The notes under the pieces: generated by a model | The model's input: only the letters and a program-made list of their open reading frames with translations | Databases searched by the model: none | Told to the model about the DNA's origin: nothing | Shown: positions 1-64,000 of the stretch, piece by piece | Layout of the letters: each line of letters starts with the position of its first letter | Numbering within the stretch: the stretch's first letter is position 1 | Origin: Saprospiraceae bacterium | Lineage (GTDB): Bacteria > Bacteroidota > Bacteroidia > Chitinophagales > Saprospiraceae | Assembly: GCA_016787345.1 (NCBI GenBank) | Contig: JAEUUU010000176.1 | Coordinates: forward strand, 41,798-105,797 | Length of the DNA: 64,000 nt | Reading direction: 5' to 3' | Position numbers and translations under genes: made by a program

Positions 1-116
1 TGGTAAAGGTCGATCTGGGCAACACAGATTGCAAGGTACCCGCCGCCGAAGAATACATCGAAAACGCCCGTGCAAAAGGACGGCTGGGTACAAAAAAGAA
101 GATGGCGCGCTGCTGA
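1..116 (+). CDS. C-terminal fragment of an unidentified protein
   Basis: An open frame enters from the left edge (codons in phase with position 3) and stops at TGA 114-116. About 37 residues are visible, rich in Lys, Arg, Ala and Glu (for example AAEEYIENARAKGRLGTKKK), a plausible hydrophilic C-terminus. It converges on the antiporter gene, whose stop lies 11 bp away, which is normal gene packing here. The family cannot be recognised from this piece, and the frame could be accidental. Confidence 0.4.
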   Translation, partial: VKVDLGNTDCKVPAAEEYIENARAKGRLGTKKKMARC

Positions 117-127
117 TTCACCCGATG

Positions 128-1411
128 TTACAACCCGTGCATTAGCGCATATTGCATCACGTACGTAGCCGCGCCGGCCAGATAACCCACCACGGCCAAG
201 AGGGTAATTTTTTTGAAATACCAGAAAAAATCGATCTTTTCCATACCCATCGCCGCCACGCCTGCCGCCGAACCGATAATCAGCGCGCTGCCCCCGGTGC
301 CCGTGCAATAGGCCAGCAATTCCCAGAAAAAATGATCGGTCGGGTATTGACTTAAAGGATACATGCCCTGTGTGGCAGCCACCAACGGCACATTGTCCAC
401 AATGGCGGACAAAAACCCGATGATAATCCCGATCAGTGTGATGTTGCCCACGCTGTGGTCGAGCCAGTTGGCTACCTGTCCCAGAATACCCGCGCTTTGC
501 AAAGCCGATACGGCGACCAGGATGCCCAGAAAAAACAAAATGCTCGGCGAGTCGATCCGCTGCAAAGCGCTGACGACCGAGTAGCGCCCTTTTATTTGAT
601 CGTCTTTGCGGGTATGAATCACTTCAGTGACCATCCACAACACCCCCAGGCCCAGCAACATCCCCATAAATGGGGGTAAATGCGTGACCGTTTTAAATAC
701 CGGCACGAAAAGCAAGGCGCCCAGTCCTGTTGCAAAAACCGTTCGGCGCTCAAACGGCGTACTGACCATTTTTTTCTCCGAAGCCTCCTTCGGCGCTTCC
801 ACGCGGCCTTTCACCCGGCGCGACAACATCAGCAAAGGAATGAGCAGGCACACCAGACTGGGCACAAACAAGGTGACAATGATGTTCAAGGCCGTGATTT
901 GTCCGCCGATCCACAACATAGTGGTCGTAACGTCGCCCATGGGCGACCAGGCGCCGCCGGCATTGGCGGATATGACGATGAGGCCGGCAAACATCAGCCG
1001 GTCGTTTTGCGAGGCAACCAGTTTGCGCAACAGACTGATCATGACGATCGTGGTCGTCAGGTTGTCGAGCAAAGCCGACATAAAAAAAGTGATGAGGCCG
1101 ATCAACCAGAGCAAGCGGCGTTTGTCGGTCACCCGGATGCGCTCCGTGACGAGTTCGAAGCCGTCGTGGGTGTCGATCAGCTCGACGATGACCATGGCGC
1201 CCAGCAAAAAGAACAGAATACCGCTGATCTCGCTGAAATGCTCCATCAGGGCATGATGGCTTTCCTCGGCAGCGCCGCCCAGCAGCACGTAAAACGTCCA
1301 GCACAATACCCCGGTGACCAGCGCAGAAGCGGCTTTGTTGATATTTATGTAGTGTTCGAAAGCGATCGCCAGGTAGCCCAGCACAAAAACAAGGATGATC
1401 AGAGTAAGCAT
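128..1411 (-). CDS. nhaD: Na+/H+ antiporter, NhaD type
   Basis: A 427-residue polytopic inner-membrane protein of the NhaD/ArsB (ion transporter) superfamily, expected to expel Na+ in exchange for protons. About 11-12 hydrophobic segments are visible. Polar membrane motifs typical of the family are present, such as SALLDNLTTTIVMISLL and, in the second half, SAIVDNVPLVAA, two related halves each with an Asp-Asn pair that probably lines the ion path. The ATG at 1409-1411 (MLTLIILVFVLG) is chosen. The frame stays open for 47 further codons upstream, but these are hydrophilic and Arg-rich, unlike a membrane protein N-terminus. It is divergent from mpgS with a 159 bp gap, so the two may share regulation. 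Together with the compatible-solute genes it suggests salt adaptation. Confidence 0.9.
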   Translation of the reverse strand: MLTLIILVFVLGYLAIAFEHYININKAASALVTGVLCWTFYVLLGGAAEESHHALMEHFSEISGILFFLLGAMVIVELIDTHDGFELVTERIRVTDKRRLLWLIGLITFFMSALLDNLTTTIVMISLLRKLVASQNDRLMFAGLIVISANAGGAWSPMGDVTTTMLWIGGQITALNIIVTLFVPSLVCLLIPLLMLSRRVKGRVEAPKEASEKKMVSTPFERRTVFATGLGALLFVPVFKTVTHLPPFMGMLLGLGVLWMVTEVIHTRKDDQIKGRYSVVSALQRIDSPSILFFLGILVAVSALQSAGILGQVANWLDHSVGNITLIGIIIGFLSAIVDNVPLVAATQGMYPLSQYPTDHFFWELLAYCTGTGGSALIIGSAAGVAAMGMEKIDFFWYFKKITLLAVVGYLAGAATYVMQYALMHGL

Positions 1412-1570
1412 AATCGTACAGGATCGGGACAGACTTGAAAAACGCAAATTAAACGCAACCCGGCGACTTCGACCGGCTCCGGGCGCAAAAAGCCGAAAAC
1501 ATTTTGCGCTTTGGCTTGTTGCCAATTGGTCATCCCCCCGGGGTATTTTCATTAAAAAAGTGTGTAAATC

Positions 1571-2767
1571 ATGCGTATCGACCTCCCTGTACTAACCGAA
1601 CGCTTTGGCGCCAACCGCTTTTATCAGGTTCAGAAAATTTACGAACTGGACGGCGGTATCGAGCAGGACGATGAATTTTCAAACCCTTTTCACGTCATTC
1701 GCCAGATTCCCTACGAAAGGCTGTACGAGATAGAAAAAAACATGGCCGTCATCATTCCGGTCAAAAACGAGCGCCTGCGCCTGCTCGAGGGCGTTCTGTC
1801 GGGTATACCGCACGCCTGCCTGCCCATTATTATCTCCAACAGCCAGCAGACCCCCATCGATCGATACCGGATGGAACGGGAAATGGTCGACAGTTTTTGC
1901 CGTTATGCGAAGAAAAAGTACGTCATCGCGCACCAGCGTTCGCCCCGAACGGCAGCGCTTTTCAAGGCAGGCGGCTATACCGCGCTGCTCGACGAAGAAG
2001 GCTTTTTGCGCAACGGCAAGGCCGAGGGTATGTTGGCTGGCATGGCTTTGGCCCGAATTCTGGGCAAACGTTATGTCGGTTTTATCGACGCCGACAACTA
2101 CTTCCCGGGATCGGTTCTGGAATACGTGCGCATTTTTTCCGCCGGGCTTTCACAAAGCAACTCTCCTTTCAGTATGGCGCGCGTTCAATGGCACAGCAAA
2201 CCCAAAATCGTGGAGGAGGGCCTTTATTTCGCCAAATGGGGGCGCGTGTCGCGCATTACCAACGAATACCTCAACCGGTTGTTGGGATACTACACCGGAT
2301 TTGAAACGGAGGCGCTCCGCACAGGCAACGCCGGCGAACACGCCCTGACGATGGAGCTGGCGCTGATGCTCGACTATTCCGCCGGCTTTTCCATCGAAAC
2401 CCACCATTTTGTCAGTTTGCTCGAAAAATTCGGCGGCATCCTGCCCAATCCGGATACGGAAAGTATGAAAGCCGGTGTCGATATTTTTCAAATACAGTCG
2501 CGCAACCCGCATTTTCACGCCGCCGACAAAGGCGACGAACACCTGGGCGATATGATCGGAGGCTCCCTTTCAGTGCTCTTCCATTCACCGGTATGCCCCG
2601 ATGCCTTGAAAAAAGAGATCCTCGGCGAACTCAGAAAACGGCATATCGTGGGCAAAAACGAACTCCCCTCACAACCGCATCGGTATCCGCCACTGGCCGG
2701 CATGGATTTCGAGGCTGCCGCCAAAGTATACGACTGGACACGCCAAAGCAATTTTATCCACACATGA
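1571..2767 (+). CDS. mpgS: Mannosyl-3-phosphoglycerate synthase
   Basis: A 398-residue cytosolic glycosyltransferase of family GT55. It transfers mannose from GDP-mannose to 3-phosphoglycerate, the first step of mannosylglycerate synthesis. The sequence shows a nucleotide-sugar core beginning MAVIIPVKNERLRLLEG near residue 58, a DxD metal/sugar motif at D173-A-D175 (GFIDADNYFPG), and the family-typical block GNAGEHALTMELAL. Its length fits stand-alone MpgS. The stop codon overlaps the start of mpgP by 4 bp (ATGA), so the two are translationally coupled. The product is a compatible solute best known from thermophiles and halotolerant species, for example Rhodothermus. Here it stands between two cation/proton antiporters. 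Start at ATG 1571; no Shine-Dalgarno is visible. Confidence 0.93.
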   Translation: MRIDLPVLTERFGANRFYQVQKIYELDGGIEQDDEFSNPFHVIRQIPYERLYEIEKNMAVIIPVKNERLRLLEGVLSGIPHACLPIIISNSQQTPIDRYRMEREMVDSFCRYAKKKYVIAHQRSPRTAALFKAGGYTALLDEEGFLRNGKAEGMLAGMALARILGKRYVGFIDADNYFPGSVLEYVRIFSAGLSQSNSPFSMARVQWHSKPKIVEEGLYFAKWGRVSRITNEYLNRLLGYYTGFETEALRTGNAGEHALTMELALMLDYSAGFSIETHHFVSLLEKFGGILPNPDTESMKAGVDIFQIQSRNPHFHAADKGDEHLGDMIGGSLSVLFHSPVCPDALKKEILGELRKRHIVGKNELPSQPHRYPPLAGMDFEAAAKVYDWTRQSNFIHT

Positions 2768-3573
2768 CCCGGATTATCCTGTTCAGCGACCTTGACGGCA
2801 CTTTTCTCGACCATCATCACTACATGCCGGGACCGGCCCTCGACGCCTGGAAAATGCTGGAAGCAAGGGGCATACCGCTGGTTTTTTGTTCGTCCAAAAC
2901 ATTCGCCGAACAAACCGCGCTGCAAAACGAATTGGGAATGCGGCAACCTTTTATTCTGGAAAACGGCAGCGCCATTGCGCTGCCGAGAGGCTATTTCCCG
3001 CCGGCATCCTATTCCGCCGACCAAGTATCGGGCTCCTGGGACCTTGTAGTGCTGAGCCATGCCGACCGGAGCGGTCTGCTGGCGCTTATAGCGCAATACC
3101 CTGGCCTGCGCGGCTTTTCACAGGTCGGCAAGGATGCTTTGGCTGCCGCGACGGGCCTGACAGGAGCAGCGCTGGACCGCGCCCGCGAGCGCTGGTTTAC
3201 CGAAACCTTGCTTTACCCCGATGAAGAAGCGGGCGTGGCGCCCCTGCGCGAACCATTCTTGCGGGCAGGCTGGAGATTCAGCCGGGGTGGGCGTTTTTTT
3301 ACCCTGCAGTCTGCCGCGGCCGATAAAGGCAAAGCCCTGACACGGCTTCGCGATATGTTTCAACAAAAATACCCGGACGCCCGCCTGCATACGGTGGCGG
3401 TGGGCGACAGCCCCAACGACGCCCCCATGCTCGCGGCTGCCGATACCGCCTGCCAGGTGCAGTCGTACGACGGGCGCTGGGCCGACCTGGGCGTTGCGGA
3501 CCCGATTCGGATTGAGGCCCCGGGACCGGCAGGGTTCAGCGAACTTGTCCGGCGCATGCTGTCGCCGCTTTGA
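2764..3573 (+). CDS. mpgP: Mannosyl-3-phosphoglycerate phosphatase (HAD family)
   Basis: A 269-residue HAD-superfamily phosphatase that should dephosphorylate mannosyl-3-phosphoglycerate to mannosylglycerate, completing the pathway begun by mpgS. HAD motif I is at the N-terminus (FSDLDGT, nucleophile D9 and acid D11). Motif II is VFCSSKT. A Lys in DKGKAL and the metal-binding GDSPNDAPML near the C-terminus complete the site, and the long insert between motifs II and III is the Cof-type cap. The ATG at 2764 overlaps the mpgS stop (ATGA). The frame is open further upstream, but that part lies inside mpgS. The ORF ends 14 bp from the stop of the convergent antiporter gene. Confidence 0.92.
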   Translation: MTRIILFSDLDGTFLDHHHYMPGPALDAWKMLEARGIPLVFCSSKTFAEQTALQNELGMRQPFILENGSAIALPRGYFPPASYSADQVSGSWDLVVLSHADRSGLLALIAQYPGLRGFSQVGKDALAAATGLTGAALDRARERWFTETLLYPDEEAGVAPLREPFLRAGWRFSRGGRFFTLQSAAADKGKALTRLRDMFQQKYPDARLHTVAVGDSPNDAPMLAAADTACQVQSYDGRWADLGVADPIRIEAPGPAGFSELVRRMLSPL

Positions 3574-3587
3574 GGCAGGCAGGTTTC

Positions 3588-4811
3588 CTACTCATTGGAC
3601 AAAGGCGCGCCCTCTTCCCGTATCTCCACCGGCTGGTCGCGATACAACAGCGAACCGATCATCATAATCAGGGTGGTAGCAAGGATGACAAAAAACAGCA
3701 CCCGTTCGTCGAACGCTTCCGTGCGCTGCCAGTCGGGTATTTTATAAAAAAGCAACACTGTAATCAGCCCCCTCGGAATATAAAGCAACTCCGGGAATAG
3801 GTCGTAGCGGTGTACGATTCGCAGATAAACAAAGCGCAGCACCAGCAAGGTGGCGGTAATACCGCCTCCGAGGAGCCATACTTCCCGCTCGTGAATAAAA
3901 TCGAGTTCGATGCCATAGCCGAAAATGACAAAGAAAAAAGTGCGGATGAGGAAGGCCGATTCGGCGGTGATAGATTTCAAAAACGCTGCTGCCTCGTCGA
4001 CGCTTTCGTCGGAAAAGTAGTTTTTGAGCGGTTTCCAACGAATCAACTCCCAGTTGTTGACCACCAGGCCAAAAACCAGAATGGTGATCAGCGACGGCAA
4101 ATGCATCATTTTCCCACCTACATAAATGACGATCAGCACCGCGAAGGCCAGGAAAAACTTGATGTTGATCCGGTTGCGCACCAACAACAGCATCAGACCG
4201 AAACACACGCCGACCGACAGCACCAGCGATACCGGAATACTTCCGAAAAACCAGCTCACTTCCCGAAAGCCGATTTCCTTTCCGGCCGTAAAAAAATTAA
4301 AAGCCATAATGCCCAATACATCGGAAAACGAAGCCTCGTAGATCAAAAACTCCTTCTTTTCGTGCCCCAAATGATGCACGCTGGGCAATACGATCGCGCT
4401 GCTGACTATACTCAGGGGGATGGCATACACCACGCATTGAATGATGGTCGCATCAGGCATCCACCAGTGTAAAATACCCGCGACACCCAAAATGGACAAC
4501 ACCAGCACTACCAGCGCCGACCAGAATGAACTGCGAATCATGGGCAATTTCTCCCGCGTGATTTCCAGATCCAGACCCGCCTCCAGTACGATCATGATCA
4601 AACCCAGGGTGCCCAAAAACTCGATCAGCGCCGGCGGTATCTGAAACGACCAACCCGCCGAATCGGAGAGCGCCCGCAGCGCAATACCCGTACCCAGAAG
4701 CATGAGCACAGAGGGTATGCGGGTCAGTCGGTTGAGCACAGAAAAAAGATAAGACAGGATAACCAATCCGCAAAAAGCGAAAAGGACATGATAGGCCGTA
4801 ATATTTTCCAT
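3588..4811 (-). CDS. Cation:proton antiporter, CPA family
   Basis: A 407-residue membrane protein with about 12 hydrophobic segments, related to the NhaP/KefB-type cation:proton antiporters. Visible family features include a first helix followed by RIPSVLMLLGTGIALR, the segment ETLG-like FLGTLGLIMIVLEAGLDL, and the core EASFSDVLGIMAFNF, whose acidic residues resemble the ion-binding Asp region. ATG 4809-4811 (MENITAYHVLF) is preferred over a TTG three codons upstream. A near-consensus promoter box (AATCTTTG, one mismatch) sits 6 nt upstream at 4818-4825. It converges with mpgP and so closes a block of salt-tolerance genes. The exact ion (Na+ or K+) cannot be told. Confidence 0.85.
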   Translation of the reverse strand: MENITAYHVLFAFCGLVILSYLFSVLNRLTRIPSVLMLLGTGIALRALSDSAGWSFQIPPALIEFLGTLGLIMIVLEAGLDLEITREKLPMIRSSFWSALVVLVLSILGVAGILHWWMPDATIIQCVVYAIPLSIVSSAIVLPSVHHLGHEKKEFLIYEASFSDVLGIMAFNFFTAGKEIGFREVSWFFGSIPVSLVLSVGVCFGLMLLLVRNRINIKFFLAFAVLIVIYVGGKMMHLPSLITILVFGLVVNNWELIRWKPLKNYFSDESVDEAAAFLKSITAESAFLIRTFFFVIFGYGIELDFIHEREVWLLGGGITATLLVLRFVYLRIVHRYDLFPELLYIPRGLITVLLFYKIPDWQRTEAFDERVLFFVILATTLIMMIGSLLYRDQPVEIREEGAPLSNE

Positions 4812-4890
4812 ATTGGGCAAAGATTGAAAAACTGCCCCACACTTCCTTTTTAAGTTTCCCTATTTTGCCTGCCAAAATCACCGCTTGCAT

Positions 4891-5946
4891 ATGACAACTA
4901 TCCAGGGCCCCGCTATTTTTCTTGCCCAGTTTATGGGCGATTCTGCCCCCTTCAACTCCCTCGAAAGCATCTGTCGCTGGGCCGCCTCGCTCGGCTATGT
5001 CGGCGTGCAAATACCCACCTGGGACAGCCGCCTGATCGACCTCGAAAAAGCCGCCGAATCCAGGGCCTATTGCGACGACCTGCGCGGCCGCGTGGAAGCC
5101 TGCGGCGTCAAAATCACCGAATTGTCGACCCACCTGCAGGGCCAACTCGTGGCCGTACACCCGGCCTACGACCTGATGTTCGACGCCTTCGCCCCCGAAC
5201 ACCTGCGCAACAACCCCAAAGCCCGCACCGAATGGGCCGTGCAAACCCTCAAAAACGCCGCCCGCGCCAGTCGCAACCTCGGTCTCGACGCCCACGTGAC
5301 CTTCTCCGGCGCCCTGATCTGGCACACCGTATACCCCTGGCCGCAACGCCCCAAGGGCCTGGTAGAAGCCGGCTTCGCCGAACTCGCCCGGCGCTGGCGC
5401 CCGATTCTCGACGAATTCGAGGAAAACGGCGTCGACCTCTGTTATGAGGTCCACCCTGGCGAAGACCTGCACGACGGCGTCACTTTCGAGCGCTTCCTGG
5501 CCGCCGTGGACAATCATCCGCGCTGCAATCTCCTGTACGATCCTTCCCACTTCGTTTTGCAACAACTCGACTACCTCCAGTACATCGACTTCTACCACGA
5601 ACGCATCAAGATGTTCCACGTCAAAGACGCGGAATTCAACCCCACGGGTAAAAGCGGCGTGTATGGCGGCTATCAGGACTGGATCGACCGTCCCGGCCGT
5701 TTCCGTTCGCTGGGCGACGGACAGGTCGATTTCGCCGGCATTTTTTCCAAACTGGCCCAATACAACTACAAAGGCTGGGCCGTGCTCGAATGGGAATGCT
5801 GCATCAAAGACGCCGAACAGGGCGCCCGCGAAGGCGCGCCTTTTATCGCCGACCACATCATCAAAGTGACCGAAAAAGCATTCGACGACTTCGCCGGCGG
5901 CGCTGCCGACGAGGCGCTTTTGCGGAAAATCATCGGGCTGGATTGA
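4891..5946 (+). CDS. Sugar phosphate isomerase/epimerase-like TIM-barrel protein
   Basis: A 351-residue soluble protein of the xylose-isomerase-like TIM-barrel family (AP endonuclease 2 fold). Metal-ligand candidates stand where the family has them: Glu in CYEVHPGEDLHDG, Asp/His in LLYDPSHFVLQQLD, His in MFHVKDAEF, and a C-terminal Glu in AVLEWECC. The substrate cannot be inferred; relatives act on inositols, keto sugars or sugar phosphates. ATG 4891 is chosen over a TTG two codons earlier. It is followed 11 bp downstream by the next gene in the same direction, so the two could be cotranscribed, though no functional link is obvious. Confidence 0.82.
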   Translation: MTTIQGPAIFLAQFMGDSAPFNSLESICRWAASLGYVGVQIPTWDSRLIDLEKAAESRAYCDDLRGRVEACGVKITELSTHLQGQLVAVHPAYDLMFDAFAPEHLRNNPKARTEWAVQTLKNAARASRNLGLDAHVTFSGALIWHTVYPWPQRPKGLVEAGFAELARRWRPILDEFEENGVDLCYEVHPGEDLHDGVTFERFLAAVDNHPRCNLLYDPSHFVLQQLDYLQYIDFYHERIKMFHVKDAEFNPTGKSGVYGGYQDWIDRPGRFRSLGDGQVDFAGIFSKLAQYNYKGWAVLEWECCIKDAEQGAREGAPFIADHIIKVTEKAFDDFAGGAADEALLRKIIGLD

Positions 5947-5957
5947 AGGGGACGGCT

Positions 5958-6971
5958 ATGAAACACTTGCGCTGGCTTTTCGCCCTGGTTCCGCTGGCCG
6001 GCTGCTCCCGCGCCGAAGGCAAGTCGCTGGCCGACTTTTTGCAACTGCTCCTGCAACAGGAAAGCGCCCTGCGCTGGTTGTTCTGCCTGATCCTGGTGTT
6101 TCTGGCCCTGCAAATCTGGCGCATTGCCCGGCTGGTGACCGTGCAAAGTTTCCGTCTGTTGAAAGGCAGCTGGCGTTTCGTATTCGGCTGGGGCAAACGC
6201 CACCTCATCGCTATCGGCATACTGGGCACCCTGCTGTGGCTGTTCAGCACCCCGCTGGTCGATTTGATCCAGGACGTGGAACAGCGCTACCTGCGCCCGG
6301 TGTGGCTGCAGCAATACGACCACCTCGCCGAGGCGCACCAGATCGCCATTTACGAAGAGGAACTTGGCAAACGAATCGACCCGTATCAGAAACAGGTCGT
6401 CATGCAACGCACCCGGGAAATCGCCGCCAAAATACAATCGACCCCGCTGGCCATTTACGAATGCGCCTACCTCGAATGCGGGCTGTACCCATTCACCGTG
6501 CGGCGCGACCGCGTGGCAGCCGGCTGGATACAGTTTACCCGCGTCGGACTGGGCGGCTTGCGGTATCAGGGCCGGCCCGTCGCATATGAAGAGGTATTGC
6601 AGGCCTGCGCCGACAAAAATATCGAGTTTATGATGGACCTGACCGAGCTCTACCTGGTGGACAAATACCAGCGCGCCGGACGGCGACCGTTGATCAATAC
6701 CATCGACTTGTACCTCGCCCTGTTTGCGCCCGCACTGATCGGGGCGGAATCGGAGCGCATCGTGTATCAGGGATACAACAACCCCAGCTATTACCTCAAC
6801 GACGGCCTCGACGGCTGGTATGTCGCCAATGAAGGCCCCGGTGGCCGCCGACAGATATTCCGTAAAAACAGCATGAAAGACGGCAAGATCACCATTTGGG
6901 AAATGTACCTCGCTTTGGAAGCCAAAAAAGGGCGTTTGATCGGCTCTTATTTGAAAAAAGGGGGATTTTAG
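5958..6971 (+). CDS. Membrane-anchored protein with lysozyme-like motif
   Basis: A 337-residue protein. The N-terminus is hydrophobic (MKHLRWLFALVPLAGCSRAEG), possibly a lipoprotein signal (LAGC, Cys 16), followed by two more hydrophobic stretches near residues 33-52 and 75-95. The soluble part contains AIYECAYLECGLYPF followed 12 residues later by AAGWIQFT, resembling the Glu and A-x-G-x-x-Q-F signature of lytic transglycosylases and lysozyme-like folds. A role in peptidoglycan cleavage is therefore inferred, not certain. ATG 5958 is chosen because the open frame upstream lies inside the isomerase gene. No other family is recognised. Confidence 0.6.
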   Translation: MKHLRWLFALVPLAGCSRAEGKSLADFLQLLLQQESALRWLFCLILVFLALQIWRIARLVTVQSFRLLKGSWRFVFGWGKRHLIAIGILGTLLWLFSTPLVDLIQDVEQRYLRPVWLQQYDHLAEAHQIAIYEEELGKRIDPYQKQVVMQRTREIAAKIQSTPLAIYECAYLECGLYPFTVRRDRVAAGWIQFTRVGLGGLRYQGRPVAYEEVLQACADKNIEFMMDLTELYLVDKYQRAGRRPLINTIDLYLALFAPALIGAESERIVYQGYNNPSYYLNDGLDGWYVANEGPGGRRQIFRKNSMKDGKITIWEMYLALEAKKGRLIGSYLKKGGF

Positions 6972-7017
6972 CGCATACAAAGCCGACGTTTTAACTAAAA
7001 ATAGAAAAATTCGGCTA

Positions 7018-7025
7018 TACTTTTG
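7018..7025 (+). promoter_or_regulatory. Bacteroidota -7 promoter box, near-leaderless
   Basis: TACTTTTG matches the Bacteroidota -7 consensus TAnnTTTG and ends only 4 nt before the ATG at 7030, so transcription would start at or very near the start codon. No convincing -33 TTG is seen. Confidence 0.5.
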
Positions 7026-7029
7026 CCCG

Positions 7030-8013
7030 ATGAAATGGTTTCCTCCGCTATTGTGCGCAGTGCTGTTGTGCTGCGCCTTTACTCCCGTCTTCAGCGCGAC
7101 CAAAACGGAACAGGTCGAGCGTTATCTCGGTAAATACCGCTTCGAGCACGACCGCCCGGTCGGTACGGTCAAATTTATTTTTCAAAAAGCCGTGCTCAAG
7201 CGACAGGGCAACGGCAAATTGACCTACAAACAATTGCTCCTGGGCGAACCTTATTTTTCCAACGAAGACAATGCCGGCAAACTCATCGGTATCCAGGTGG
7301 TCAATCAGGGTAAAACCATGACCATCCTGCCCGAGCCGCCCGATAAACCGGCTTCTGCCCCGGCGCCGGCAAAAAAAGCGGAACCCGCGCCCAAACCCAA
7401 AGCGCAACCCAAACCCCGACAGCAACCTGCCCCTGCGGAACCGGAGACAGCCAACGGCGAGGAGGACGCCGCGGCCGCTCCCACCGCTCCCGCAACCCCG
7501 ACCAACGATCCTGTTCGGCCGCGCACCGTCACCGGTGTAAAAACCGTGGGTGGCATCATGCCCGATTCCGTCGCACTGGCCGAAGGCCTGAGCAATGCCC
7601 GCCACAACGTGGAAGCCTGGAAGGGCCAGTTTTGGCAAACCATGCGGCCAATCTGGTCGTTTGTGATGTGGATTTTCAACTCTATCCTGGTGCTGCTCGT
7701 CTGTTTTGGCGGCTTGTGCCGATACGTCGCCAAAACCGCCGCTTCGGAAAGCCTGATCAACAGCTACGGTCGCATCATCGTCGGTCGCTGGATCGTGGCC
7801 GCACACCAGAACGCCGCCGCCCTCTTGCTGGTCATTACCTGGATCATCGCCATTGTGCTGCTCATCGATGTGTTCATGTGGCTGGTTTTCCTTGATTTTC
7901 CGGTCTGGATGCTCGTTGTGATCTGGTTCCCGATACTTTGGGTCGCCGAAAAACTCACCAACTTTATCGTGCCGAACATTCCTATTTTGGGTCCGGGGCC
8001 GGATCAACATTGA
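7030..8013 (+). CDS. Hypothetical secreted/membrane protein with Pro-Ala linker
   Basis: A 327-residue protein without a recognised family. It begins with a clear signal peptide (MKWFPPLLCAVLLCCAFTPVFS), then a globular domain of about 80 residues (VERYLGKYRFEHDRPVGTVKF). Residues about 105-165 are a low-complexity linker of Pro, Ala, Lys and Glu. The C-terminal half carries three or four strongly hydrophobic segments (IFNSILVLLVCFGGL, ALLLVITWIIAIVLLIDVFMWLVF, PVWMLVVIWFPILWV). It is thus a periplasmic domain tethered to a C-terminal membrane module. A promoter box lies just before the start, so it is probably transcribed separately from the preceding gene. Confidence 0.65.
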   Translation: MKWFPPLLCAVLLCCAFTPVFSATKTEQVERYLGKYRFEHDRPVGTVKFIFQKAVLKRQGNGKLTYKQLLLGEPYFSNEDNAGKLIGIQVVNQGKTMTILPEPPDKPASAPAPAKKAEPAPKPKAQPKPRQQPAPAEPETANGEEDAAAAPTAPATPTNDPVRPRTVTGVKTVGGIMPDSVALAEGLSNARHNVEAWKGQFWQTMRPIWSFVMWIFNSILVLLVCFGGLCRYVAKTAASESLINSYGRIIVGRWIVAAHQNAAALLLVITWIIAIVLLIDVFMWLVFLDFPVWMLVVIWFPILWVAEKLTNFIVPNIPILGPGPDQH

Positions 8014-8060
8014 TGAAGGGTTGATGAGGTTGATAAGGGTTTACAGGGTTGATGGGGAGG
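8011..8060 (+). repeat. Low-complexity intergenic repeat, left member
   Basis: Irregular repeats of a word like GGTTGATGAGG / GGTTGATAAGGG begin at the stop codon of the preceding gene. Similar words in the opposite orientation occur at 10627-10667 on the far side of the TonB receptor, and again at 55945-55985 and 63808-63845. Confidence 0.6.
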
Positions 8061-8187
8061 GTGGTTGAACCCCCTTTTTTTGCCATTCACCGCTTTGCTC
8101 TGCCGGTTGGCGGCAAATAGCTTTCATGCCAGCGGCAAAGCATTCAGGTTTGCATCGTCAAATTGTTCAACAACTACATTTCAGGCG

Positions 8188-10557
8188 ATGAAAACTACAC
8201 TCCGTTTCCTTTTTCTTTTTTTCCCGCTTTTCCTGCCCATCTGGGTGCTGGCGCAGCAGTCGGTCATCCGGGGCGCCGTACTTGATCAGCAATCGGAAAT
8301 GCCCCTGGTGGGTGCAACCGTCCAACTGGTACAGCCCGAAGGCCAGACGCCCATCGGCGCCATGACCGATGCCAACGGCGTATTTGTATTGAAAAACGTG
8401 CCGGTGGGCCGGCAAGCCATTCGCGTCAGCTATTTGGGTTATGAGCCGCTGACGGTGCCCAACATCCTTCTGACGGTCGGCAAGGAAGCCCAGCTCGACC
8501 TGCGCATGCAGGAATCGCTGTCGACACTCGGCGAAGTGGTGGTGACCGCCGCCGTCGACAAAGACCGGCCGGTCAACGAACTGGCCACCATCAGCGCCCG
8601 GCAATTCAATACCGAAGAAGTGCAGCGTTTTTCAGGCGGCAGCAACGACGTATCGCGCCTGGTGACCAACTTCGCTGGTGTAGCAGCTGCCAACGACTCC
8701 CGCAACGACATCGTGATCCGCGGCAATTCTCCGGTAGGCGTGCTCTGGCGCATCGAAGGGGTGCCCGTACCCAGCCCCAATCACTTCGCCACCCTCGGCA
8801 CCACGGGAGGGCCGGTCAGTGCCCTCAACCCCAACATGATCCGCAACTCCGATTTTCTCACCTCGGCCTTCCCGGCCGAATACGGCAACGCCACGGCCGG
8901 TGTGTTCGACATAGGTTTTCGCCAGGGCAATCAGGAACGATTTGAATTCACGGCACAGCTGGCCGCCTTTTCAGGCCTCGAAGCCATGGCCGAAGGCCCC
9001 ATCAACAATCGACAGGGCACCTTCGTAGTGTCGTACCGGCATTCGTTTGTAGAAGTAGCCGACGCGGCTGGCATCAATGTGGGCACAACCGCAACGCCGC
9101 GCTACAAAGACCTGACCTTCAACATCGATTTCGGTCAATCCAAATTCGGCCGCTTCTCGCTCTTCGGTCTGGGCGGCACAAGCGACATCGACTTTCTGGG
9201 CGACGACATCACCGAAGACGACCTCTGGGCCGAACCTAATGAAGACGCCTATTCGACCTCGAAACTGGGCATCTTCGGGCTCAAACACAACCTGCTGATC
9301 GGCGACAATACCTACCTGCGCACCATCGTATCCGGCTCTCATGCCGCCACCACTTATGATGTGGATCGCGACAAGGACGGCGAATCCCGCAAACACGTAT
9401 TGAGTTTCGACGACGCTACGACCGATTTTCGGGTATCGAGCTTTGTCAACCACAAATTTGACGCCCGCAGCACCCTGCGCGCCGGCGTGCTTTACCAACA
9501 ATTTAACCTCGACGTATTCGACCGCTCCCGCGAACGCACGTCCGACTGGGTGCCTTTTCGCGCTTTCGACGGCCAGATGCACCTGCTGTCGGGCTTCGCC
9601 CAGAGCCAGTGGCGCGTCACCCCGCGCCTTACGCTCAACGCCGGCATGCATGCCCAGCACCTGACGTTCAACTCGACCAGTTCCATTGAACCGCGCACCG
9701 CAGTCAATTATCAACTTTCTTCCAAACAGACCCTCAGTGCAGGCTATGGCTTGCACGGGCAAATGCAGCCGCTGCCTATTTTGTTGTATGAAGAACAACT
9801 GCCCGACGGCAGCCTGACGCGCAGCAACAAAGACCTTGATTTTACCCGAAGCCACCACTTCGTACTCGGCTACGACCTCAAACCCGACGCCAACTGGCAC
9901 GCCAAACTGGAGGTGTATTACCAACGCCTCACCGACGTGCCGGTGGAGCGCACCCCCAGCGAATTCTCCTTGCTGAATACCGGCGCCGATTTCGGTTTCC
10001 CGGAAAAAGGCTCCCTCGTCAACGAAGGCAGCGGCGAAAACCTGGGGCTGGAACTCACCGTGGAGAAATTTTTCTCCAATGGCTGGTACGGCTTGCTCAC
10101 CGGCTCCCTCTTCGACTCCAAATACACGGGCAGCGACGGCGTGGAGCGCAACACCGCCTTCAACGGCAATTACGTGCTGAACGTGCTGGCGGGCAAGGAA
10201 TTCAAATTCGGTCGCAACCGCCAGAACGCCTTCACCCTCGACACACGCCTGAGCACCGCCGGCGGCCGGCCCTACACGCCCGTCGACCTCGACGCCTCGG
10301 TCGCCGCGCAACAGGAAGTGCTGACCGACAATTACTTCGGAGAACGGCATTCGGATTATTTCCGTTGGGATATCAAAGTGGGCTACCGCCTCAATTCGAC
10401 CAAAAGACGCATGACCCAACACTTTTTCCTCGACTTCCAGAATGTCACCAACCACCAGAACGTGTTCCAGCAGCGTTTTTCGCCGGCACGGGGAACGATC
10501 AATACCGTATACCAGCGGGGCTTTTTCCCCGACGTGTTGTGGCGCGTACAATTTTAA
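8188..10557 (+). CDS. TonB-dependent receptor with carboxypeptidase-regulatory-like domain
   Basis: A 789-residue outer-membrane transporter. Order of parts: signal peptide (MKTTLRFLFLFFPLFLPIWVLAQ); carboxypeptidase-regulatory-like domain at about residues 26-110 (VIRGAVLDQQSEMPLVGATV through VSYLGYEP); plug domain at about 120-230 (RNDIVIRGNSPVGVLWRIEG); then a long beta-barrel ending in the aromatic C-terminus VQF typical of outer-membrane proteins. No SusD partner follows, so it is not a standard glycan-uptake pair. The substrate is unknown. The ATG at 8188 is chosen because it starts the signal peptide; the frame upstream is open but lacks signal character. A LytS/LytTR pair lies downstream in the same direction. 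Confidence 0.88.
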   Translation: MKTTLRFLFLFFPLFLPIWVLAQQSVIRGAVLDQQSEMPLVGATVQLVQPEGQTPIGAMTDANGVFVLKNVPVGRQAIRVSYLGYEPLTVPNILLTVGKEAQLDLRMQESLSTLGEVVVTAAVDKDRPVNELATISARQFNTEEVQRFSGGSNDVSRLVTNFAGVAAANDSRNDIVIRGNSPVGVLWRIEGVPVPSPNHFATLGTTGGPVSALNPNMIRNSDFLTSAFPAEYGNATAGVFDIGFRQGNQERFEFTAQLAAFSGLEAMAEGPINNRQGTFVVSYRHSFVEVADAAGINVGTTATPRYKDLTFNIDFGQSKFGRFSLFGLGGTSDIDFLGDDITEDDLWAEPNEDAYSTSKLGIFGLKHNLLIGDNTYLRTIVSGSHAATTYDVDRDKDGESRKHVLSFDDATTDFRVSSFVNHKFDARSTLRAGVLYQQFNLDVFDRSRERTSDWVPFRAFDGQMHLLSGFAQSQWRVTPRLTLNAGMHAQHLTFNSTSSIEPRTAVNYQLSSKQTLSAGYGLHGQMQPLPILLYEEQLPDGSLTRSNKDLDFTRSHHFVLGYDLKPDANWHAKLEVYYQRLTDVPVERTPSEFSLLNTGADFGFPEKGSLVNEGSGENLGLELTVEKFFSNGWYGLLTGSLFDSKYTGSDGVERNTAFNGNYVLNVLAGKEFKFGRNRQNAFTLDTRLSTAGGRPYTPVDLDASVAAQQEVLTDNYFGERHSDYFRWDIKVGYRLNSTKRRMTQHFFLDFQNVTNHQNVFQQRFSPARGTINTVYQRGFFPDVLWRVQF

Positions 10558-10626
10558 TGTGATGCGTTTTTTTGCTAAAGATGAAACATTTGCGCTTTCT
10601 TTCATCTAAAACCGATCTTTACCCAA

Positions 10627-10667
10627 ATTCATATAAACCCTCGTAAACCTTATCAAGCTCATCAACA
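10627..10667 (+). repeat. Low-complexity intergenic repeat, right member
   Basis: AT-rich words such as TAAACC, TTATCAAG and CTCATCAAC run up to the ATG at 10668. They are the approximate reverse complement of the repeat at 8011-8060, so the TonB receptor is bracketed by imperfect inverted copies. Confidence 0.5.
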
Positions 10668-11714
10668 ATGGGAAAAAAATGTTTCAGGGAAATTGCCGGC
10701 TTCGACGACCGCTGGATGCTGATTATCGGCATTCCAGCGGCCGGCATCCTGGTCTCGTTGTTGTTGTTCAACGACTATTACGAGCAGGGGCGCTGGGCAT
10801 TTCTGAGCGTGTGCATCCCCATGTCGATGGCTTACACCGCGGCATTCTGGTTTTCGCTTCGCTGGATGTATACCCGCATCAAACTACGCTATCCGCGCTT
10901 CGAAGACATCGGCAAACGCATCATGTGGCTGCTGCCCTTGTTTCTGCTGATCTTTTTCAGCGTCAATTACGTGCTGGATCAGCTTTTCACCCTTCTTTTT
11001 CCGGAGCACCATACCACCCCCAGTTTGCTGGTCGAGTTTATCGCCAGTTTGATTCTTTCGGCCCTGGTGTTGGCCGTATATGAAGCCTTTGGTTTTTACC
11101 TTCAACTGGAGCGCGCCCTGGCAGAAAAGGCCAACCTGCAACGCCAAAACCTCGAATCACAACTCGAAGGCTTGCGCAATCAGGTCAATCCGCACTTTTT
11201 ATTCAACAGCCTGAATACGCTCATTTACCTCATTCCCGAAGAGCCCGACCGCGCCGTTCGTTTTGTACAGCAACTGAGCAAGGTGTACCGCTACGTGCTC
11301 GAAAGCCGCGAAGCCAAAGTCATTCCGCTGGGTGAAGAACTGGACTACCTGCAGTCGTATATTTTTCTGCTGAAAGAACGCTTCGGCGACAACCTGCGCA
11401 CCGACTTGCACGGACTGAACGGCCGAAGCAACGCCGGCGTTGTACCCCTGTCGCTGCAAATGCTGTTTGAAAACGCCATCAAACACAACGTGATTTCCAC
11501 GGAAAAACCGCTCACCATCGAGGTGTTTACCGAAAACGGCCGCCTCGTGGTGCGCAACAACCTGCAGCGCAAAAACCAGGTCATGGACTCCACCGGCGTC
11601 GGGCTCGACAATATCCGCTCGCGTTATCGAATCCTCACCGACCAATCGGTCGATGTGATCGTTTCGCGGGAGTATTTTACGGTGCTGCTGCCGTTGATTG
11701 ATTTGGAAAAATAA
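10668..11714 (+). CDS. LytS/YehU-type sensor histidine kinase
   Basis: A 348-residue inner-membrane sensor kinase. Four hydrophobic segments lie in residues about 15-150 (MLIIGIPAAGILVSLLLF, AFLSVCIPMSMAYTAAFWF, IMWLLPLFLLIFFSVNYVL, LVEFIASLILSALVLAVY). A short coiled coil leads to the His_kinase domain with phospho-acceptor H176 in NQVNPHFLFNSLNTL. The ATPase part has the N box LQMLFENAIKHN and the G box STGVGLDNIRSR. The length and four-helix input are usual for the family, and no extracellular sensor domain is present. The partner LytTR regulator starts 9 bp after the stop, so this is a two-gene operon. Confidence 0.9.
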   Translation: MGKKCFREIAGFDDRWMLIIGIPAAGILVSLLLFNDYYEQGRWAFLSVCIPMSMAYTAAFWFSLRWMYTRIKLRYPRFEDIGKRIMWLLPLFLLIFFSVNYVLDQLFTLLFPEHHTTPSLLVEFIASLILSALVLAVYEAFGFYLQLERALAEKANLQRQNLESQLEGLRNQVNPHFLFNSLNTLIYLIPEEPDRAVRFVQQLSKVYRYVLESREAKVIPLGEELDYLQSYIFLLKERFGDNLRTDLHGLNGRSNAGVVPLSLQMLFENAIKHNVISTEKPLTIEVFTENGRLVVRNNLQRKNQVMDSTGVGLDNIRSRYRILTDQSVDVIVSREYFTVLLPLIDLEK

Positions 11715-11723
11715 ACAGTGGCC

Positions 11724-12470
11724 ATGCGCATTCTCCTCATCGAAGACGAACTCCCCGCCGCCCGCCAGCTCGGCAAACTGCTCCAGTTGGCCCGCCCCGG
11801 CTGTCAATTGCTCGACACCCTCGATTCTGTCGAAAGCGCCGTGCGCTGGCTGCGCGCATTCCCGGCGCCCGATCTGGTGTTTATGGATATTCAGATCGCC
11901 GACGGACTGAGTTTCGACATTTTCCGGCAGGTAGAAGTGCCGGCGCCCGTGATTTTTACCACCGCCTTCGACCAGTATGCCGTTCAGGCCTTCAAGGTCA
12001 ATGCCGTGGACTATCTGCTCAAACCCGTCGATCCGGAAGAGCTCGGCAAGGCGCTCGAAAAGGTCGAAAACCGGCGCGTCAGCCCGGGCATCGACATGGG
12101 CCTGATCGAGCGTTTATTTAAAAAAGACGCCTACAAAGACCGGTTTTTGGTCAAAACCGGCCAGCAAATGAGCTTCCTGCTCAGCACCGACATTGCTTTT
12201 TTCCGCTCTGCCGACGGCCTTACCCAGGCTTTTACTTTTTCCGGAAAAAAATACTTCGTCGAACACACCCTCGAAGAACTGGAACGCCTGCTTGACCCGC
12301 GCGACTATTTCCGCATCAGCAGGGGCATGTGCATCCGGCTCAATGCCATCGGCAAAATCGCGCCGCACCTCAACGGTCGCCTCAAACTGGAAACCAACCC
12401 GCCAGCGCCCGAAGAAGTGTTTGTGAGCCGGGAAAGAGCGGGGGATTTTAAGAGCTGGTTGGGGGGCTGA
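11724..12470 (+). CDS. LytTR-family response regulator
   Basis: A 248-residue cytosolic regulator. The N-terminal receiver domain (about 1-115) has acidic pocket residues in LLIEDE, phospho-acceptor D55 in LVFMDIQIADG and the conserved Lys in YLLKPVD. After a linker comes a LytTR DNA-binding domain (about 140-245; FLVKTGQQMSFLLSTDIAFF, DYFRISRGMCIRLNAIGKI). It pairs with the kinase just upstream. ATG 11724 (MRILLIEDE) is preferred over a GTG two codons earlier. Targets are unknown; LytTR regulators bind direct repeats near promoters, and none was identified here. Confidence 0.9.
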   Translation: MRILLIEDELPAARQLGKLLQLARPGCQLLDTLDSVESAVRWLRAFPAPDLVFMDIQIADGLSFDIFRQVEVPAPVIFTTAFDQYAVQAFKVNAVDYLLKPVDPEELGKALEKVENRRVSPGIDMGLIERLFKKDAYKDRFLVKTGQQMSFLLSTDIAFFRSADGLTQAFTFSGKKYFVEHTLEELERLLDPRDYFRISRGMCIRLNAIGKIAPHLNGRLKLETNPPAPEEVFVSRERAGDFKSWLGG

Positions 12471-12534
12471 CCCAAGACAGACGCATGAACGCTGAATGGT
12501 CTCAATCTAAAATTCAAATTATTGATCATCAGTT

Positions 12535-12740
12535 GGATTACATGATTGCAGATTACATGATTTTAGATTGTTGATTTAAGAAGTATCCTTAGCGTATAGC
12601 GCGACACTTAGTCAAGTGAAAAGCGGCCAATGCTAACACCTTCAACAATTTTAAATCATGTAATCTTAAATCATGTAATCTGCAATCATGTAATCTGCAA
12701 TCATGTAATCTGCAATCATGTAATCTGCAATCATGTAATT
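12535..12740. repeat. Inverted intergenic element with 15-bp tandem repeats
   Basis: This fills most of the 309 bp gene-free gap 12471-12779. The right arm has six in-phase copies of a 15-bp word (AATCATGTAATCTGC, first copies slightly variant) starting at 12654, 12669, 12684, 12699, 12714 and 12729. The left arm at 12535-12574 carries the same word in reverse orientation (about two copies). The two arms also share a reverse-complementary TTCAACAAT / ATTGTTGA segment. The roughly 70 bp between the arms holds no ORF. There are no unique spacers, so it is not a CRISPR array. Confidence 0.85.
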
Positions 12741-12779
12741 TGACTTTGCAGGTGTTTATGCCTCAATTTATTGACCCAT

Positions 12780-14093
12780 TTACCGAACCACCAGCCGCTC
12801 GGCCGACCATTGCCGCCCGTTGTGTACCCGCACCATGTACAAGCCCGGCGGCAGTCCGCCCAGTTCGACCCACTCGGAAGCCGTGCCCTCCGGCAGGGTC
12901 TTGCTTTGCAACAACCGCCCCTCCGAGCCGTACAATTGCAGGCTGCTGCCGGCCGAAGCGGGCGTCGACAAATCAACGCGTACGCGGTCGTTTGCCGGGT
13001 TGGGCAACAGGCGGAATCCCGCCGCTGTCGCCGAAGGCTGATGGGTCGCCACTGATTCGAGCAGGCCGCTGCGCGGGCCTGTGAGCACGTTGCGCATGAG
13101 CTCGACCTGGCCTTTGGTAAACATATTCATGCAGTCTTCGCTGGCATAGTCCATGTAATTTTCGATCAGGTCGGGCATGTCGGTTCCGTAAAACAGCTCC
13201 ACCTGCGGACAGGTATTTTTGCTGACGTCGCAGTCGAAGTTCGACTGGGCATTGGCATAGGGCGTATCGTCGACGCCGTCGCTTTGGTCGCAGTCGTTGG
13301 GCCCCAGCACGCCGCCGTCGCCCCAGATGTGGCGCAGCCCGAGGTAGTGGCCCACCTCGTGCGTGGGCGTGCGGCCTTTGACGCTGAGCGTGCCCACACC
13401 CGGAAATTCGAGCGGATTGGGGTTGTTGCTGCCGAAAGCGCGGAAATCGATCACCACGCCGTCTTCATCGAGGTTGGGCGCGCCCGAATCGGCAGGCCAG
13501 TGGGGCAGGTTGTTGGGGGGAAATGCGAAGCCGAGCACCTGGCCGATCACGATCGGGCCGAAGGCCAGCGGCTGGATTTTGCAGACCCAGATATTGAGGT
13601 AGTGGTCGGTATCCCAGGCATCGCTGCCGCCCTCGTCGGAATGTTTGAGGTTGCCGAGCAGGTCGGTACCCAACACATCGATCTCGAAGAGCGCATTGGT
13701 TTGAACGCGCTCGATAGCGACGAGATTGAAATGAATATCGGCGGCGCCGGCGGCCGGCTGAAACTGCGGGCGCAGGTTGCCGGTATCGGCGTTGAGGCGG
13801 TTGTAATCGGCGTTGAGCACGGCGATCTGGTCGTAAATGACGTCGTCGGAGAGGTTTTCGGCGGGATCTTTCCACACGACGTGCACCACGACGTTGATCG
13901 TGAGCGGTCCGCGCGGATGGGCGCCGGGCTGGCGGGCTTCGTCGAAAGCTGCGTCGAAGCCGGCGGCCAGTTCGGGGTGGTGGGTGCGGACGATCTGGTT
14001 AAAAATATCGTTGCCGCAAAGGATGGAGGGGGTTTGGGCATTTGCCGTGAGGCAGGACAACAACAGGAGAAAAAGGCTGGTAAGTGGTTTCAT
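12780..14093 (-). CDS. Secreted M43 (pappalysin-like) zinc metalloprotease with T9SS sorting domain
   Basis: A 437-residue exported protease. It has a signal peptide (MKPLTSLFLLLLSCLTANAQ) and then the catalytic domain. The metzincin motif HEVGHYLGLRH has zinc ligands H245, H249 and H255. Family-typical parts around it include DDTPYANAQSNFDC and the Met-turn-like region ENYMDYASEDCMNMF. The C-terminal 75 residues (GFRLLPNPANDRVRVDL to SAERLVVR) form a type A T9SS sorting domain, so the enzyme is expected on the cell surface or released. ATG 14093 is chosen because it begins the signal peptide. A promoter box lies 30 bp upstream. Confidence 0.92.
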   Translation of the reverse strand: MKPLTSLFLLLLSCLTANAQTPSILCGNDIFNQIVRTHHPELAAGFDAAFDEARQPGAHPRGPLTINVVVHVVWKDPAENLSDDVIYDQIAVLNADYNRLNADTGNLRPQFQPAAGAADIHFNLVAIERVQTNALFEIDVLGTDLLGNLKHSDEGGSDAWDTDHYLNIWVCKIQPLAFGPIVIGQVLGFAFPPNNLPHWPADSGAPNLDEDGVVIDFRAFGSNNPNPLEFPGVGTLSVKGRTPTHEVGHYLGLRHIWGDGGVLGPNDCDQSDGVDDTPYANAQSNFDCDVSKNTCPQVELFYGTDMPDLIENYMDYASEDCMNMFTKGQVELMRNVLTGPRSGLLESVATHQPSATAAGFRLLPNPANDRVRVDLSTPASAGSSLQLYGSEGRLLQSKTLPEGTASEWVELGGLPPGLYMVRVHNGRQWSAERLVVR

Positions 14094-14123
14094 GAATGCG
14101 GTGAGGGTAGGTAAACGAATATT

Positions 14124-14131
14124 CAAAGGTA
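14124..14131 (-). promoter_or_regulatory. -7 promoter box of the M43 protease
   Basis: TACCTTTG on the minus strand matches TAnnTTTG. A TTG at 14150-14152 (minus strand) gives an 18-bp spacing to a -33 element. It lies 30 nt upstream of the protease ATG. Confidence 0.6.
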
Positions 14132-14196
14132 GGTTTGGCGCGGCGGGGGCAAGTGAAATTTCGGGGAAAAAGTCTCCAAACGACTTTTAATAATAA

Positions 14197-14222
14197 AACC
14201 GGCCGCCTGAAGGCAGCCGGTT
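14197..14222 (-). terminator. Rho-independent terminator of the carbonic anhydrase gene
   Basis: A GC-rich hairpin (arms AACCGGC and GCCGGTT with further pairing inside) is followed on the minus strand by TTTTATTATT. It lies about 50 bp past the carbonic anhydrase stop. Confidence 0.7.
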
Positions 14223-14272
14223 CGGTTTAAAATCTGAACGTAGAGAGAAAATAGTCGCCGTCGCGGTAACCA

Positions 14273-15058
14273 TTAAAGGCTCGCATGTTTCAGCGAACGG
14301 CTACCCAATGCCTGTACCGGGCGGGCGTTGTCGTGCTCCACGTCGTGGAAAGCTTCGATTTGTTCGTGCGAAGCCTCGACGGGATGCTCCATCACCAGCC
14401 AGGTCACGATTTCCGAGCAGGGCGGCGTGGTAAGCGAACCGCCATAGGTGTAGTAGCTGCGATTGGAGGGCAGGCAATCCGATACGTTGAACGTCAGGTT
14501 GGCATCGTCGAAAGTGGCGTCTTTGGTGGCCGGCAAGTGCTCAATGAAGGGCTTGAGAAAGTTGTTTTCGGCGCCTTCCTTGAAAAACACGCCAATCACG
14601 GCAAGTTTTCCGGTGCTTTCGTTTTTGTGTACGAAGTGCACTTCCATCGGGTACGAAACACCGCCTACGGTGTGCTCGCTATGGGTGTGGAAGTGGTACT
14701 GGAGGAGTTTGTACGTTTGGCCGCCCAGCGTGATTTCGCTGCCGGCGTCGCAGTTGAACTGAACGGTATGGCCGTTATTGACGGCATGCGTCGCGGAAGC
14801 AACGAAATGTTCGCCGATGGCGGCCAGGGAGTTGTCGTCCATGGCGCCGGCAATGTCGATGGGCGACTGGGCAGCGCCGCCGCATTCCGTGTAGTCGATG
14901 CAGAGGTCTTTCCAGTGCTCGGGGCCGTCTTCGCCGGAATACTCCCAATGCACGCCATCACAGGAAGGCAGCGTGGTTTGTTTGTCGTCTTTGCAGGAAG
15001 TAAGGGTCAGGAAAGCGCCGCCTAGCAGCAGAAAACTGAGTTGAAATACATTTTTCAT
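14273..15058 (-). CDS. Alpha-carbonic anhydrase lipoprotein
   Basis: A 261-residue periplasmic or surface lipoprotein interconverting CO2 and bicarbonate. The signal MKNVFQLSFLLLGGAFLTLTSC ends in a lipobox Cys at residue 22. The alpha-class signature is clear: QSPIDI, zinc ligands in LLQYHFHTHSEHTVGG (H-x-H) and MEVHFVHKN (third His), and the Thr region GGSLTTPPCSE. Cysteines suggest a disulfide. ATG 15056-15058 is chosen for the lipoprotein signal; upstream codons in the open frame add a non-signal extension. It is divergent from the sigma factor gene, with an inverted repeat between them. Confidence 0.93.
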   Translation of the reverse strand: MKNVFQLSFLLLGGAFLTLTSCKDDKQTTLPSCDGVHWEYSGEDGPEHWKDLCIDYTECGGAAQSPIDIAGAMDDNSLAAIGEHFVASATHAVNNGHTVQFNCDAGSEITLGGQTYKLLQYHFHTHSEHTVGGVSYPMEVHFVHKNESTGKLAVIGVFFKEGAENNFLKPFIEHLPATKDATFDDANLTFNVSDCLPSNRSYYTYGGSLTTPPCSEIVTWLVMEHPVEASHEQIEAFHDVEHDNARPVQALGSRSLKHASL

Positions 15059-15163
15059 GTTAGATAGAGCAGATAAATGAAGGATGAAGGATAGTTCTTT
15101 AAACAAAAGCCGTCGGTAGCGACACCTCCGTGCATTTGCTTATGGGGAGATATGAGCACAGGG

Positions 15164-15268
15164 GACAAAACGTGACAGCCTGAGGAAAAAAAATTTCTAC
15201 CCCTTACCCGGTTTTGGTTTTTTTTGCGCTCCGATTATTTTTTTTAAAAAAAATGGTCACGTTTTGTC
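15164..15268. promoter_or_regulatory. Paired 13-bp inverted sites upstream of the sigma factor
   Basis: GACAAAACGTGAC at 15164-15176 is the exact reverse complement of GTCACGTTTTGTC at 15256-15268. The arms are 79 bp apart, in the 225-bp region between the divergent carbonic anhydrase and sigma factor genes. The right copy ends 15 bp before the sigma factor ATG. The arrangement, one copy facing each gene, suggests operator or sigma-specific promoter elements, possibly autoregulatory. Confidence 0.55.
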
Positions 15269-15283
15269 TACCCCTTTCATGTC

Positions 15284-15949
15284 ATGAATGAAGGCATTCA
15301 GAGTGCGTCGCAAACCAGTGATTTTTCTTTACTCATCGCCCGGCTGAGGCGGCGGGATGAAAAAGCCTGGACGGAATTGGTCGGCTCGCTGCGGCAAGTC
15401 ACTTTGCCGTGGCTGCGAAAGCGAATAGGCCGGCTACCGGCCTATGCCGTCACGACGGAGCAAGAGTTTGCTATGGAAATTTTCTCGGAAAGCCTGTCGA
15501 GATTTTACACCCTGTTTGAAAAAGGCCGGTTTGAACAAGCCCGGGAATTGCAATCCCTCATGTTCAAAATAGCCGAGCTGACCCTGAAGGAAGGCTTCGC
15601 ACGTTTGAAAAAAGAAGCGCTTATCTACCGACCCGACGACCCGGCCGGTTTTCAAACGGTACAACAGGAACTGAGCGACTGGACGAACGACGACGAACTT
15701 GCCCGCCAACGCGCCCGCGACATCAGGCAAAAACTCCTCGAATTGAATGAAAACGACCGCGACCTGCTATGCCGCTTTTACGCCGGGGAGAAACTTGCCG
15801 ACCTGGCCCGCGAAATGGAAGTCTCGGAAGAAAACATACGAAAACGCAAGCAACGCGCCTTCGATCGATTGAAACAACTGATCGGCATGGCGCAACTATT
15901 TCTGATTGGTAACCTATGGACCGCCCAACTATCGACCGTGACAATATAA
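15284..15949 (+). CDS. ECF-like sigma-70 family factor
   Basis: A 221-residue RNA polymerase sigma factor of the small (ECF-like) type. The N-terminal part (about 15-100) corresponds to region 2, with SLLIARLRRRDEKAWTELV at its start. The C-terminal part (about 140-200) is a region-4 helix-turn-helix: LNENDRDLLCRFYAGEKLADLAREMEV-like, with EENIRKRKQRAFDRLKQL. It overlaps the next gene by 34 bp, as sigma/anti-sigma pairs often do. The paired 13-bp inverted sites lie just upstream. A TPR-CHAT gene lies head-on downstream and may be part of the same system. Confidence 0.75.
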   Translation: MNEGIQSASQTSDFSLLIARLRRRDEKAWTELVGSLRQVTLPWLRKRIGRLPAYAVTTEQEFAMEIFSESLSRFYTLFEKGRFEQARELQSLMFKIAELTLKEGFARLKKEALIYRPDDPAGFQTVQQELSDWTNDDELARQRARDIRQKLLELNENDRDLLCRFYAGEKLADLAREMEVSEENIRKRKQRAFDRLKQLIGMAQLFLIGNLWTAQLSTVTI

Positions 15950-16707
15950 TCGAACGTTTCGTTTTAGGTCAACTGACCGACGCGGAACTCGATGCTTTCC
16001 TGACGTATCAGCTCTTTCACCCGGAAATCAAAACCGAGGTGGAAGCCCTGCGCGCAGTAGCAAAAACGACCCGCGGGCTGGCACCCTCCCGGCAAGTGAA
16101 ATGGTGGCAAAAAAGGGGTATTCAAATCGGTTTGCTGCTCCTTACCGTCGTGCTGGGCGTGGCACTCTGGCAGTTGGCCGGCCGCGGGCGCCAGCACGAT
16201 ACTTCCCCTGCCGCCCCCCAACAACAAAACACAGAACCTCCCACCCTCATCACCCCCGGCGATACAACCGAAACGCACCCGCCCCCCCCATCATCCCGTC
16301 AGATTGCGGCCGACTTCCGGCCCAATCCGCACCTGGAAGCGCTTCTGGGTCCGGGCAGGTTTCGCGGCAATGCCGACGAGCAGCCGGCCTGGGTAAAAAC
16401 GCCCCCGGCCGAACAACAATGCGAGAGCGCCGCGACAATGTGCCGGATCAACCTCAGAGGCCAGTTGCGCGGCGATATCGAGGCAATCAAACAGTTCCGC
16501 TGGCTGCTTTTCTCCAACAAACCCGCCGATTTTACTGCCCTGCGCCCGCTTCAAAGCGGTTCTTTTTCCACAAAAAACAACCCGGACCAGACCATTGGCA
16601 TCGACGCCGGTATCAGCCTGCGCCTTGCACCCGGCTTGTATTATTACCTGATTGAAGACGCCGAAAGCGGGGCAACCTACTTCACCGGCAAACTGACCGT
16701 TCGCTGA
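15916..16707 (+). CDS. Membrane-anchored anti-sigma-like protein
   Basis: A 263-residue single-pass membrane protein. The N-terminal 60 residues (RDNIIERFVLGQLTDAELDA) look like a cytosolic anti-sigma domain without the zinc motif. One transmembrane helix follows at about residues 69-88. A Pro/Thr/Gln-rich linker then leads to a C-terminal domain (about 165-263) of beta-sheet character, probably periplasmic. The 34-bp overlap with the sigma factor gene implies coupled translation and fixed stoichiometry. The anti-sigma role is inferred from position and topology, as I do not recognise a named family. It converges on the CHAT gene, with 19 bp between the stops. Confidence 0.6.
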   Translation: MDRPTIDRDNIIERFVLGQLTDAELDAFLTYQLFHPEIKTEVEALRAVAKTTRGLAPSRQVKWWQKRGIQIGLLLLTVVLGVALWQLAGRGRQHDTSPAAPQQQNTEPPTLITPGDTTETHPPPPSSRQIAADFRPNPHLEALLGPGRFRGNADEQPAWVKTPPAEQQCESAATMCRINLRGQLRGDIEAIKQFRWLLFSNKPADFTALRPLQSGSFSTKNNPDQTIGIDAGISLRLAPGLYYYLIEDAESGATYFTGKLTVR

Positions 16708-16726
16708 ACCCGGCCAGGCGCATGTG

Positions 16727-19462
16727 CTAACGGATCAATACGAATGCTGCCCAGAGCGCCGGCTGGTTGGGCGCTTCGCGGCGCATGTGGTTCTGGGCAT
16801 ACTGATAGGCGTCTGGAATGGTCGCGCCGCCAGCTTGCCATTTCCGGTAAAATTCGCGCATGAACAATTGGGTAAAATGATCGTCGACGCTCCATAGCGT
16901 CATCAGCACGTAATGCGCGCCGGCTATGCGGAAGGCTCTTTGAAGGCCATACACGCCTTCGTCCGACGACAATTCGCCCAGCCCTGTGCCGCAGGCCGAG
17001 AGCACCACCAACTCGGTATGGCTCAAATCCATCCGTGCAATCTCGTCGGCAGTCAGGATGCCGTCTTCCTGGTCGGGTAGTATTTCCTTCCCGCTCCACA
17101 CCCGGTTGGCGCCCGCGAGCACCATACCGGATCGAATAAGCGGGTTCCGGGCATCGACAAATCCCATACTCGCGTTGTCGTGCGGCTCGGGGTAAAAAAA
17201 GCCGTGGGTTGCCAGATGAATGACGTAGGGTGAGGGACCCTGTTTGAAGGACTCTTCTGTCGCCGCAGAATCGCTCAATCGAACGACCTCGAATTGCCGG
17301 CTTTCTAAATAATATGCAACCTCGTTGGCCTCGTCCAGCGTGGCCGGCAGGTAAACCCAGGTCTGGCCGGCAGTACCGTTTCTGAACCCGTTAGCGGATA
17401 CGCCGTTCAGCCTCGACTGAAAAGCGGACGCCTCCGGCCGCGTTGTGTTCGGGGCGATGGCTGCCGTACCGGCGCGGTCGTAATCGATTCCGCCCAAAAC
17501 CCGGGCGGTCTTTGGGCCGGGCGCCGGCTCAAGCAATCTGCCCGAAACGAGATCGCGGGTGGAGCCCACCCGCACAATTTGCAAGCGATCAGAAAAAACC
17601 TCGTCGGGGCCCACAGGTACTGCGCTCATATTGATCAGGTTGAATTGGCCGTAGGGCGACAGGTACAAGCGCGAAATATTGGGCAAAAGGGGCAGAAGCG
17701 GCTGTCCAACAAGCCATTGCAGGTTGTCGGTTTTTTGAGCCGAATAGCCGTATGCCTTTCGCAAGGCCGTGGATTTGGGGAACGAGGCCGCCGGACCGAA
17801 ATCGATAACTTTCGGGAGCGTTGAATTTTTATGGATAAAAAAGCCGACCAGATGAAGGCTGTCGTGCCAGGTAAAACCGCTGATTTCAAGCGCGGCTTCG
17901 CCGGGTTTCAGGGCGTTTTGTACGTCTTGCCAGTGAACGATCCGGCGGGCGTCGCGAAAAGCGTCCGAATGACGGGCCAGGCGGTTTTCAAGCAAGGTGG
18001 CGCGTTGTTGCAGGCTGTCGATATCGGGTCGGCGTTTGGCCGAGGGTTTTGCATATTGGGCGGTGAGCAAGGTTTGCAGGTCTTCCCATTCGGTAAATTC
18101 CCGACGGATTTCGGGGTCGGGAATATCGCGAAGCGATTGCATCATGCGGCGGCGGTTGTCAAAAAGCAGGTTTTTGGAAAGCAGCAGGTTGTCGTAGGCA
18201 ATACCCGAAAAAACACTGTCCTGCGGAAATTGCCAGGCCAGTTGGTTGGCCAGTTCGACCAAAGGGTACAATTGCTGCGCGAGCCCGCGCTGTTCGGCTT
18301 CGCCCATTTGACTAAAATTCAGCCGCATAAATTCGGCGCCGTGTTCCGATGCGAATGCCAGATGCCGGGCACTTGGTTCCAATTGCCCGAGCTGCGCATA
18401 GGTTTCGGCCAGTTCGCGGTGTTCTACCCAGCCTTGCGGGGCATAAATGCCGTATGAACTTTCCCGCAGGGCGGCCATCTCCTCCCACATTTCAATGGCC
18501 TGTTCGGTGTGGCCGCCGGCTTTTTTCACAATGGCCAGGGAGAACAGGTAAGAGGCATACAGCACGTGCGTTTTGCCCAAAAGACTGTCGATGCGTTGCA
18601 GGGCATCCTCCAGGTAGCGGTCGGCCAGTTCGTATTGACCGAGTTTGCAGTAAACAACGCCGATTTCGCCCAGACACGAAAAGTAGTTGGGGTGATTTTT
18701 GCCGTTATTGGCTTCGTTGATGGCCAGGGCTTCCTGAAACAGGCCGAGCGCCTCTTCGAGGTGTCCGTTGCGCCGCTGCAAAACGGCGAGGTTGTACAAA
18801 CGGGTGGCGTATTTCGGGTGTTTTTTGCCCAGCGAGCGGGCAGTAATATCGAGTGATTGCCGGTAATACGTGGCGGCCTGGTCGAAACGGCCGGTTTGTT
18901 CGCAGAGGATACCCGCGTTGTTGAGGAAAATGCCGTAGGTAGGGTCGTCTTTGCCAAACACCTCCGCGCTGGTGCTCAGCAATTCTTCAAAAGCGGCCAT
19001 GGAAAGGTTGTACTCCTGCAGGTCTTTGTAAAGCATGGCCAGGTTGTTGAGCCGGGTAAGGTAGTCTTCGTGGCGAGGCCCCAGGTAGCTGGCAGCATGG
19101 CGGAGAGCATCTTCCAGCGCCGGGCGGGCTTCGCGAAGTTTGCCGGCGTGGTGCAGAGTGGTGCCCAGGTTGTCGAGGCTGGTACCGATCAGCGGATGAG
19201 ATGGCGGGAAATGCGCCCGGGCAAAGGTGTTAGCCTCCTCGGCCAGTCGGGCAGATTCGAGATAATTACCTTTGTTGAAGGCCGTTTCCATAAGCCGGCC
19301 TATGGAATCCCAGACGAGGCTGTCGCGGACGAAAACGGTGTCGGATTGTGCTTGCGAACGCGATGTGGCGAAAGCCATGACGACGCAACACGCGATGAGC
19401 CGCAGCGATAACGACAGTATAGCCGATCCGAGGGAGCGGACGCCCAATTTGCAATAGTTCAT
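16727..19462 (-). CDS. TPR-CHAT domain protein (caspase-like)
   Basis: A 911-residue exported or envelope protein. A hydrophobic signal (RLIACCVVMAFATSRSQAQ) precedes about seven tetratricopeptide repeats (roughly residues 45-330; LDNLGTTLHHAGKLREA, LYNLAVLQRRNGHLEEAL). A helical middle region leads to a C-terminal CHAT domain, a caspase/separase-like peptidase fold. The expected dyad is present: H753 in HLATHGFF and C824 in VVLSACGTGLGE. The domain ends with the usual ALWAAFVL. CHAT proteins often act as proteases switched on by TPR sensing. The signal peptide puts this one outside the cytosol, unlike defence-type TPR-CHAT. It lies tail-to-tail with the sigma/anti-sigma pair. Confidence 0.88.
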   Translation of the reverse strand: MNYCKLGVRSLGSAILSLSLRLIACCVVMAFATSRSQAQSDTVFVRDSLVWDSIGRLMETAFNKGNYLESARLAEEANTFARAHFPPSHPLIGTSLDNLGTTLHHAGKLREARPALEDALRHAASYLGPRHEDYLTRLNNLAMLYKDLQEYNLSMAAFEELLSTSAEVFGKDDPTYGIFLNNAGILCEQTGRFDQAATYYRQSLDITARSLGKKHPKYATRLYNLAVLQRRNGHLEEALGLFQEALAINEANNGKNHPNYFSCLGEIGVVYCKLGQYELADRYLEDALQRIDSLLGKTHVLYASYLFSLAIVKKAGGHTEQAIEMWEEMAALRESSYGIYAPQGWVEHRELAETYAQLGQLEPSARHLAFASEHGAEFMRLNFSQMGEAEQRGLAQQLYPLVELANQLAWQFPQDSVFSGIAYDNLLLSKNLLFDNRRRMMQSLRDIPDPEIRREFTEWEDLQTLLTAQYAKPSAKRRPDIDSLQQRATLLENRLARHSDAFRDARRIVHWQDVQNALKPGEAALEISGFTWHDSLHLVGFFIHKNSTLPKVIDFGPAASFPKSTALRKAYGYSAQKTDNLQWLVGQPLLPLLPNISRLYLSPYGQFNLINMSAVPVGPDEVFSDRLQIVRVGSTRDLVSGRLLEPAPGPKTARVLGGIDYDRAGTAAIAPNTTRPEASAFQSRLNGVSANGFRNGTAGQTWVYLPATLDEANEVAYYLESRQFEVVRLSDSAATEESFKQGPSPYVIHLATHGFFYPEPHDNASMGFVDARNPLIRSGMVLAGANRVWSGKEILPDQEDGILTADEIARMDLSHTELVVLSACGTGLGELSSDEGVYGLQRAFRIAGAHYVLMTLWSVDDHFTQLFMREFYRKWQAGGATIPDAYQYAQNHMRREAPNQPALWAAFVLIR

Positions 19463-19565
19463 GACGAAGGATGTTCTAAGATTGCAAATATGCGGCGGAG
19501 GAATGGGAAACGGTTGCCGAGCCTGATTTTGAGGCGATTATTGGGTAGATTTCTTTAAAAAAGTT

Positions 19566-19612
19566 CAAAAACAAAAAGCCGCGCAGAGCATCCAGATTCT
19601 CCGCGCGGCCTC
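19566..19612 (-). terminator. Rho-independent terminator of recQ
   Basis: A hairpin with arms GCCGCGCAGAG and CTCCGCGCGGC (one mismatch) spans 19578-19609. It is followed on the minus strand by TTTTTGTTTTT, 27-70 bp past the recQ stop. Confidence 0.8.
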
Positions 19613-19638
19613 TTGTTTGCAAGCCACCAATCAGGGCC

Positions 19639-21855
19639 TCAGTTGGCGTAATCGCTCAAAAACTTCAATCGTATCAGCTGGATTTCCTCCCAGGTAATTT
19701 CCTCGTCTTTGAGTTCCTGATAGGCCACGTCCACGTCGGGCGTTTCGGCTTCCTTGAAGTATTCGATGATGGTTTCGCGCACGTACTCGTCGGGTACGAC
19801 TTTGTTGAGGTAGTAGTCGAGGCGGAGTTTGGTGCCCGAGTTGACGATGCCGTCGAGTTCTTCCATCAATTCCTGGAAGCTGAGGTCGTTGGATTTGGCG
19901 ATGTCTTCGAGCGGGATTTTTCGGTCGATGGACGTGATGATGTTGATCTTGGTTTTCGACTTGTTGGCCACCGTTTTGATGGTGATGTCCATCGGTCGTT
20001 CGATGTCGTTCTCTTCGCAGTATTTCTGGATGGCGTCGATAAAGGGTTGGGCGTATTTCTGCGCCTTGCCCTGCGACACGCCCGTGATTTTGCCCATGTC
20101 TTCCATCGAAATGGGATACTGGGTCGCCATTTCTTCGAGCGAGGGGTCCTGGAAAATGACGTAAGGCGGCAGGTTGTGTTTTTTGGCTACCTGTCGCCGC
20201 AGGTCTTTCAGGATGTTCATCAGGGTTTCGTCGAGCACGGCGGTACCGCCTTTTTCGTCGTCGAAATCGTATTCGCCGTCTTCAAAGTTGTGGTTGACGG
20301 TGATCTGGACCGGGAAGGGGTTTTGCAGGTATTTGCGGCCTTCTTCGGATACTTTCAGGAGGCCGAACTGTTCGATTTCCTTGTACACCAGGTTGTGAAT
20401 CATGGCGTGCCGGATGACCGAGTTCCAGAAGTTTTCGTCGTTGTGGTCTTCGCCCACGCCGAAGTTTTCGAGTTCGGTGAAACGAAAGTCCTTCATTTCC
20501 TTGGTTTCGCGGCCGAGGATGAAGTCGACGATCGTTTTCATCAGGTAGTTTTCGTTCAGTTCGAGGATGGAAGCGATCACGGCCTTCAGTTCCTCCTGTA
20601 CTTCTACTTTTTCTTTGGGTGTGCGGCAGTTGTCGCACATTTTATGGCAGTTGTGCTCGTCGAATTCTTCGCCGAAGTAGTGCAGCAGGAAGCGGCGGCG
20701 GCAGGAGGCGGTTTCCGCGTAGGCGACGACTTCCTGCATGAGTTGCACGCCCATTTCGCGTTCGGCGACGGGTTTGTCGCGCAGGAATTTTTCGAGCCTG
20801 ACGATGTCCTGATAATTGTAAAAAGCGATGCACTTGCCCGTCAGTCCGTCGCGGCCGGCACGGCCGGTTTCCTGGTAGTAGTTTTCGATGGATTTGGGGA
20901 TATCGTAGTGGATCACGAAGCGCACGTCGGGCTTGTCGATGCCCATACCGAAGGCGATGGTGGCGCAGATGACGTCGATTTCCTCCATGAGGAAGTCGTC
21001 CTGGGTTTTGGAGCGGGTTTTGGGATCGAGGCCGGCGTGATAGGGCGCGGCTTTGATATCGTTGACGGAGAGGACCTGGGCGAGGTCTTCGGCGGTTTTG
21101 CGGTTCTGGACGTAGATGATGCCCGATTCGTTGCGGAATTCCTCTTTGATCGTCTGGATGATCTGGCGAATCGTCTGGTCTTTTTTAACCTTCGGGCGGA
21201 TTTCGTAGAAGAGGTTGTCGCGATTGAACGACGAAACGAAGGTGTGTTCGCCTTCCATGCCCAGGTTTTTCAGGATATCCACCTGTACTTTGGGCGTCGC
21301 GGTGGCGGTGAGGGCGATGATGGGCACGCTGCCGGCGATGGCATCGAGCATGGCCCGGATGCGGCGGTACTCCGGCCGGAAATCGTGGCCCCATTCGGAG
21401 ATACAGTGGGCTTCGTCGACGGCGACGAAAGAGATTTCCGAGCTCCGGAAGAATTCGATATTTTCTTCTTTGGTCAGGGTTTCGGGGGCGACGTAGAGCA
21501 TTTTGGTTTTGCCGTCGCTGATGTCCTGCTTCACTTTTTTCATCTGCGCTTTGGTGAGCGAAGAGTTGAGAAAGTGCGCCACTTCGTCTTCATCGGAATA
21601 GCCGCGTATAGCGTCGACCTGGTTTTTCATCAGGGCGATGAGCGGGCTGATGATGATGGCGGTGCCGGGCAGCATAAGGGCGGGGAGTTGGTAGCAAAGA
21701 CTTTTACCGCCGCCGGTAGGCATAATCACGAAGGTATCTTTACCATCGAGCAGGCTTTGGATAATGGTGCGTTGTTCGCCTTTGAAGGCATCAAAACCGA
21801 AATAGCGGTGTAAGTTTTCCTGGAGGGTGTCGCGTTCAGTGGAAATCGCAGTCAT
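19639..21855 (-). CDS. recQ: ATP-dependent DNA helicase RecQ
   Basis: A 738-residue 3'-5' DNA helicase acting in recombination and replication repair. Helicase core motifs are visible: Walker A PTGGGKS at 46-52, DEAH in AVDEAHCISEWGHDFR, SAT-like ALTATATPKV, ATIAFGMGIDKPDVR and QETGRAGRDG. The zinc-binding RQC region follows (four Cys in CRRRFLLHYFGEEFDEHNC and CDNC), then an HRDC domain (LRRQVAKKHNLPPYVIFQD) and an extra C-terminal helical domain usual in Bacteroidota RecQ. ATG 21855 (MTAISTERD) is chosen over a TTG five codons upstream. It stands alone with its own terminator. Confidence 0.96.
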   Translation of the reverse strand: MTAISTERDTLQENLHRYFGFDAFKGEQRTIIQSLLDGKDTFVIMPTGGGKSLCYQLPALMLPGTAIIISPLIALMKNQVDAIRGYSDEDEVAHFLNSSLTKAQMKKVKQDISDGKTKMLYVAPETLTKEENIEFFRSSEISFVAVDEAHCISEWGHDFRPEYRRIRAMLDAIAGSVPIIALTATATPKVQVDILKNLGMEGEHTFVSSFNRDNLFYEIRPKVKKDQTIRQIIQTIKEEFRNESGIIYVQNRKTAEDLAQVLSVNDIKAAPYHAGLDPKTRSKTQDDFLMEEIDVICATIAFGMGIDKPDVRFVIHYDIPKSIENYYQETGRAGRDGLTGKCIAFYNYQDIVRLEKFLRDKPVAEREMGVQLMQEVVAYAETASCRRRFLLHYFGEEFDEHNCHKMCDNCRTPKEKVEVQEELKAVIASILELNENYLMKTIVDFILGRETKEMKDFRFTELENFGVGEDHNDENFWNSVIRHAMIHNLVYKEIEQFGLLKVSEEGRKYLQNPFPVQITVNHNFEDGEYDFDDEKGGTAVLDETLMNILKDLRRQVAKKHNLPPYVIFQDPSLEEMATQYPISMEDMGKITGVSQGKAQKYAQPFIDAIQKYCEENDIERPMDITIKTVANKSKTKINIITSIDRKIPLEDIAKSNDLSFQELMEELDGIVNSGTKLRLDYYLNKVVPDEYVRETIIEYFKEAETPDVDVAYQELKDEEITWEEIQLIRLKFLSDYAN

Positions 21856-22091
21856 CTTCTGATCTGTCAAGTTTGCGGGTCCTGTCGTTACGGTGCCTGA
21901 ACGCTCAGGCGCGGGATACGATGGAATTATGATAAAAAGTCAAAAACTCGGGTGCTGCGGGAGACTGATAATTGAGCCGATGAAGTTAGAAAAAAAGCCA
22001 ATTGCAAAGTTTGAATTGAACTTTTTTTTCGACTCCAGATGAGTTTCGTTGCGCACGCCCGACTTTCGGAGGACAAAGGCCAATTTCCTTT

Positions 22092-22144
22092 GCCGCGAAA
22101 GCGGCTTTTATACAAAAAGCCCCGACTTTTGCGGGGCCTTTTTC
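22092..22144 (+). terminator. Tandem terminator-like hairpins, possible sRNA 3' end
   Basis: First hairpin: GCCGC-GAAA-GCGGC (GNRA tetraloop) at 22092-22105 followed by TTTTA. Second: GCCCCG...CGGGGC followed by CTTTTT at 22114-22144. Both read as terminators on the plus strand, but no annotated plus-strand gene precedes them. They could end a small RNA or act on the recQ leader. Confidence 0.45.
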
Positions 22145-22275
22145 AAAAAGCCGCCAAAGATAGTAAAAATGTTTTGGAATTACACGCGAATTTTCCATGC
22201 ATTTTTTTGTCAAAACTATGTGACATTCGGGCGAATGTTTGGGCAGGCGCTCGGATTGATCGGAATTTCCAAATT

Positions 22276-22283
22276 TAATTTTG
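22276..22283 (+). promoter_or_regulatory. -7 promoter box of kdsD
   Basis: TAATTTTG fits TAnnTTTG. A TTG at 22256-22258 gives 17 bp to a possible -33 element. The box ends 6 nt before the TTG start codon at 22290. Confidence 0.55.
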
Positions 22284-22289
22284 TACTAA

Positions 22290-23273
22290 TTGGTCTTGAA
22301 AAAAAAATCCCCGATACTTGATACGGCTTGCCAAACCATTCGTATAGAAGCCGAAACATTATTGGCTCTGGCAGATAGCCTTGGCCAAACGCCGGATTTT
22401 GAATCCTGCGTAAAAGCACTGGCTGCCGGGCAGGGCAGACTGGTTATTACAGGCATCGGAAAAAGCGCCGTAGTGGCTCAAAAAATAGCGGCAACCCTCA
22501 ATTCGACGGGGCAGCCGGCCCTTTTCCTGCACGCCGCCGACGCCATCCACGGCGACCTGGGCATGATCCAGCCGGCCGACTTCGTGTTGTGTATTTCCAA
22601 AAGCGGAGAGACCCCCGAAATCAGGGTATTGGTCCCCCTGCTCAAAAACTTCGGCAACCCGCTTATTGCCATGACGGCCAACCGGGAATCTACCCTCGCC
22701 CGCCAGGCCGACTACGTGCTCTGGACGCCTGTGGAACAAGAGGCCGACCCCAACAACCTCGCCCCTACGGCCAGCACCACCGCCCAAATGGCGCTGGGAG
22801 ATGCCCTGGCCACGGCCCTGGTAGCACTGCGCGGGTTTTCGGCACAGGATTTTGCCAAATTCCACCCCGGCGGCGCACTCGGCAAACAGCTGTACCTGCG
22901 GGTGCGTGAACTGTACACACTCCACGAACGACCGGTGGTACCGCCACAGGCTACGTTGCCGGAAATCATCCATGAAATTTCTTCCAAACGCCTCGGCGCA
23001 ACAGCAGTACTCGACGATACGGGCCGCCTGCTCGGCATCATCACCGACGGCGACCTGCGTCGTATGCTCGCCCGCCGGGACACCGAACTGACCCAACTTT
23101 GCGCCGCCGACGTGCTGTCTCCTCACCCCAAAACCATCTCGCCCGATGCCCTGGCCGTAGATGCTCTGGCCATGCTGCGCCAATACTCGATCACGCAGCT
23201 CGTTGTTCTGGAAGACGACCAATACAAGGGTATGGTGCATCTGCACGATTTGGTGCGCGAAGGGCTGCTGTAG
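22290..23273 (+). CDS. kdsD: KpsF/GutQ-type sugar isomerase (arabinose-5-phosphate isomerase)
   Basis: A 327-residue cytosolic enzyme expected to convert ribulose 5-phosphate to arabinose 5-phosphate for Kdo synthesis in lipopolysaccharide. An N-terminal SIS domain (about 30-180; VITGIGKSAVVAQKIAATL, CISKSGETPEI) is followed by two CBS domains (about 205-327; GIITDGDLRRML). The length is normal. No ATG lies near the N-terminus. TTG 22290 or TTG 22296 must serve, and an in-frame stop sits just before 22290. The last codons CTG-TAG are the end of the repeat element that follows. Confidence 0.88.
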   Translation: MVLKKKSPILDTACQTIRIEAETLLALADSLGQTPDFESCVKALAAGQGRLVITGIGKSAVVAQKIAATLNSTGQPALFLHAADAIHGDLGMIQPADFVLCISKSGETPEIRVLVPLLKNFGNPLIAMTANRESTLARQADYVLWTPVEQEADPNNLAPTASTTAQMALGDALATALVALRGFSAQDFAKFHPGGALGKQLYLRVRELYTLHERPVVPPQATLPEIIHEISSKRLGATAVLDDTGRLLGIITDGDLRRMLARRDTELTQLCAADVLSPHPKTISPDALAVDALAMLRQYSITQLVVLEDDQYKGMVHLHDLVREGLL

Positions 23274-23450
23274 CGCCCTGTAGCGCCGACCTCCAGGTCG
23301 GCGAGTTTGAGGGCAGAAAACACCCGCGATCATCTGCCAAGGTGTACAATGATATTTACTGAAATGCGCCTACGGCAACAGCGCCTAATCGCGGGTATTT
23401 TCTTCTCTCAGCGTCGCCGACCTGGAGGTCGGCGCTACAGGGCGCTACAG
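23268..23450. repeat. Palindromic repeat element, copy A
   Basis: A 183-bp element bounded by a perfect 37-bp inverted repeat (23268-23304 with 23414-23450), containing the palindromic word GCCGACCTCCAGGTCGGC. A second inner pair, ACCCGCGAT (23322-23330) and ATCGCGGGT (23388-23396), brackets a 75-bp core. It sits exactly between the convergent genes kdsD and the winged-helix regulator and supplies the stop codon TAG of both (CTG-TAG). It probably forms a strong hairpin RNA and may act as a two-way terminator. Confidence 0.9.
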
Positions 23451-23729
23451 CGGAAAATACGTCTTCAAATCCTCGAAAAACACCTCGAACGCGGCAATAC
23501 CCGTCGGCGTGATTTTACAGATCGTCAAAGGATAACTCCCCTTGTAGGTTTTGACAACTTCGATATAACCCGCTTCCTGAAGTTTGGCGATCTGGGCACT
23601 GAGATTGCCCGCCGTGGCGCCCGTATGCTGTTTCAGGGCATTAAACTCCGCTTCCCTTGCCACCATTAAATGCGACATCACGGCAAGGCGCAATTGCGAC
23701 AACAAAAGAGGATCGAGGTCCTTAGTCAT
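23445..23729 (-). CDS. Winged-helix transcriptional regulator
   Basis: A 94-residue protein resembling small MarR/ArsR-like winged-helix regulators: QLRLAVMSHLMVAREAEF, LKQHTGATAGNLSAQIAKLQEAGYIEVVK (helix-turn-helix with recognition helix) and a wing before ITPTGIAAFEVF. ATG 23729 is chosen (MTKDLDPLL), giving an 8-bp overlap with the upstream membrane gene, so the two form an operon. Small regulators of this type commonly sit beside a membrane protein in Bacteroidota. Its last codons (CTG-TAG) fall in the end of repeat copy A. Confidence 0.8.
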   Translation of the reverse strand: MTKDLDPLLLSQLRLAVMSHLMVAREAEFNALKQHTGATAGNLSAQIAKLQEAGYIEVVKTYKGSYPLTICKITPTGIAAFEVFFEDLKTYFPL

Positions 23730-24318
23730 GCGCTGTACGAGATTGCTTGTTGAGGAGATAACCGGGCACAAGATAGCCCAAAACGGTCGCTACGGCCTGT
23801 GCCAGCAAATGTTGGTCGACAGTTAGCCAAATGCAAGCCACAGCCGCTATCCACATGGCTACGGCGCCCCATACCAGCGGTTGAAACCGGATCATATAGC
23901 CTGAAATAAAAACGGCAAACCCAACCAGTGTAAGAATAAACGGCACCGGCGATATGCTGTTCGTTACGGTCAACAGAATAATCAGCAGGAGTGAAATGCC
24001 AAACGCCAGCCATACTTTACCATACCATTCGCGCACCACGTTGTCCACCTTTTCTTGTTTGCCCCTGCGCCATTCGTAAATCATCGCCGCCGGAACGCCA
24101 ACCACGACCATGCCCAACCAAACCATCGACGCCTTTTGAGGTGGCCAGCCGGCAATGGCAGAAAAGTAATAATTGGCGATGCAGGCTGCAACCACCAGCC
24201 AACCCCACAGCAAATAATGAAATCCGCTTTCACGGACGCTTCGCTTGGCTAGATCGATTGTTTCGCGGATGATACGCAGACTCTCCTGCGGATTGAGGAT
24301 TTTTTCTTCGTTTTCCAT
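23722..24318 (-). CDS. Multi-pass membrane protein of unknown function
   Basis: A 198-residue inner-membrane protein with about five hydrophobic segments after a 30-residue charged N-terminus (NPQESLRIIRETIDLAKRSVRESG). Examples are FHYLLWGWLVVAACIANYYF, MVWLGMVVVGVPAAMIYEW and VWLAFGISLLLIILLTV. No enzyme motif is seen. It overlaps the winged-helix gene by 8 bp, so expression is probably coupled and the regulator may control the pair. A good promoter lies 35 bp upstream. Confidence 0.75.
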   Translation of the reverse strand: MENEEKILNPQESLRIIRETIDLAKRSVRESGFHYLLWGWLVVAACIANYYFSAIAGWPPQKASMVWLGMVVVGVPAAMIYEWRRGKQEKVDNVVREWYGKVWLAFGISLLLIILLTVTNSISPVPFILTLVGFAVFISGYMIRFQPLVWGAVAMWIAAVACIWLTVDQHLLAQAVATVLGYLVPGYLLNKQSRTAHD

Positions 24319-24353
24319 GTCGAACAGCAGATGTTTATCTTTTAAATTAAGAA

Positions 24354-24361
24354 CAAAGGTA
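24354..24361 (-). promoter_or_regulatory. Promoter of the membrane protein/regulator operon
   Basis: TACCTTTG (minus strand) matches TAnnTTTG. TTTG at 24382-24385 lies 20 bp further upstream as the -33 element, an ideal Bacteroidota spacing. Confidence 0.7.
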
Positions 24362-24418
24362 AACTAGTTTATTTATTAAACCAAATTTTTCTGCTGTAAC
24401 ATTGTTTGAAACGCCGAC

Positions 24419-24559
24419 CTGTAGCGCCGACCTCCAGGTCGGCGACATTCGCGCGGAAAAAACCCGCGATTTTCTAATAATGCTAAAAAAGACTGTTACT
24501 GCATTTCGCTGCCCCGGCAATCGCGCTGGATCGCGGGTTGTTGCTGCCCTCAGTGTCGC
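24419..24559. repeat. Palindromic repeat element, diverged copy B1
   Basis: Starts with CTGTAGCGCCGACCTCCAGG (palindromic end as in copy A). The inner ACCCGCGAT...ATCGCGGGT pair is kept, but the core is diverged, recognisable only by segments such as GTTACTGCATTTCGCTG and CGGCAA. The right palindrome is missing; copy B2 begins directly where it should be, so B2 may have inserted into or recombined with B1. It lies in the 400-bp gene-free gap 24319-24718. Confidence 0.7.
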
Positions 24560-24724
24560 CTGTAGCGCCGACCTCCAGGTCGGCGACGCCGTGAGCAGAA
24601 AAAACCCGCGATTAGGCGTTATTGCCGGAGGCGCATTTCAGTAAATATCATCGTACACCTTGGCAGATGATCGCGGGTATTTTCTGCCCTCAAATTCGCC
24701 GACCTGGAGAGGTCGGCGCTACAG
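24560..24724. repeat. Palindromic repeat element, copy B2
   Basis: Full-length relative of copy A in the opposite orientation. The reverse complement of its 75-bp core differs from the A core at only about four positions. The right palindrome carries a 2-bp insertion (CCTGGAGAGGTCGG). Its right end CTACAG supplies the stop codon of the neighbouring minus-strand gene. A and B2 therefore form a large inverted repeat flanking the regulator/membrane operon. Confidence 0.88.
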
Positions 24725-25168
24725 ACGGCGGCGCGTATCGATAATATACTGAATCCGCCATCCCTCTGCTGTTTTCACCAATTGAAATGAATTGGTACCG
24801 GTATGCGACACTTTTCCATTGATATAAAACTTGTACGGCGTCCAGACACTGGCCAGCGATTTTTCTACATGAATGGCCTCAAATTCAATGACCTCACGGT
24901 ATTTGTCCTTGGAAGGCGCACCGACTACGCTCAGAAACTCGCCAAAATCTTCGGTAAAAATCTTCATTTCTCCATTTCGGTCGGCCATGAAGGTTTGCAT
25001 AACGGGCTCCGCGGTACAGGTACGCCGGATGAGAGCGGTATCACCCCGTTCCATACCTTCAAAAAACTGGTTGATAACCGCTTTAATCGCTTTTTCGTCA
25101 CTTTGAGCGTCGAGGGATACGGAAGAAATCACCATCAGACAGAGCAGGGCAAGTCGGAAAATTTTCAT
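24719..25168 (-). CDS. Secreted NTF2-like (SnoaL/lumazine-binding type) protein
   Basis: A 149-residue protein with signal peptide MKIFRLALLCLMVISSVSLDAQ and an NTF2-like alpha+beta domain (KAVINQFFEGMERGDTALI at the start, GWRIQYIIDTRR at the end). Similar small exported proteins are often annotated as putative lumazine-binding proteins; neither a ligand nor an activity can be inferred. The C-terminus (Leu, TAG) is encoded by the edge of repeat element B2, so the natural end may have been altered by that element. Confidence 0.75.
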   Translation of the reverse strand: MKIFRLALLCLMVISSVSLDAQSDEKAIKAVINQFFEGMERGDTALIRRTCTAEPVMQTFMADRNGEMKIFTEDFGEFLSVVGAPSKDKYREVIEFEAIHVEKSLASVWTPYKFYINGKVSHTGTNSFQLVKTAEGWRIQYIIDTRRRL

Positions 25169-25270
25169 AGCCTTAAATTTTTGTTTTCACCAAAAATCAA
25201 CCGGCTTGATCTGACATACCCGCTTTTTCGATCAATTATCGGGGAAGCACAGTCAAAAACCCCACTTTCG

Positions 25271-25651
25271 TCAAAACCAGGCCTTCACCACAGGGATTTC
25301 CCGGCGATGTATCCAGGCTACAACCAGGCTGCCCACAAAAACCGCAACCGCCAGATAGAACAACAAACCGCCGTCGCCCTGCACTTCGATACCCAGTTTG
25401 GTCAGGTGCGAAACGATCGCGCCGCTGATGATGCCCAGCGACAACACGGCGCCAATGCCGGCCGTTGCCGGAAGCAGGATCAAAACAGCAGCGACCAGTT
25501 CGGCAATACCGGAACCGATACGCCCCCAGGGTTCGGCGCCCAGCGTCTCAAAAATGTATTTGCTTTCAGCAGCGCCGGTAAATTTGAAGTACAGGGTTTG
25601 CAACAAAATAGCCGCTACAGCCAGGCGAAGTACCCACGACAGTGTTTTCAT
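25271..25651 (-). CDS. DoxX-like membrane protein
   Basis: A 126-residue inner-membrane protein with four hydrophobic segments (WVLRLAVAAILLQTLYFKF, IGSGIAELVAAVLILLPA, IGAVLSLGIISGAIVSHL, LLFYLAVAVFVGSLVVAWI), the DoxX/MauE-like four-helix pattern. DoxX proteins have been linked to redox or thiosulfate metabolism in some species, but the family is broad. ATG 25651 is chosen; codons upstream in the open frame add no signal. A -7 box lies about 30 bp upstream. Confidence 0.75.
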   Translation of the reverse strand: MKTLSWVLRLAVAAILLQTLYFKFTGAAESKYIFETLGAEPWGRIGSGIAELVAAVLILLPATAGIGAVLSLGIISGAIVSHLTKLGIEVQGDGGLLFYLAVAVFVGSLVVAWIHRREIPVVKAWF

Positions 25652-25680
25652 ATTGTGATGTAACAAGGTGAACAATTGCC

Positions 25681-25688
25681 CAAAACTA
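25681..25688 (-). promoter_or_regulatory. -7 promoter box of the DoxX-like gene
   Basis: TAGTTTTG (minus strand) matches TAnnTTTG, 29 nt upstream of the ATG. No clear -33 element. Confidence 0.45.
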
Positions 25689-25749
25689 AGCCCTTTCTCC
25701 GTTGTTTTTATACCATCTCGCCTTTTTGACCGAGTTGCCCCTCAATGCC

Positions 25750-25757
25750 TATCTTTG
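25750..25757 (+). promoter_or_regulatory. Promoter of the thioredoxin gene
   Basis: TATCTTTG matches TAnnTTTG. TTG at 25726-25728, in a T-run, is 21 bp upstream as the -33 element. It is about 62 nt before the thioredoxin ATG. Confidence 0.7.
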
Positions 25758-25819
25758 TGCCGCTTTTAATATACACGGGAGGCTTCTGAAACAGCCACCG
25801 TTATACAGTACCGCGAATT

Positions 25820-26125
25820 ATGACCATGAAAGCCTCTTTTGCCAACCTGATCCAGTCCGAAACACCCGTTCTGATCGACTTTTGGGCCACCTGGTGCGGC
25901 CCCTGCAAGGCCATGATGCCGGTACTGGACGAACTCAAAGCCGAACTCGGCGACCGCGTCCGTATCATTAAAATCGACGTGGACAAAAATATCGACCTGG
26001 CAGCCGATATGAAAGTGATGGGCGTCCCGACGTTTATGCTTTTTCATCAGGGAAAAGAACTGTGGCGCCAACCCGGTGTACTGACCAAGGAAGCCCTGAA
26101 ACAAGTGATCGAAACAACTGTATGA
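25820..26125 (+). CDS. trxA: Thioredoxin
   Basis: A 101-residue cytosolic thioredoxin with the active site WCGPC (C26, C29) in LIDFWATWCGPCKAMMPV, the buried Asp, and the cis-Pro loop VMGVPTFMLF. The length is standard. ATG 25820 or 25826 may start it. The stop overlaps the ATG of the next gene (ATGA), coupling it to a VanY-type peptidase lipoprotein. That link has no obvious chemical meaning, so a gene-packing effect is likely. Confidence 0.93.
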   Translation: MTMKASFANLIQSETPVLIDFWATWCGPCKAMMPVLDELKAELGDRVRIIKIDVDKNIDLAADMKVMGVPTFMLFHQGKELWRQPGVLTKEALKQVIETTV

Positions 26126-26892
26126 AACAACTTTTTTGGTGGGCGGCACTCGGTGTACTGGCCTTGCTGGCTTGTCAAAATGCCCCCGGACCCGCCCCCG
26201 TCGCCACACAAACGCCTGTTGCAACACCTCCTCTCGATACCTTCCCCGCCATGGGCGTCGACTACCTGATGGGCAAATTCGACCCGGCCACCCGGACCGA
26301 CTTTGTCAAAATAGGCAAGCCCTACACCGACAAAACCGGTATGATGCTGCGCAAAGAGGCTTTTGAAGCTTTTGAAAAAATGTGGACCGCCGCCCGCAAC
26401 GACGGCATTACGCTGAAAATCATCTCTTCCACCCGCACCTTTTCCCAACAAAAAGCCATTTGGGAAGGCAAGTGGTCGCGTTTTGCCCAGGAAACACCCG
26501 ACCCGGAAAAACGCGCCCTGCGCATACTCGAATACTCGGCCATGCCCGGCGTATCGCGGCACCACTGGGGCACCGATATTGACCTGAATGACCTCAATAA
26601 CCCTTCCTTCGAAAACAATGGCGCCCACAAAAGCGCGTACGAATGGTTGGCCAAACACGCCCATGAATACGGCTTTTGCCAGCCCTACACGCCCCTCAGC
26701 GATCCGCACCGCACCGGCTACCACGAAGAAAAATGGCACTGGTCGTACACCCCGCTTTCACGCCCTTTGCTCGATCAATACCTCAAAACCGTCAACGACT
26801 CCATGATTTCCGGCTTCACCGGCGCCGAAACCGCCAACGGCATCCGGGTCGTGGAAAACTACGCCGCAGGCATCAACACAGCATGTAGATAA
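26122..26892 (+). CDS. VanY-type D-Ala-D-Ala carboxypeptidase lipoprotein (M15B)
   Basis: A 256-residue periplasmic lipoprotein. The signal ends in lipobox LLAC (Cys 18), then a Pro/Thr-rich tether, then a peptidase M15B domain (about 55-235). The zinc-site motifs are SRHHWGTDIDL (His and Asp ligands) and EKWHW (catalytic Glu/third His region), plus ISSTRTFSQQKAIW earlier. It should trim the terminal D-Ala of peptidoglycan stem peptides. ATG 26122 overlaps the thioredoxin stop. Directly after the stop codon an inverted repeat element begins. Confidence 0.9.
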   Translation: MKQLFWWAALGVLALLACQNAPGPAPVATQTPVATPPLDTFPAMGVDYLMGKFDPATRTDFVKIGKPYTDKTGMMLRKEAFEAFEKMWTAARNDGITLKIISSTRTFSQQKAIWEGKWSRFAQETPDPEKRALRILEYSAMPGVSRHHWGTDIDLNDLNNPSFENNGAHKSAYEWLAKHAHEYGFCQPYTPLSDPHRTGYHEEKWHWSYTPLSRPLLDQYLKTVNDSMISGFTGAETANGIRVVENYAAGINTACR

Positions 26893-27165
26893 TGGTGAGG
26901 TGGTGAGAAGGTGGTTATTCGGTGAGGTGGTGAATTGGTTATAAAAGGGTTGCTACTTCTCTCTTGTAATAATTTGAACATCGTAGACCCTGAAATGAGT
27001 GCAGAAACAACCCTTTTATAACCAATTCACCACCTCACCGAATAACCAATATTTGAAATGAGTGCAGAAACAACCCTTTTATAACCAATTCACCAATTCA
27101 CCGCATAACCACCTTTTCACCGCATAACCACCTTCTCACCACCTCACCGAATAACCAACTATTCA
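26893..27165. repeat. Inverted-repeat element with conserved loop, copy E1
   Basis: A 41-bp perfect inverted repeat (26912-26952 with 27008-27048) encloses a 55-bp loop. The loop contains CTTCTCTCTTGTAATA and ACCCTGAAATGAG. The arms are built of words such as GGTGAGGTGGTGA and ATTGGTTAT. The right half (TGAAATGAGTGCAGAAAC plus arm) is repeated a second time from about 27053, followed by further GCATAACCACCTT tandem words up to the next ATG. The interval holds no ORF. Confidence 0.88.
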
Positions 27166-27169
27166 ATCA

Positions 27170-27733
27170 ATGGCCTACACCGAATCCAACATGCTCCCGC
27201 TGGGCACGCTTGCGCCCGATTTTTCACTGCCCGACACCCAAAGCGGCAAAGTCGTTTCACTGCGCGAACTTGCCTCTCCGAAGGCTACAGTAGTGATGTT
27301 TTTGTGCAACCATTGCCCTTATGTATTGTACATCAACCCGGAAATCGTGCGGATCGTGGAAGAATATTCCCGGCAAGGCGTATCGTTTGTCGGCATCAGC
27401 AGCAACGACGCAGAAAGTTACCCCGACGACGCGCCCGACAAAATGAACGAACATGCACGCGCAGTAGGCTATACCTTTCCCTACCTTTACGACGAATCGC
27501 AGACCGTAGCGCGCGCCTACGATGCCGCCTGTACCCCCGATTTTTATGTGTTCGACGGCGACCTGCGACTCGTTTACCGCGGCCAGCTCGATTCGAGCCG
27601 ACCCAAAAGAAATCCCTTGCCGCCTACCGGCGAAGACCTGCGCGCCGCACTCGATGCGGTTTTGGCAGGCCGGACGCCCGACGGCGTTCAGCGCCCCTCC
27701 GGAGGCTGCAACATCAAATGGAAAAATAACTGA
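27170..27733 (+). CDS. Thioredoxin-fold redoxin (peroxiredoxin-like)
   Basis: A 187-residue cytosolic thioredoxin-fold protein of the AhpC/TSA-redoxin type. The start is LGTLAPDFSLPDTQSGKVVS. The redox motif is FLCNHCPYV (C46 and C49), followed by FVGISSNDAESYPDDAP and CTPDFYVFD. This CNHC variant is common in a redoxin subfamily annotated only as thioredoxin family protein; the substrate is unknown. ATG 27170 follows directly after the repeat array, so the ribosome-binding region lies inside repeat-derived DNA. Confidence 0.85.
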   Translation: MAYTESNMLPLGTLAPDFSLPDTQSGKVVSLRELASPKATVVMFLCNHCPYVLYINPEIVRIVEEYSRQGVSFVGISSNDAESYPDDAPDKMNEHARAVGYTFPYLYDESQTVARAYDAACTPDFYVFDGDLRLVYRGQLDSSRPKRNPLPPTGEDLRAALDAVLAGRTPDGVQRPSGGCNIKWKNN

Positions 27734-27798
27734 TCCGGCCAGCCGGCTCGATTGCTCACCCCCTTCAAGCCGGTCAACCATTCATCCAACCGTTCTTT

Positions 27799-28659
27799 AT
27801 GTATCCTTCGCCCATTACCAGCGAACAAATCGACGCTTTTATCGCAGCGGCCATCCACGAAGATGTGCACGACGGCGACCATACCTCGCAAGCCTGTATT
27901 CCGGCCGACAGCCGCAGCCGGGCTATCCTGAAAATTAAAGACTACGGCGTTATCGCCGGCGTCGAGCTGGCCCAGCGTATTTTCCGGCATGTCGACCCTT
28001 CCAGTACCGTCACGGTGCTCAAGCCCGACGGCACCGATGTGCTCTATGGTGAAACAGCTTTTGAAGTGGAAGCCAATACCCGCGCCCTCCTGCTGGCCGA
28101 GCGCACCGTACTGAATACCATGCAACGCATGAGCGGCATCGCTACCCTGGCCAGCCGTTTTGCGTTTGAGGTGGGCGACCTGCCCGTCAAAGTACTCGAC
28201 ACCCGCAAAACCACTCCCCTGATCCGTTTTTTGGAAAAATGGGCGGTCAAAATCGGCGGCTGTGAAAACTACCGCTGGGGTTTGTACGACTGGATTATGA
28301 TCAAAGACAACCACGTCGACGCGGCGGGCGGCATCAAAGCCGCACTCGACCGGGTAAAAGCGTACCAGGAAAGCAAAGGCCTGTCGCTCGGCGTCACGCT
28401 CGAAGTGCGCAACCTCGTGGAAGTACACGAAGCCCTCAAAGCCGGCGGATTTACCCGGCTGATGTTCGACAACTTCGAGATTCCGATCCTCCACGAGGCC
28501 GTGGCAACCGTCGGCGGCCAGTACGAAACGGAAGCCTCGGGCGGCATCACGCTGTTCAACGTCCGGAAATACGCCCAAACCGGCGTCAACTACGTCTCCG
28601 CCGGCGCACTGACCCACTCGGCACAGCCGCTGGATTTGAGCTTGAAAATCGTCAAATGA
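27799..28659 (+). CDS. nadC: Nicotinate-nucleotide pyrophosphorylase (carboxylating)
   Basis: A 286-residue enzyme of de novo NAD synthesis. It converts quinolinate and PRPP to nicotinate mononucleotide, releasing CO2. Conserved parts are EDVHDGDHTSQACIP near the start, ERTVLNTMQRMSGIAT, the phosphate-binding DTRKTTP, IKDNHVDAAGG, and the C-terminal ASGGITLFNVRKYAQTGVNYVS. The length is normal. No nadA or nadB is nearby. Another inverted repeat element follows the stop. Confidence 0.95.
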   Translation: MYPSPITSEQIDAFIAAAIHEDVHDGDHTSQACIPADSRSRAILKIKDYGVIAGVELAQRIFRHVDPSSTVTVLKPDGTDVLYGETAFEVEANTRALLLAERTVLNTMQRMSGIATLASRFAFEVGDLPVKVLDTRKTTPLIRFLEKWAVKIGGCENYRWGLYDWIMIKDNHVDAAGGIKAALDRVKAYQESKGLSLGVTLEVRNLVEVHEALKAGGFTRLMFDNFEIPILHEAVATVGGQYETEASGGITLFNVRKYAQTGVNYVSAGALTHSAQPLDLSLKIVK

Positions 28660-28666
28660 TCTATAT

Positions 28667-28821
28667 TGGTGAATCGGGTTTTGGGTTTTGGGTTTTGGGT
28701 TTTGGCAAAAGGGTTATTGCTTCTCTCTTGTAATACTTTAAATATTAAAAACCCTGAAATGAGAGCAGCAATAACCCTTTTGCCAAAACCCAAAACCTAA
28801 AACCCAAAACCCAATTCACCA
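28667..28821. repeat. Inverted-repeat element with conserved loop, copy E2
   Basis: A 54-bp inverted repeat with two mismatches (28667-28720 with 28768-28821) encloses a 47-bp loop. The arms are tandem TTTTGGG words ending in GGCAAAAGGGTTATTGC. The loop again has CTTCTCTCTTGTAATA and ACCCTGAAATGAG, as in E1, although the outer arms differ. It lies between nadC and the next ORF. Confidence 0.9.
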
Positions 28822-28845
28822 AATAACCACAAAAACACATCTACC

Positions 28846-29274
28846 ATGTCCGCCGACAATTTCTACTGGTATTCTACCGTCCTGATCTTCATCCCCTGGG
28901 TGCTGCTGATCTTTATGCCCAGCTGGCGTTTTACCGAACGTATTGCTTTTGGCGCGGGGTTTGTTTTGCTGGTAGCGGCGGCGTATTTTACGATCAGCTA
29001 TTTGCTGGGCGGGCGCGATGAAGGCAGTCTGTTATCGCTCGACGGACTGACGCATTTGTTTCGCAGCAAGGAAATGTTGCTGACCGGCTGGCTGAATTAT
29101 CTGTCGTTCAGCTTGTTTGCCGGCGCATTTCAGGTGCACGACGGACGCGAGAACGAGATTCCGCACCTTTGGGTAGTCCCCTGTCTGGTGCTCACTTTTG
29201 TAGCCGGCCCCAGCGGTCTGCTGCTTTACCTCGGCCTTCGTTGGCTTAAAACCCGAAAATGGGAAGGGCGGTAA
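28846..29274 (+). CDS. ABA4-like (DUF4281) membrane protein
   Basis: A 142-residue inner-membrane protein with four hydrophobic segments (STVLIFIPWVLLIFMP, IAFGAGFVLLVAAAYFTISYLL, WLNYLSFSLFAGAFQ, PHLWVVPCLVLTFVAGPSGLLLYLG). The sequence, especially GWLNYLSFSLFAGAFQVHD and TFVAGPSGLLLYLG, matches the ABA4-like family named after a plant neoxanthin-synthesis protein. A bacterial role is not known, and a carotenoid link is only a guess. It ends 14 bp before the helicase ATG, so cotranscription is likely. Confidence 0.82.
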   Translation: MSADNFYWYSTVLIFIPWVLLIFMPSWRFTERIAFGAGFVLLVAAAYFTISYLLGGRDEGSLLSLDGLTHLFRSKEMLLTGWLNYLSFSLFAGAFQVHDGRENEIPHLWVVPCLVLTFVAGPSGLLLYLGLRWLKTRKWEGR

Positions 29275-29288
29275 TTGTCACACACACT

Positions 29289-30614
29289 ATGGAATTTTCC
29301 GAATTTGGTCTTCACCCCGATTTGCTCGACGGCATCGACGCACTTAATTTCAAATCTGCTACCCCCATTCAGGAGAAAGCCATCCCGATTATTCTGGACG
29401 GCAAAGACCTGATCGGCGTGGCGCAAACCGGCACCGGCAAAACAGCCGCCTTTGTGCTGCCTATTCTGAACGAAATCCTCTACGGACCGGCCGGCCACTT
29501 CACACACGCACTGATCATCGTGCCCACCCGCGAACTGGCCGCGCAAATCGATCAAATGATCGGCGCTTACTCGTATTTCACCGGCATTTCCTCCATCGCC
29601 ATTTACGGCGGGGGCGACGGAAAAGAATTTGCGCAGGAAAAAAGCGCGCTGGTGCAGGGCGCCGACGTGATCGTAGCCACTCCGGGCCGCCTGATCGCAC
29701 ACATGAACCTCGGCTACGTCGATTTTTCGCGCCTGCGTTTTCTGGTACTCGACGAAGCCGACCGGATGCTCGACATGGGCTTCCAACCCGATTTGCTGGC
29801 CATTATTAAAAAAATCAACCCCGATCGGCAAAGCCTTCTGTTTTCCGCCACCATGCCTCCGTTGGTGTTGAAACTGGCCAAAACCCTGCTGCGCAACCCG
29901 GAAACCGTCAGTATCGCGCTGTCAAAACCCGCCGAAGGCGTCGCGCAATCCGTGTATTATGTCGACGACAAACACAAATTGCCCCTGGTGCTCGAATTAC
30001 TGAAAGACCGCGAAGGCCAGCGAATTATCATTTTCAGCTCAACCAAAGTCGTCGTTGGCCAGTTGTCGCGCCAGTTGGCTAAACGCAACCTGCCCGCTGC
30101 GCCTATCAGCAGCGATCTGGAACAGGCCGAGCGCGAACAAACCATGCTCGATTACCGCAACCGGAAAATCAATATCCTGGTCGCCACCGACGTGCTCAGC
30201 AGAGGCATCGACGTGGAAGGTATCGACCTGGTACTCAACTACGACATCCCGCGCGACGCCGAAGACTACGTGCACCGCATCGGTCGCACAGCGCGTGCCG
30301 AGCGCAAGGGCGAGGCCATCACGCTGGTCGCACCCATGGACCAGGGTCGGTTCCGGCGCATCGAAAAACTCATCGGCAAAACCGTCGACCGGATGCCGCT
30401 GCCTGCGCACCTCGTAGAGGAAGACAAACCCGCTCAACGCCCGCGCCACGAAACCCGGCACCATAAAAAAGATGGAAAAACGGTCGTTCACCCCGGTGAA
30501 AAGCCCCAAAAGAGTACAGATCAACAAGAACCGGAAAAAAAGCGCCGCCGACGGGGAGGCCGAAACCGGGGCAAAAACCGGGGCGAAAAACCCCAGACGC
30601 CGCCAGCAACGTGA
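29289..30614 (+). CDS. DEAD-box ATP-dependent RNA helicase (RhlE-like)
   Basis: A 441-residue RNA helicase. The Q motif (FKSATPIQEKAIP), Walker A AQTGTGKT at 46-52, PTRELAAQ, TPGRL, the DEAD box in VLDEADRMLDMGF, SAT and HRIGRTAR are all present. The C-terminal about 70 residues are a basic, Lys/Arg/Gly/Asn-rich tail (KKRRRRGGRNRGKNRG), probably unstructured and RNA-binding. ATG 29289 (MEFSEFGLHPD) is chosen; an upstream in-frame start would overlap the preceding gene. It acts in ribosome assembly or RNA turnover in relatives. Confidence 0.93.
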   Translation: MEFSEFGLHPDLLDGIDALNFKSATPIQEKAIPIILDGKDLIGVAQTGTGKTAAFVLPILNEILYGPAGHFTHALIIVPTRELAAQIDQMIGAYSYFTGISSIAIYGGGDGKEFAQEKSALVQGADVIVATPGRLIAHMNLGYVDFSRLRFLVLDEADRMLDMGFQPDLLAIIKKINPDRQSLLFSATMPPLVLKLAKTLLRNPETVSIALSKPAEGVAQSVYYVDDKHKLPLVLELLKDREGQRIIIFSSTKVVVGQLSRQLAKRNLPAAPISSDLEQAEREQTMLDYRNRKINILVATDVLSRGIDVEGIDLVLNYDIPRDAEDYVHRIGRTARAERKGEAITLVAPMDQGRFRRIEKLIGKTVDRMPLPAHLVEEDKPAQRPRHETRHHKKDGKTVVHPGEKPQKSTDQQEPEKKRRRRGGRNRGKNRGEKPQTPPAT

Positions 30615-30616
30615 GT

Positions 30617-30652
30617 TAATGTGCTAATGTGCTAATGTGCTAATGGGGAATG
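30617..30652. repeat. TAATGTGC tandem repeat between convergent genes
   Basis: Three perfect tandem copies of TAATGTGC (30617-30640) plus a fourth partial copy begin 2 bp after the helicase stop. They run into the 3' end of pyrD, where CAT-TAG from the repeat encodes the last His and the stop. The same word builds the element at 45065-45211. Confidence 0.8.
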
Positions 30653-31683
30653 TTTTTTAGGATTTGACGGACTAATGAGGGGCCTTCATACACCAGTCCG
30701 CTGTACACCTGCACCAGATTGGCGCCGGCAGCCAGTTTTTCCTGTGCTGCCGCAGCCGAATCAATGCCGCCGACACCGATAATGACCGGCTCAGCGCCCA
30801 GCAATTCGCGCAGCCTCCGAATGACGACTGTCGAACGTTCGCGCAACGGAGCACCGCTCAGACCGCCGGCGCCAATTTTCTCTATCTCGGCCGGTGTTGT
30901 TCGCAAGGGTTCCCTGGCAATCGTGGTATTCGTCGCGATCACGCCTGCCAGCCCGGTATCCCGCACGATGCTGGCAATATCGTCGAGTTGTTCGTCGCTG
31001 AGGTCGGGGGCGATTTTGAGCAAAATGGGCTTGGGCGCGGACTTCGCGTTGTTTTTTTCCTGTAAAAGGTTCAGGAGACGGGTCAGTGGCTCCTTTTCCT
31101 GCAAAGCCCGCAAGCCGGGCGTATTGGGCGAACTGACATTTACGACAAAATAATCGACCCAGGGAAACAGGGCTTCAAAGCACAAAATATAGTCGTTCTC
31201 GGCTTCTTCATTGGGCGTCGTCTTGTTTTTACCGATGTTTCCGCCGATCACCGGACCTGCACCGGGCGGCGTTGTTTCGCGGTATTTTTTCAAACGGGCG
31301 ACCAGGGCCTCCAGACCTTCGTTGTTAAAACCCATTCGATTGATGAGCGCGCGGTCGGCAGGCAAGCGAAAAAGGCGGGGCCGCGGGTTTCCGTCCTGCG
31401 GCCGGGGCGTTACGGTACCCACCTCGACGAAGCCGAAGCCCAGACAGGCCAGGCCCTCGATATGCTTGCCGTCTTTGTCAAAACCGGCGGCCAGGCCCAC
31501 GGGATTGGGGAAACGAAGCCCAAGGACGCCGCGTTCCAACGATTTGTTTTCCAGACAATACCAGCGTTTCAGCAGCCACCGCACAGGCGGGAGGGCAGCA
31601 GCGAGGTCGAGAAAAAAAACGGTGACGCGGTGTGCGGTTTCGGGAGAAAGAAGGAAAAGGAAAGGCTTGAAGAGAGCGTACAT
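30640..31683 (-). CDS. pyrD: Dihydroorotate dehydrogenase (quinone), class 2
   Basis: A 347-residue membrane-associated flavoenzyme of pyrimidine synthesis, oxidising dihydroorotate with quinone. The N-terminal amphipathic helices typical of class 2 are present (ALFKPFLFLLSPETAHRVTVFFLDL). FMN and substrate motifs include GLAAGFDKDGKHI, NRMGFNNEG, the catalytic Ser region NVSSPNTPGLR, and GVGGIDSAAAAQEKLAAGANLVQ. ATG 31683 is chosen over a GTG two codons upstream. The final His and stop are formed by a TAATGTGC repeat. It is separated from dnaX by 32 bp in the same direction. Confidence 0.95.
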   Translation of the reverse strand: MYALFKPFLFLLSPETAHRVTVFFLDLAAALPPVRWLLKRWYCLENKSLERGVLGLRFPNPVGLAAGFDKDGKHIEGLACLGFGFVEVGTVTPRPQDGNPRPRLFRLPADRALINRMGFNNEGLEALVARLKKYRETTPPGAGPVIGGNIGKNKTTPNEEAENDYILCFEALFPWVDYFVVNVSSPNTPGLRALQEKEPLTRLLNLLQEKNNAKSAPKPILLKIAPDLSDEQLDDIASIVRDTGLAGVIATNTTIAREPLRTTPAEIEKIGAGGLSGAPLRERSTVVIRRLRELLGAEPVIIGVGGIDSAAAAQEKLAAGANLVQVYSGLVYEGPSLVRQILKNIPH

Positions 31684-31715
31684 ATTCACTGGGCTAACCG
31701 GCTTTGGCGGCCGCG

Positions 31716-33452
31716 TTACTCGTCGAGTTTGAGGTCAAAACGCTGGATCAAATCGTTTACCAAGGGGTTGATTTCCCGCATTTTATCAAATTTTTCCTTG
31801 GTCGTCAGGGGTTTATTGGCGGCCGTAACGGCGTGTATTTCGGCCTGTTTGGCCTCGTCGATCTCCAGTTTGATCTTGACCTGCACGTCGTGCAATTGCT
31901 GACGCAGGTAATCGAGCAGCCGCATGCCTTCTTCGCGGATGTAGCCCTGATGCACGGTGGAGCCCAGCCGCGCGACGATGGTTTTGTCTTCCAGCCGGAG
32001 ATCGGCGTTTTGCATAGCCTGCCGGAGCGTGGGAGTGCGGGCCGCTTCGGCATAGCGCAGCCATTCCTCGCGTGCATTGTCGAGCGAGACGCGGCTGGTG
32101 CGGGCGGCACGCTCGGCTTCTTCCACCTGTACGGCCTCTTCGAATGCTTCGAGTTTGAGGGCTACTTTATCGGCTTTGCGCAGTCCAAGACGCAGGTCGA
32201 CGGAGAGCGTCGACATTTGCTCGGGGCTCAGTGCCTGGGCGTTTCCGTTTTGCGGATTGACTTGCGGGCGCTCCGCTGTGGGTGCGGGAGGGTTTACAGC
32301 AGGTTGTTTGCCTGCGTCAGTCGTTTTTTTTTCCTGCAGCAGATCGGCAGCTTTCACTGCCCGGCCGATATGGCACATTTTAATCAGCGACATTTCGACG
32401 TGCAGGCGTTTGTGGCGCGCCATGCGGAAATTGACGTCGCAATCGTTGGCGAGATTGAGTGCGGAGAGCAGGAAACTGTTGGGAGAAAGCGCGGCCTGCC
32501 GGCGGTATCGTTCGCGCAGGCCTTCACCGACTTCGAGCAGGGCCAGTGTGGTTTCATCTTTACACACCAGCAGGTTGCGCAGGTGTTCGGCCAGGCCGTT
32601 GACAAACACGTCCGGTTCGAAACCTTTGCGTAGAATCTGGTCGAAAAGGTTGAGTAATGCGGGCAAATCTTCGGCCAGCAAAGCGTCGGTGATCTGGAAA
32701 TAGTAATCGTAATCGAGCACGTTGAGGTTCTCGATCACGTCTTCGTAGCGAATATTTTCGCGGGAGGAGCTGGTAATCCGGTCGAAGATCGACAGGGCGT
32801 CGCGCAGGGCGCCGTCGGCCTTTTGGGCGATGATGTGCAGGGCGTCTTCTTCGGCTGTGATACCTTCTTTTTGGCAAATATTTTTGAGGTGCAGCACCAT
32901 ATCGCCCACGGTAATCCGGCGGAAGTCGAAGATCTGACAACGCGAGAGGATCGTGGGGATAATCTTGTGTTTTTCGGTGGTGGCGAGGATAAAAATGGCG
33001 TAGGGCGGCGGCTCTTCCAGGGTTTTGAGGAAGGCATTGAAAGCCGCCTGGGAGAGCATGTGCACCTCGTCGATGATAAACACCTTGTAACGGCCCTGTT
33101 GCGGCGGGAAACGCACCTGTTCGATCAGGGCCCGGATGTGCTCGACCGAGTTATTGGAGGCCGCGTCGAGCTCGATGATATTAAAGGAGGCGTTTTCGTT
33201 GAATGCCGTGCAGGAGGAGCACTGGTTGCAGGCATCGTGTTCCTTGCTGGGGTGTTCGCAGTTGAGCACTTTGGCGAGAATACGCGCACAGGTCGTTTTG
33301 CCCACGCCGCGCGGACCGGTAAACAAAAATGCATGGGCCACATGATCGGTGGCCAGGGCATTTTTCAGGGTGCCGGCAACGTGCTGCTGACCCACTACAT
33401 CTTCAAAACGCTGTGGACGGTACTTGCGGGCAGAAACGATGAAGTTGCTCAT
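31716..33452 (-). CDS. dnaX: DNA polymerase III subunits gamma and tau
   Basis: A 578-residue clamp-loader ATPase. The AAA+ core at the N-terminus has Walker A GPRGVGKT at 46-53 and zinc ligands C65, C75, C78 and C81. Walker B is FIIDEVHML, followed by sensor 1 and the SRC box (LSRCQIFDFRRI). Domain III follows to about residue 375. The C-terminal part is Pro/Gln-rich and then Glu/Ala-rich, corresponding to the variable tau tail. ATG 33452 (MSNFIVSARKYRP) is the family's usual start. A promoter box 6 nt upstream supports it. Confidence 0.95.
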   Translation of the reverse strand: MSNFIVSARKYRPQRFEDVVGQQHVAGTLKNALATDHVAHAFLFTGPRGVGKTTCARILAKVLNCEHPSKEHDACNQCSSCTAFNENASFNIIELDAASNNSVEHIRALIEQVRFPPQQGRYKVFIIDEVHMLSQAAFNAFLKTLEEPPPYAIFILATTEKHKIIPTILSRCQIFDFRRITVGDMVLHLKNICQKEGITAEEDALHIIAQKADGALRDALSIFDRITSSSRENIRYEDVIENLNVLDYDYYFQITDALLAEDLPALLNLFDQILRKGFEPDVFVNGLAEHLRNLLVCKDETTLALLEVGEGLRERYRRQAALSPNSFLLSALNLANDCDVNFRMARHKRLHVEMSLIKMCHIGRAVKAADLLQEKKTTDAGKQPAVNPPAPTAERPQVNPQNGNAQALSPEQMSTLSVDLRLGLRKADKVALKLEAFEEAVQVEEAERAARTSRVSLDNAREEWLRYAEAARTPTLRQAMQNADLRLEDKTIVARLGSTVHQGYIREEGMRLLDYLRQQLHDVQVKIKLEIDEAKQAEIHAVTAANKPLTTKEKFDKMREINPLVNDLIQRFDLKLDE

Positions 33453-33458
33453 GTTCGA

Positions 33459-33466
33459 CAAAAGTA
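33459..33466 (-). promoter_or_regulatory. -7 promoter box of dnaX, near-leaderless
   Basis: TACTTTTG (minus strand) matches TAnnTTTG and ends 6 nt before the dnaX ATG. No -33 TTG was found at the expected distance. Confidence 0.5.
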
Positions 33467-33548
33467 CGGCATCCGGCGCGAGAAAACGGCGGGAAGTTTT
33501 GCACATTTTCTCGGTAGCCCCGGAACAGCCCCGCCATTAAAAACTACT

Positions 33549-33556
33549 TATCTTTG
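33549..33556 (+). promoter_or_regulatory. -7 promoter box of the toxin-antitoxin operon
   Basis: TATCTTTG matches TAnnTTTG, 20 nt before the first ATG of the pair. The -33 element is weak. Confidence 0.55.
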
Positions 33557-33576
33557 TAAATAAAAAAAGTAGGCAC

Positions 33577-33804
33577 ATGTCAGCTAACATCCCAGTAGCT
33601 CCTCCTTTGAATGAAGTGCAACTTATGCTGTTGCGGCTTTTCAGTCGCCCAATGACCGAAGAAGAGGTGAAAAGCGTTCGTTCATTATTGCTTGATTATT
33701 ACGAGCAACAACTTCAAAAAGAAGTTGAAGTAGTTATTCAGGAAAAAGGAATTCAGCGAAAACAATTCGATGAGTTACTGCAAAACGATCAGCGGACTAA
33801 ATGA
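33577..33804 (+). CDS. Putative antitoxin of a PIN-type toxin-antitoxin pair
   Basis: A 75-residue, mostly helical, charged protein (MTEEEVKSVRSLLLDYYEQQLQ) without a recognisable DNA-binding motif. Its stop overlaps the toxin ATG by 4 bp (ATGA). The antitoxin role is inferred from size, position and coupling to the PIN protein. The composition is visibly more AT-rich than the neighbouring dnaX and subtilase genes, which suggests recent acquisition. Confidence 0.75.
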   Translation: MSANIPVAPPLNEVQLMLLRLFSRPMTEEEVKSVRSLLLDYYEQQLQKEVEVVIQEKGIQRKQFDELLQNDQRTK

Positions 33805-34211
33805 AAGTTGTTGTCGACACCAACTGCCTGATCGCTTCCATTCCCAAAAACAATCCGGAACACTGGCTATACATAGCATTCCGCCAGGAAAGATTTGTCT
33901 GGTGCCTCTCCAATGAGATACTGATGGAATATGAAGAGGTGATTGCCAGATTTTACAGTATGACTACCGCCAATCTGGTGCTTAGCATTCTGCTAACTGC
34001 CGATAACGTACTGTTAACCGAACCATTTTACAGGTATGGACTAATCCCACAGGATCCAGAGGATAATAAATTCGCAGATCTGGCTATTTCGGCAAACGTT
34101 GATTACTTGCTTTCAAATGACCGGCATTTTCAAGCATTGAAAAAAATCGAGTTTCCCAAAGTGCACGTGGTGACCCTGGAGGAATTTGAAAATATTATGA
34201 GATTAGTCTAG
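33801..34211 (+). CDS. PIN-domain toxin (COG1569-like ribonuclease)
   Basis: A 136-residue PIN-fold protein of the putative toxin-antitoxin PIN family. Acidic residues expected to bind Mg2+ are visible: D6 in VVVDTNCLI, Glu in LMEYEEVI, Asp in PEDNKFADLA, and Asp in LLSNDRHF. Family members cleave RNA. It is the second gene of a coupled pair with an ATGA overlap. The AT-rich sequence contrasts with the flanks. Confidence 0.85.
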   Translation: MKVVVDTNCLIASIPKNNPEHWLYIAFRQERFVWCLSNEILMEYEEVIARFYSMTTANLVLSILLTADNVLLTEPFYRYGLIPQDPEDNKFADLAISANVDYLLSNDRHFQALKKIEFPKVHVVTLEEFENIMRLV

Positions 34212-34243
34212 AATTTATCTGCCACACACCACCACGGCTACAC

Positions 34244-36271
34244 TCACACCATCTGGACAAATTTTCCCAGCACCCATTTCCCGTCGCCTATCCGCATCCA
34301 GCCGTCGGTCGTGGTTTCGAGTACCGGCACGACGTCGCCCATTTTGAGTTCGCCGACCTTGGGAAAATTGACGCCCGGGCCCGAGCGCACATTCAGAAAC
34401 GAGTTATTGACCCGCCCCTTTGGGGTGGATACCGGCGCCGAAGGGGCCGACTGGAGTATTTGCACAAAATCGGCGCTCACAAACTGTCCGGCGCCGATGC
34501 GCCAAAACGTGCTGACTTTTTCCAGCAGATTGACCAGGTCGCCCTGTTTCAGTTCGGCAACCTTGGCAAAGGTGGTGCCAGGTCCCGAACGGACATTGAG
34601 AAATTTCGACACGACCCTGCCCCTCAGCGCAGCGGCGCCTGCGCCGCTGCCGGCGCCGGTGTTGCTGCCGGTCATGCCGCCGGTTTTCATCGCATTTGCA
34701 GCCTGTACGGCGCGCAGGGCGTTGATGCGCCCGAAGCCGTAGTAGGGCGAATGCCCGTTGCCGTCGTAGCCGCTGCCGATTTTATCGGCCGACTGGCGCA
34801 GGATACGCCGAACATCATCGAGCGTAAGATTCGGATTGGCGCTCAGCATAAGGGCGCAGACGCCGGCAGCGAGGGGCGTGGCACTGGATGTGCCGCCAAA
34901 GCCGCTGGTATAGGTCAGCAGTAGCGATTGCCCGCGGGCGTCGAGGTCGACGGTAGCCGTGGTGATGCCCACGCCGGCATTGCCGTTGGTGGGGGCGCAG
35001 TTGTGGGTATTGTCGCCGTAGAAAGAGTAGTCGGAGCGCTGGTCGAGGCTATTGGAAGCCGTGATGCAAATTACGCTGGGATGGGCAGCGAAATCGCTGA
35101 TTGGCCGCGGCTGGTTGTTGGAAGCCGGGTTGGCGTTGCCAGCGGCAAAAAAAATGGGCAGTCCCTTGCCGCCGCGGCCGCTGGCGGCCACCTGTCGGAT
35201 ATAATTGGTGATGTAGGTCGACAACGGTACCGGCTTGGGATAACCCAGGCTGCAGCTGATGACGTCGGCCCCGTTGAGCGCGGCATGTTCGAATGCGTTG
35301 CGGATCGCTTCGTCGCTCAAAACGTCGAGTTTGATCGGGATAATACGCGACAAGGGCGCGGCGCCCAGCACCCCCTGATTGTCGAGCGCGCCGGCGGCCA
35401 CGGCTGCACAGGAAGTGCCGTGGCTGTACACCTGAAAAGTGCCGTCGGACAACATGATGTAGGGCGATACATCGGCCGTACGGGTCGCGGCGTTGAAAGG
35501 ATTGCGAATTTTGGTGCCGTCGCCGCGCAGTTGCGGGTGATCGAGCGCAAAGCCGGTATCGATCACGGCGATCCGGATATTGGGCGAGCCCAGCGACTGG
35601 AGGTGGTTCCAGGCTGCCCTGACTTTGGCATCGGCCCCGGCCTTGAAATGGGATGCGGCGTACACGGAGTTTGGCACGTCGATCGCGGGAATGGACTGGC
35701 CGGTATTTTCCAGATGCCATTGCGTGGAGACGAATTGCCCACTGGGCTGAATAAATGCCCGGGGCGCAGGCAGGGTGGCCAGCTCGGGTTCGGCAACCCG
35801 CACCAGTTTGTTTTTCTGCAAATCCATGGCGCAGCGTATGGGATTGGGCGAGGCTGGCGTCACACTCACCCGATAAGCGCCGGTACCGACAATTTCCTTG
35901 ATATTGAGGTGCAAAGATTCGAGGACCTCGCGTTGCTTTTCGGCGCTTGCCTTCGGATCAAACTCGACGTAGAGATTACCCGTGGGCACGAAGGGCGTGT
36001 CGTCTTCCCCGTCAAAATTCCAAACATGGGTACCAACGGCCACATCGGGGCGGGCGCGCAACTGGTCGAGTTTTTGATCGATGCCACGCTTGCTGCGCAC
36101 CACTTCAAACCCTTCGATGGGAGGCGCCGCTACGGCATCGCGATTGGCTTTTTTTCCGCTTGTTTTTTTTGTACCGGGGAGGTACTGGACGGCTGCATCG
36201 GTTTTGCTTTTGGACAGGCTGATTTTTATCCCGCCGTAGTTGAGGCTGATTTTATTGAGTTTTTTTGTCAT
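34244..36271 (-). CDS. Subtilisin-like serine protease with two C-terminal SH3 domains
   Basis: A 675-residue S8 peptidase. Residues about 1-190 form an N-terminal propeptide-like region rich in basic residues. The catalytic domain (about 225-530) has D238 (IAVIDTGFALDH), H284 (YSHGTSCAAVAAG), the oxyanion Asn in FFAAGNANP and S462 (GTSSATPLAAG). A Gly/Ala-rich linker leads to two bacterial SH3 domains (about 550-608 and 618-675), each with FLNVRSGPG. There is no signal peptide and no T9SS domain, unlike the other proteases here, so a cytosolic role or unusual export is implied. SH3 domains often bind peptidoglycan or peptides. Confidence 0.88.
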   Translation of the reverse strand: MTKKLNKISLNYGGIKISLSKSKTDAAVQYLPGTKKTSGKKANRDAVAAPPIEGFEVVRSKRGIDQKLDQLRARPDVAVGTHVWNFDGEDDTPFVPTGNLYVEFDPKASAEKQREVLESLHLNIKEIVGTGAYRVSVTPASPNPIRCAMDLQKNKLVRVAEPELATLPAPRAFIQPSGQFVSTQWHLENTGQSIPAIDVPNSVYAASHFKAGADAKVRAAWNHLQSLGSPNIRIAVIDTGFALDHPQLRGDGTKIRNPFNAATRTADVSPYIMLSDGTFQVYSHGTSCAAVAAGALDNQGVLGAAPLSRIIPIKLDVLSDEAIRNAFEHAALNGADVISCSLGYPKPVPLSTYITNYIRQVAASGRGGKGLPIFFAAGNANPASNNQPRPISDFAAHPSVICITASNSLDQRSDYSFYGDNTHNCAPTNGNAGVGITTATVDLDARGQSLLLTYTSGFGGTSSATPLAAGVCALMLSANPNLTLDDVRRILRQSADKIGSGYDGNGHSPYYGFGRINALRAVQAANAMKTGGMTGSNTGAGSGAGAAALRGRVVSKFLNVRSGPGTTFAKVAELKQGDLVNLLEKVSTFWRIGAGQFVSADFVQILQSAPSAPVSTPKGRVNNSFLNVRSGPGVNFPKVGELKMGDVVPVLETTTDGWMRIGDGKWVLGKFVQMV

Positions 36272-36314
36272 TTTGGGATATGAAGTAGGAAGAACAAATA
36301 GGAGAACTTGAAAA

Positions 36315-36322
36315 CAAAGGTA
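36315..36322 (-). promoter_or_regulatory. Promoter of the subtilase gene
   Basis: TACCTTTG (minus strand) with TTG at 36343-36345 20 bp upstream, a canonical Bacteroidota promoter. It lies 43 nt before the subtilase ATG and partly inside the 3' end of the next gene. Confidence 0.7.
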
Positions 36323-36327
36323 AGTCC

Positions 36328-37449
36328 TCAGTCGTCGCGTTTCAAGATTTTAACCAACATTCCGCTTTTCATACGCGGCTCGAAATAGGTGCTCTTCGGG
36401 GGCAGGGTTTCACCGGCATCCGCCATCTGCATCATATCGTCGAAGCTAACGGGATACAGCAAAAATCCGACTCGATCGGGGCGTTCACCCACCGTTTTTC
36501 GGATGCCGTCGAGCCCCCTGGCGCCTTCGACATAACTGATCCGGGCGTCGGTACGCACATCGGTGATGCCGAGAATATCGCGCAGCACCAGTTCGTTCAA
36601 CAGGTTGGCATCGAGCGTGACGTGCTGGTGCTCCAAAGCCTGCAACACATTGGCTTTCCAGCGGAGGCTGTACCATTCTCCCTGCAGAAAAAACACCAGT
36701 TCGTGTTTTTCCGTCGGCTTGCGCGCTTCGCTCAGGATTTCCAGTTCAGCCACCTTGCTCAGCCGGACGATAAGCGGAATGGCGCCCATCCCGAGGGGAA
36801 GTTCCACCACGCGGTTGAAGTCGAGGATATCGAGCTGGTCGCTGGGAAAATAGGCGCAGAACAGGTTGTCGAAATCGAACACCGGATTTTTGTCGCGCAA
36901 GCGCTCGTGCAGCAGCGCCACGGTGGTGGTGCGGTGGTGCCCGTCGGCAATGTAGGTTCGGGAGATGTGCTTTTCAAAAAGGCTCTGTGCCAGTGCAATA
37001 TTGGCGGCATCGGTGACGGGCCATACGCGGTGGGTTTGGCCGTCGCGCTCGAACCGGGTGACAAACATCGGTTCGCGGCCGGCAGCATAGGTTTGCAGCC
37101 AGGTATTGATTTCTTTTACCGGTGAAAAAGTGAGCAATACGGGCTTCAGAACGGCATGCCAGCGCAGAAACATTTGCATCTGTTGCTGTTCTTTTTCGCG
37201 CAGTGTGTTTTCGTGTTTGATGATCCGGCCCTCGAAAAAATCCTGTACGTCGTTCTGTGCAATCAGTCCCAGATGTCGCCGCCCCTCGGATTCGATTTCG
37301 TAAACGAACATGGCATCTTCCGGCATTTTTTCAAAAAAGCCGCTTTTTTGAAATTCACGGTAGCGCTCTTTCGCATTGGCACAAAAGGAATCGGGCGAGG
37401 CGATAAAATCGAAGTTTGGGTAAAGTGCCTGGAAAGGTTTGATGCGCAT
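36328..37449 (-). CDS. DUF1015 family protein
   Basis: A 373-residue cytosolic protein of the DUF1015 family. It begins MRIKPFQALYPNFDFIASP. Conserved family features include YADGHHR-like YIADGHHRTTTVALLHE, which suggests a catalytic or metal site, and ISYVEGARGLD. The biochemical function is not established. In many Bacteroidota this gene neighbours serine-synthesis genes; here it does not. ATG 37449 is chosen, with a promoter box 33 nt upstream. It is divergent from the cyclase gene. Confidence 0.85.
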   Translation of the reverse strand: MRIKPFQALYPNFDFIASPDSFCANAKERYREFQKSGFFEKMPEDAMFVYEIESEGRRHLGLIAQNDVQDFFEGRIIKHENTLREKEQQQMQMFLRWHAVLKPVLLTFSPVKEINTWLQTYAAGREPMFVTRFERDGQTHRVWPVTDAANIALAQSLFEKHISRTYIADGHHRTTTVALLHERLRDKNPVFDFDNLFCAYFPSDQLDILDFNRVVELPLGMGAIPLIVRLSKVAELEILSEARKPTEKHELVFFLQGEWYSLRWKANVLQALEHQHVTLDANLLNELVLRDILGITDVRTDARISYVEGARGLDGIRKTVGERPDRVGFLLYPVSFDDMMQMADAGETLPPKSTYFEPRMKSGMLVKILKRDD

Positions 37450-37482
37450 GGAGGATGTTCGTAGAGAGGGCCAAAAGGCTTG

Positions 37483-37490
37483 CAAAAGTA
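37483..37490 (-). promoter_or_regulatory. Promoter of the DUF1015 gene
   Basis: TACTTTTG (minus strand) with TTTG at 37511-37514 20 bp upstream, 33 nt before the ATG. Confidence 0.7.
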
Positions 37491-37664
37491 GGGGCTTCGG
37501 CGGGCTTTTTCAAAAATGAGCCTCAGGCCGGGTTGGGAGTTCTGCAACAAAAACAGACCTTTGAGCAGCCCCCTGATCCAATATTTTTTCATTTCGGGCA
37601 TTTATTGGTTTTCGCTGCGGCGAAAAAATTTATTCCTTTACTCCGCGCCCAAACCCGCTTTGGT

Positions 37665-39293
37665 ATGAAATTTCCGCACGGCTTACTCTTTTTCTTGTTC
37701 TTTTTAGGGGCCCAGGCCTTGCTCGCACAATCGGTCGGCGAGCTGCAAGGCCGCCTCAATCGCTCTACCTCCAAGAGCGAAAAGATGAACCTGTCCTATC
37801 AAATCGCCGAAAAACTGCTCAGTTCCAACCCTGCACAGGCCGCCGATTATGCCCACCGCGCCAGCCTGCTGGCATCCGAACTGGGCGAAAAACGCCGCGA
37901 AGCCGACGCTATTTACCTCGCCGGCGAGGCCCACTTTCGCCGCCGCGACTATACCGCCGCCGCCGGCCGCTTCAACCAGGCCTGGAACACCGCCCGCAAC
38001 TACGGCCTCCGCGACGTGGCCCTCAACTCGATGCAACGCCTGGAGGAAATCGCCGTCAAACAAAACGACCTGCGCGAAGCCCTCAAATGGAGCCGCGAAA
38101 CCGTCGCTTACCTCAAAAACAACGGCGCAGGCGGAAACCGTACTGGATCGAGCACCGCCGAAACCCGCCTGCTGGAAGCCAGGGTACAAGCCCTCGAATC
38201 ACAAAACGCCAACCTGATCTCTCAACTGGAAAAAACCTCGGGCCAAAGCCAAAACCTCGAATCCGTTTATCAAAACCAGCTGCGCGAAGTACAGGAAAAG
38301 AACCTGGAGGAAATCAACAAACGCGACCAGGCCATCACCCAGATCTCGCAGGAAAAAATGCGGTCCGACTCCATGACCCGAATCAAATCACGCCTGCTCG
38401 ACAACCTCACCAAGGAACAAATGGCCGATTCGATCGTACGGGTGCAACAGGAACGCGAACTCCAGGAACAGAAACGGCTCTACGCAGAGGTACAATTGGC
38501 GCAAAAAATCAACGAAAACCTGCGCAACATCCTGGCCATGGTCGTCGTCGTAGTACTGATACTGGCCGGCGCTTTTTACTTCCGCTACCGCTCCAAACGC
38601 CGAACCGCCGACGACCTGGCCGAAAAAAACAAGATCATCGACGACGAACGTAAAAAAAGCGACAGCCTCCTGCTCAACATTCTCCCGCCTGCTATTGCCC
38701 AGGAATTAAAAACCAAAAACAAGGTGGCGGCCCGACAATACGAACAAGCCACCGTCATGTTTATCGATTTCACCGGATTCACCGGTGTAGCCGAAAAACT
38801 CGCGCCCGAAAACCTGGTGGAAGAACTCGATTACTGCTTCTCCAATTTCGACCAGATCGTCAGCCAGTACCGCATCGAAAAAATCAAAACCGTGGGCGAT
38901 GCCTATATCTGCGCCAGCGGCCTTTCCGACCTGAATGCCAGCCCCTCCGATATGGTGAAGGCCGCGCTGGAAATTCAGGATTTCCTGCTCCACCATAAAG
39001 CCGAACGCCAGGGCCTTGGCCTGGCGTACTTCGAAGCGCGGGTCGGCATTCATACCGGCCCCGTCGTGGCAGGCGTGGTGGGAAAAAAGAAATTCGCCTA
39101 CGACATCTGGGGCGACACGGTCAATATCGCCGCCCGTATGGAAGAATCCTGCGAACCCGGCCGCGTCAACGTCAGCGAAGACACACACTGGCTGGCCAAA
39201 TACGAGTTCGAATGGCAGTATCGCGGCAAAATCGCCGCCAAAAACAAAGCCGCAATGGATATGTACTACGTGACCGGACTGAAACAATTCTGA
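37665..39293 (+). CDS. Class III adenylate cyclase with periplasmic TPR/coiled-coil region
   Basis: A 542-residue membrane signalling enzyme. Order: signal-like N-terminus (MKFPHGLLFFLFFLGAQALLAQ), TPR-like helices (about 30-160), coiled coil (about 170-285), one transmembrane helix (about 288-308), linker, then a class III cyclase domain (about 362-535). Metal-binding Asp residues are in FIDFTGFTG and TVGDAYICASG. The base-specifying pair is Lys (KIKTVGD) and Asp (YDIWGDTVNIAARM), which indicates ATP rather than GTP. No cAMP-binding effector is seen nearby. ATG 37665 begins the signal sequence. It converges with the biotinyl carrier gene. Confidence 0.9.
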   Translation: MKFPHGLLFFLFFLGAQALLAQSVGELQGRLNRSTSKSEKMNLSYQIAEKLLSSNPAQAADYAHRASLLASELGEKRREADAIYLAGEAHFRRRDYTAAAGRFNQAWNTARNYGLRDVALNSMQRLEEIAVKQNDLREALKWSRETVAYLKNNGAGGNRTGSSTAETRLLEARVQALESQNANLISQLEKTSGQSQNLESVYQNQLREVQEKNLEEINKRDQAITQISQEKMRSDSMTRIKSRLLDNLTKEQMADSIVRVQQERELQEQKRLYAEVQLAQKINENLRNILAMVVVVVLILAGAFYFRYRSKRRTADDLAEKNKIIDDERKKSDSLLLNILPPAIAQELKTKNKVAARQYEQATVMFIDFTGFTGVAEKLAPENLVEELDYCFSNFDQIVSQYRIEKIKTVGDAYICASGLSDLNASPSDMVKAALEIQDFLLHHKAERQGLGLAYFEARVGIHTGPVVAGVVGKKKFAYDIWGDTVNIAARMEESCEPGRVNVSEDTHWLAKYEFEWQYRGKIAAKNKAAMDMYYVTGLKQF

Positions 39294-39298
39294 GCGCC

Positions 39299-39793
39299 CT
39301 ACTCCATTTCCAGCAGCAAATGGCCCTTTTCAACGGCCATGCCTTTTTCTACCGCCACTGATTTTACCACGCCATCGCCGACGGCTTTGATGACGTTCTC
39401 CATCTTCATGGCTTCCAGAATGAGCAGCGTGTCGCCTTTGTGCACGGCCTGGCCGGGGCTCACCATGACGTTGAGCACCAGTCCGGGCATGGGCGCCTTT
39501 ACGGTGTTTTGCTTTTGAGAGCCCCCCACCGTCAGACCCAGCTGTTTGATCAGGCGTTCGTACTGGTCATTGATATGAATGACGTATTTGGTTCCGTCGA
39601 CTTTGATCGTGTAGGTATGGGCGACATAGTCGGCCTCAATCAGCTCGGCGCGGTGCGCGCGGCCATTGGCCAGAAGATGATGGATGCCGTCGTGCTCATG
39701 CACGACGTCGAGCGCGGCCGCGTCTTCGGGGGTGATGTTGAATTCGTACTGGCCGTTGTTGACGATAAGCTGGAAAGGATCGTTTTTGCCCAC
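39299..39793 (-). CDS. Biotinyl carrier (biotin/lipoyl attachment) protein
   Basis: A 164-residue protein ending in a biotinyl domain (about 95-164). The attachment Lys is K130 in LLILEAMKMEN, and the half-domain partner is KAPMPGLV. The N-terminal 90 residues (FQLIVNNGQYEFNITPEDA) resemble the region before the biotinyl domain in the alpha subunit of propionyl/acetyl-CoA carboxylases. It is thus the carrier subunit of an acyl-CoA carboxylase whose other subunits are elsewhere. The start is a GTG at 39791-39793; no ATG is available nearby. Confidence 0.88.
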   Translation of the reverse strand: MGKNDPFQLIVNNGQYEFNITPEDAAALDVVHEHDGIHHLLANGRAHRAELIEADYVAHTYTIKVDGTKYVIHINDQYERLIKQLGLTVGGSQKQNTVKAPMPGLVLNVMVSPGQAVHKGDTLLILEAMKMENVIKAVGDGVVKSVAVEKGMAVEKGHLLLEME

Positions 39794-39849
39794 GGGTAAA
39801 TAGTTTTGCCGGCGAAGATAGACGAGCCGATTTTATTTTTAACAAAAAA

Positions 39850-39888
39850 CGAGGCTGTCTGACAGGTCTGGCTTGTCAGACAGCCTCG
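39850..39888 (-). terminator. Rho-independent terminator of the first barrel gene
   Basis: A perfect 15-bp stem (CGAGGCTGTCTGACA with its reverse complement) with a 9-nt loop, followed on the minus strand by TTTTTTGTT. It lies 34 bp past the stop of the barrel gene at 39922. Confidence 0.9.
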
Positions 39889-39921
39889 TGGCAATATGAT
39901 TGTTTATAGAAACACGACAAT

Positions 39922-40563
39922 TTACTCGCCGCCAAACATATAAGCCACATTGAAGCTGGCCACACCATGCCTGATTACTCCGCCGAACTGATCGTGGAGC
40001 TCACCGGGAATGGTATTGGCGAGGCCCAGTGCATAACCGACACCCACCCGGAATTTGCCTGCGTTAATGCCAGCCTCGACATTGGCGCCGAAATCGAGCG
40101 CGCTGTAACTGTCGTCCAGCGAACTACCGAAGGAGATGTCCGTCTTCTGGTTCGTTCCCGGAAACTCCACCTTTTCCTTTCCAAAAAGGCCAAACCCGAC
40201 ATACGGACCGAGTCCGGCATAGAACAAGTTGTTTTTATACAGGAAATTGACCGGCACCTGCAGGTAATAAGGATTGCTGTAATACTCGAAAGAAGCAGCT
40301 TCTTCCTTTTGCTGAGTACCCTTGCCCACCAATAGCAAGCCGGGCTGAACGGCAAAATTGTCGGACAAATTGATGTCGGCAATCACCCCGACCTGAAAAG
40401 TAGGAATCATTTTGGGGTCAAGCGCGTCAAAATCGTCGCTGTAATACATGTTGGCCAGGTTAAGACCGGCTTTGACGCCAAAGTTGATCTGCGCTTCGGC
40501 AAGGTGAGTAAAGCCCATAAGGGCGAAACTGAACAGGGTGATTTTGAAAAATGCTTTCATCAT
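39922..40563 (-). CDS. Outer-membrane beta-barrel protein, paralogue 1
   Basis: A 213-residue exported protein of the PorT-like outer-membrane beta-barrel (OMP_b-brl_2) type. It has a signal peptide (MMKAFFKITLFSFALMGFTHLAEAQ) and then INFGVKAGLNLANMYYSDDF, the common start of the family, alternating beta strands, and the end NVAYMFGGE. It is one of four tandem homologues (39.9-43.0 kb) and closest to the 42.3 kb copy in the signal-end and YYS/SYS region. Function unknown; such barrels are abundant in Bacteroidota. Start is one of two adjacent ATGs (40563 or 40560). Confidence 0.88.
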   Translation of the reverse strand: MMKAFFKITLFSFALMGFTHLAEAQINFGVKAGLNLANMYYSDDFDALDPKMIPTFQVGVIADINLSDNFAVQPGLLLVGKGTQQKEEAASFEYYSNPYYLQVPVNFLYKNNLFYAGLGPYVGFGLFGKEKVEFPGTNQKTDISFGSSLDDSYSALDFGANVEAGINAGKFRVGVGYALGLANTIPGELHDQFGGVIRHGVASFNVAYMFGGE

Positions 40564-40652
40564 GTAATAATGTTTGAACAGGTTAAAAATATTTCGTCTG
40601 AACGGCTCTCGTACGAGCATTGTTATAAAAGCAGCCGAAGGGTAACTCCGCC

Positions 40653-41318
40653 TTAACTTTTTGTATTTCCCTTATCCCGGAGCATATAAACAAGGTTGAT
40701 TTGCAACACCCGGTGCCGTACGGAACTATCCGGCGAGCGATAATACTCAGGCAGCACGTTGGCAAATCCCAAACCATAGCCTACGCCCAGGCGGAAACTT
40801 CCCGGCAATTTGACGCCGGCTTCGAGGTTGAGGCCAAAATCGAGCGGGCCGTAGTTATCGTCGTTCGAATTGCCGAACGACAGGTCTTCCGATACGGATT
40901 CGCCGCCGCCCTTGGCTTTCGAGTTGCCGAAAATACCCAGCCCCACATAAGGGCCTGCTCCGAAGTACACCTGGTTGTTTTGAAACATCAGGTTGACGGG
41001 TATCTGGAAATAAAAGGGATTGCTGGTCGCGGTGATATCTTGTCCCAAAAAGTCGAATTCGTACCTGAAACCTTTGCCGCTCAGCAGCAGTCCGGGCTGA
41101 AGGGTCACGTATTTGGACACCCGGATGTCGGCGATTACGCCCAGTTGAAAGGTGGGCAGCATTTTGGTGTCGGGTTCGGCGTCGGGCTCGGCTTCTACAT
41201 CGGCCAGATTGAAGCCAGCTTTGAGACCGAAATGTGCCTGGGCAATTAGCGTATTCGTGCTTGCCGCCAAAAAGGCAAAAAGTGCGATCATTTTACAGGT
41301 ACTGGAGAAACTTGTCAT
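40653..41318 (-). CDS. Outer-membrane beta-barrel protein, paralogue 2
   Basis: A 221-residue exported barrel with signal (KMIALFAFLAASTNTLIAQ) and the family start HFGLKAGFNLADVEAEPDAE. Conserved internal motifs include MLPTFQLGVIADIRVS, LQPGLLLSGKGF and FGAGPYVGLGIFG. It is the most diverged of the four tandem copies: the C-terminus is LVYMLRDKGNTKS instead of AYMFGG. A promoter box lies 38 bp upstream. Confidence 0.87.
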   Translation of the reverse strand: MTSFSSTCKMIALFAFLAASTNTLIAQAHFGLKAGFNLADVEAEPDAEPDTKMLPTFQLGVIADIRVSKYVTLQPGLLLSGKGFRYEFDFLGQDITATSNPFYFQIPVNLMFQNNQVYFGAGPYVGLGIFGNSKAKGGGESVSEDLSFGNSNDDNYGPLDFGLNLEAGVKLPGSFRLGVGYGLGFANVLPEYYRSPDSSVRHRVLQINLVYMLRDKGNTKS

Positions 41319-41356
41319 AGAAAAGGATTTCAGGATGAAAAGATGAGGATGCCGTT

Positions 41357-41364
41357 CAAAGGTA
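41357..41364 (-). promoter_or_regulatory. -7 promoter box of barrel paralogue 2
   Basis: TACCTTTG (minus strand) matches TAnnTTTG, 38 nt before the ATG. The expected -33 region is occupied by the terminator hairpin of the upstream paralogue. Confidence 0.5.
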
Positions 41365-41371
41365 AAAACAA

Positions 41372-41398
41372 ACGGCCGGTCCTGTGCGGACCGGCCGT
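41372..41398 (-). terminator. Terminator of barrel paralogue 3
   Basis: A perfect 11-bp stem, ACGGCCGGTCC with GGACCGGCCGT, loop TGTGC, followed on the minus strand by TTGTTTTTA. Confidence 0.85.
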
Positions 41399-41432
41399 GA
41401 GAATATCCTTGAATATCGGGAGCGTTTCGGAC

Positions 41433-42083
41433 TTATTCGTCGCCGCCGCCGAACATGTAAGCCACGTTGACGCTGATAACGCCGTTTCGTGCGCTCTCGT
41501 CGTCGCCACGCACGTCGCTCGGGATCACGTTGGCCAGGCCCAGCGCATAACCGGCGCCGATGCGGATCTGGCCGAGAATTACGCCGGCTTCGAGGTTGGC
41601 GCCGAAGTCGAGCGGCGCCCAGTCGTCGTCTTCGCTGTTGCCGAAGCTGATGTCTTCGCTATCGCTTTCGCCGCCACCTTCAAATTTGCTTTTGCCAAAG
41701 AGACCGAAACCTACGTATGGGCCAGCGCCTACGTAGAACATATTGCCTTTGTACAGGAAGTTGACCGGCACCTGCAGGTACATGGGGCTGATCGTCGATT
41801 TAAAGGTTTCGCCGAGGAATTCTTCTTCCACACGGAAACCTTTGCCACTCAGCAACACACCCGGCTGGATGGCGAAGTTTTCGGAGATGTTGATGTCGGC
41901 GACAGCGCCAACCTGAAAAGTGGGCAGCATTTTGGTGTCGAGATCATCTTCTCCCAAACCGGAGAGACTGACGTTGGCAAGGTTAAAGCCGGCTTTGACG
42001 CCGAAATCCACCTGGGCGGCGGCAAAGCTGACGGAACCCAGGAACAGGATGGCGAACAGGGAATACTTCAGTGAATTTTTCAT
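41433..42083 (-). CDS. Outer-membrane beta-barrel protein, paralogue 3
   Basis: A 216-residue exported barrel. The signal (MKNSLKYSLFAILFLGSVSFAAAQ) is followed by VDFGVKAGFNLANVSLSGLG. Internal blocks shared with paralogue 4 include SPMYLQVPVNFLYKGNMFYV and IRIGAGYALGLANVIPSD, ending VNVAYMFGGGDE. It has its own terminator downstream, so the four genes are probably transcribed separately. Function unknown. Confidence 0.9.
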   Translation of the reverse strand: MKNSLKYSLFAILFLGSVSFAAAQVDFGVKAGFNLANVSLSGLGEDDLDTKMLPTFQVGAVADINISENFAIQPGVLLSGKGFRVEEEFLGETFKSTISPMYLQVPVNFLYKGNMFYVGAGPYVGFGLFGKSKFEGGGESDSEDISFGNSEDDDWAPLDFGANLEAGVILGQIRIGAGYALGLANVIPSDVRGDDESARNGVISVNVAYMFGGGDE

Positions 42084-42276
42084 GTTGTGTAAGTGGTAAG
42101 AATTGGGTGAATAAATAGGTTAAGAACAGTATTGACAACGGAACCCCAGCAGGGATGCACGTTAACGGATTAATGTTAGCAGTCGGTTTTGGTGCGGCAA
42201 ATAAATGGCAAAGGCATGCACTCCCGCAACTTTTTATTATTTCTATAACATTCCAATTACGGAAATACTAACAAAA

Positions 42277-42304
42277 CTGCCGGTTGCAGTGACGCAACCG
42301 GCAG
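42277..42304 (-). terminator. Terminator of barrel paralogue 4
   Basis: A perfect 11-bp stem, CTGCCGGTTGC with GCAACCGGCAG, 6-nt loop, followed on the minus strand by TTTTGTTAG. Confidence 0.85.
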
Positions 42305-42331
42305 CCTTATTTAATCGGAGTTGCGAATCAA

Positions 42332-42976
42332 TTATTCGTCGCCGCCGCCGAACATGTAAGCCACGTTGACGCTGATGACGCCGTGCTTGATGGAGGCATC
42401 GGAGCCTTCGCGTTGGTCGCTCGGGATGATGTTGGCCAGGCCCAGTGCATAACCGGCGCCAATGCGGATTTGGCCGAGGGTCACGCCTGCTTCGATGTTG
42501 GCGCCAAAGTCGAGGGCAGCCAAATCATCGTCTTCGGCATTGCCGAAAGAAAGGTCTTCGCTGTCTTCTTCGCCGGCAAACTCGGCTTTGGCCTTACCGA
42601 ACAGACCGAAAGCAGCGTACGGGCCGGCGCCTACGTAGAACATATCGCCTTTGTACAGGAAATTGACCGGCACCTGCAGGTACATCGGGTTGACCGAAGC
42701 TTTGAAGTCGAGATCGCTGTCTTCCTGACGGGCGCCTTTACCCACGAGCAAGAGGCCCGGCTGGATGGCAAAGTTGTCGGAAATGTCGATGTCGGCGATG
42801 GCGCCTACCTGGAAGGTGATGAGCATCTTCGTATCCGGGTCTTCGAATTCATCGCTGTAAGACAAGTTAGCCAGGTTGAGGCCGGCTTTGACACCGAAAT
42901 TCACCTGGGCAGCGGCGAAGTTGAGGCAACCGAACAGCAGGGCGCCGATCAGGGTGGTTTTGAGTACAGTCTTCAT
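42332..42976 (-). CDS. Outer-membrane beta-barrel protein, paralogue 4
   Basis: A 214-residue exported barrel. The signal (MKTVLKTTLIGALLFGCLNFAAAQ) is followed by VNFGVKAGLNLANLSYSDEF. It is very similar to paralogue 3 in the second half (VNVAYMFGGGDE end) and to paralogue 1 in the first half, so recombination among copies is possible. ATG 42976 begins the signal; the longer open frame upstream has no signal character. It is followed downstream by its own terminator. Confidence 0.9.
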   Translation of the reverse strand: MKTVLKTTLIGALLFGCLNFAAAQVNFGVKAGLNLANLSYSDEFEDPDTKMLITFQVGAIADIDISDNFAIQPGLLLVGKGARQEDSDLDFKASVNPMYLQVPVNFLYKGDMFYVGAGPYAAFGLFGKAKAEFAGEEDSEDLSFGNAEDDDLAALDFGANIEAGVTLGQIRIGAGYALGLANIIPSDQREGSDASIKHGVISVNVAYMFGGGDE

Positions 42977-43077
42977 ACGTACAATAATTTGGTTAGAAAA
43001 GAATGGTGGGGGCTTCATAAAAGCCTTTTCGTTGAGACAGGCGAGGCAAGGATTACGTTGCAAAGAAAGCAATTTTT

Positions 43078-44328
43078 TTAAAAGAATTTGCAAGTCAGCA
43101 CCGTAATATCGTCGGGATAAGCCTGCCTTTCGCGGAAGGCTTCGATTGCTGCGAACAATTTGGTATTCAATTCTTTTGCGCTGCTGCCTTCGGCATTATC
43201 GAGCAAAAAGGTCAAAAGATTTTCTTCTCCGAACTCTTCCCCCGCGCGGTTGCGGATATCGGTAAGGCCGTCGGTGTAGGAGAACAACACCGATTCGTTG
43301 GTGAGGCACATACCGCCGATCTCCAGAAAAGGCAATTCGGGCATCCAGCCGAGCACCGTACAGCCGTTTTTCAGGCGGCTGATTTCACCATTGCTGAACA
43401 ACAGCGGCGGCGTGTGGCCGGCATTGATGTAGTGCAGGGTGCGGGTGCCGGGGTCGTATTTACCCAAAAACAGCGTAATGAAGCGGTCGCCCTGCGTGAC
43501 GCGGTACACCGCCGTATTCATTTCGCGCACGATCTCCTCGAGTGTGTCGCAGCGGGTGACGAGCGTGCGCAGGTTGGCCTGGAAATTGGCCATCAGGAGC
43601 GCGGCCGATACGCCTTTTCCGGTGATGTCGGCGATACAAAATGCCAGGCTTTCGTCCGGGAACTCGATGACGTCGTAATAGTCGCCACCTACGGCGAAGT
43701 GGGGCTTGTAAATGCTCGACAGCTGGTATTTTTCCCCAGAAGGCAAGCGATTGGGCACCAGGGTACGCTGGATTTCGGCGGCCAGCTCGACCTCCCGGTT
43801 GAGTACTTCCTGACGGAGCTGGGTTTTGAACAGGCGTTTGTTTTCAATGGCCACGGCGATCACGTTGGTGATAGTCGTGACGAATTGTACTTTGTTGTAC
43901 ACATCGTCGTCGTCGGAAAAACCGCCCAAAAAGGTGTAGGCAATCGCCTCGTCTTTGTGCATGACAGGTATGACGATGTCGAATTCCCGCAGAAATGGGT
44001 GTTCTTCGCTCGCATCGATGCGCTGTTTACTGCGAAAGCGATGCAGTTGCTTGCTGATGTCCTGATCGAGCAATTCCGTGCCGACTCCCAAAAAGGTTTT
44101 GCACTCCCAATACCCGGTTTCGCGGAAAAACAAGGCCATACGTTTAATACCGATCTCCCAGCGCAGGAAGGAATTATACATGTCGAACAAGCCTTCCGAC
44201 GACACATTTTCATTGATCGCCTGTGTGATGGCCAGCAAGCTGGTGATTTGCAGTTGCTTGAGGTGAACCTCCCGTTCCAGTTTTTCGATCTGAGACAGGG
44301 TTCGTTTTATTTCGTGTAGTTCGGGCAT
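43078..44328 (-). CDS. GAF-SpoIIE family PP2C-type phosphatase
   Basis: A 416-residue cytosolic signalling protein. A short coiled coil (1-30) precedes a GAF-like sensor domain (about 30-170; LFDMYNSFLRWEIGIKRMALFF). The SpoIIE/RsbU-type phosphatase domain (about 190-416) has metal-binding Asp residues in VGGDYYDVIEF, FCIADITGKGVSAALLM, LFSYTDGLTD and YPDDITVLTCKF. Such proteins dephosphorylate anti-anti-sigma (STAS) partners, and none is seen in this window. It is divergent from frr. Confidence 0.9.
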   Translation of the reverse strand: MPELHEIKRTLSQIEKLEREVHLKQLQITSLLAITQAINENVSSEGLFDMYNSFLRWEIGIKRMALFFRETGYWECKTFLGVGTELLDQDISKQLHRFRSKQRIDASEEHPFLREFDIVIPVMHKDEAIAYTFLGGFSDDDDVYNKVQFVTTITNVIAVAIENKRLFKTQLRQEVLNREVELAAEIQRTLVPNRLPSGEKYQLSSIYKPHFAVGGDYYDVIEFPDESLAFCIADITGKGVSAALLMANFQANLRTLVTRCDTLEEIVREMNTAVYRVTQGDRFITLFLGKYDPGTRTLHYINAGHTPPLLFSNGEISRLKNGCTVLGWMPELPFLEIGGMCLTNESVLFSYTDGLTDIRNRAGEEFGEENLLTFLLDNAEGSSAKELNTKLFAAIEAFRERQAYPDDITVLTCKFF

Positions 44329-44503
44329 GGCACGTTAAAGCAGCGGGAAGGTACGGACAAAACCCAATTGCCCGTATCCGAACCCTTGGGCGCCGGTTGA
44401 AAAAGCAAAAACCGACATTTTGCGGCAGCTTTTTTACATTCCGTTGAAAACTTCGGAACTTTGCGCTCATTCGAAATTTCACCCATCCGCATACTCTCCA
44501 AAT

Positions 44504-45064
44504 ATGGAAGACGTCAGTAAAACCATGGCCGAAGCAAAGGCCCACATGGACAAAGCACTGGAGCACCTTGACCACGAGCTGGCCAAACTCCGCACCGGCA
44601 AAGCCTCTACCAACCTTATTCAAGACATTCACGTCGAGTATTACGGCTCCCCCACCCTGCTCGCCCAGGTCGCCAACGTTCAGGTCGCCGATGCCCGAAC
44701 CATCATTATCCAACCCTGGGAACGCAATATGCTCGGCCCCATCGAACGCGCACTCATCAACGCCAACCTCGGCATCACGCCCGCTAACGACGGCGAAATA
44801 ATCCGCCTCGCTGTGCCGCCGCTCACCGAAGAACGCCGCAAGGAACTGGTTAAAAAAGCCAAACATGCCGGCGAAGAAAGCAAGGTCGGTGTGCGCAACG
44901 CCCGTCACAAAGCCCTGGACCACATCAAAAAAGCCGTCAAAGAAGGCCTTCCGGAAGACCTCGGCAAACGCAAGGAAACCGAACTTCAGGACCTGGTCAA
45001 CAAATACGTCGAGCAGGTAGAAAAGGTCGTTACCGTCAAGGAAAAAGAAATCATGACCGTGTAA
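44504..45064 (+). CDS. frr: Ribosome recycling factor
   Basis: A 186-residue protein that splits post-termination ribosomes with EF-G. Family motifs are HLDHELAKLRTGKASTNLI near the start, YYGSPTLLAQVANV, LTEERRKELVKKAK and RNARHKALDHIKKA. The length is standard. ATG 44504 (MEDVSKTMAEAKAHM) is chosen; the open frame extends upstream but the family starts here. A TAATGTGC repeat element follows the stop. Confidence 0.96.
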   Translation: MEDVSKTMAEAKAHMDKALEHLDHELAKLRTGKASTNLIQDIHVEYYGSPTLLAQVANVQVADARTIIIQPWERNMLGPIERALINANLGITPANDGEIIRLAVPPLTEERRKELVKKAKHAGEESKVGVRNARHKALDHIKKAVKEGLPEDLGKRKETELQDLVNKYVEQVEKVVTVKEKEIMTV

Positions 45065-45211
45065 TTTAATGTGCTAATGAGATAATGTGCTAATGGGCGG
45101 TTGTGGACTATGGAGGCAGTACGCCTCTTTCCCCATTAGCACATTAAAAAATTAGCACATTCCCCCATTCCCTCATTAGCACATTAGCACATTCCCTCAT
45201 TAGCACATTAA
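45065..45211. repeat. Inverted element of TAATGTGC words
   Basis: The left arm (45066-45096) has TAATGTGC and GATAATGTGCTAATGGG. The right arm (45131-45211) holds at least five reverse copies (CATTAGCACATT) separated by CCCTC or AAAAA. Between them lies a small hairpin, GAGGC-AGTAC-GCCTC. It fills the whole gap between frr and the DUF5606 gene and ends 5 bp before the GTG start codon. Confidence 0.85.
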
Positions 45212-45216
45212 ATAAA

Positions 45217-45672
45217 GTGAATTTAGACAAATACCTCGTCATCGCCGGTTTTCCCGGTGTACATAAACTCGTTGCCTCCCGCAGCAACGGCCTGCTGATC
45301 GAAGACAAACACGAGGGTCGCACCCGCTTCGTAGCTGCCCGCCAGGGTCAGATCACTCCGCTGGCGTCCATTGCCGTATACACGGAGACGGAAGAAGGGA
45401 CCATCGCGCTTGCCGACGTTTTTCAAAAAATGCTCGACCAGTTCGAACAAACGCCGCCCCCTGCCGCCAGTGCTTCCAGCGCCGAATTCCGGCAATATTT
45501 TACTGCTATTCTGCCCGAACACGACCAGGATCGCGTACACATCAACGACATTAAAAAATGCGTGAAATGGTTCCTGTTCATGCGCGATAAAAACATTTTC
45601 GCCGAAGCCCAAAAGGAAGCTGAAAACGCTGAAATTGTCGAAAAACCGACCGAAACCGGCACAGAAGCCTGA
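45217..45672 (+). CDS. DUF5606-family protein
   Basis: A 151-residue soluble protein beginning MNLDKYLVIAGFPGVHKLVA, as in the Bacteroidota-specific DUF5606 family: LLIEDKHEGRTRFVAARQGQITPLASIAVYT-type N-terminal domain, then a helical part (IKKCVKWFLFMRDKNIF) and an acidic tail. Function unknown. The start codon is GTG at 45217, directly after the repeat array. The next gene starts 18 bp after the stop, so the two are probably in one operon. Confidence 0.85.
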   Translation: MNLDKYLVIAGFPGVHKLVASRSNGLLIEDKHEGRTRFVAARQGQITPLASIAVYTETEEGTIALADVFQKMLDQFEQTPPPAASASSAEFRQYFTAILPEHDQDRVHINDIKKCVKWFLFMRDKNIFAEAQKEAENAEIVEKPTETGTEA

Positions 45673-45690
45673 TGCCCTTGCCCTAACGTT

Positions 45691-46443
45691 ATGTACAAAG
45701 GAAAAAAAGTAGTCGTCGTTCTGCCGGCTTATAACGCCGCCAAAACGCTCGAAAAAACCTATCGCGAAATCCCTTTCGATCTGGTCGACGAGGTCATCCT
45801 CTGCGACGACCACAGCCGCGACAATACCGCCGAACTCGGCCGCAGCCTGGGCATCAAACACGTGATCGTTCACGAACGCAACAAGGGCTATGGCGGCAAC
45901 CAAAAATCTCTCTACAACAAAGCCCTGGAAATCGGCGGCGACATCGTCATCATGTTGCACCCCGACTACCAGTACACCCCGAAGCTCATCCCCTCTATGG
46001 TCAATATCATCGGGGAAGAACTGTACCCCGTGGTGCTGGGCTCGCGCATTCTGGGTATGGGCGCCCGCAAAGGCGGTATGCCCATGTACAAATACGTGGC
46101 CAACCGCTTCCTGACCTTCACCCAGAATACCCTGATCCACTACAAACTCTCCGAATACCACACCGGCTACCGGGCCTTCAGCCGCGAAGTGTTGCAGGCG
46201 ATCGACTACAACCGCAACTCCGACGACTTCGTGTTCGACAACGAGATGCTCTCCCAAATCATCTACGCCGGTTTCGATATTGCCGAGGTGACTTGCCCGA
46301 CCAAATACTTCGACGAAGCCTCCAGCATCAACTTCCGACGCAGCATGAAGTACGGTCTGGGCGTTCTTCGGGTGTCCTTCAATCACTGGCTGCAACGGAC
46401 GGGTTTGGGTAAATTCGAGATTTACCGCAAACCCGGACAATGA
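45691..46443 (+). CDS. Glycosyltransferase family 2 protein
   Basis: A 250-residue GT2 enzyme of the dolichol-phosphate-mannose-synthase-like type. GT-A motifs are VVVVLPAYNAAKTLEKTY at the start, VILCDDHSRDNT, MLHPDYQYTPKLI (with a DxD-like Asp) and EYHTGYRAFSREVL later. No membrane helix is present. Substrates are unknown; a sugar or lipid carrier in envelope glycan synthesis is likely. It is probably cotranscribed with the DUF5606 gene. Confidence 0.88.
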   Translation: MYKGKKVVVVLPAYNAAKTLEKTYREIPFDLVDEVILCDDHSRDNTAELGRSLGIKHVIVHERNKGYGGNQKSLYNKALEIGGDIVIMLHPDYQYTPKLIPSMVNIIGEELYPVVLGSRILGMGARKGGMPMYKYVANRFLTFTQNTLIHYKLSEYHTGYRAFSREVLQAIDYNRNSDDFVFDNEMLSQIIYAGFDIAEVTCPTKYFDEASSINFRRSMKYGLGVLRVSFNHWLQRTGLGKFEIYRKPGQ

Positions 46444-46646
46444 GCCGGCGCAGTAGCGCGGATTTGAGGGAGCGGCAGCAGAACCGGAAGAAATGGTTGC
46501 CGGAAAAATGTCAACGGATAGCAAACCTTTGGGGATATTGCGCCGTTAACGTTAATGTTTACAAAAAAATACGAAAGCGGGTTGCCCGTACCGAATAAGT
46601 ATCCCTATTTTGCCTTCGAAAACAAGAAAAATTCGCTGCTCTGCCG

Positions 46647-46952
46647 ATGAAAAATTTTGTACTCCTGATCTTTTTTGTGCTCGCCGGTTATGCCCTGAAC
46701 GCCCAAAGTTCCGCCCGCCCCGAGTTGTCCGTGTACCCCAACCCGGCTACTGAATATTTTTCCGTCAACGACAATTCCGAGCTCGTGGGTCAGGTGTTGG
46801 TGTTCAATCTCGTCGGCAAGCAAGTCAAGGCGTACGATTTTGTAAAAGGCGAACGCTATTCCCTGCTCGACCTGCCCAAAGGCTACTACCTCGTGCAATT
46901 ACTCGACCGCAATCATAAAGTGATTACGACGCAGAAGCTGGACAAGCGCTAA
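46647..46952 (+). CDS. Small T9SS sorting-domain protein
   Basis: A 101-residue protein made of a signal peptide (MKNFVLLIFFVLAGYALNAQ) plus a single T9SS type A sorting domain (ELSVYPNPATEYFSV to ITTQKLDKR). It has no passenger domain. Such minimal proteins may be remnants of larger secreted proteins or true small surface proteins. A terminator follows 20 bp after the stop. Confidence 0.82.
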   Translation: MKNFVLLIFFVLAGYALNAQSSARPELSVYPNPATEYFSVNDNSELVGQVLVFNLVGKQVKAYDFVKGERYSLLDLPKGYYLVQLLDRNHKVITTQKLDKR

Positions 46953-46970
46953 TCTGTCGGCCATCGAAAT

Positions 46971-47011
46971 AAAAAATCCCCGGTGCATATTCAATGCGCC
47001 GGGGATTTTTT
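46971..47011. terminator. Two-way terminator between convergent genes
   Basis: AAAAAATCCCCGG pairs with CCGGGGATTTTTT (inner part imperfect). A-runs and T-runs stand on both sides, so it can work in both directions. Its right end overlaps the stop codon of the heme-binding protein gene. Confidence 0.85.
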
Positions 47012-47474
47012 ATTCGTGCCAGTTAACCCCCACTGCCCCAAACCCCTTCATCCAGGCGACCAGTTGCGCTTTTTGCGCATCGCTCAGGCGCGCATCGGCG
47101 TGGGTCCAGGTATAGCTGCCAAGCGGCATTTCGCCCTCTTCCACCATTTCCACACTTTCTTCAAGGGCATGCAACTGATCGCGGTCCGACAGCGACCCGA
47201 ATGTGGAAAAATTGAGGTGCTCGCGTCCTTCGTCGACGTGGTGTTTCAGCCACCACGACACGGGCGCCACTTCGGCATACCAGGGGTAGCGGGTTTCGAA
47301 GGAATGGCAATCATAACAAGCCGCTTTCAGCACCTGCTGCAATTCGGGGGGCGGAGCGGCAATGGCGATGAAGTCCTGGGCAGGGTCGATAGCAGGCGTC
47401 GATTTGTCGATGCGAAAAATTTGGATCAAAACGAGCAGTCCGGCAAGCGCCAGGAGCCAACGGCGAATCTTCAT
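47010..47474 (-). CDS. Heme-binding domain protein (CXXCH)
   Basis: A 154-residue membrane-anchored protein. An N-terminal hydrophobic helix (WLLALAGLLVLIQIF) is followed by a periplasmic domain with a c-type heme motif C53-Y-D-C56-H57 (AACYDCHSFETRYPWYAEVAPV) typical of the haem-binding domain family found in Bacteroidota. Likely a small electron-transfer or sensor protein. ATG 47474 is chosen; the open frame upstream is basic and non-signal. Confidence 0.85.
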   Translation of the reverse strand: MKIRRWLLALAGLLVLIQIFRIDKSTPAIDPAQDFIAIAAPPPELQQVLKAACYDCHSFETRYPWYAEVAPVSWWLKHHVDEGREHLNFSTFGSLSDRDQLHALEESVEMVEEGEMPLGSYTWTHADARLSDAQKAQLVAWMKGFGAVGVNWHE

Positions 47475-47680
47475 GATCAAATTTGAATTAATGCGGCGAA
47501 ATGTAGCGCGGCTTGCGGCGAACAAGGGCTTTTTTGCAAAAAAAATGACCGCCGTTTGCCAAAAGGTCTTTCCCCGGTGAGCGTGCCGAACCGGAAATGC
47601 TACATTCGCCCGGTCTAATCCAAACCCTGTCGGCCCTCCTGCGGCGGGGATTCAACTTGTCCAAACCAACTCCGTGTATT

Positions 47681-50600
47681 ATGATCAGAAAAATCCTCTT
47701 TCTTCTGCTGCTAGCCTGTTCCTTCGGTTCGCTTGCCGCCCAGTCACTCTGGACGGATCAAGCCGAAGCCGCTATCCCTCTCGTCGGCGAACGCCGAATT
47801 GTTCCTCAACAATACCGCACCGTCAGGCTCGATCTCGACGCTGCGCAGGCGTTGATGAACACCGCTCCCGAGCGGTTCAAACCCAGCGCTGCCGAAAACC
47901 AGGTGATCGTCACCCTGCCGACGCCCGATGGTGGCTGGCAGAGCTACCGCCTGTTCGAATCGCCCGTCATGGCGCCCGAACTCCAGGCACAGTATCCCGA
48001 AATTCGTTGCTATACCGGTACCGGTATCGACGACCCTACCGCCACGCTGAAATGCGACATCACTCCCTGGGGTTTCCACGCTATGGTGATTTCGCGCAAC
48101 CACAGCACCATGTTTATCGACCCGTACAGCCACGGCGACGCCGATAACTACGTTGTTTATTACAAAAAAGACTACGTTTCCAAAAAATCCACCGAATTCA
48201 CCTGCACGACGGAAGACGGTGAAATTTCGGTAGATGAAAACATCCTGCCCGATATCGATGCCGAATTTCAGGGCGATTGCCAGCTCCGCCAGTATCGTCT
48301 GGCCCTGGCCTGCACCGGTGAATACGCCACGTTCCACGGCGGCACCAAACCCCTTGTATTGGCGGCCATGAATACGAGTATGAACCGCGTCAATGGCGTA
48401 TACGAAACCGATCTGGCCATCACCATGCAGATCATCGCCAACAACGACCTGATCATCTTCCTCAACGCCTCGACCGACCCCTATACCAACAACGACGGCG
48501 CTACGATGCTCGGTCAGAACCAAACGACCTGCAACAATATTATCGGGGCAGCCAACTACGACATCGGCCACGTATTCAGCACGGGCGGCGGCGGTATCGC
48601 CTCGCTCAATTCCGTGTGCTCCAACAGCAACAAGGCCCGCGGCGTCACGGGCGGCGGTTCGCCGGTCGGCGACGCGTTCGACATCGATTACGTTGCCCAC
48701 GAAATGGGCCACCAGTTTGGCGCCAACCACACCCAGAACAACAACTGCAACCGCGTGGCCGGGGCTTCCATGGAACCGGGCAGCGCCTCCACAATCATGG
48801 GTTACGCCGGCATCTGCAACCCCAATGTGCAAAACAACTCCGACGACTATTTCCACGCCATTTCCCTCCAGGAAATCAGCAACTTTATCACCGGCGCCAA
48901 CCATACCTGCCCGGTGGAAATCAACACCGGCAACAATGCCCCCACCGTCAATGGCGGCCCCGATTTTGTGATCCCCAAGTCTACCCCCTTCGCCCTCACT
49001 GCCACGGGCAGCGATGCCGACAACGACCCGATCACGTACTGCTGGGAACAAATGGACCCGGAATTCGCTACCATGCCGCCTGTATCGACGAGCGCAACCG
49101 GTCCGCTGTTCCGCTCCTACAAAGGCGTTCCCTCGCCCACCCGCTGGTTCCCGCGCCTGCCCGATCTGGTAGCCAATGTCAATTCGACCTGGGAGGAACT
49201 GCCGGGCGTGGCCCGCACCATGAAATTCCGCGTCACCGTACGCGACAACCACGACGGTGCAGGCTGCACCGAGGAAGACGACGTGGTCATTACCGTTTCT
49301 GGCGCCGCAGGCCCCTTCGTGGTCAGCGAACCCAATACCAACGTGCTGTGGTACGTCGGTGAAACCAAAACCGTCAGCTGGAACGTCGCCGGCACCAATG
49401 CCGCGCCCGTCAACTGCGCCAATGTGAAAATCCTGCTCTCCACCGACGGCGGCTTTACCTACCCCATTACCCTGCTCAACAGCACGCCCAACGACGGCAG
49501 CGCCGACGTGGTAGTGCCCAACAATATCTCCAATACCTGCCGCGTAATAGTTCAATCGGTCGGCAACGTGTTTTTTGATATTTCGAATGTCAATTTCCGC
49601 ATCGAGCAACCGCCGGTACCCACTTTTGTAATGACGGCATCGCCCGAATCGCTCGAAGGCTGTCCCGATGACCCCGAAACGATCACGCTGAACCTCGCAG
49701 CCCTGGCAGGCTTCAACAGCCCGGTCGATATCGCCGTCGCCGGCGCTCCGGCCGGCGCTACAGTAGCGATCACTCCCAACCCCATCACGCCTTCCGGCAA
49801 CGTTACTGTTACTATTTCCGGCCTGACACCTGCCATGGCCGGCAACTATACCCTGGGCATTACGGCAACTTCGGGCGCCATTGTACAAAACGCCTCCGTT
49901 TCAATGACGGTACTGCCGGGTGCGCCCACTGACTTTGCCGAACTCTCCTTACCGGCCGACGGCACAGTGGAAGTACCCACTACCACAACCCTTGAATGGG
50001 AAGCTGTGCCCCAAGCCGGTACGTATCAGGTGGAAGTAGCCACCAGCCCGGCTTTTGATGCCGGCTCGATTGTGTTTACCGGCAACCCCTCCGATGCCAA
50101 TGCGGCAGTTTCCGGTTTGGCCCCCAACACGGTGTATTACTGGCGCGTAAAAGCCCTCAACAGCTGCGGCGACGGCGGTTTCTCCGCTTTTGCTGCTTTC
50201 CAAACGGCCAATATCGACTGCAATGCCAACTACACCAGCACCGACGTGCCGGTGACGATCGACGGCGCTTCCGTTAATACCGCCACCTCCGATATCATTG
50301 TGCCGGCAAGCGCCAGCATCAGCGACGTCAACGTCAGCGTACAAATCAACCATACCTGGACGGGCGACCTTTCCGCAACGCTGACTTCGCCCACGGGCGC
50401 CGTTATTCAGCTGTTCGACCAGCCGGGCGTGCCGGCTTCCAGTTTCGGTTGCCAGGGCGACAACATCAACGCCGTGTTCGACGATGGCGCGGTTAATACA
50501 GCCGATGCATTCGACGCAGCCTGCGGCAACCTGCCCGCCATCAGCGGAACATATCAGTCCATTGCCCCGCTATCGGTCCTCAACGGAACCAACATGCTGG

Positions 50601-53458
50601 GCACCTGGGTGCTTTCCGTCACCGACAATTTTGCCGAAGACGGCGGTTCGCTCGTCGGCTGGAGCCTCTCGTTCTGTGTCGGCAGCGCAAATGTCGATGC
50701 CAGCCTGACGACCAATGAAGTGCTCACGGTACTGGCCGGCAACAGCGGCGCCATCGATACCGATCACCTCGAAGCCAACTTGTCCGGCACGGCCGCCGAA
50801 GGCGTTTACACCGTACTGGTACTTCCCGAGGCAGGCCAGTTGTTGCTCGACGGCGCTCCGCTGGGCGTGGGCGGCACGTTTACACAGGCCGATATCAACG
50901 CCGGTTTGCTGACGTATCAGCACGACGGCGGCACCGATACGGAAGATGCGTTCCAGTTTGATTTTTATGATGAAAACAACGGCGCGTGGTTCCACGGCGG
51001 TTTGTTTAATATCAATATTATCCAGAACTCGCTGAACGTTTCGGCCGGTCAAACGCAGAGTATCGAATGCAACGGCGCGGCAACGGCTGAAATCACCGTG
51101 GACGTTGCTGGCGGCGCCGAACCGTTCTCGTACAGCCTTAACGGCGGCGCTGCACAAAACAGCAATGTATTCTCCAACCTCGGCGCCGGCACGTACAGCA
51201 TCGTGGTCACCGACGACAACGGTTTCTCCGCCACCACCAACGACGTGGTCATCGAAGAACCCGGCGCCATCCAGGCCAGCGCAACCACCGTCGACGACGA
51301 CGTCACCGTTGATGCTTCCGGTGGTTCCGGCGCTTTGTTGTACAGCCTCGACGGCCAGAATTTCCAAAGCAGCAATGTATTTGCAGATCTGCCCAACGGT
51401 TTTTATACCATTACGGTGCAGGACGAAAACGGCTGCACTGTTACGACTGACGCCGTTGTCGCCGTCAATACCTTGCTGACGAATCTCTCCATCGATGCTG
51501 AAATCGACTGCAATGGCGCAGCCAGCGGCGAAATCAGCGTCCTGGCCGGCGGCGGCGAACAGCCCTACGAGTACAGCCTCAACGGTGGCGCCTACCAAAG
51601 CAGCAACGTGTTCTCCAACCTGAGCGCAGGAAGTTATGAAGTGACCGTGCGCGACAACCAGGGTTTCACTGCCACAACCAACACCGTCGTACTGGAAGAA
51701 CCCGACGCTATCAGCGCCTCGGCCTCGGCCTCGCTCAACGTCGTCACGGTGACTGCCACCGGCGGCACCGGCGCCCTGCAATATAGCCTCGACGGCGGCG
51801 CCTACCAATCGGGCAACACCTTCGGCAACCTGCCCAACGGCGATTACACCATCACTGTGCGCGACGCCAACGGCTGTACCGCCACAACCACAGCCACTGT
51901 CAGCGTGCCCCCGCTCGGCATCGCCGACGTAGACGCTACCGACATCCTGTGCAACGGCGGCAGCAGTACGCTTACCGTGAGCGCCAGCGGCGGTGTGCCG
52001 CCCTATCAATACAGCCTCGACGGCGGCACTCCTCAGAGCAGCAACGTGTTCAATAATGTCGCCGGCGGCGCACACGCTATCGAAGTGAGCGACGCGGCAG
52101 GTAACAGCATCGTGCTCGACGACTTCACCATCGCCGAACCCGATCCCATCGTCATCGACGTGGCACTCTCCGGCAACGACATTGCCGGCATAGACGTCAC
52201 CGGCGGCACGGCCCCATACTCCTTCGCTACCGATGCCCCCTCGAACGTCGACCTGCCCAACGGCGCCTACGGCGTCACGGTAACTGACGCCAACGGATGC
52301 ACCGCCACGACGACGTTCACCGTCAATATCCCGCCGCTCGCAATCGTCCAGATTACCGCCACTACGCCCACTTGCAACGGCGCTTCGGACGGCAGCCTGA
52401 CCATTACTGCCGGCGGTGGCGAGCCGCCTTACGAATACAGTCTGAACAACGGCCCCTGGCAAAGCAGCAACGTGTTCGACAACATCGGCGCCGGCCCGCA
52501 AAACATCAAAGTGCGCGATGCCGCCGGTACCATTGTTGAACTGAACGCCGTGGTCACCGAACCTACCGCGGTTGCGGTTTCCGTGACCGTCAACGGCAAC
52601 GACGCCGTACCCTTCGTCACCGGCGGTACGCCTCCGTACGCCTGGACGATTGCCGGCCAGACCGACCTGATCGACCTGCCCAACGGTACCTACACGCTCA
52701 CCGCTTCCGACGCCAACGGGTGCACGGCTACGGTGACCTTCACGGTTGATTATACGCCGATTTCCGCCACGTTCAGCGTGATCGGCGACCCCTGCCTGGC
52801 CAACAGCTTCGAGATTGCGGCCACCGGCGGCGTAGCGCCGTACCAGTATGCCACGAACAACGGCGGCTACCAGGCCAGCCCGCAGTTCCTCAACCTCCCG
52901 CCCGGCTCCTATAACTTCTACGTGAAAGACGACAGCGGCGAAGTGTTCCCGATCCCGGTCACGGTGGTCGTATCGCCCCCGCTCGCGGCATCGGCCAGCG
53001 CCAGCAACGGTACGGTAACCGTTGTCGCCTCGGGCGGCACGGGGCCCTTCACCTATACCCTCAACGGCACGACGCAATCCGATCCGGTTTTTGAAAACGT
53101 ACCGGAAGGCACCTACACGGTCACGGTGACCGACGTCAGCACGGGTTGCACGGCAACCGCTGAAGTCACGGTCATTATTATCGGCAGCGTGGAACCCGGC
53201 ACTGCCTGGGGGCTGGTCGTATCGCCCAACCCGAGCCAGGGATTGTTCCGCCTGAGCCTGCACAACGCCCAGGCTACCGCGCTCCGCGCCGACGTGTTCG
53301 ACGCCAGCGGCCGCCTCGTGCTCACGCAAGCCCTGCCCGCGGCCGGCGGTGAATTCAACACCGTCATCGACCTGCTCGATGTGCCGCAAGGTTTGTACCT
53401 CCTGCGTTTGTCGGACGACAAAAACTGGGGTACGGTGCGCCTGAGCGTGGTGCGTTAA
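47681..53458 (+). CDS. Giant secreted reprolysin-like metalloprotease with SprB repeats and T9SS domain
   Basis: A 1925-residue surface protein. Order: signal peptide (MIRKILFLLLLACSFGSLAAQ); propeptide; reprolysin-like zinc protease (about 190-410) with HEMGHQFGANH at 340-350; Ig-like and beta-sandwich region; fibronectin-like domain (about 750-843); proprotein-convertase P-like domain (about 850-1000); a cadherin-like stretch (about 1005-1110); ten SprB-like repeats (about 1120-1830), arranged as five pairs; and a T9SS type A sorting domain (about 1840-1925). SprB repeats occur in gliding adhesins. Here they probably form a stalk or adhesive region for a surface protease. ATG 47681 is chosen for the signal peptide. 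The gene stands alone with its own terminator. Confidence 0.93.
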   Translation: MIRKILFLLLLACSFGSLAAQSLWTDQAEAAIPLVGERRIVPQQYRTVRLDLDAAQALMNTAPERFKPSAAENQVIVTLPTPDGGWQSYRLFESPVMAPELQAQYPEIRCYTGTGIDDPTATLKCDITPWGFHAMVISRNHSTMFIDPYSHGDADNYVVYYKKDYVSKKSTEFTCTTEDGEISVDENILPDIDAEFQGDCQLRQYRLALACTGEYATFHGGTKPLVLAAMNTSMNRVNGVYETDLAITMQIIANNDLIIFLNASTDPYTNNDGATMLGQNQTTCNNIIGAANYDIGHVFSTGGGGIASLNSVCSNSNKARGVTGGGSPVGDAFDIDYVAHEMGHQFGANHTQNNNCNRVAGASMEPGSASTIMGYAGICNPNVQNNSDDYFHAISLQEISNFITGANHTCPVEINTGNNAPTVNGGPDFVIPKSTPFALTATGSDADNDPITYCWEQMDPEFATMPPVSTSATGPLFRSYKGVPSPTRWFPRLPDLVANVNSTWEELPGVARTMKFRVTVRDNHDGAGCTEEDDVVITVSGAAGPFVVSEPNTNVLWYVGETKTVSWNVAGTNAAPVNCANVKILLSTDGGFTYPITLLNSTPNDGSADVVVPNNISNTCRVIVQSVGNVFFDISNVNFRIEQPPVPTFVMTASPESLEGCPDDPETITLNLAALAGFNSPVDIAVAGAPAGATVAITPNPITPSGNVTVTISGLTPAMAGNYTLGITATSGAIVQNASVSMTVLPGAPTDFAELSLPADGTVEVPTTTTLEWEAVPQAGTYQVEVATSPAFDAGSIVFTGNPSDANAAVSGLAPNTVYYWRVKALNSCGDGGFSAFAAFQTANIDCNANYTSTDVPVTIDGASVNTATSDIIVPASASISDVNVSVQINHTWTGDLSATLTSPTGAVIQLFDQPGVPASSFGCQGDNINAVFDDGAVNTADAFDAACGNLPAISGTYQSIAPLSVLNGTNMLGTWVLSVTDNFAEDGGSLVGWSLSFCVGSANVDASLTTNEVLTVLAGNSGAIDTDHLEANLSGTAAEGVYTVLVLPEAGQLLLDGAPLGVGGTFTQADINAGLLTYQHDGGTDTEDAFQFDFYDENNGAWFHGGLFNINIIQNSLNVSAGQTQSIECNGAATAEITVDVAGGAEPFSYSLNGGAAQNSNVFSNLGAGTYSIVVTDDNGFSATTNDVVIEEPGAIQASATTVDDDVTVDASGGSGALLYSLDGQNFQSSNVFADLPNGFYTITVQDENGCTVTTDAVVAVNTLLTNLSIDAEIDCNGAASGEISVLAGGGEQPYEYSLNGGAYQSSNVFSNLSAGSYEVTVRDNQGFTATTNTVVLEEPDAISASASASLNVVTVTATGGTGALQYSLDGGAYQSGNTFGNLPNGDYTITVRDANGCTATTTATVSVPPLGIADVDATDILCNGGSSTLTVSASGGVPPYQYSLDGGTPQSSNVFNNVAGGAHAIEVSDAAGNSIVLDDFTIAEPDPIVIDVALSGNDIAGIDVTGGTAPYSFATDAPSNVDLPNGAYGVTVTDANGCTATTTFTVNIPPLAIVQITATTPTCNGASDGSLTITAGGGEPPYEYSLNNGPWQSSNVFDNIGAGPQNIKVRDAAGTIVELNAVVTEPTAVAVSVTVNGNDAVPFVTGGTPPYAWTIAGQTDLIDLPNGTYTLTASDANGCTATVTFTVDYTPISATFSVIGDPCLANSFEIAATGGVAPYQYATNNGGYQASPQFLNLPPGSYNFYVKDDSGEVFPIPVTVVVSPPLAASASASNGTVTVVASGGTGPFTYTLNGTTQSDPVFENVPEGTYTVTVTDVSTGCTATAEVTVIIIGSVEPGTAWGLVVSPNPSQGLFRLSLHNAQATALRADVFDASGRLVLTQALPAAGGEFNTVIDLLDVPQGLYLLRLSDDKNWGTVRLSVVR

Positions 53459-53478
53459 TACCACGTTTGATAAATGAG

Positions 53479-53516
53479 AAAAAGCCGCTTCGGGGTTTCC
53501 CGGAGCGGCTTTTTTG
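53479..53516 (+). terminator. Terminator of the giant protease gene
   Basis: AAAAGCCGCT pairs with AGCGGCTTTT around an inner CGGGG/CCCGG stem, followed by TTTTTTG. It lies 20 bp after the stop. Confidence 0.9.
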
Positions 53517-53531
53517 TAGGCTGAGACACAG

Positions 53532-53561
53532 CCCTATAAGGGTTTTAAAACCCTTATAGGG
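53532..53561. repeat. Perfect 30-bp palindrome
   Basis: CCCTATAAGGGTTTT is followed directly by its exact reverse complement, with no loop. It stands between the giant protease terminator and the lipid kinase gene. It may be a protein-binding site, a cruciform-forming repeat or a relict of the repeat elements found elsewhere in the window. Confidence 0.85.
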
Positions 53562-53609
53562 TTCGTCCCAAATTTTACCTTCATTTGCACCACACAACAA
53601 CCAGAGCAC

Positions 53610-54536
53610 ATGCCGAAACCCTTCTGGCACATCATCGCCAATCCCGTCGCGGGCGGCGGGGCCGTGCGGCGGCGCTGGCCCCTGATCGAAAAAGCCCTGC
53701 AGGAATTGGGATTCGATTATACCGTGCAATTCACCCGCGAACGCGGGCACGCCATCCGGCTCGTAGAAGACGCCGTGCTCAACGGCGGCCGCTACCTGAT
53801 GGCCATCGGCGGCGATGGCACCAACCATGAAGTGGTGAACGGCATTTTTCAACAAAATTTCGTCGACCCCCGCGAACTGACCTACGCCCTGCTGCCCGTG
53901 GGCACGGGCAACGATTGGGCCCGCGAATACGACATCCCGCACGACCCGTATCGCCGCCTGAAACGCCTGCTCGAAGGCCATACGCGCTGGCAGGACCTCG
54001 GGAAAGTGCGCTACCAAGGCGCCGACGGACCCCGCGAACGTTTTTTCGTCAATGTGGCCGGCATGGCTTACGACGCTTTTATCGCCCGCAAAATGGATGA
54101 GCAACACCGCCGCCCGGCGCGCTTCGTGTACCTGCTCATGGTGGCCAAATTTCTGTTCGACTATCGGCTCGTGCCCGCCCGTATCCTCTTCGACGACCAG
54201 CGGGTGGAAGATCATTTTTATACCATCAACATCGGCCTGTGCCGGTACTCCGGCGGGGGCATGCAACTCGTACCCCACGCGGTGCCCGACGACGGCCTGC
54301 TGGCCCTCACCTTTGCCCGCCGACTACCCAAACTCGAAGTGTTGGCCCAAACGCACCGGTTTTACAACCGCACCATCCTCCAGCACCCCAAAATAGAAGG
54401 CTATCAGGTGAAAGCCCTGCGCGTCGAACACGAACCCGGCACGGCGCCTACCCTGCTCGAAGCCGACGGCGAATTTTTGGGCGAAACCCCGGCGGAGTTT
54501 TTTGTACTGGAAAAAGCGCTGCGCGTCGCGCTTTGA
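53610..54536 (+). CDS. Diacylglycerol-kinase-family lipid kinase
   Basis: A 308-residue enzyme of the DAGK_cat family (YegS/DgkB-like), phosphorylating a lipid such as diacylglycerol at the membrane. Motifs: FWHIIANPVAGGG at the start, nucleotide-binding GGDGT at 67-71 (LMAIGGDGTNHEVV), LLPVGTGNDWAR, and NIGLCRYSGGGMQLVPHAVPDDGLL in the C-terminal domain. The length is typical. It converges with the DUF4293 gene, with 12 bp between the stops. Confidence 0.92.
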   Translation: MPKPFWHIIANPVAGGGAVRRRWPLIEKALQELGFDYTVQFTRERGHAIRLVEDAVLNGGRYLMAIGGDGTNHEVVNGIFQQNFVDPRELTYALLPVGTGNDWAREYDIPHDPYRRLKRLLEGHTRWQDLGKVRYQGADGPRERFFVNVAGMAYDAFIARKMDEQHRRPARFVYLLMVAKFLFDYRLVPARILFDDQRVEDHFYTINIGLCRYSGGGMQLVPHAVPDDGLLALTFARRLPKLEVLAQTHRFYNRTILQHPKIEGYQVKALRVEHEPGTAPTLLEADGEFLGETPAEFFVLEKALRVAL

Positions 54537-54548
54537 AGCCCCCCGCGA

Positions 54549-55001
54549 TCAGCGGAGCCGGTCGGCCGATTTGATCATCATCTGGTCGCGGCGAATGGCG
54601 CGATTGGCCAGCCACATCATAAATGCCGCGGCAAACGGCATAAAAAAGCCCAGGCGATATTTCAAATCCGACATAACGGCGCCGGCTTCGGTGGCAATGG
54701 GGTAAAACTGCGAAGCCATATACAGCGACAAAACGCTGGCGCTGAAAATACCGACCGAGGTAAAACGCGATTGAACCACCCGGTTGCGAAACATAAAGAT
54801 GGCGACAATGGCCATCAGCGCGGAAAACCCGGAAATATAGAGCAGCCAGGGGCGGTCGAGGATGTCGTATTTGCCGTCGGCCACCACGGGTACCCGGAGC
54901 GAATCAATATCGATGGGTACAGAGAAATAGGGCGTTATGAATTGCGCTCCCAGGCAGAGGACGCCCAGCAGAAGATACACAGTCTGAATACGTTGAATCA
55001 T
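54549..55001 (-). CDS. DUF4293 membrane protein
   Basis: A 150-residue inner-membrane protein with four hydrophobic segments and the family start MIQRIQTVYLLLGVLCLGAQ. DUF4293 is restricted to Bacteroidota; function unknown. ATG 55001 is chosen because it matches the family start. The VanW gene ends 30 bp upstream in the same direction. Confidence 0.88.
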   Translation of the reverse strand: MIQRIQTVYLLLGVLCLGAQFITPYFSVPIDIDSLRVPVVADGKYDILDRPWLLYISGFSALMAIVAIFMFRNRVVQSRFTSVGIFSASVLSLYMASQFYPIATEAGAVMSDLKYRLGFFMPFAAAFMMWLANRAIRRDQMMIKSADRLR

Positions 55002-55031
55002 GGAGATATGAAATTTCATCTTGGATAAACA

Positions 55032-55856
55032 TTAAACCTCAGGCGCTTGCTGCGACCCGGGCAGAAATGGCTGATACATCATCAGTGCGTGATTGTCTGT
55101 CACCGTTTCTTCTGCCAGCAACCGGCCGTCGGCGGCAAAAATACGGCGCGCGATCCGGTTGTGCCGCGAATAGCCGCCCCAGGCTTCATGGCGTATTTCG
55201 TGCGCCGCTTCAAATACCTCGTAACGATGTTCAAAAGGCCGCACTGTGCGGATTTCGCCGTGCAAATCGCGCTCGTCGAGCCATACGCGCAGCTGGATGT
55301 CGGCGGCGGTATCGTTGCGCAATTGCAGGTCGATGTAATTCCAGGCCAGTGTGGCGCCCGAGCCGAATGGCAGGGTACGGCCTTCGTCGGGAAACACGTC
55401 GTAGCTGTGCCGGTAGCGTTCCGTCACGGTCAGGGGCGTATGCAAAGCCATCCAGTACAGCAGGTTGCCCATTTGACAAAGCCCGCCGCCGACGCCCCGG
55501 CTCACGCGGCCGTTGTCGAGCACCAGTCCTTCCAGAAAGCCCCGCCGCGCACTCGGCCGGCCCACGCGCCGCCAGAAAGAAAATATCTCGCCGGGGCGCA
55601 GCACCAGCCCGTCGATGGCCGCGGCAGCCAGCCGGAGATTGGTGATTTTGTTGTATTGCAAAACCATGTCCACCGCTTTCAATTGGCGCAAAAGGGGGCT
55701 TTGATGCGCCTTTAGTACATAGGGCAGCGGTTCGGGTGTTTGCAGCCGTGCAAAATGCCGTCGGCTCCGCCACCATTGCACCCGACGGCGCAAGATATAC
55801 CAACAACGTCCCAGCCGGCGGCGCCAGCGCGGACGAGGTTTGGGTGCAGCAAGCAT
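55032..55856 (-). CDS. VanW family protein
   Basis: A 274-residue protein with the VanW domain (about 65-245). Typical blocks are NLRLAAAAIDGLVLRPGEIFSFWRRVG-like, GVGGGLCQMGNLLYWMAL with its conserved Cys, and RHSYDVFPDEGRTLPFGSGATLAWNYIDL. The N-terminus is Arg-rich (RRRVQWWRSRRH) without a signal peptide. VanW is found in some glycopeptide-resistance clusters, but its role is not known and no other van genes are here apart from the distant VanY-like gene. ATG 55856. Confidence 0.88.
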   Translation of the reverse strand: MLAAPKPRPRWRRRLGRCWYILRRRVQWWRSRRHFARLQTPEPLPYVLKAHQSPLLRQLKAVDMVLQYNKITNLRLAAAAIDGLVLRPGEIFSFWRRVGRPSARRGFLEGLVLDNGRVSRGVGGGLCQMGNLLYWMALHTPLTVTERYRHSYDVFPDEGRTLPFGSGATLAWNYIDLQLRNDTAADIQLRVWLDERDLHGEIRTVRPFEHRYEVFEAAHEIRHEAWGGYSRHNRIARRIFAADGRLLAEETVTDNHALMMYQPFLPGSQQAPEV

Positions 55857-55864
55857 CTTTTTTT

Positions 55865-56152
55865 AATGATGAATGATGAATGATAGATGATGAATTCTAT
55901 AAACCCTTCTGGGCCAATATATACCGCGCATCGTCAGGTTTTCAGCATGACAGGTTTCATAAACCCATATCAACCTTATAAACCTCCTGCCTAAATCTTC
56001 CCGGCACGAGTTATAATATTTAAGGTAAATTTTCAAAAAATATTCACAACTAATTGACCTACAACTACTTTTACACCCCGAATAGTTCAATTCAGCAGGC
56101 AGAAACAACCCTTTTGTCAAATCCTCGCATCCTCATATCCTCGCATCCTCAT
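55865..56152. repeat. Composite intergenic repeat region with half-core E3
   Basis: This 298-bp gap between divergent genes starts with GATGAAT words (55867-55893), followed by an AT-rich part with TTCATAAACCC and CCTTATAAACC. GCAGAAACAACCCTTTT at 56099-56115 is identical to the right end of the E1 core. Two perfect tandem copies of ATCCTCGCATCCTCAT follow (56121-56136, 56137-56152) and end 2 bp before the next ATG. No protein gene is seen. Confidence 0.75.
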
Positions 56153-56154
56153 TT

Positions 56155-57303
56155 ATGCAATACACCCTCAGTTACTGGGAACGCCAAAGTTTTTTACCCG
56201 ACCCGGACGTGGTCGTTGTCGGCAGCGGCATAGTCGGGCTGGCGGCGGCTATCCACCTCAAAACCCTCGACCCTTCGCTCAGGGTTATGGTGCTCGAACG
56301 CGGTCCTTTACCCGTGGGCGCCAGCACCCGCAATGCCGGCTTTGCCTGCTTCGGCTCGTTGACCGAATTGCTCGACGACCTCACCCGCATGACGGAAGAC
56401 GAAGTGCTGGGCATCGTGGAGAAGCGCTGGACCGGCCTGCAACGCCTGCGCGGCCTGCTCGGCGATGCGGTGATGGATTACCAGGGCCACGGCGGTTATG
56501 AAATGTTTACCGAGGCGGAAGAGCATATATTCCGCCAGTGCGCCGACCGTATACCTGATTTTAACAAAAAAATCGGGCAAATAACGGGACACCCGGAGGT
56601 GTACAAAGTTGTCGACGAATGTTTGCCCCGTTTCGGATTTGCGGGCGTCAGGCGCCTTATCCTGAATCAGCCGGAGGGCCAGGTGCATACCGGCCGCCTG
56701 ATGAGCGCCTTGCTCGATAAGGCCCGCGAGGCCGGCGTAACCCTGGTCAATGGTGTCGGGGTGCGCGGTTTTGAAGACTCCGGCCAGGGCGTCGAGATCG
56801 AAACCGAATACGGCTGGACGCTGCGCACACGTCGCCTGCTGGTTTGCGTCAACGGATTTGCCCAACGGCTTTTGCCTCAACTCGAGGTCACGCCTGCCCG
56901 CAACCAGGTGCTCATCACCCGACCCATTCCCGGGCTCCCTGTCGAGGGCTGTTTTCACTATGACCGGGGCTATTTTTATTTCCGCAACATCGACGGGCGC
57001 ATCTTGCTCGGCGGCGGCCGCAACCTGGACCCCGAAACGGAAAAGTCGGACCTTTTCGACGCCAATGCGGGCATTCGTGCGGCACTCGTGAAACTGCTTT
57101 ACGAAGTGGTTTGCCCCGATTCGCGGCCGGAAGTGGATTATTGGTGGACCGGCATTCTAGGCCTCGGACCGGTGAAAAAGCCGATCATTCAGCATGTTTC
57201 CCCCAATGTGGCCGTGGCCGTCCGGCTCAGCGGCATGGGCGTAGCCATCGGGACGCTGGTGGGCCAGGAAGGCGCGGAACTGGCGCTGCGGGGGCAAATC
57301 TGA
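56155..57303 (+). CDS. FAD-dependent oxidoreductase, D-amino-acid/glycine oxidase type
   Basis: A 382-residue flavoprotein of the DAO family. The dinucleotide-binding fold has VVVGSGIVGLAAAIHLKTLD (G23, G25, G28), then ERGPLPVGASTRNAGFACFG, and the C-terminal FAD-contact region RLSGMGVAIGTLVG. Relatives oxidise amino acids or sarcosine; the substrate is unknown here. The ATG directly follows a tandem repeat, so its leader is repeat-derived. It is probably not cotranscribed with the GH3 gene, which has its own promoter box. Confidence 0.88.
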   Translation: MQYTLSYWERQSFLPDPDVVVVGSGIVGLAAAIHLKTLDPSLRVMVLERGPLPVGASTRNAGFACFGSLTELLDDLTRMTEDEVLGIVEKRWTGLQRLRGLLGDAVMDYQGHGGYEMFTEAEEHIFRQCADRIPDFNKKIGQITGHPEVYKVVDECLPRFGFAGVRRLILNQPEGQVHTGRLMSALLDKAREAGVTLVNGVGVRGFEDSGQGVEIETEYGWTLRTRRLLVCVNGFAQRLLPQLEVTPARNQVLITRPIPGLPVEGCFHYDRGYFYFRNIDGRILLGGGRNLDPETEKSDLFDANAGIRAALVKLLYEVVCPDSRPEVDYWWTGILGLGPVKKPIIQHVSPNVAVAVRLSGMGVAIGTLVGQEGAELALRGQI

Positions 57304-57342
57304 TCGCCCGCGCAGTCGGCCCAAGTTTCCCTGCCCGCTGCG

Positions 57343-57350
57343 TACCTTTG
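57343..57350 (+). promoter_or_regulatory. -7 promoter box of the GH3 gene
   Basis: TACCTTTG matches TAnnTTTG, 34 nt before the ATG at 57385. No clear -33 TTG. Confidence 0.5.
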
Positions 57351-57384
57351 CCATCCGTAATTGTTCACCGTTTATCATATCGCC

Positions 57385-58881
57385 ATGATTCGTTCGCTGC
57401 TTGTTCGCCCTTATGCCCACTATATTCGACGTTTTTACACCGAAATGGGCTACGACACCGTCGCACGGCAAGACCGGGTGTTATCCGAGCTGATCAAAGA
57501 CGGGCAACACAGCGCTTTTGGCCGCGATCACAAACTGAAGCGGGTCAAGTCGTACGAAGATTTTAAAAAAGCGGTTCCGGTTCGCGACTACGAGGATCTC
57601 AAACCCTACATCGAGCGGGTCAAAGAAGGAGAGCGCGATGTGTTGTGGCCGGGTCGGCCCGCCTATTTTGCCAAAACATCGGGTACCACCTCGGGGGTAA
57701 AATACATTCCGATCACCCGCACCAGTTTGCCGGGCCACTTCGGCACTGCCCGCGACGCGGCATTCAACTATGCCGCCCGGACGGGCAACTACCGCTGGCT
57801 CGACGGCAAAATGATCTTTCTCTCCGGCAGTCCCGAACTGGAAAAAGTGAGCGGCATCCCCACCGGGCGCCTCAGCGGTATTTCCAATCACCTGGTACCG
57901 GCCTGGCTGCGCACCAACCAATTGCCCGGCTGGGAAACCAATTGTATCGAAGACTGGGAGGAAAAACTGGACCGCATCGTCGACGAAACGATTAACCAGG
58001 ACATGCGTATGATTTCCGGCATTCCGCCCTGGGTACAGATGTACTTCGAGCGCCTGATCGAACGCAGCGGCAAATCGACCATCAAGGAAATATTCCCCAA
58101 TTTTTCCCTTTTCGTGTATGGCGGGGTCAATTACAACCCGTACAAACAAAAACTCGATGAATTGATCGGCGGCGAGGTCGACACGCTGGAGACCTACCCG
58201 GCATCGGAGGGTTTTATAGCGTTTCAGGATCTGTTTCCACACGCCGGCTTGCGGATGAATGTGGATGCGGGTATGTTTTTCGAATTTATTCCGATCAACG
58301 AGGTGCACCGGCCCAACCCCGAGCGCGTAAGCATCCGCGATGTGGAAATAGGCGTCAATTACGCCATCGTGCTCAACACCACGGCCGGCTTGTGGGGCTA
58401 CAACCTGGGCGATACCGTGCGGTTCGTCTCCCTGGCGCCACACCGGGTGGAGGTAACCGGGCGGGTCAAACACTTCATATCGGCATTCGGCGAACACGTC
58501 ATTGCACAAGAGGTGGAGGTTGCCATGCAGTATGCCACCAGCTGCACCGGCATCAATGTCACCGAATTTACGGTAGCCCCCCAGGTCAATCCGCCCGAAG
58601 GCGGGCTGCCCTACCACGAGTGGTTTATCGAATTCGAACAGACACCTGAAAATTTCGAGGAATTGATCGAAAACATCGAGTTGAAAATGCGGCTACAGAA
58701 TATCTACTACGACGATTTGATCCGGGGCAACATCCTGCGCCCTATGAAAGTGACGCCGCTGCGCCGCGACGCTTTTCGCGATTACATGAAATCGATCGGC
58801 AAACTCGGCGGGCAAAACAAGGTGCCGCATTTGTCGAATACGCGGGAGGTGGCGGATGCTTTGCAGGCCTACAAACTTTGA
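57385..58881 (+). CDS. GH3-family acyl-adenylate enzyme
   Basis: A 498-residue protein of the GH3 family, related to plant auxin-amido synthetases and to the ANL adenylating superfamily. The ATP-binding P-loop is TSGTTSG at 98-104 (YFAKTSGTTSGVKYIP). Later motifs include YGGVNYNPY, YPASEGFIAF and the hinge-region TGRVKHFISAFGEHV. Bacterial members have no settled substrate; conjugation of a carboxylic acid with an amine is inferred. ATG 57385 is chosen over a TTG eight codons upstream. The next gene starts 3 bp after the stop. Confidence 0.88.
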   Translation: MIRSLLVRPYAHYIRRFYTEMGYDTVARQDRVLSELIKDGQHSAFGRDHKLKRVKSYEDFKKAVPVRDYEDLKPYIERVKEGERDVLWPGRPAYFAKTSGTTSGVKYIPITRTSLPGHFGTARDAAFNYAARTGNYRWLDGKMIFLSGSPELEKVSGIPTGRLSGISNHLVPAWLRTNQLPGWETNCIEDWEEKLDRIVDETINQDMRMISGIPPWVQMYFERLIERSGKSTIKEIFPNFSLFVYGGVNYNPYKQKLDELIGGEVDTLETYPASEGFIAFQDLFPHAGLRMNVDAGMFFEFIPINEVHRPNPERVSIRDVEIGVNYAIVLNTTAGLWGYNLGDTVRFVSLAPHRVEVTGRVKHFISAFGEHVIAQEVEVAMQYATSCTGINVTEFTVAPQVNPPEGGLPYHEWFIEFEQTPENFEELIENIELKMRLQNIYYDDLIRGNILRPMKVTPLRRDAFRDYMKSIGKLGGQNKVPHLSNTREVADALQAYKL

Positions 58882-58884
58882 AGA

Positions 58885-59229
58885 ATGGACAAACTGCCCA
58901 ATGCCGAAAAAGCCGTCATACCGGCAGAAAAATTGTCGGAATACGTATTAAACCCGGAGCATCCCGTCGGAAAAAACAAAGCTGTATTGTTTGATATGCT
59001 TTTAGGGCTCACTGCGATTCATGCAGACGAACTGAGTACCGCGATACGGAATGCTGTTCTCGTAAATCCGGCCCAGTTTACACGCGAAGATGAATATGGA
59101 AAACGTTACGAAGTAAGTTTCGACTTTTTTCGAAATGGCAGGAAATGCGTAATTTTGACAGCATGGATCATTCCGAAAAATGAAGGCATTCCCAGACTAA
59201 CAACCTGTTATATAAAACAATCGAAATGA
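58885..59229 (+). CDS. DUF6883 domain protein, toxin-like
   Basis: A 114-residue protein matching the DUF6883 pattern: MDKLPNAEKAVIPAEKLSEY at the start, LNPEHPVGKNKAVLFDMLLG, then VSFDFFRNGRKCVILTAWII and PRLTTCYI. DUF6883 occurs as a stand-alone gene next to DUF4926 and as a C-terminal module of polymorphic toxins, so a toxin or nuclease-like role is suspected. It overlaps the DUF4926 gene by 4 bp (ATGA). More AT-rich than the flanking genes, suggesting transfer. Confidence 0.75.
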   Translation: MDKLPNAEKAVIPAEKLSEYVLNPEHPVGKNKAVLFDMLLGLTAIHADELSTAIRNAVLVNPAQFTREDEYGKRYEVSFDFFRNGRKCVILTAWIIPKNEGIPRLTTCYIKQSK

Positions 59230-59441
59230 ATCGGGACATACAATTACTTGATGTGGTGGCGCTCTTAAAACCGGCGCCGGAAAAGGGTCTGCAGGTTGGA
59301 CAGGTTGGCGCTGTGGTTGAAATACTCGAACCAGGTGTTTTTGAAGTAGAGTTTTGTGATAAAAAAGGAAAAACCCTTGCCTTGGTAACGGTAAAACAGG
59401 CTGATCTTTTGCTTTTGCAATATGAACTTGAAATGGCCTGA
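59226..59441 (+). CDS. DUF4926 domain protein, probable partner of DUF6883
   Basis: A 71-residue protein: IQLLDVVALLKPAPEKGLQVGQVGAVVEIL-type start and FEVEFCDKKGKTLALVTVKQADLL, the small beta-barrel-like DUF4926 family. It is translationally coupled to the DUF6883 gene (ATGA overlap) and would be the antidote if the pair is a toxin-antitoxin or immunity module. That role is inference from arrangement. Confidence 0.78.
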   Translation: MNRDIQLLDVVALLKPAPEKGLQVGQVGAVVEILEPGVFEVEFCDKKGKTLALVTVKQADLLLLQYELEMA

Positions 59442-59488
59442 ATCCCGATAGCCAATCCATTGAATTGATCGAAATTTCAATCCCGGTT

Positions 59489-60493
59489 ATGTCCCGCACA
59501 CTTACCCTGCTCATCATCGCGCTTTTCTTTTTACCTGTCGGTATCCTGCAGGCGCAGTTTGCCACGCAAATTGCCGACCAAACCTTCAAGGTCGACGGCA
59601 CCCACGATTTCCCCTACGCTTTTGCCGCGGGCGACCAGATCGCGATCAACGTACACGTGCTCACCGGCCGTCGCCTCAAAGCGGTAGAACTGATTCAGTG
59701 GCCCGATTACACCATTTTCCGCAGCTACGAGCTCGATACAACCCTGCAAAAAACCGTGATGATTCCCCAGACGGGTGTGTACATCCTGCGCATTCAGGAG
59801 GCCGGAATGGGTAAAAAAGTATGTCGTTTTACGCTGTTCCGCGCGCCGGGCAGCCCCGAAACCGCCCGGCTCGATACCCGCATCGGCTGGGATCTCAAAC
59901 AATACCCGGAGTACCAGATCGCCACGCGCCACGTGCCCTCGGGCAAAAAAACAGAAGTCGTGACGCTCGGCGGACAAGTAACGGTGGGGTCCAACAAGTT
60001 TGGCACGCAAAAAGGCATGAATGCCTACCAGTTTACGCTACCGCCCAATACCGTGCGCTGGGCTTTCCGCATCGCCGTAGGGCAGGCAGGCATCGAGGCG
60101 CGCCGCAAAGACGCGGAAAAACTGACCTCGGCCCTCAAATCCGGGGCCGTCAGGATGCTCGGCGTCGAGCCGGAAACGGCGCTGGCCGCCTTCGCGCTCG
60201 GAATGGCGGTCGACATGACCGTCTCGTCGGCAGGTGAAGACGTCGATTACGCCTTGCTTTCACCCGAAAATCTGCCCAAGTTCTATGCAGGCGAGTCATA
60301 CGACGCCTTTATGTTCCAGTCGGGCGTCAGCGTCGATGCGCAACGCCGCTCTTCTCCGCTCGAAGGCACCTGGCTTTTTGCCCTGCGCAGCAACAACTGG
60401 ATGCGCGACATCGACGTCGTCATCGATATTGAAGCCGTCACGGAAACCCAGTTTTTTGTTGAAGAAATGTATCTGGAGCCGGTAAAGCCCTGA
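59489..60493 (+). CDS. Secreted protein of unknown function
   Basis: A 334-residue protein with signal peptide MSRTLTLLIIALFFLPVGILQAQ. The mature part is mostly beta-strand-like in the first half (a possible jelly-roll or pre-peptidase-like segment: YAFAAGDQIAINVHVLTGRRL, TGVYILRIQEAGMGKKVCRFTLF). The second half holds a helical part (EARRKDAEKLTSALKSG) and FFVEEMYLEPVKP at the end. No family recognised. ATG 59489 begins the signal; it converges with the next gene. Confidence 0.7.
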   Translation: MSRTLTLLIIALFFLPVGILQAQFATQIADQTFKVDGTHDFPYAFAAGDQIAINVHVLTGRRLKAVELIQWPDYTIFRSYELDTTLQKTVMIPQTGVYILRIQEAGMGKKVCRFTLFRAPGSPETARLDTRIGWDLKQYPEYQIATRHVPSGKKTEVVTLGGQVTVGSNKFGTQKGMNAYQFTLPPNTVRWAFRIAVGQAGIEARRKDAEKLTSALKSGAVRMLGVEPETALAAFALGMAVDMTVSSAGEDVDYALLSPENLPKFYAGESYDAFMFQSGVSVDAQRRSSPLEGTWLFALRSNNWMRDIDVVIDIEAVTETQFFVEEMYLEPVKP

Positions 60494-60495
60494 AT

Positions 60496-60993
60496 CTACT
60501 GCCAGCGGCTTAGCGCCAATCCCTCTTTTTCCGCCAGATGCACAAGCACGCCGCCATGTTCGCCAAAATCGAGCAAAAAGGCATCGTTCCGGTATAATTG
60601 ATGGTCATTTCTGGAGAGCCGTACGGCTTCCAGTGTTTTTCCCGCCGCGGTTTGCCAAATGGGAAGATTACCCGCATTGACCCGTTGTATACTCACTTTG
60701 TTGTGCAAGGTGCGCAAGCGCGCCGCTGTCTCTATCAGCGCTTCCGCCGTGCTTACGCGTATCGCCTCGGAATCGTCGCCGCTGGTAACGAGCAGGCTGG
60801 ATGAGTCTTCGAACACCAGCTCCAGATAAAATAAAAAGCGGTAAGGCGCTTCCCCGGGCTCGGCCGTATTGAGCCAGAGGTAATAATTGACGTCCGAAAG
60901 AACCTGACCTTCCGCAGCCTGGAAGGCCTCTATTTCCTCGAGCCGGAAACAGTCGGGCGGTGGCGTGCCAGGGTCATTTTCCTGATTTTCCAT
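60496..60993 (-). CDS. Conserved-looking hypothetical protein
   Basis: A 165-residue acidic soluble protein, no family recognised. The sequence has alternating strands and helices (NYYLWLNTAEPGEAPYRFLF, STAEALIETAARLRTLHN, DAFLLDFGEHGGVLVHL). ATG 60993 (MENQENDPG) is chosen because a promoter box (60998-61005) lies 4 nt upstream; a start at 61008 would put that box inside the gene. It is divergent from the BlaI operon. Confidence 0.65.
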   Translation of the reverse strand: MENQENDPGTPPPDCFRLEEIEAFQAAEGQVLSDVNYYLWLNTAEPGEAPYRFLFYLELVFEDSSSLLVTSGDDSEAIRVSTAEALIETAARLRTLHNKVSIQRVNAGNLPIWQTAAGKTLEAVRLSRNDHQLYRNDAFLLDFGEHGGVLVHLAEKEGLALSRWQ

Positions 60994-60997
60994 GCTG

Positions 60998-61005
60998 CAA
61001 AAGTA
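60998..61005 (-). promoter_or_regulatory. -7 promoter box, near-leaderless
   Basis: TACTTTTG (minus strand) matches TAnnTTTG and ends 4 nt before the ATG at 60993. It decides the start of that gene. Confidence 0.5.
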
Positions 61006-61041
61006 CATCTCAGGCAACCCTCGAAAGGTTTTTATGTCTCT

Positions 61042-61057
61042 TACGAAATAATTCGTA
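61042..61057. promoter_or_regulatory. BlaI-type operator, site 1
   Basis: TACGAAATAATTCGTA is a 16-bp dyad (arms TACGAA and TTCGTA) in the region before the blaI-like gene. The TAC...GTA ends are typical of BlaI/MecI operators. Confidence 0.75.
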
Positions 61058-61072
61058 GAAAAAATTTGTCAT

Positions 61073-61088
61073 TACGAAGAACTTCGTA
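61073..61088. promoter_or_regulatory. BlaI-type operator, site 2
   Basis: TACGAAGAACTTCGTA has the same arms as site 1 and is centred 31 bp (about three helical turns) from it. Two such sites suggest cooperative autorepression of the blaI-blaR-like operon, possibly also of the divergent gene. Confidence 0.75.
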
Positions 61089-61139
61089 GATACTTGCAGG
61101 CACAAACACAGATTCAAAAGTTTATCCATCCAGATCGAT

Positions 61140-61520
61140 ATGTCGAAACCTACCGATGCCGAGTTGCAGATTCTGCACATCCTTTGGGAGCGCGGCCCGA
61201 GTACCGTGCGCGCCGTCAATGACGCACTCAACGCCCAGCGGGAAGTCGGCTACACCACTACGTTGAAAATCATGCAGATCATGCATGCCGAGAAGGGGTT
61301 ACTGACCCGGCAGGAAGACGGCCGGACGCACATTTACGCTGCGGCCGTGACCCGCGAGGATACGCAGGCCAACCTGCTGCAGCAATTCGTCGACAACACT
61401 TTTCGCGGCAGCGCCATGCAGCTCGTCATGCAGGCTCTGGGCAATCATGAGGCCAGTTCGGCCGAACTGGACGAGATCAAAGCACTTATTGCTCAACTGG
61501 AACAAAAAGACAAGCCATGA
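61140..61520 (+). CDS. blaI: BlaI/MecI/CopY family repressor
   Basis: A 126-residue DNA-binding repressor. The winged helix (PTDAELQILHILWERGPSTVRAV, REVGYTTTLKIMQIMHAEKGLL) is followed by a C-terminal dimerisation helix region, where cleavage by the partner protease would occur. The stop overlaps the start of the M56 gene (ATGA). Two dyads upstream are its likely operators. Confidence 0.92.
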   Translation: MSKPTDAELQILHILWERGPSTVRAVNDALNAQREVGYTTTLKIMQIMHAEKGLLTRQEDGRTHIYAAAVTREDTQANLLQQFVDNTFRGSAMQLVMQALGNHEASSAELDEIKALIAQLEQKDKP

Positions 61521-63775
61521 TGACCTTGCCTTTCCCTTTGTCCGAAGCAGCCGTACAGGCCCTGGGCTGGACGCTCCTGCACAACCTCTGGCAGGGTACG
61601 GTTATCGTCCTGCTCCTCTTGCTGCTCCTGCCCAGGCTACTCACGGCAAAAGCGCGGTACCGGGCGGCTTACGGCGGGTTATTGGCCATGCTGGCAGCCG
61701 CGGTGATTACGTTTTTTTGCTTTTATCAGCCCAACACCGGGGCAGCGGCAGTTCAGCAGATTGCTGTTGAAACCGGTATGACACCGGATCAATTGGCTGT
61801 TGGAGCCGAAATAACTGACGAGTCCGTCCGGAGCCAGATCAGCACCTGGCTTGATCAATACCATCCGGCACTGGTCGGGGTATGGTTGCTCGGGTTCGGC
61901 ATATTTCTGTTGCGGCTCGCGGGTGGCCTTTTCGGCATTCACAATTTACGGCGAAGCGCTTTCCCATTGTCCGGCGCCCACTGGGCTGTGGAACAACTGA
62001 GTACACTTGCAGCTCGCCTGCCATACCGGCAATCGGTCGATCTGCTCGAATCGGCAATGGTACATGTTCCGCTGACGGTCGGATGGCTAAAACCCGTGAT
62101 TCTTCTGCCCCTCGGCATGGTCAATCAGCTGAGTCCCGCAGAGGTGGAGGCGATACTGGCACACGAGCTGGCACATATTGCCCGGCGCGACTGGCTGTTC
62201 AACCTTCTGCAGGCATTCATTGAAGCGCTGTTTTATTACCATCCTGCCGTCTGGTGGCTGTCGGCCCTGGTACGCCGCGAACGCGAAAATTGTTGCGATG
62301 ATGTGGCCATCGCCCTGACGGGCAACCGGTTGGTATTTGCCAAAGCACTGGTACAGGTACAGGAAATGACGCGTGAACGCAACCGGAAACCGGTGCTGGC
62401 GCTGGGTGCATCGGGCGCTACCGCATGGTTGCGCCGCCGCCCCCTGTTGCTCGAGCGCATACAACGCATTCTCAATCAACAACATAAAAAGTCACAGCTT
62501 ATGGAAAAATTCATTGCCAGCTCCCTGTTGGCCGCACTGATGGCGCTGTGGGGAGCCCAATCCCGAGAGGTGGTGCAACTGACCGATACGCTCGGACAAA
62601 TTGCTTCTGCCCCTTTGGCCTGGTTCGAAGGCGCACCCGATCAGGAACCCGCACTGGCGCCGTTGCCGGTCGTCGATGCCGATTCGGTGCCCAAAGGGAA
62701 AAAAGCCCGTCAAACCCAGAAGATCGTACAGGAAAACGACGAAGGACGGGTTGAAATGGAGTTGCAGGACGGACTGATCACCCGCTTGAACATCAACGGA
62801 CAAGATGTGCCCCCCGGCGAGTATGAAAAACACAAAGAACTTACCGACGGGCTTCGGGAGGATATGGCTCCCCCGGCGCCTATCGCTGCATTTCCGGGCA
62901 CACCCGCGGCACCCGAATTTTACTTCTGGTCGCCCGCAGCGCCGCCTGCCGCTTTCTCCCCCCTGAGCCCCATTTCGCCCATGGCCCCCATGGCGCCCAT
63001 GGCGCCGGAGGCGTTTTCGTTCGTTCCCGGCGCTCCTGGCAGCATCACGACCGATAAAGACGAACAAGGCAATACCGTCATCCGCCTCCTGCGTGAAGGA
63101 GCGCCCACCGAAATCATCGTTAAGGGTGATGAAGTGTGGATCGATGGAAAGAAGATGGAAAACGGCCAATCGTTCAACTTCGACGCGGGCAGCCCGGCAT
63201 TTATCTGGAATGGCGCTGATGGCCAATCATTCTACTTCCCCGAAGCGCGAGCGTTTCAATTCGAGCCCGGCCTGAGCCAGGAGGACATCGCCCGAATGCA
63301 GGAAATGCAGGCCCGCGAAATGGCGGAAGCGCGCAAACAAATGGAGCGTGAAAGAAAAGTGATGGAAAAAGACAGGAAGCGCCAGGAAAAAGAGATGCGT
63401 AAACACCGCAAAGAGATTGAAATAAACGAACGCGAAAACATGCGCCGCGCCAGCGAAGAAATGCGCCGCGCCGAACTGGAAATGGAACGCAGCCAACAGG
63501 AAATGCAACGCGCAATGGCCGAAATGCAACGCGCTCAAATCGAGGCTTCCCGATCCGGTAATTTCGGTGAAGCTATGCGGAGAGAATTGCAACGCGACGG
63601 CCTGCTCCCCGATCCCAAACACTACTCTTTACAACTCAGCAGCACGGAACTGATCGTCAACGGCCAGAAACAATCCAGCGCCCTGCACCGCAAATACCTC
63701 GACCTCTACCGGCAAAAAACCGGACAGGAACTTGGCCCGGGCAGCAACATTAATATTGTTGAAAACAGAGACTGA
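61517..63775 (+). CDS. BlaR1-type M56 metallopeptidase with unusual C-terminal region
   Basis: A 752-residue membrane protein. N-terminal transmembrane helices (WQGTVIVLLLLLLLPRLL and others) flank a cytosolic zinc protease loop with HELAHIARRD (H216, E217, H220) and the later RRERENCCDDVAIAL. A further hydrophobic helix follows near residue 340. The C-terminal 400 residues contain no penicillin-binding domain. They include a Pro/Met/Ala-rich stretch (about 481-500) and a long charged coiled coil (about 588-681). The sensor input is thus probably not a beta-lactam. Translationally coupled to the blaI-like gene. Confidence 0.88.
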   Translation: MMTLPFPLSEAAVQALGWTLLHNLWQGTVIVLLLLLLLPRLLTAKARYRAAYGGLLAMLAAAVITFFCFYQPNTGAAAVQQIAVETGMTPDQLAVGAEITDESVRSQISTWLDQYHPALVGVWLLGFGIFLLRLAGGLFGIHNLRRSAFPLSGAHWAVEQLSTLAARLPYRQSVDLLESAMVHVPLTVGWLKPVILLPLGMVNQLSPAEVEAILAHELAHIARRDWLFNLLQAFIEALFYYHPAVWWLSALVRRERENCCDDVAIALTGNRLVFAKALVQVQEMTRERNRKPVLALGASGATAWLRRRPLLLERIQRILNQQHKKSQLMEKFIASSLLAALMALWGAQSREVVQLTDTLGQIASAPLAWFEGAPDQEPALAPLPVVDADSVPKGKKARQTQKIVQENDEGRVEMELQDGLITRLNINGQDVPPGEYEKHKELTDGLREDMAPPAPIAAFPGTPAAPEFYFWSPAAPPAAFSPLSPISPMAPMAPMAPEAFSFVPGAPGSITTDKDEQGNTVIRLLREGAPTEIIVKGDEVWIDGKKMENGQSFNFDAGSPAFIWNGADGQSFYFPEARAFQFEPGLSQEDIARMQEMQAREMAEARKQMERERKVMEKDRKRQEKEMRKHRKEIEINERENMRRASEEMRRAELEMERSQQEMQRAMAEMQRAQIEASRSGNFGEAMRRELQRDGLLPDPKHYSLQLSSTELIVNGQKQSSALHRKYLDLYRQKTGQELGPGSNINIVENRD

Positions 63776-63784
63776 AAGGAGGGC

Positions 63785-63977
<193 letters not shown>

Positions 63978-64000
63978 TCATCACTTCTTTTTCTCCGTTC

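Follow-up and report, generated by a model that had tools for sequence, protein, structure and literature searches.

Two long palindromes of an uncultured Saprospiraceae bacterium, E1 (26893-27158) and E2 (28666-28822), share their anatomy with hairpins found throughout the genome, which follow a position rule with respect to genes, have arms that mirror each other beyond their word class, and differ at the same sites between near relatives. The explanation that we put forward, tentatively, takes E1 and E2 as two members of a lineage-specific family of long palindromes between genes: 3'-end palindromic repeats that would be kept mirrored through hairpin-templated copying and that probably act at transcript ends.

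The window analyzed here is a stretch of 64,000 nucleotides (G000:C141:41798-105797) of genome G000, which comprises 5.28 Mb in 191 contigs. The nearest relative in the genome set is G025 (640 contigs), with flanks ~92 to 98% identical to those of G000; G034 is a third genome of the same Saprospiraceae genus, and G009 is an assembly of 7 contigs. L-numbers designate sequence stretches of single loci, and locus pairs are written G000/G025. Genes were called with a simple codon-usage caller, and a 384-kb sample of G000 was made of the window and sixteen 20-kb stretches chosen by coordinate.

Anatomy of E1 and E2

As originally predicted, E1 and E2 are long inverted repeats with shared blocks and mirrored outer words. 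The inverted-repeat search gave arms of 52 nt (92% complementary) for E1 and of 62 nt (95% complementary) for E2, with 33 nt between the arms in both. Their folds, at -118.7 kcal/mol (z -14.6) and -102.5 kcal/mol (z -17.9), respectively, were not equaled in stability by any shuffled sequence (0/200 for each element). Both are real palindromes, well outside chance expectation.

E1 starts at the first base past the stop codon of ORF 26062-26892, a VanY-domain gene. On the plus strand, its left outer arm (26893-26942) consists of class A words (GGTGAGGTGG / TTGGTTAT) and is followed by the inner arm AAAAGGGTTGCTACTTCTCTC (26943-26963), a variant of the 21-nt core described below, and by a 33-nt loop (26964-26996). 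The right side (26997-27048) comprises the inner right arm (26997-27017) and a first right outer arm (27018-27048), after which the right half is duplicated (27054-27158), with a second inner right arm (27060-27080) and a second right outer arm. E1 ends 11 nt short of the next gene, whose ATG is at 27170.

E2 starts 6 nt past the stop codon of nadC, encoding quinolinate phosphoribosyltransferase, and ends 23 nt before the ATG of a gene for an ABA4-like membrane protein. The left outer arm (28666-28706), the inner arm AAAAGGGTTATTGCTTCTCTC (28707-28727), the 33-nt loop (28728-28760), and the right outer arm (28782-28822) are given on the plus strand; on the minus strand, the inner right arm (28761-28781, i.e., G000:C141:70558-70578) reproduces the 21-nt core exactly. 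The outer arms of E1 and E2 had been described as entirely different, but the class B words (TTTTGGG) inside the E2 arms are nested on both sides within class A words, TTGGTGAATC on the left and AATTCACCAA on the right. Moreover, the 16-nt loop block CTTCTCTCTTGTAATA splits in two: the first half, CTTCTCTC, still belongs to the inner arm and forms its end, and the loop proper shared by E1 and E2 is TTGTAATA only. The E1 loop also carries the end block CCCTGAAAT, which several other class A loops have in common.

The genes around both elements are ordinary (VanY carboxypeptidase, AhpC/TSA, nadC, and ABA4-like). Rfam families gave 24 matches in 26500-29200, all of them microRNA precursor models below their gathering scores, such as any long hairpin could give. 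A sigma-70 scan of 26700-29000, of little value in Bacteroidetes, returned 0 sites.

The repeated inner arm and its place behind genes

The part of E1 and E2 that is repeated is the inner arm. With at most 2 mismatches, the core AAAAGGGTTRTTKCTGCTCTC has 193 matches in G000 (99+94) and 148 in G025, versus 1 match in G000 (0+1) and 1 in G025 for the reversed-pattern control. The genome-wide search with the loop block, suggested along with the original prediction, found CTTCTCTCTTGTAATA exactly in G000 only at E1 and E2 and, at 2 mismatches, at two other places, neither of them a hairpin of the E1/E2 kind; a longer loop pattern had no exact match in the species collection. The predicted organization of a conserved center with variable mirrored arms is thus found genome-wide, with the inner arm and not the loop as its center. 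Indeed, the 81 loops of G000 and G025 cluster into 47 families, 35 of them single, under a clustering so strict that even the E1 and E2 loops are kept apart, making the locus-specific loops an upper estimate. The one large loop family (19 loops) is found as often in one orientation as in the other (27 and 27 matches), and the spacers of 48 hairpins peak at 33 to 38 and at 62 to 84 nt.

This core appears restricted to a narrow lineage. In a one-genome-per-species collection, which may omit records of, or close to, G000 itself, all stretches with exact AAAAGGGTTRTTKCTGCTCTC (24/24) belong to Saprospiraceae bacterium isolate SJ871, which we take to be G025. BLAST with the whole E2 core matched the inner arm all over G000, in at least 121 pieces (40 of the 66 candidates being scored); across 60 genomes, 13 had a match at an E value of ≤0.1, G000 and G025 being the only genomes of the genus with several matches. 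A phage-derived insert as the source of the loop was considered only, and the two cores searched had no exact match in viral contigs.

A full element runs from outer words through the 21-nt inner arm, the loop, and the inner arm to the mirrored words. The 60 clusters read contain 152 arms (≤3 mismatches), from which, given the 193 matches, we infer ~75 clusters in G000. Their layout is plain "+-" in 28, nested two-sided in 19, and one-sided in 13 (≤3 mismatches), with no "-+" cluster among the 60. Start mis-calls apart, the clusters occupy gene gaps, and the distance from the inner arm to the stop codon is 17 to 50 nt in 43/65 cases. Among the 44 hairpins with both neighbors called, from which L064 was left out because of its palindromic contig end, 22 lie in convergent, 20 in codirectional, and 2 in divergent gaps, one of these two (L052) being a mis-call; the background in the 384 kb of G000 is 56 divergent gene pairs out of 280. 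For long intergenic inverted repeats with both neighbors called, divergent gaps account for 0/18 in this sample and for 3/21 in 220 kb sampled from other genomes within the genus. The caller placed 5/60 clusters in divergent gaps: by hand, L052 is codirectional, L165 (a single arm) and L044:1537 are divergent, the fourth (window 56095), also in a divergent gap, consists of one half-arm, and the fifth, L159, was left without assignment. The gap of the fourth (55857-56154 of the window) has TGATGAA words at its left and, at its right, one class C half-arm that includes the core, a half element whose hairpin cannot form.

Hairpins adjoining stop codons in convergent and codirectional gaps are also what bidirectional intrinsic terminators would look like, selected for stem strength only, with drifting sequence and with pairing maintained by ordinary compensatory substitution. 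The inner stem has an A-tract, stem, and T-tract on both strands, and the available text of PMC6060812 describes the inverted repeats just past E. coli stop codons as mostly terminator parts. However, the T-tract amounts to only 4 to 6 T in the loci printed and is followed by further stem, the terminator consensus scan (which takes loops of 3 to 8 only) called nothing at E1 or E2, and copies between codirectional genes can adjoin the next start codon. E1 and E2 end 11 and 23 nt from the next start codon, a space in which a promoter would hardly fit after a full terminator; for E1 and E2, this is evidence against complete terminators. Furthermore, terminators have no need for one 21-nt word at nearly 200 places, and a two-sided change of arm class between near relatives (see below) would be hard to reach stepwise. 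We consider terminators under selection for stem strength only to be improbable.

Mirroring of the arms and its possible origin

The outer arms of 48 G000 hairpins belong mostly to three classes, A (GGTGAATTGGTTAT), B (TTTTGGG-like), and C (GAGGATTTGAGGATGCGA), and a simple classifier assigns both arms to the same class in 40/48. The left outer arm overlaps itself best at lag 7 in 17, at lag 8 or 16 in 20, and at lag 14 in 5 of the 48, and these words are mirrored as well. Left-versus-right arm identity is 0.77 within a hairpin, 0.74 with other loci of the same class, and 0.57 between classes. The outer arms thus mirror each other and vary as predicted, but are not locus-specific, their word classes being common to many loci; conservation between loci, which had been named as evidence against the prediction, exists at the level of the class. 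Mirror identity averages 0.811 in the 40 same-class hairpins; when the right arms are permuted within their class, it drops to 0.767, and none of 10,000 permutations reached 0.811. The arms of one hairpin mirror each other beyond their shared word class. In the inner arm, pairs altered on both sides number 43 cells versus 17.4 when permuted; the class C inner arm has no excess of pairing (569/2000 permutations).

In all 48 core-family hairpins (48/48), the left arm has G over C. A G-rich-first polarity was rejected as a hallmark of these hairpins, being present in only 14/20 and 14/21 long inverted repeats of the wider samples, and gene gaps are skewed too. In G000 and other genomes of the genus, the left gap end has G over C and the right one C over G; this skew is present for each of the four gene arrangements (weakly in some) and is strongest upstream of start codons.

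In the explanation that we prefer, copies settle just past stop codons, where they would give long hairpins at transcript ends or between the genes of an operon. The folded hairpin would template its own copying: a polymerase meeting a folded arm would switch to the other, one arm would be rewritten from its mirror, and the arms would stay mirrored. The template switch may sometimes flip the loop, and slippage in the words may lengthen the arms up to the flanking codons. Judging from position, any benefit would be exerted at the transcript end, through termination or exonuclease protection. This explanation is favored by the copy number, layout, and position of the hairpins, by the mirroring beyond class and the pairs altered on both sides (also in G034), by the words nested on both sides of E2, and by the inverted loops and exchanged arm classes of G000/G025 loci (see below). 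The 13/60 one-sided clusters and class C, with its lack of excess pairing, count against this explanation; the lack of a terminator call at E1/E2 and their short distances to start codons count against a function at transcript ends.

Alternatively, whole hairpins could hop between 3' ends as miniature mobile elements, arms included, with a transposase acting in trans (REPIN/RAYT-like or other). The same loop does occur at different loci (L018 and L020), L011 has two copies 0.85 kb apart with the loop inverted, E1 and E2 form a local pair, and two conserved repeats with a variable spacer are a REPIN-like layout, as described in the parts available of PMC3116915. Nevertheless, most loops are not common to different loci, no empty site was found among the 3 loci queried from G000 alone, and the 6 RAYT-type (PF01797) loci that G000 and G025 have, two of them partial domain matches, all lack the core within the 2.1 to 3.3 kb fetched. 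In our opinion, hopping of whole hairpins is rather unlikely.

Other palindromes lie near 5/6 of the RAYT-type loci. L130, with a RAYT-type gene, carries the same words as a hairpin at 45064-45213 of the window, whose core GCTAATGGGCGGTTGTGGACT has 7 matches in G000 and 6 in G025 (≤3 mismatches). The hairpins at 12536-12740, 45064-45213, and 63785-63977 are all built of mirrored tandem words (GATTACATGATTGCA, AATGTGCTAATG, TGATGAA) with other cores, close behind genes. REP-like palindromes starting with TGTAGCGCCGACCTCCAGGTCGGCG (GTAG tag) are found at 23267-23451 and 24432-24724, and L131 has this repeat too, close to a partial match to a Y1 transposase.

The same gene-end sites in related genomes

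The E1/E2 region has no match in G025, and the comparison with the near relative therefore rests on other loci. We compared 22 orthologous G000/G025 loci, 18 being scored for arm identity out of 19 pairs given; L063/L067 had no scored pair, L163b/L116b, L171/L106, and L049/L188 were assessed visually, and L157/L070 was not counted, as its elements are not comparable. Nineteen of the 22 loci were found via the core in both genomes and cannot show absence; at all 3 loci queried from G000 alone, G025 has a hairpin.

Loop and orientation are kept at 11/22 loci, and a half element is present in both genomes at 1/22. The loop is inverted at 5/22 (L007/L023, L018/L043, L016/L042, L019/L105, and L056/L108), with identities of 0.80 to 1.00; these inversions may be artefacts of short-read palindrome assembly. 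In L152/L125, loop identity is 0.65 forward, over loops that differ in length. At 5/22 loci, the same site carries another arm class (L063/L067, L161/L041, L163/L116, L046/L194, and L049/L188), with class A in G025 at all five, two of which are cut by a G025 contig end. We trust these swaps more where the flank-to-arm junction can be read on both sides, and there the other class is present at both junctions. Two swapped loci have scores for all four arms, with same-side identities of 0.50 to 0.61 between the genomes and mirror identities of 0.80 to 0.95. Fast rewriting from the mirror should leave mirrors closer to each other than same-side arms are, as in both of these loci; among the 13 unswapped loci with all four values, however, mirrors are closer in 5 and less close in 8, which argues against our preferred explanation. 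Moreover, template switching does not account for swapped sites where arms and loop both differ. The G025 hairpin of L067 (1480-1890) has REP-like repeats (CGACTTCTCCGAAGTCG) inside its long loop, and a similar repeat stands beside a RAYT-type gene in L129.

Since both G000 and G025 are fragmented assemblies (191 and 640 contigs), the hairpins could have been made or reshuffled by short-read assembly. The contig ends L008 1-266 and L064 1-341 are near-perfect palindromes running into coding sequence, and L013 1-140 is a tandem array of GCGAGGAT, signs of the assembly breaking at these hairpins. Yet two separate assemblies give the same loop and orientation at half of the loci compared (11/22), swapped sites with readable junctions show the other class on both sides, and mirrored-word hairpins are also present in G009, with its 7 contigs. 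As regards the existence of the hairpins, an assembly origin is mostly refuted, and we consider it very improbable overall.

Thirty nadC loci were fetched from genomes of the genus, and in 16 of them (G000 included), the ABA4-like gene comes next. In this gap, the E2 site, 5/16 carry a mirrored-word hairpin, with different words in each, 2 a REP-type inverted repeat, and 1 a weak one (17/20 pairs). The 8/16 without an inverted repeat of at least 17 pairs are counted against our preferred explanation; three of these gaps measure 0, 13, and 41 bases, and two contain an extra gene-length stretch. Long inverted repeats number 20 in the 384 kb of G000 and 21 in the 220 kb sampled elsewhere in the genus, compared to 1 in 140 kb taken from other families of this order and 1 in 50 kb of E. 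coli K-12.

G034 has 286 matches of GTCCTGAGTCTGTAGAGT, of which G000, G025, and G007 have none; most pairs among the matches listed are inverted, 70 to 73 nt apart. Its 26 hairpins read (20 stretches, L216-L235, plus L140) lie in 15 convergent, 10 codirectional, and, by the caller, 1 divergent gap. The loop-side stem differs from locus to locus with both sides altered together (64 cells versus 15.8 permuted, maximum 40), the outer words being constant and the inner stem variable, the opposite of G000. These hairpins are a second family, unrelated to the G000 core family, with the same layout and strong covariation. Several species of the genus might then each keep their own amplified 3'-end palindrome family, with fold and place inherited and sequence not, the same gene-end slot being refilled through hairpin-templated rewriting and whole-hairpin exchange with arms remaining mirrored; we regard this wider reading as rather doubtful.

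Dozens of natural replicates in two near genomes are now at hand to follow how pairing persists in long stems whose sequence is changing. Our study contributes a palindrome family at gene ends that lacks the transposase link known from REPs and, in G034, an unrelated family of the same layout. If hairpins are indeed swapped at fixed sites, place would be conserved where sequence is not, and sequence searches would miss such cases.

Comparison with known systems

The original prediction that no described class fits these elements agrees with our literature search, which found none, most subscription journals being outside its coverage. Like intrinsic terminators, the core-family hairpins are placed behind stop codons with an A-stem-T layout in the inner stem; unlike them, they are much longer, have word-repeat arms and a short T-tract, and give no call in the consensus scan limited to loops of 3 to 8. 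Cyanobacterial repeats are known under the names STRR and SDR. TAACTGA heptamers of Beggiatoaceae, Cyanobacteria, and Bacteroidetes are likewise intergenic, some just upstream of start codons, and their tandem words of ~7 nt recall those of our hairpins; the accessible part of their description (PMC4679880) presents them as direct repeats, with 169 sets counted in one genome and a single indirect one, whereas the core-family words are mirrored as hairpin arms around the core.

Homogenization of arms and inversion of the spacer are the effects of quasipalindrome mutation by template switching (PMC8604942; see also PMC8794818), and both may have their counterpart here; in the available parts of these papers, the process is described in yeast genes and RNA genes and not as genome-wide upkeep of a repeat family.

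REP and REPIN sequences come closest. They are extragenic, with many copies and inverted doublets around a variable spacer, often less than ~20 bp from stop codons in convergent or unidirectional gaps, as far as described in the parts available of PMC3116915 and PMC3733652; REP units have stems of 5 to 13 bp and a GTAG or CGTC tag (PMC3733652, same limit). The core family is likewise extragenic, in high copy (193 matches), arranged as inverted doublets with a spacer, and close to stop codons, so that the original view of these elements as the reverse of ordinary REPs was overstated. Unlike a REP, however, its 21-mer has no fold of its own (folding energy of 0) and a consensus without GTAG or CGTC, no RAYT-type locus carries it (0/6), and 30 to 40 nt of mirrored words stand outside the repeated 21-mer. 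The core family could act like a REP, yet we do not class it as one.
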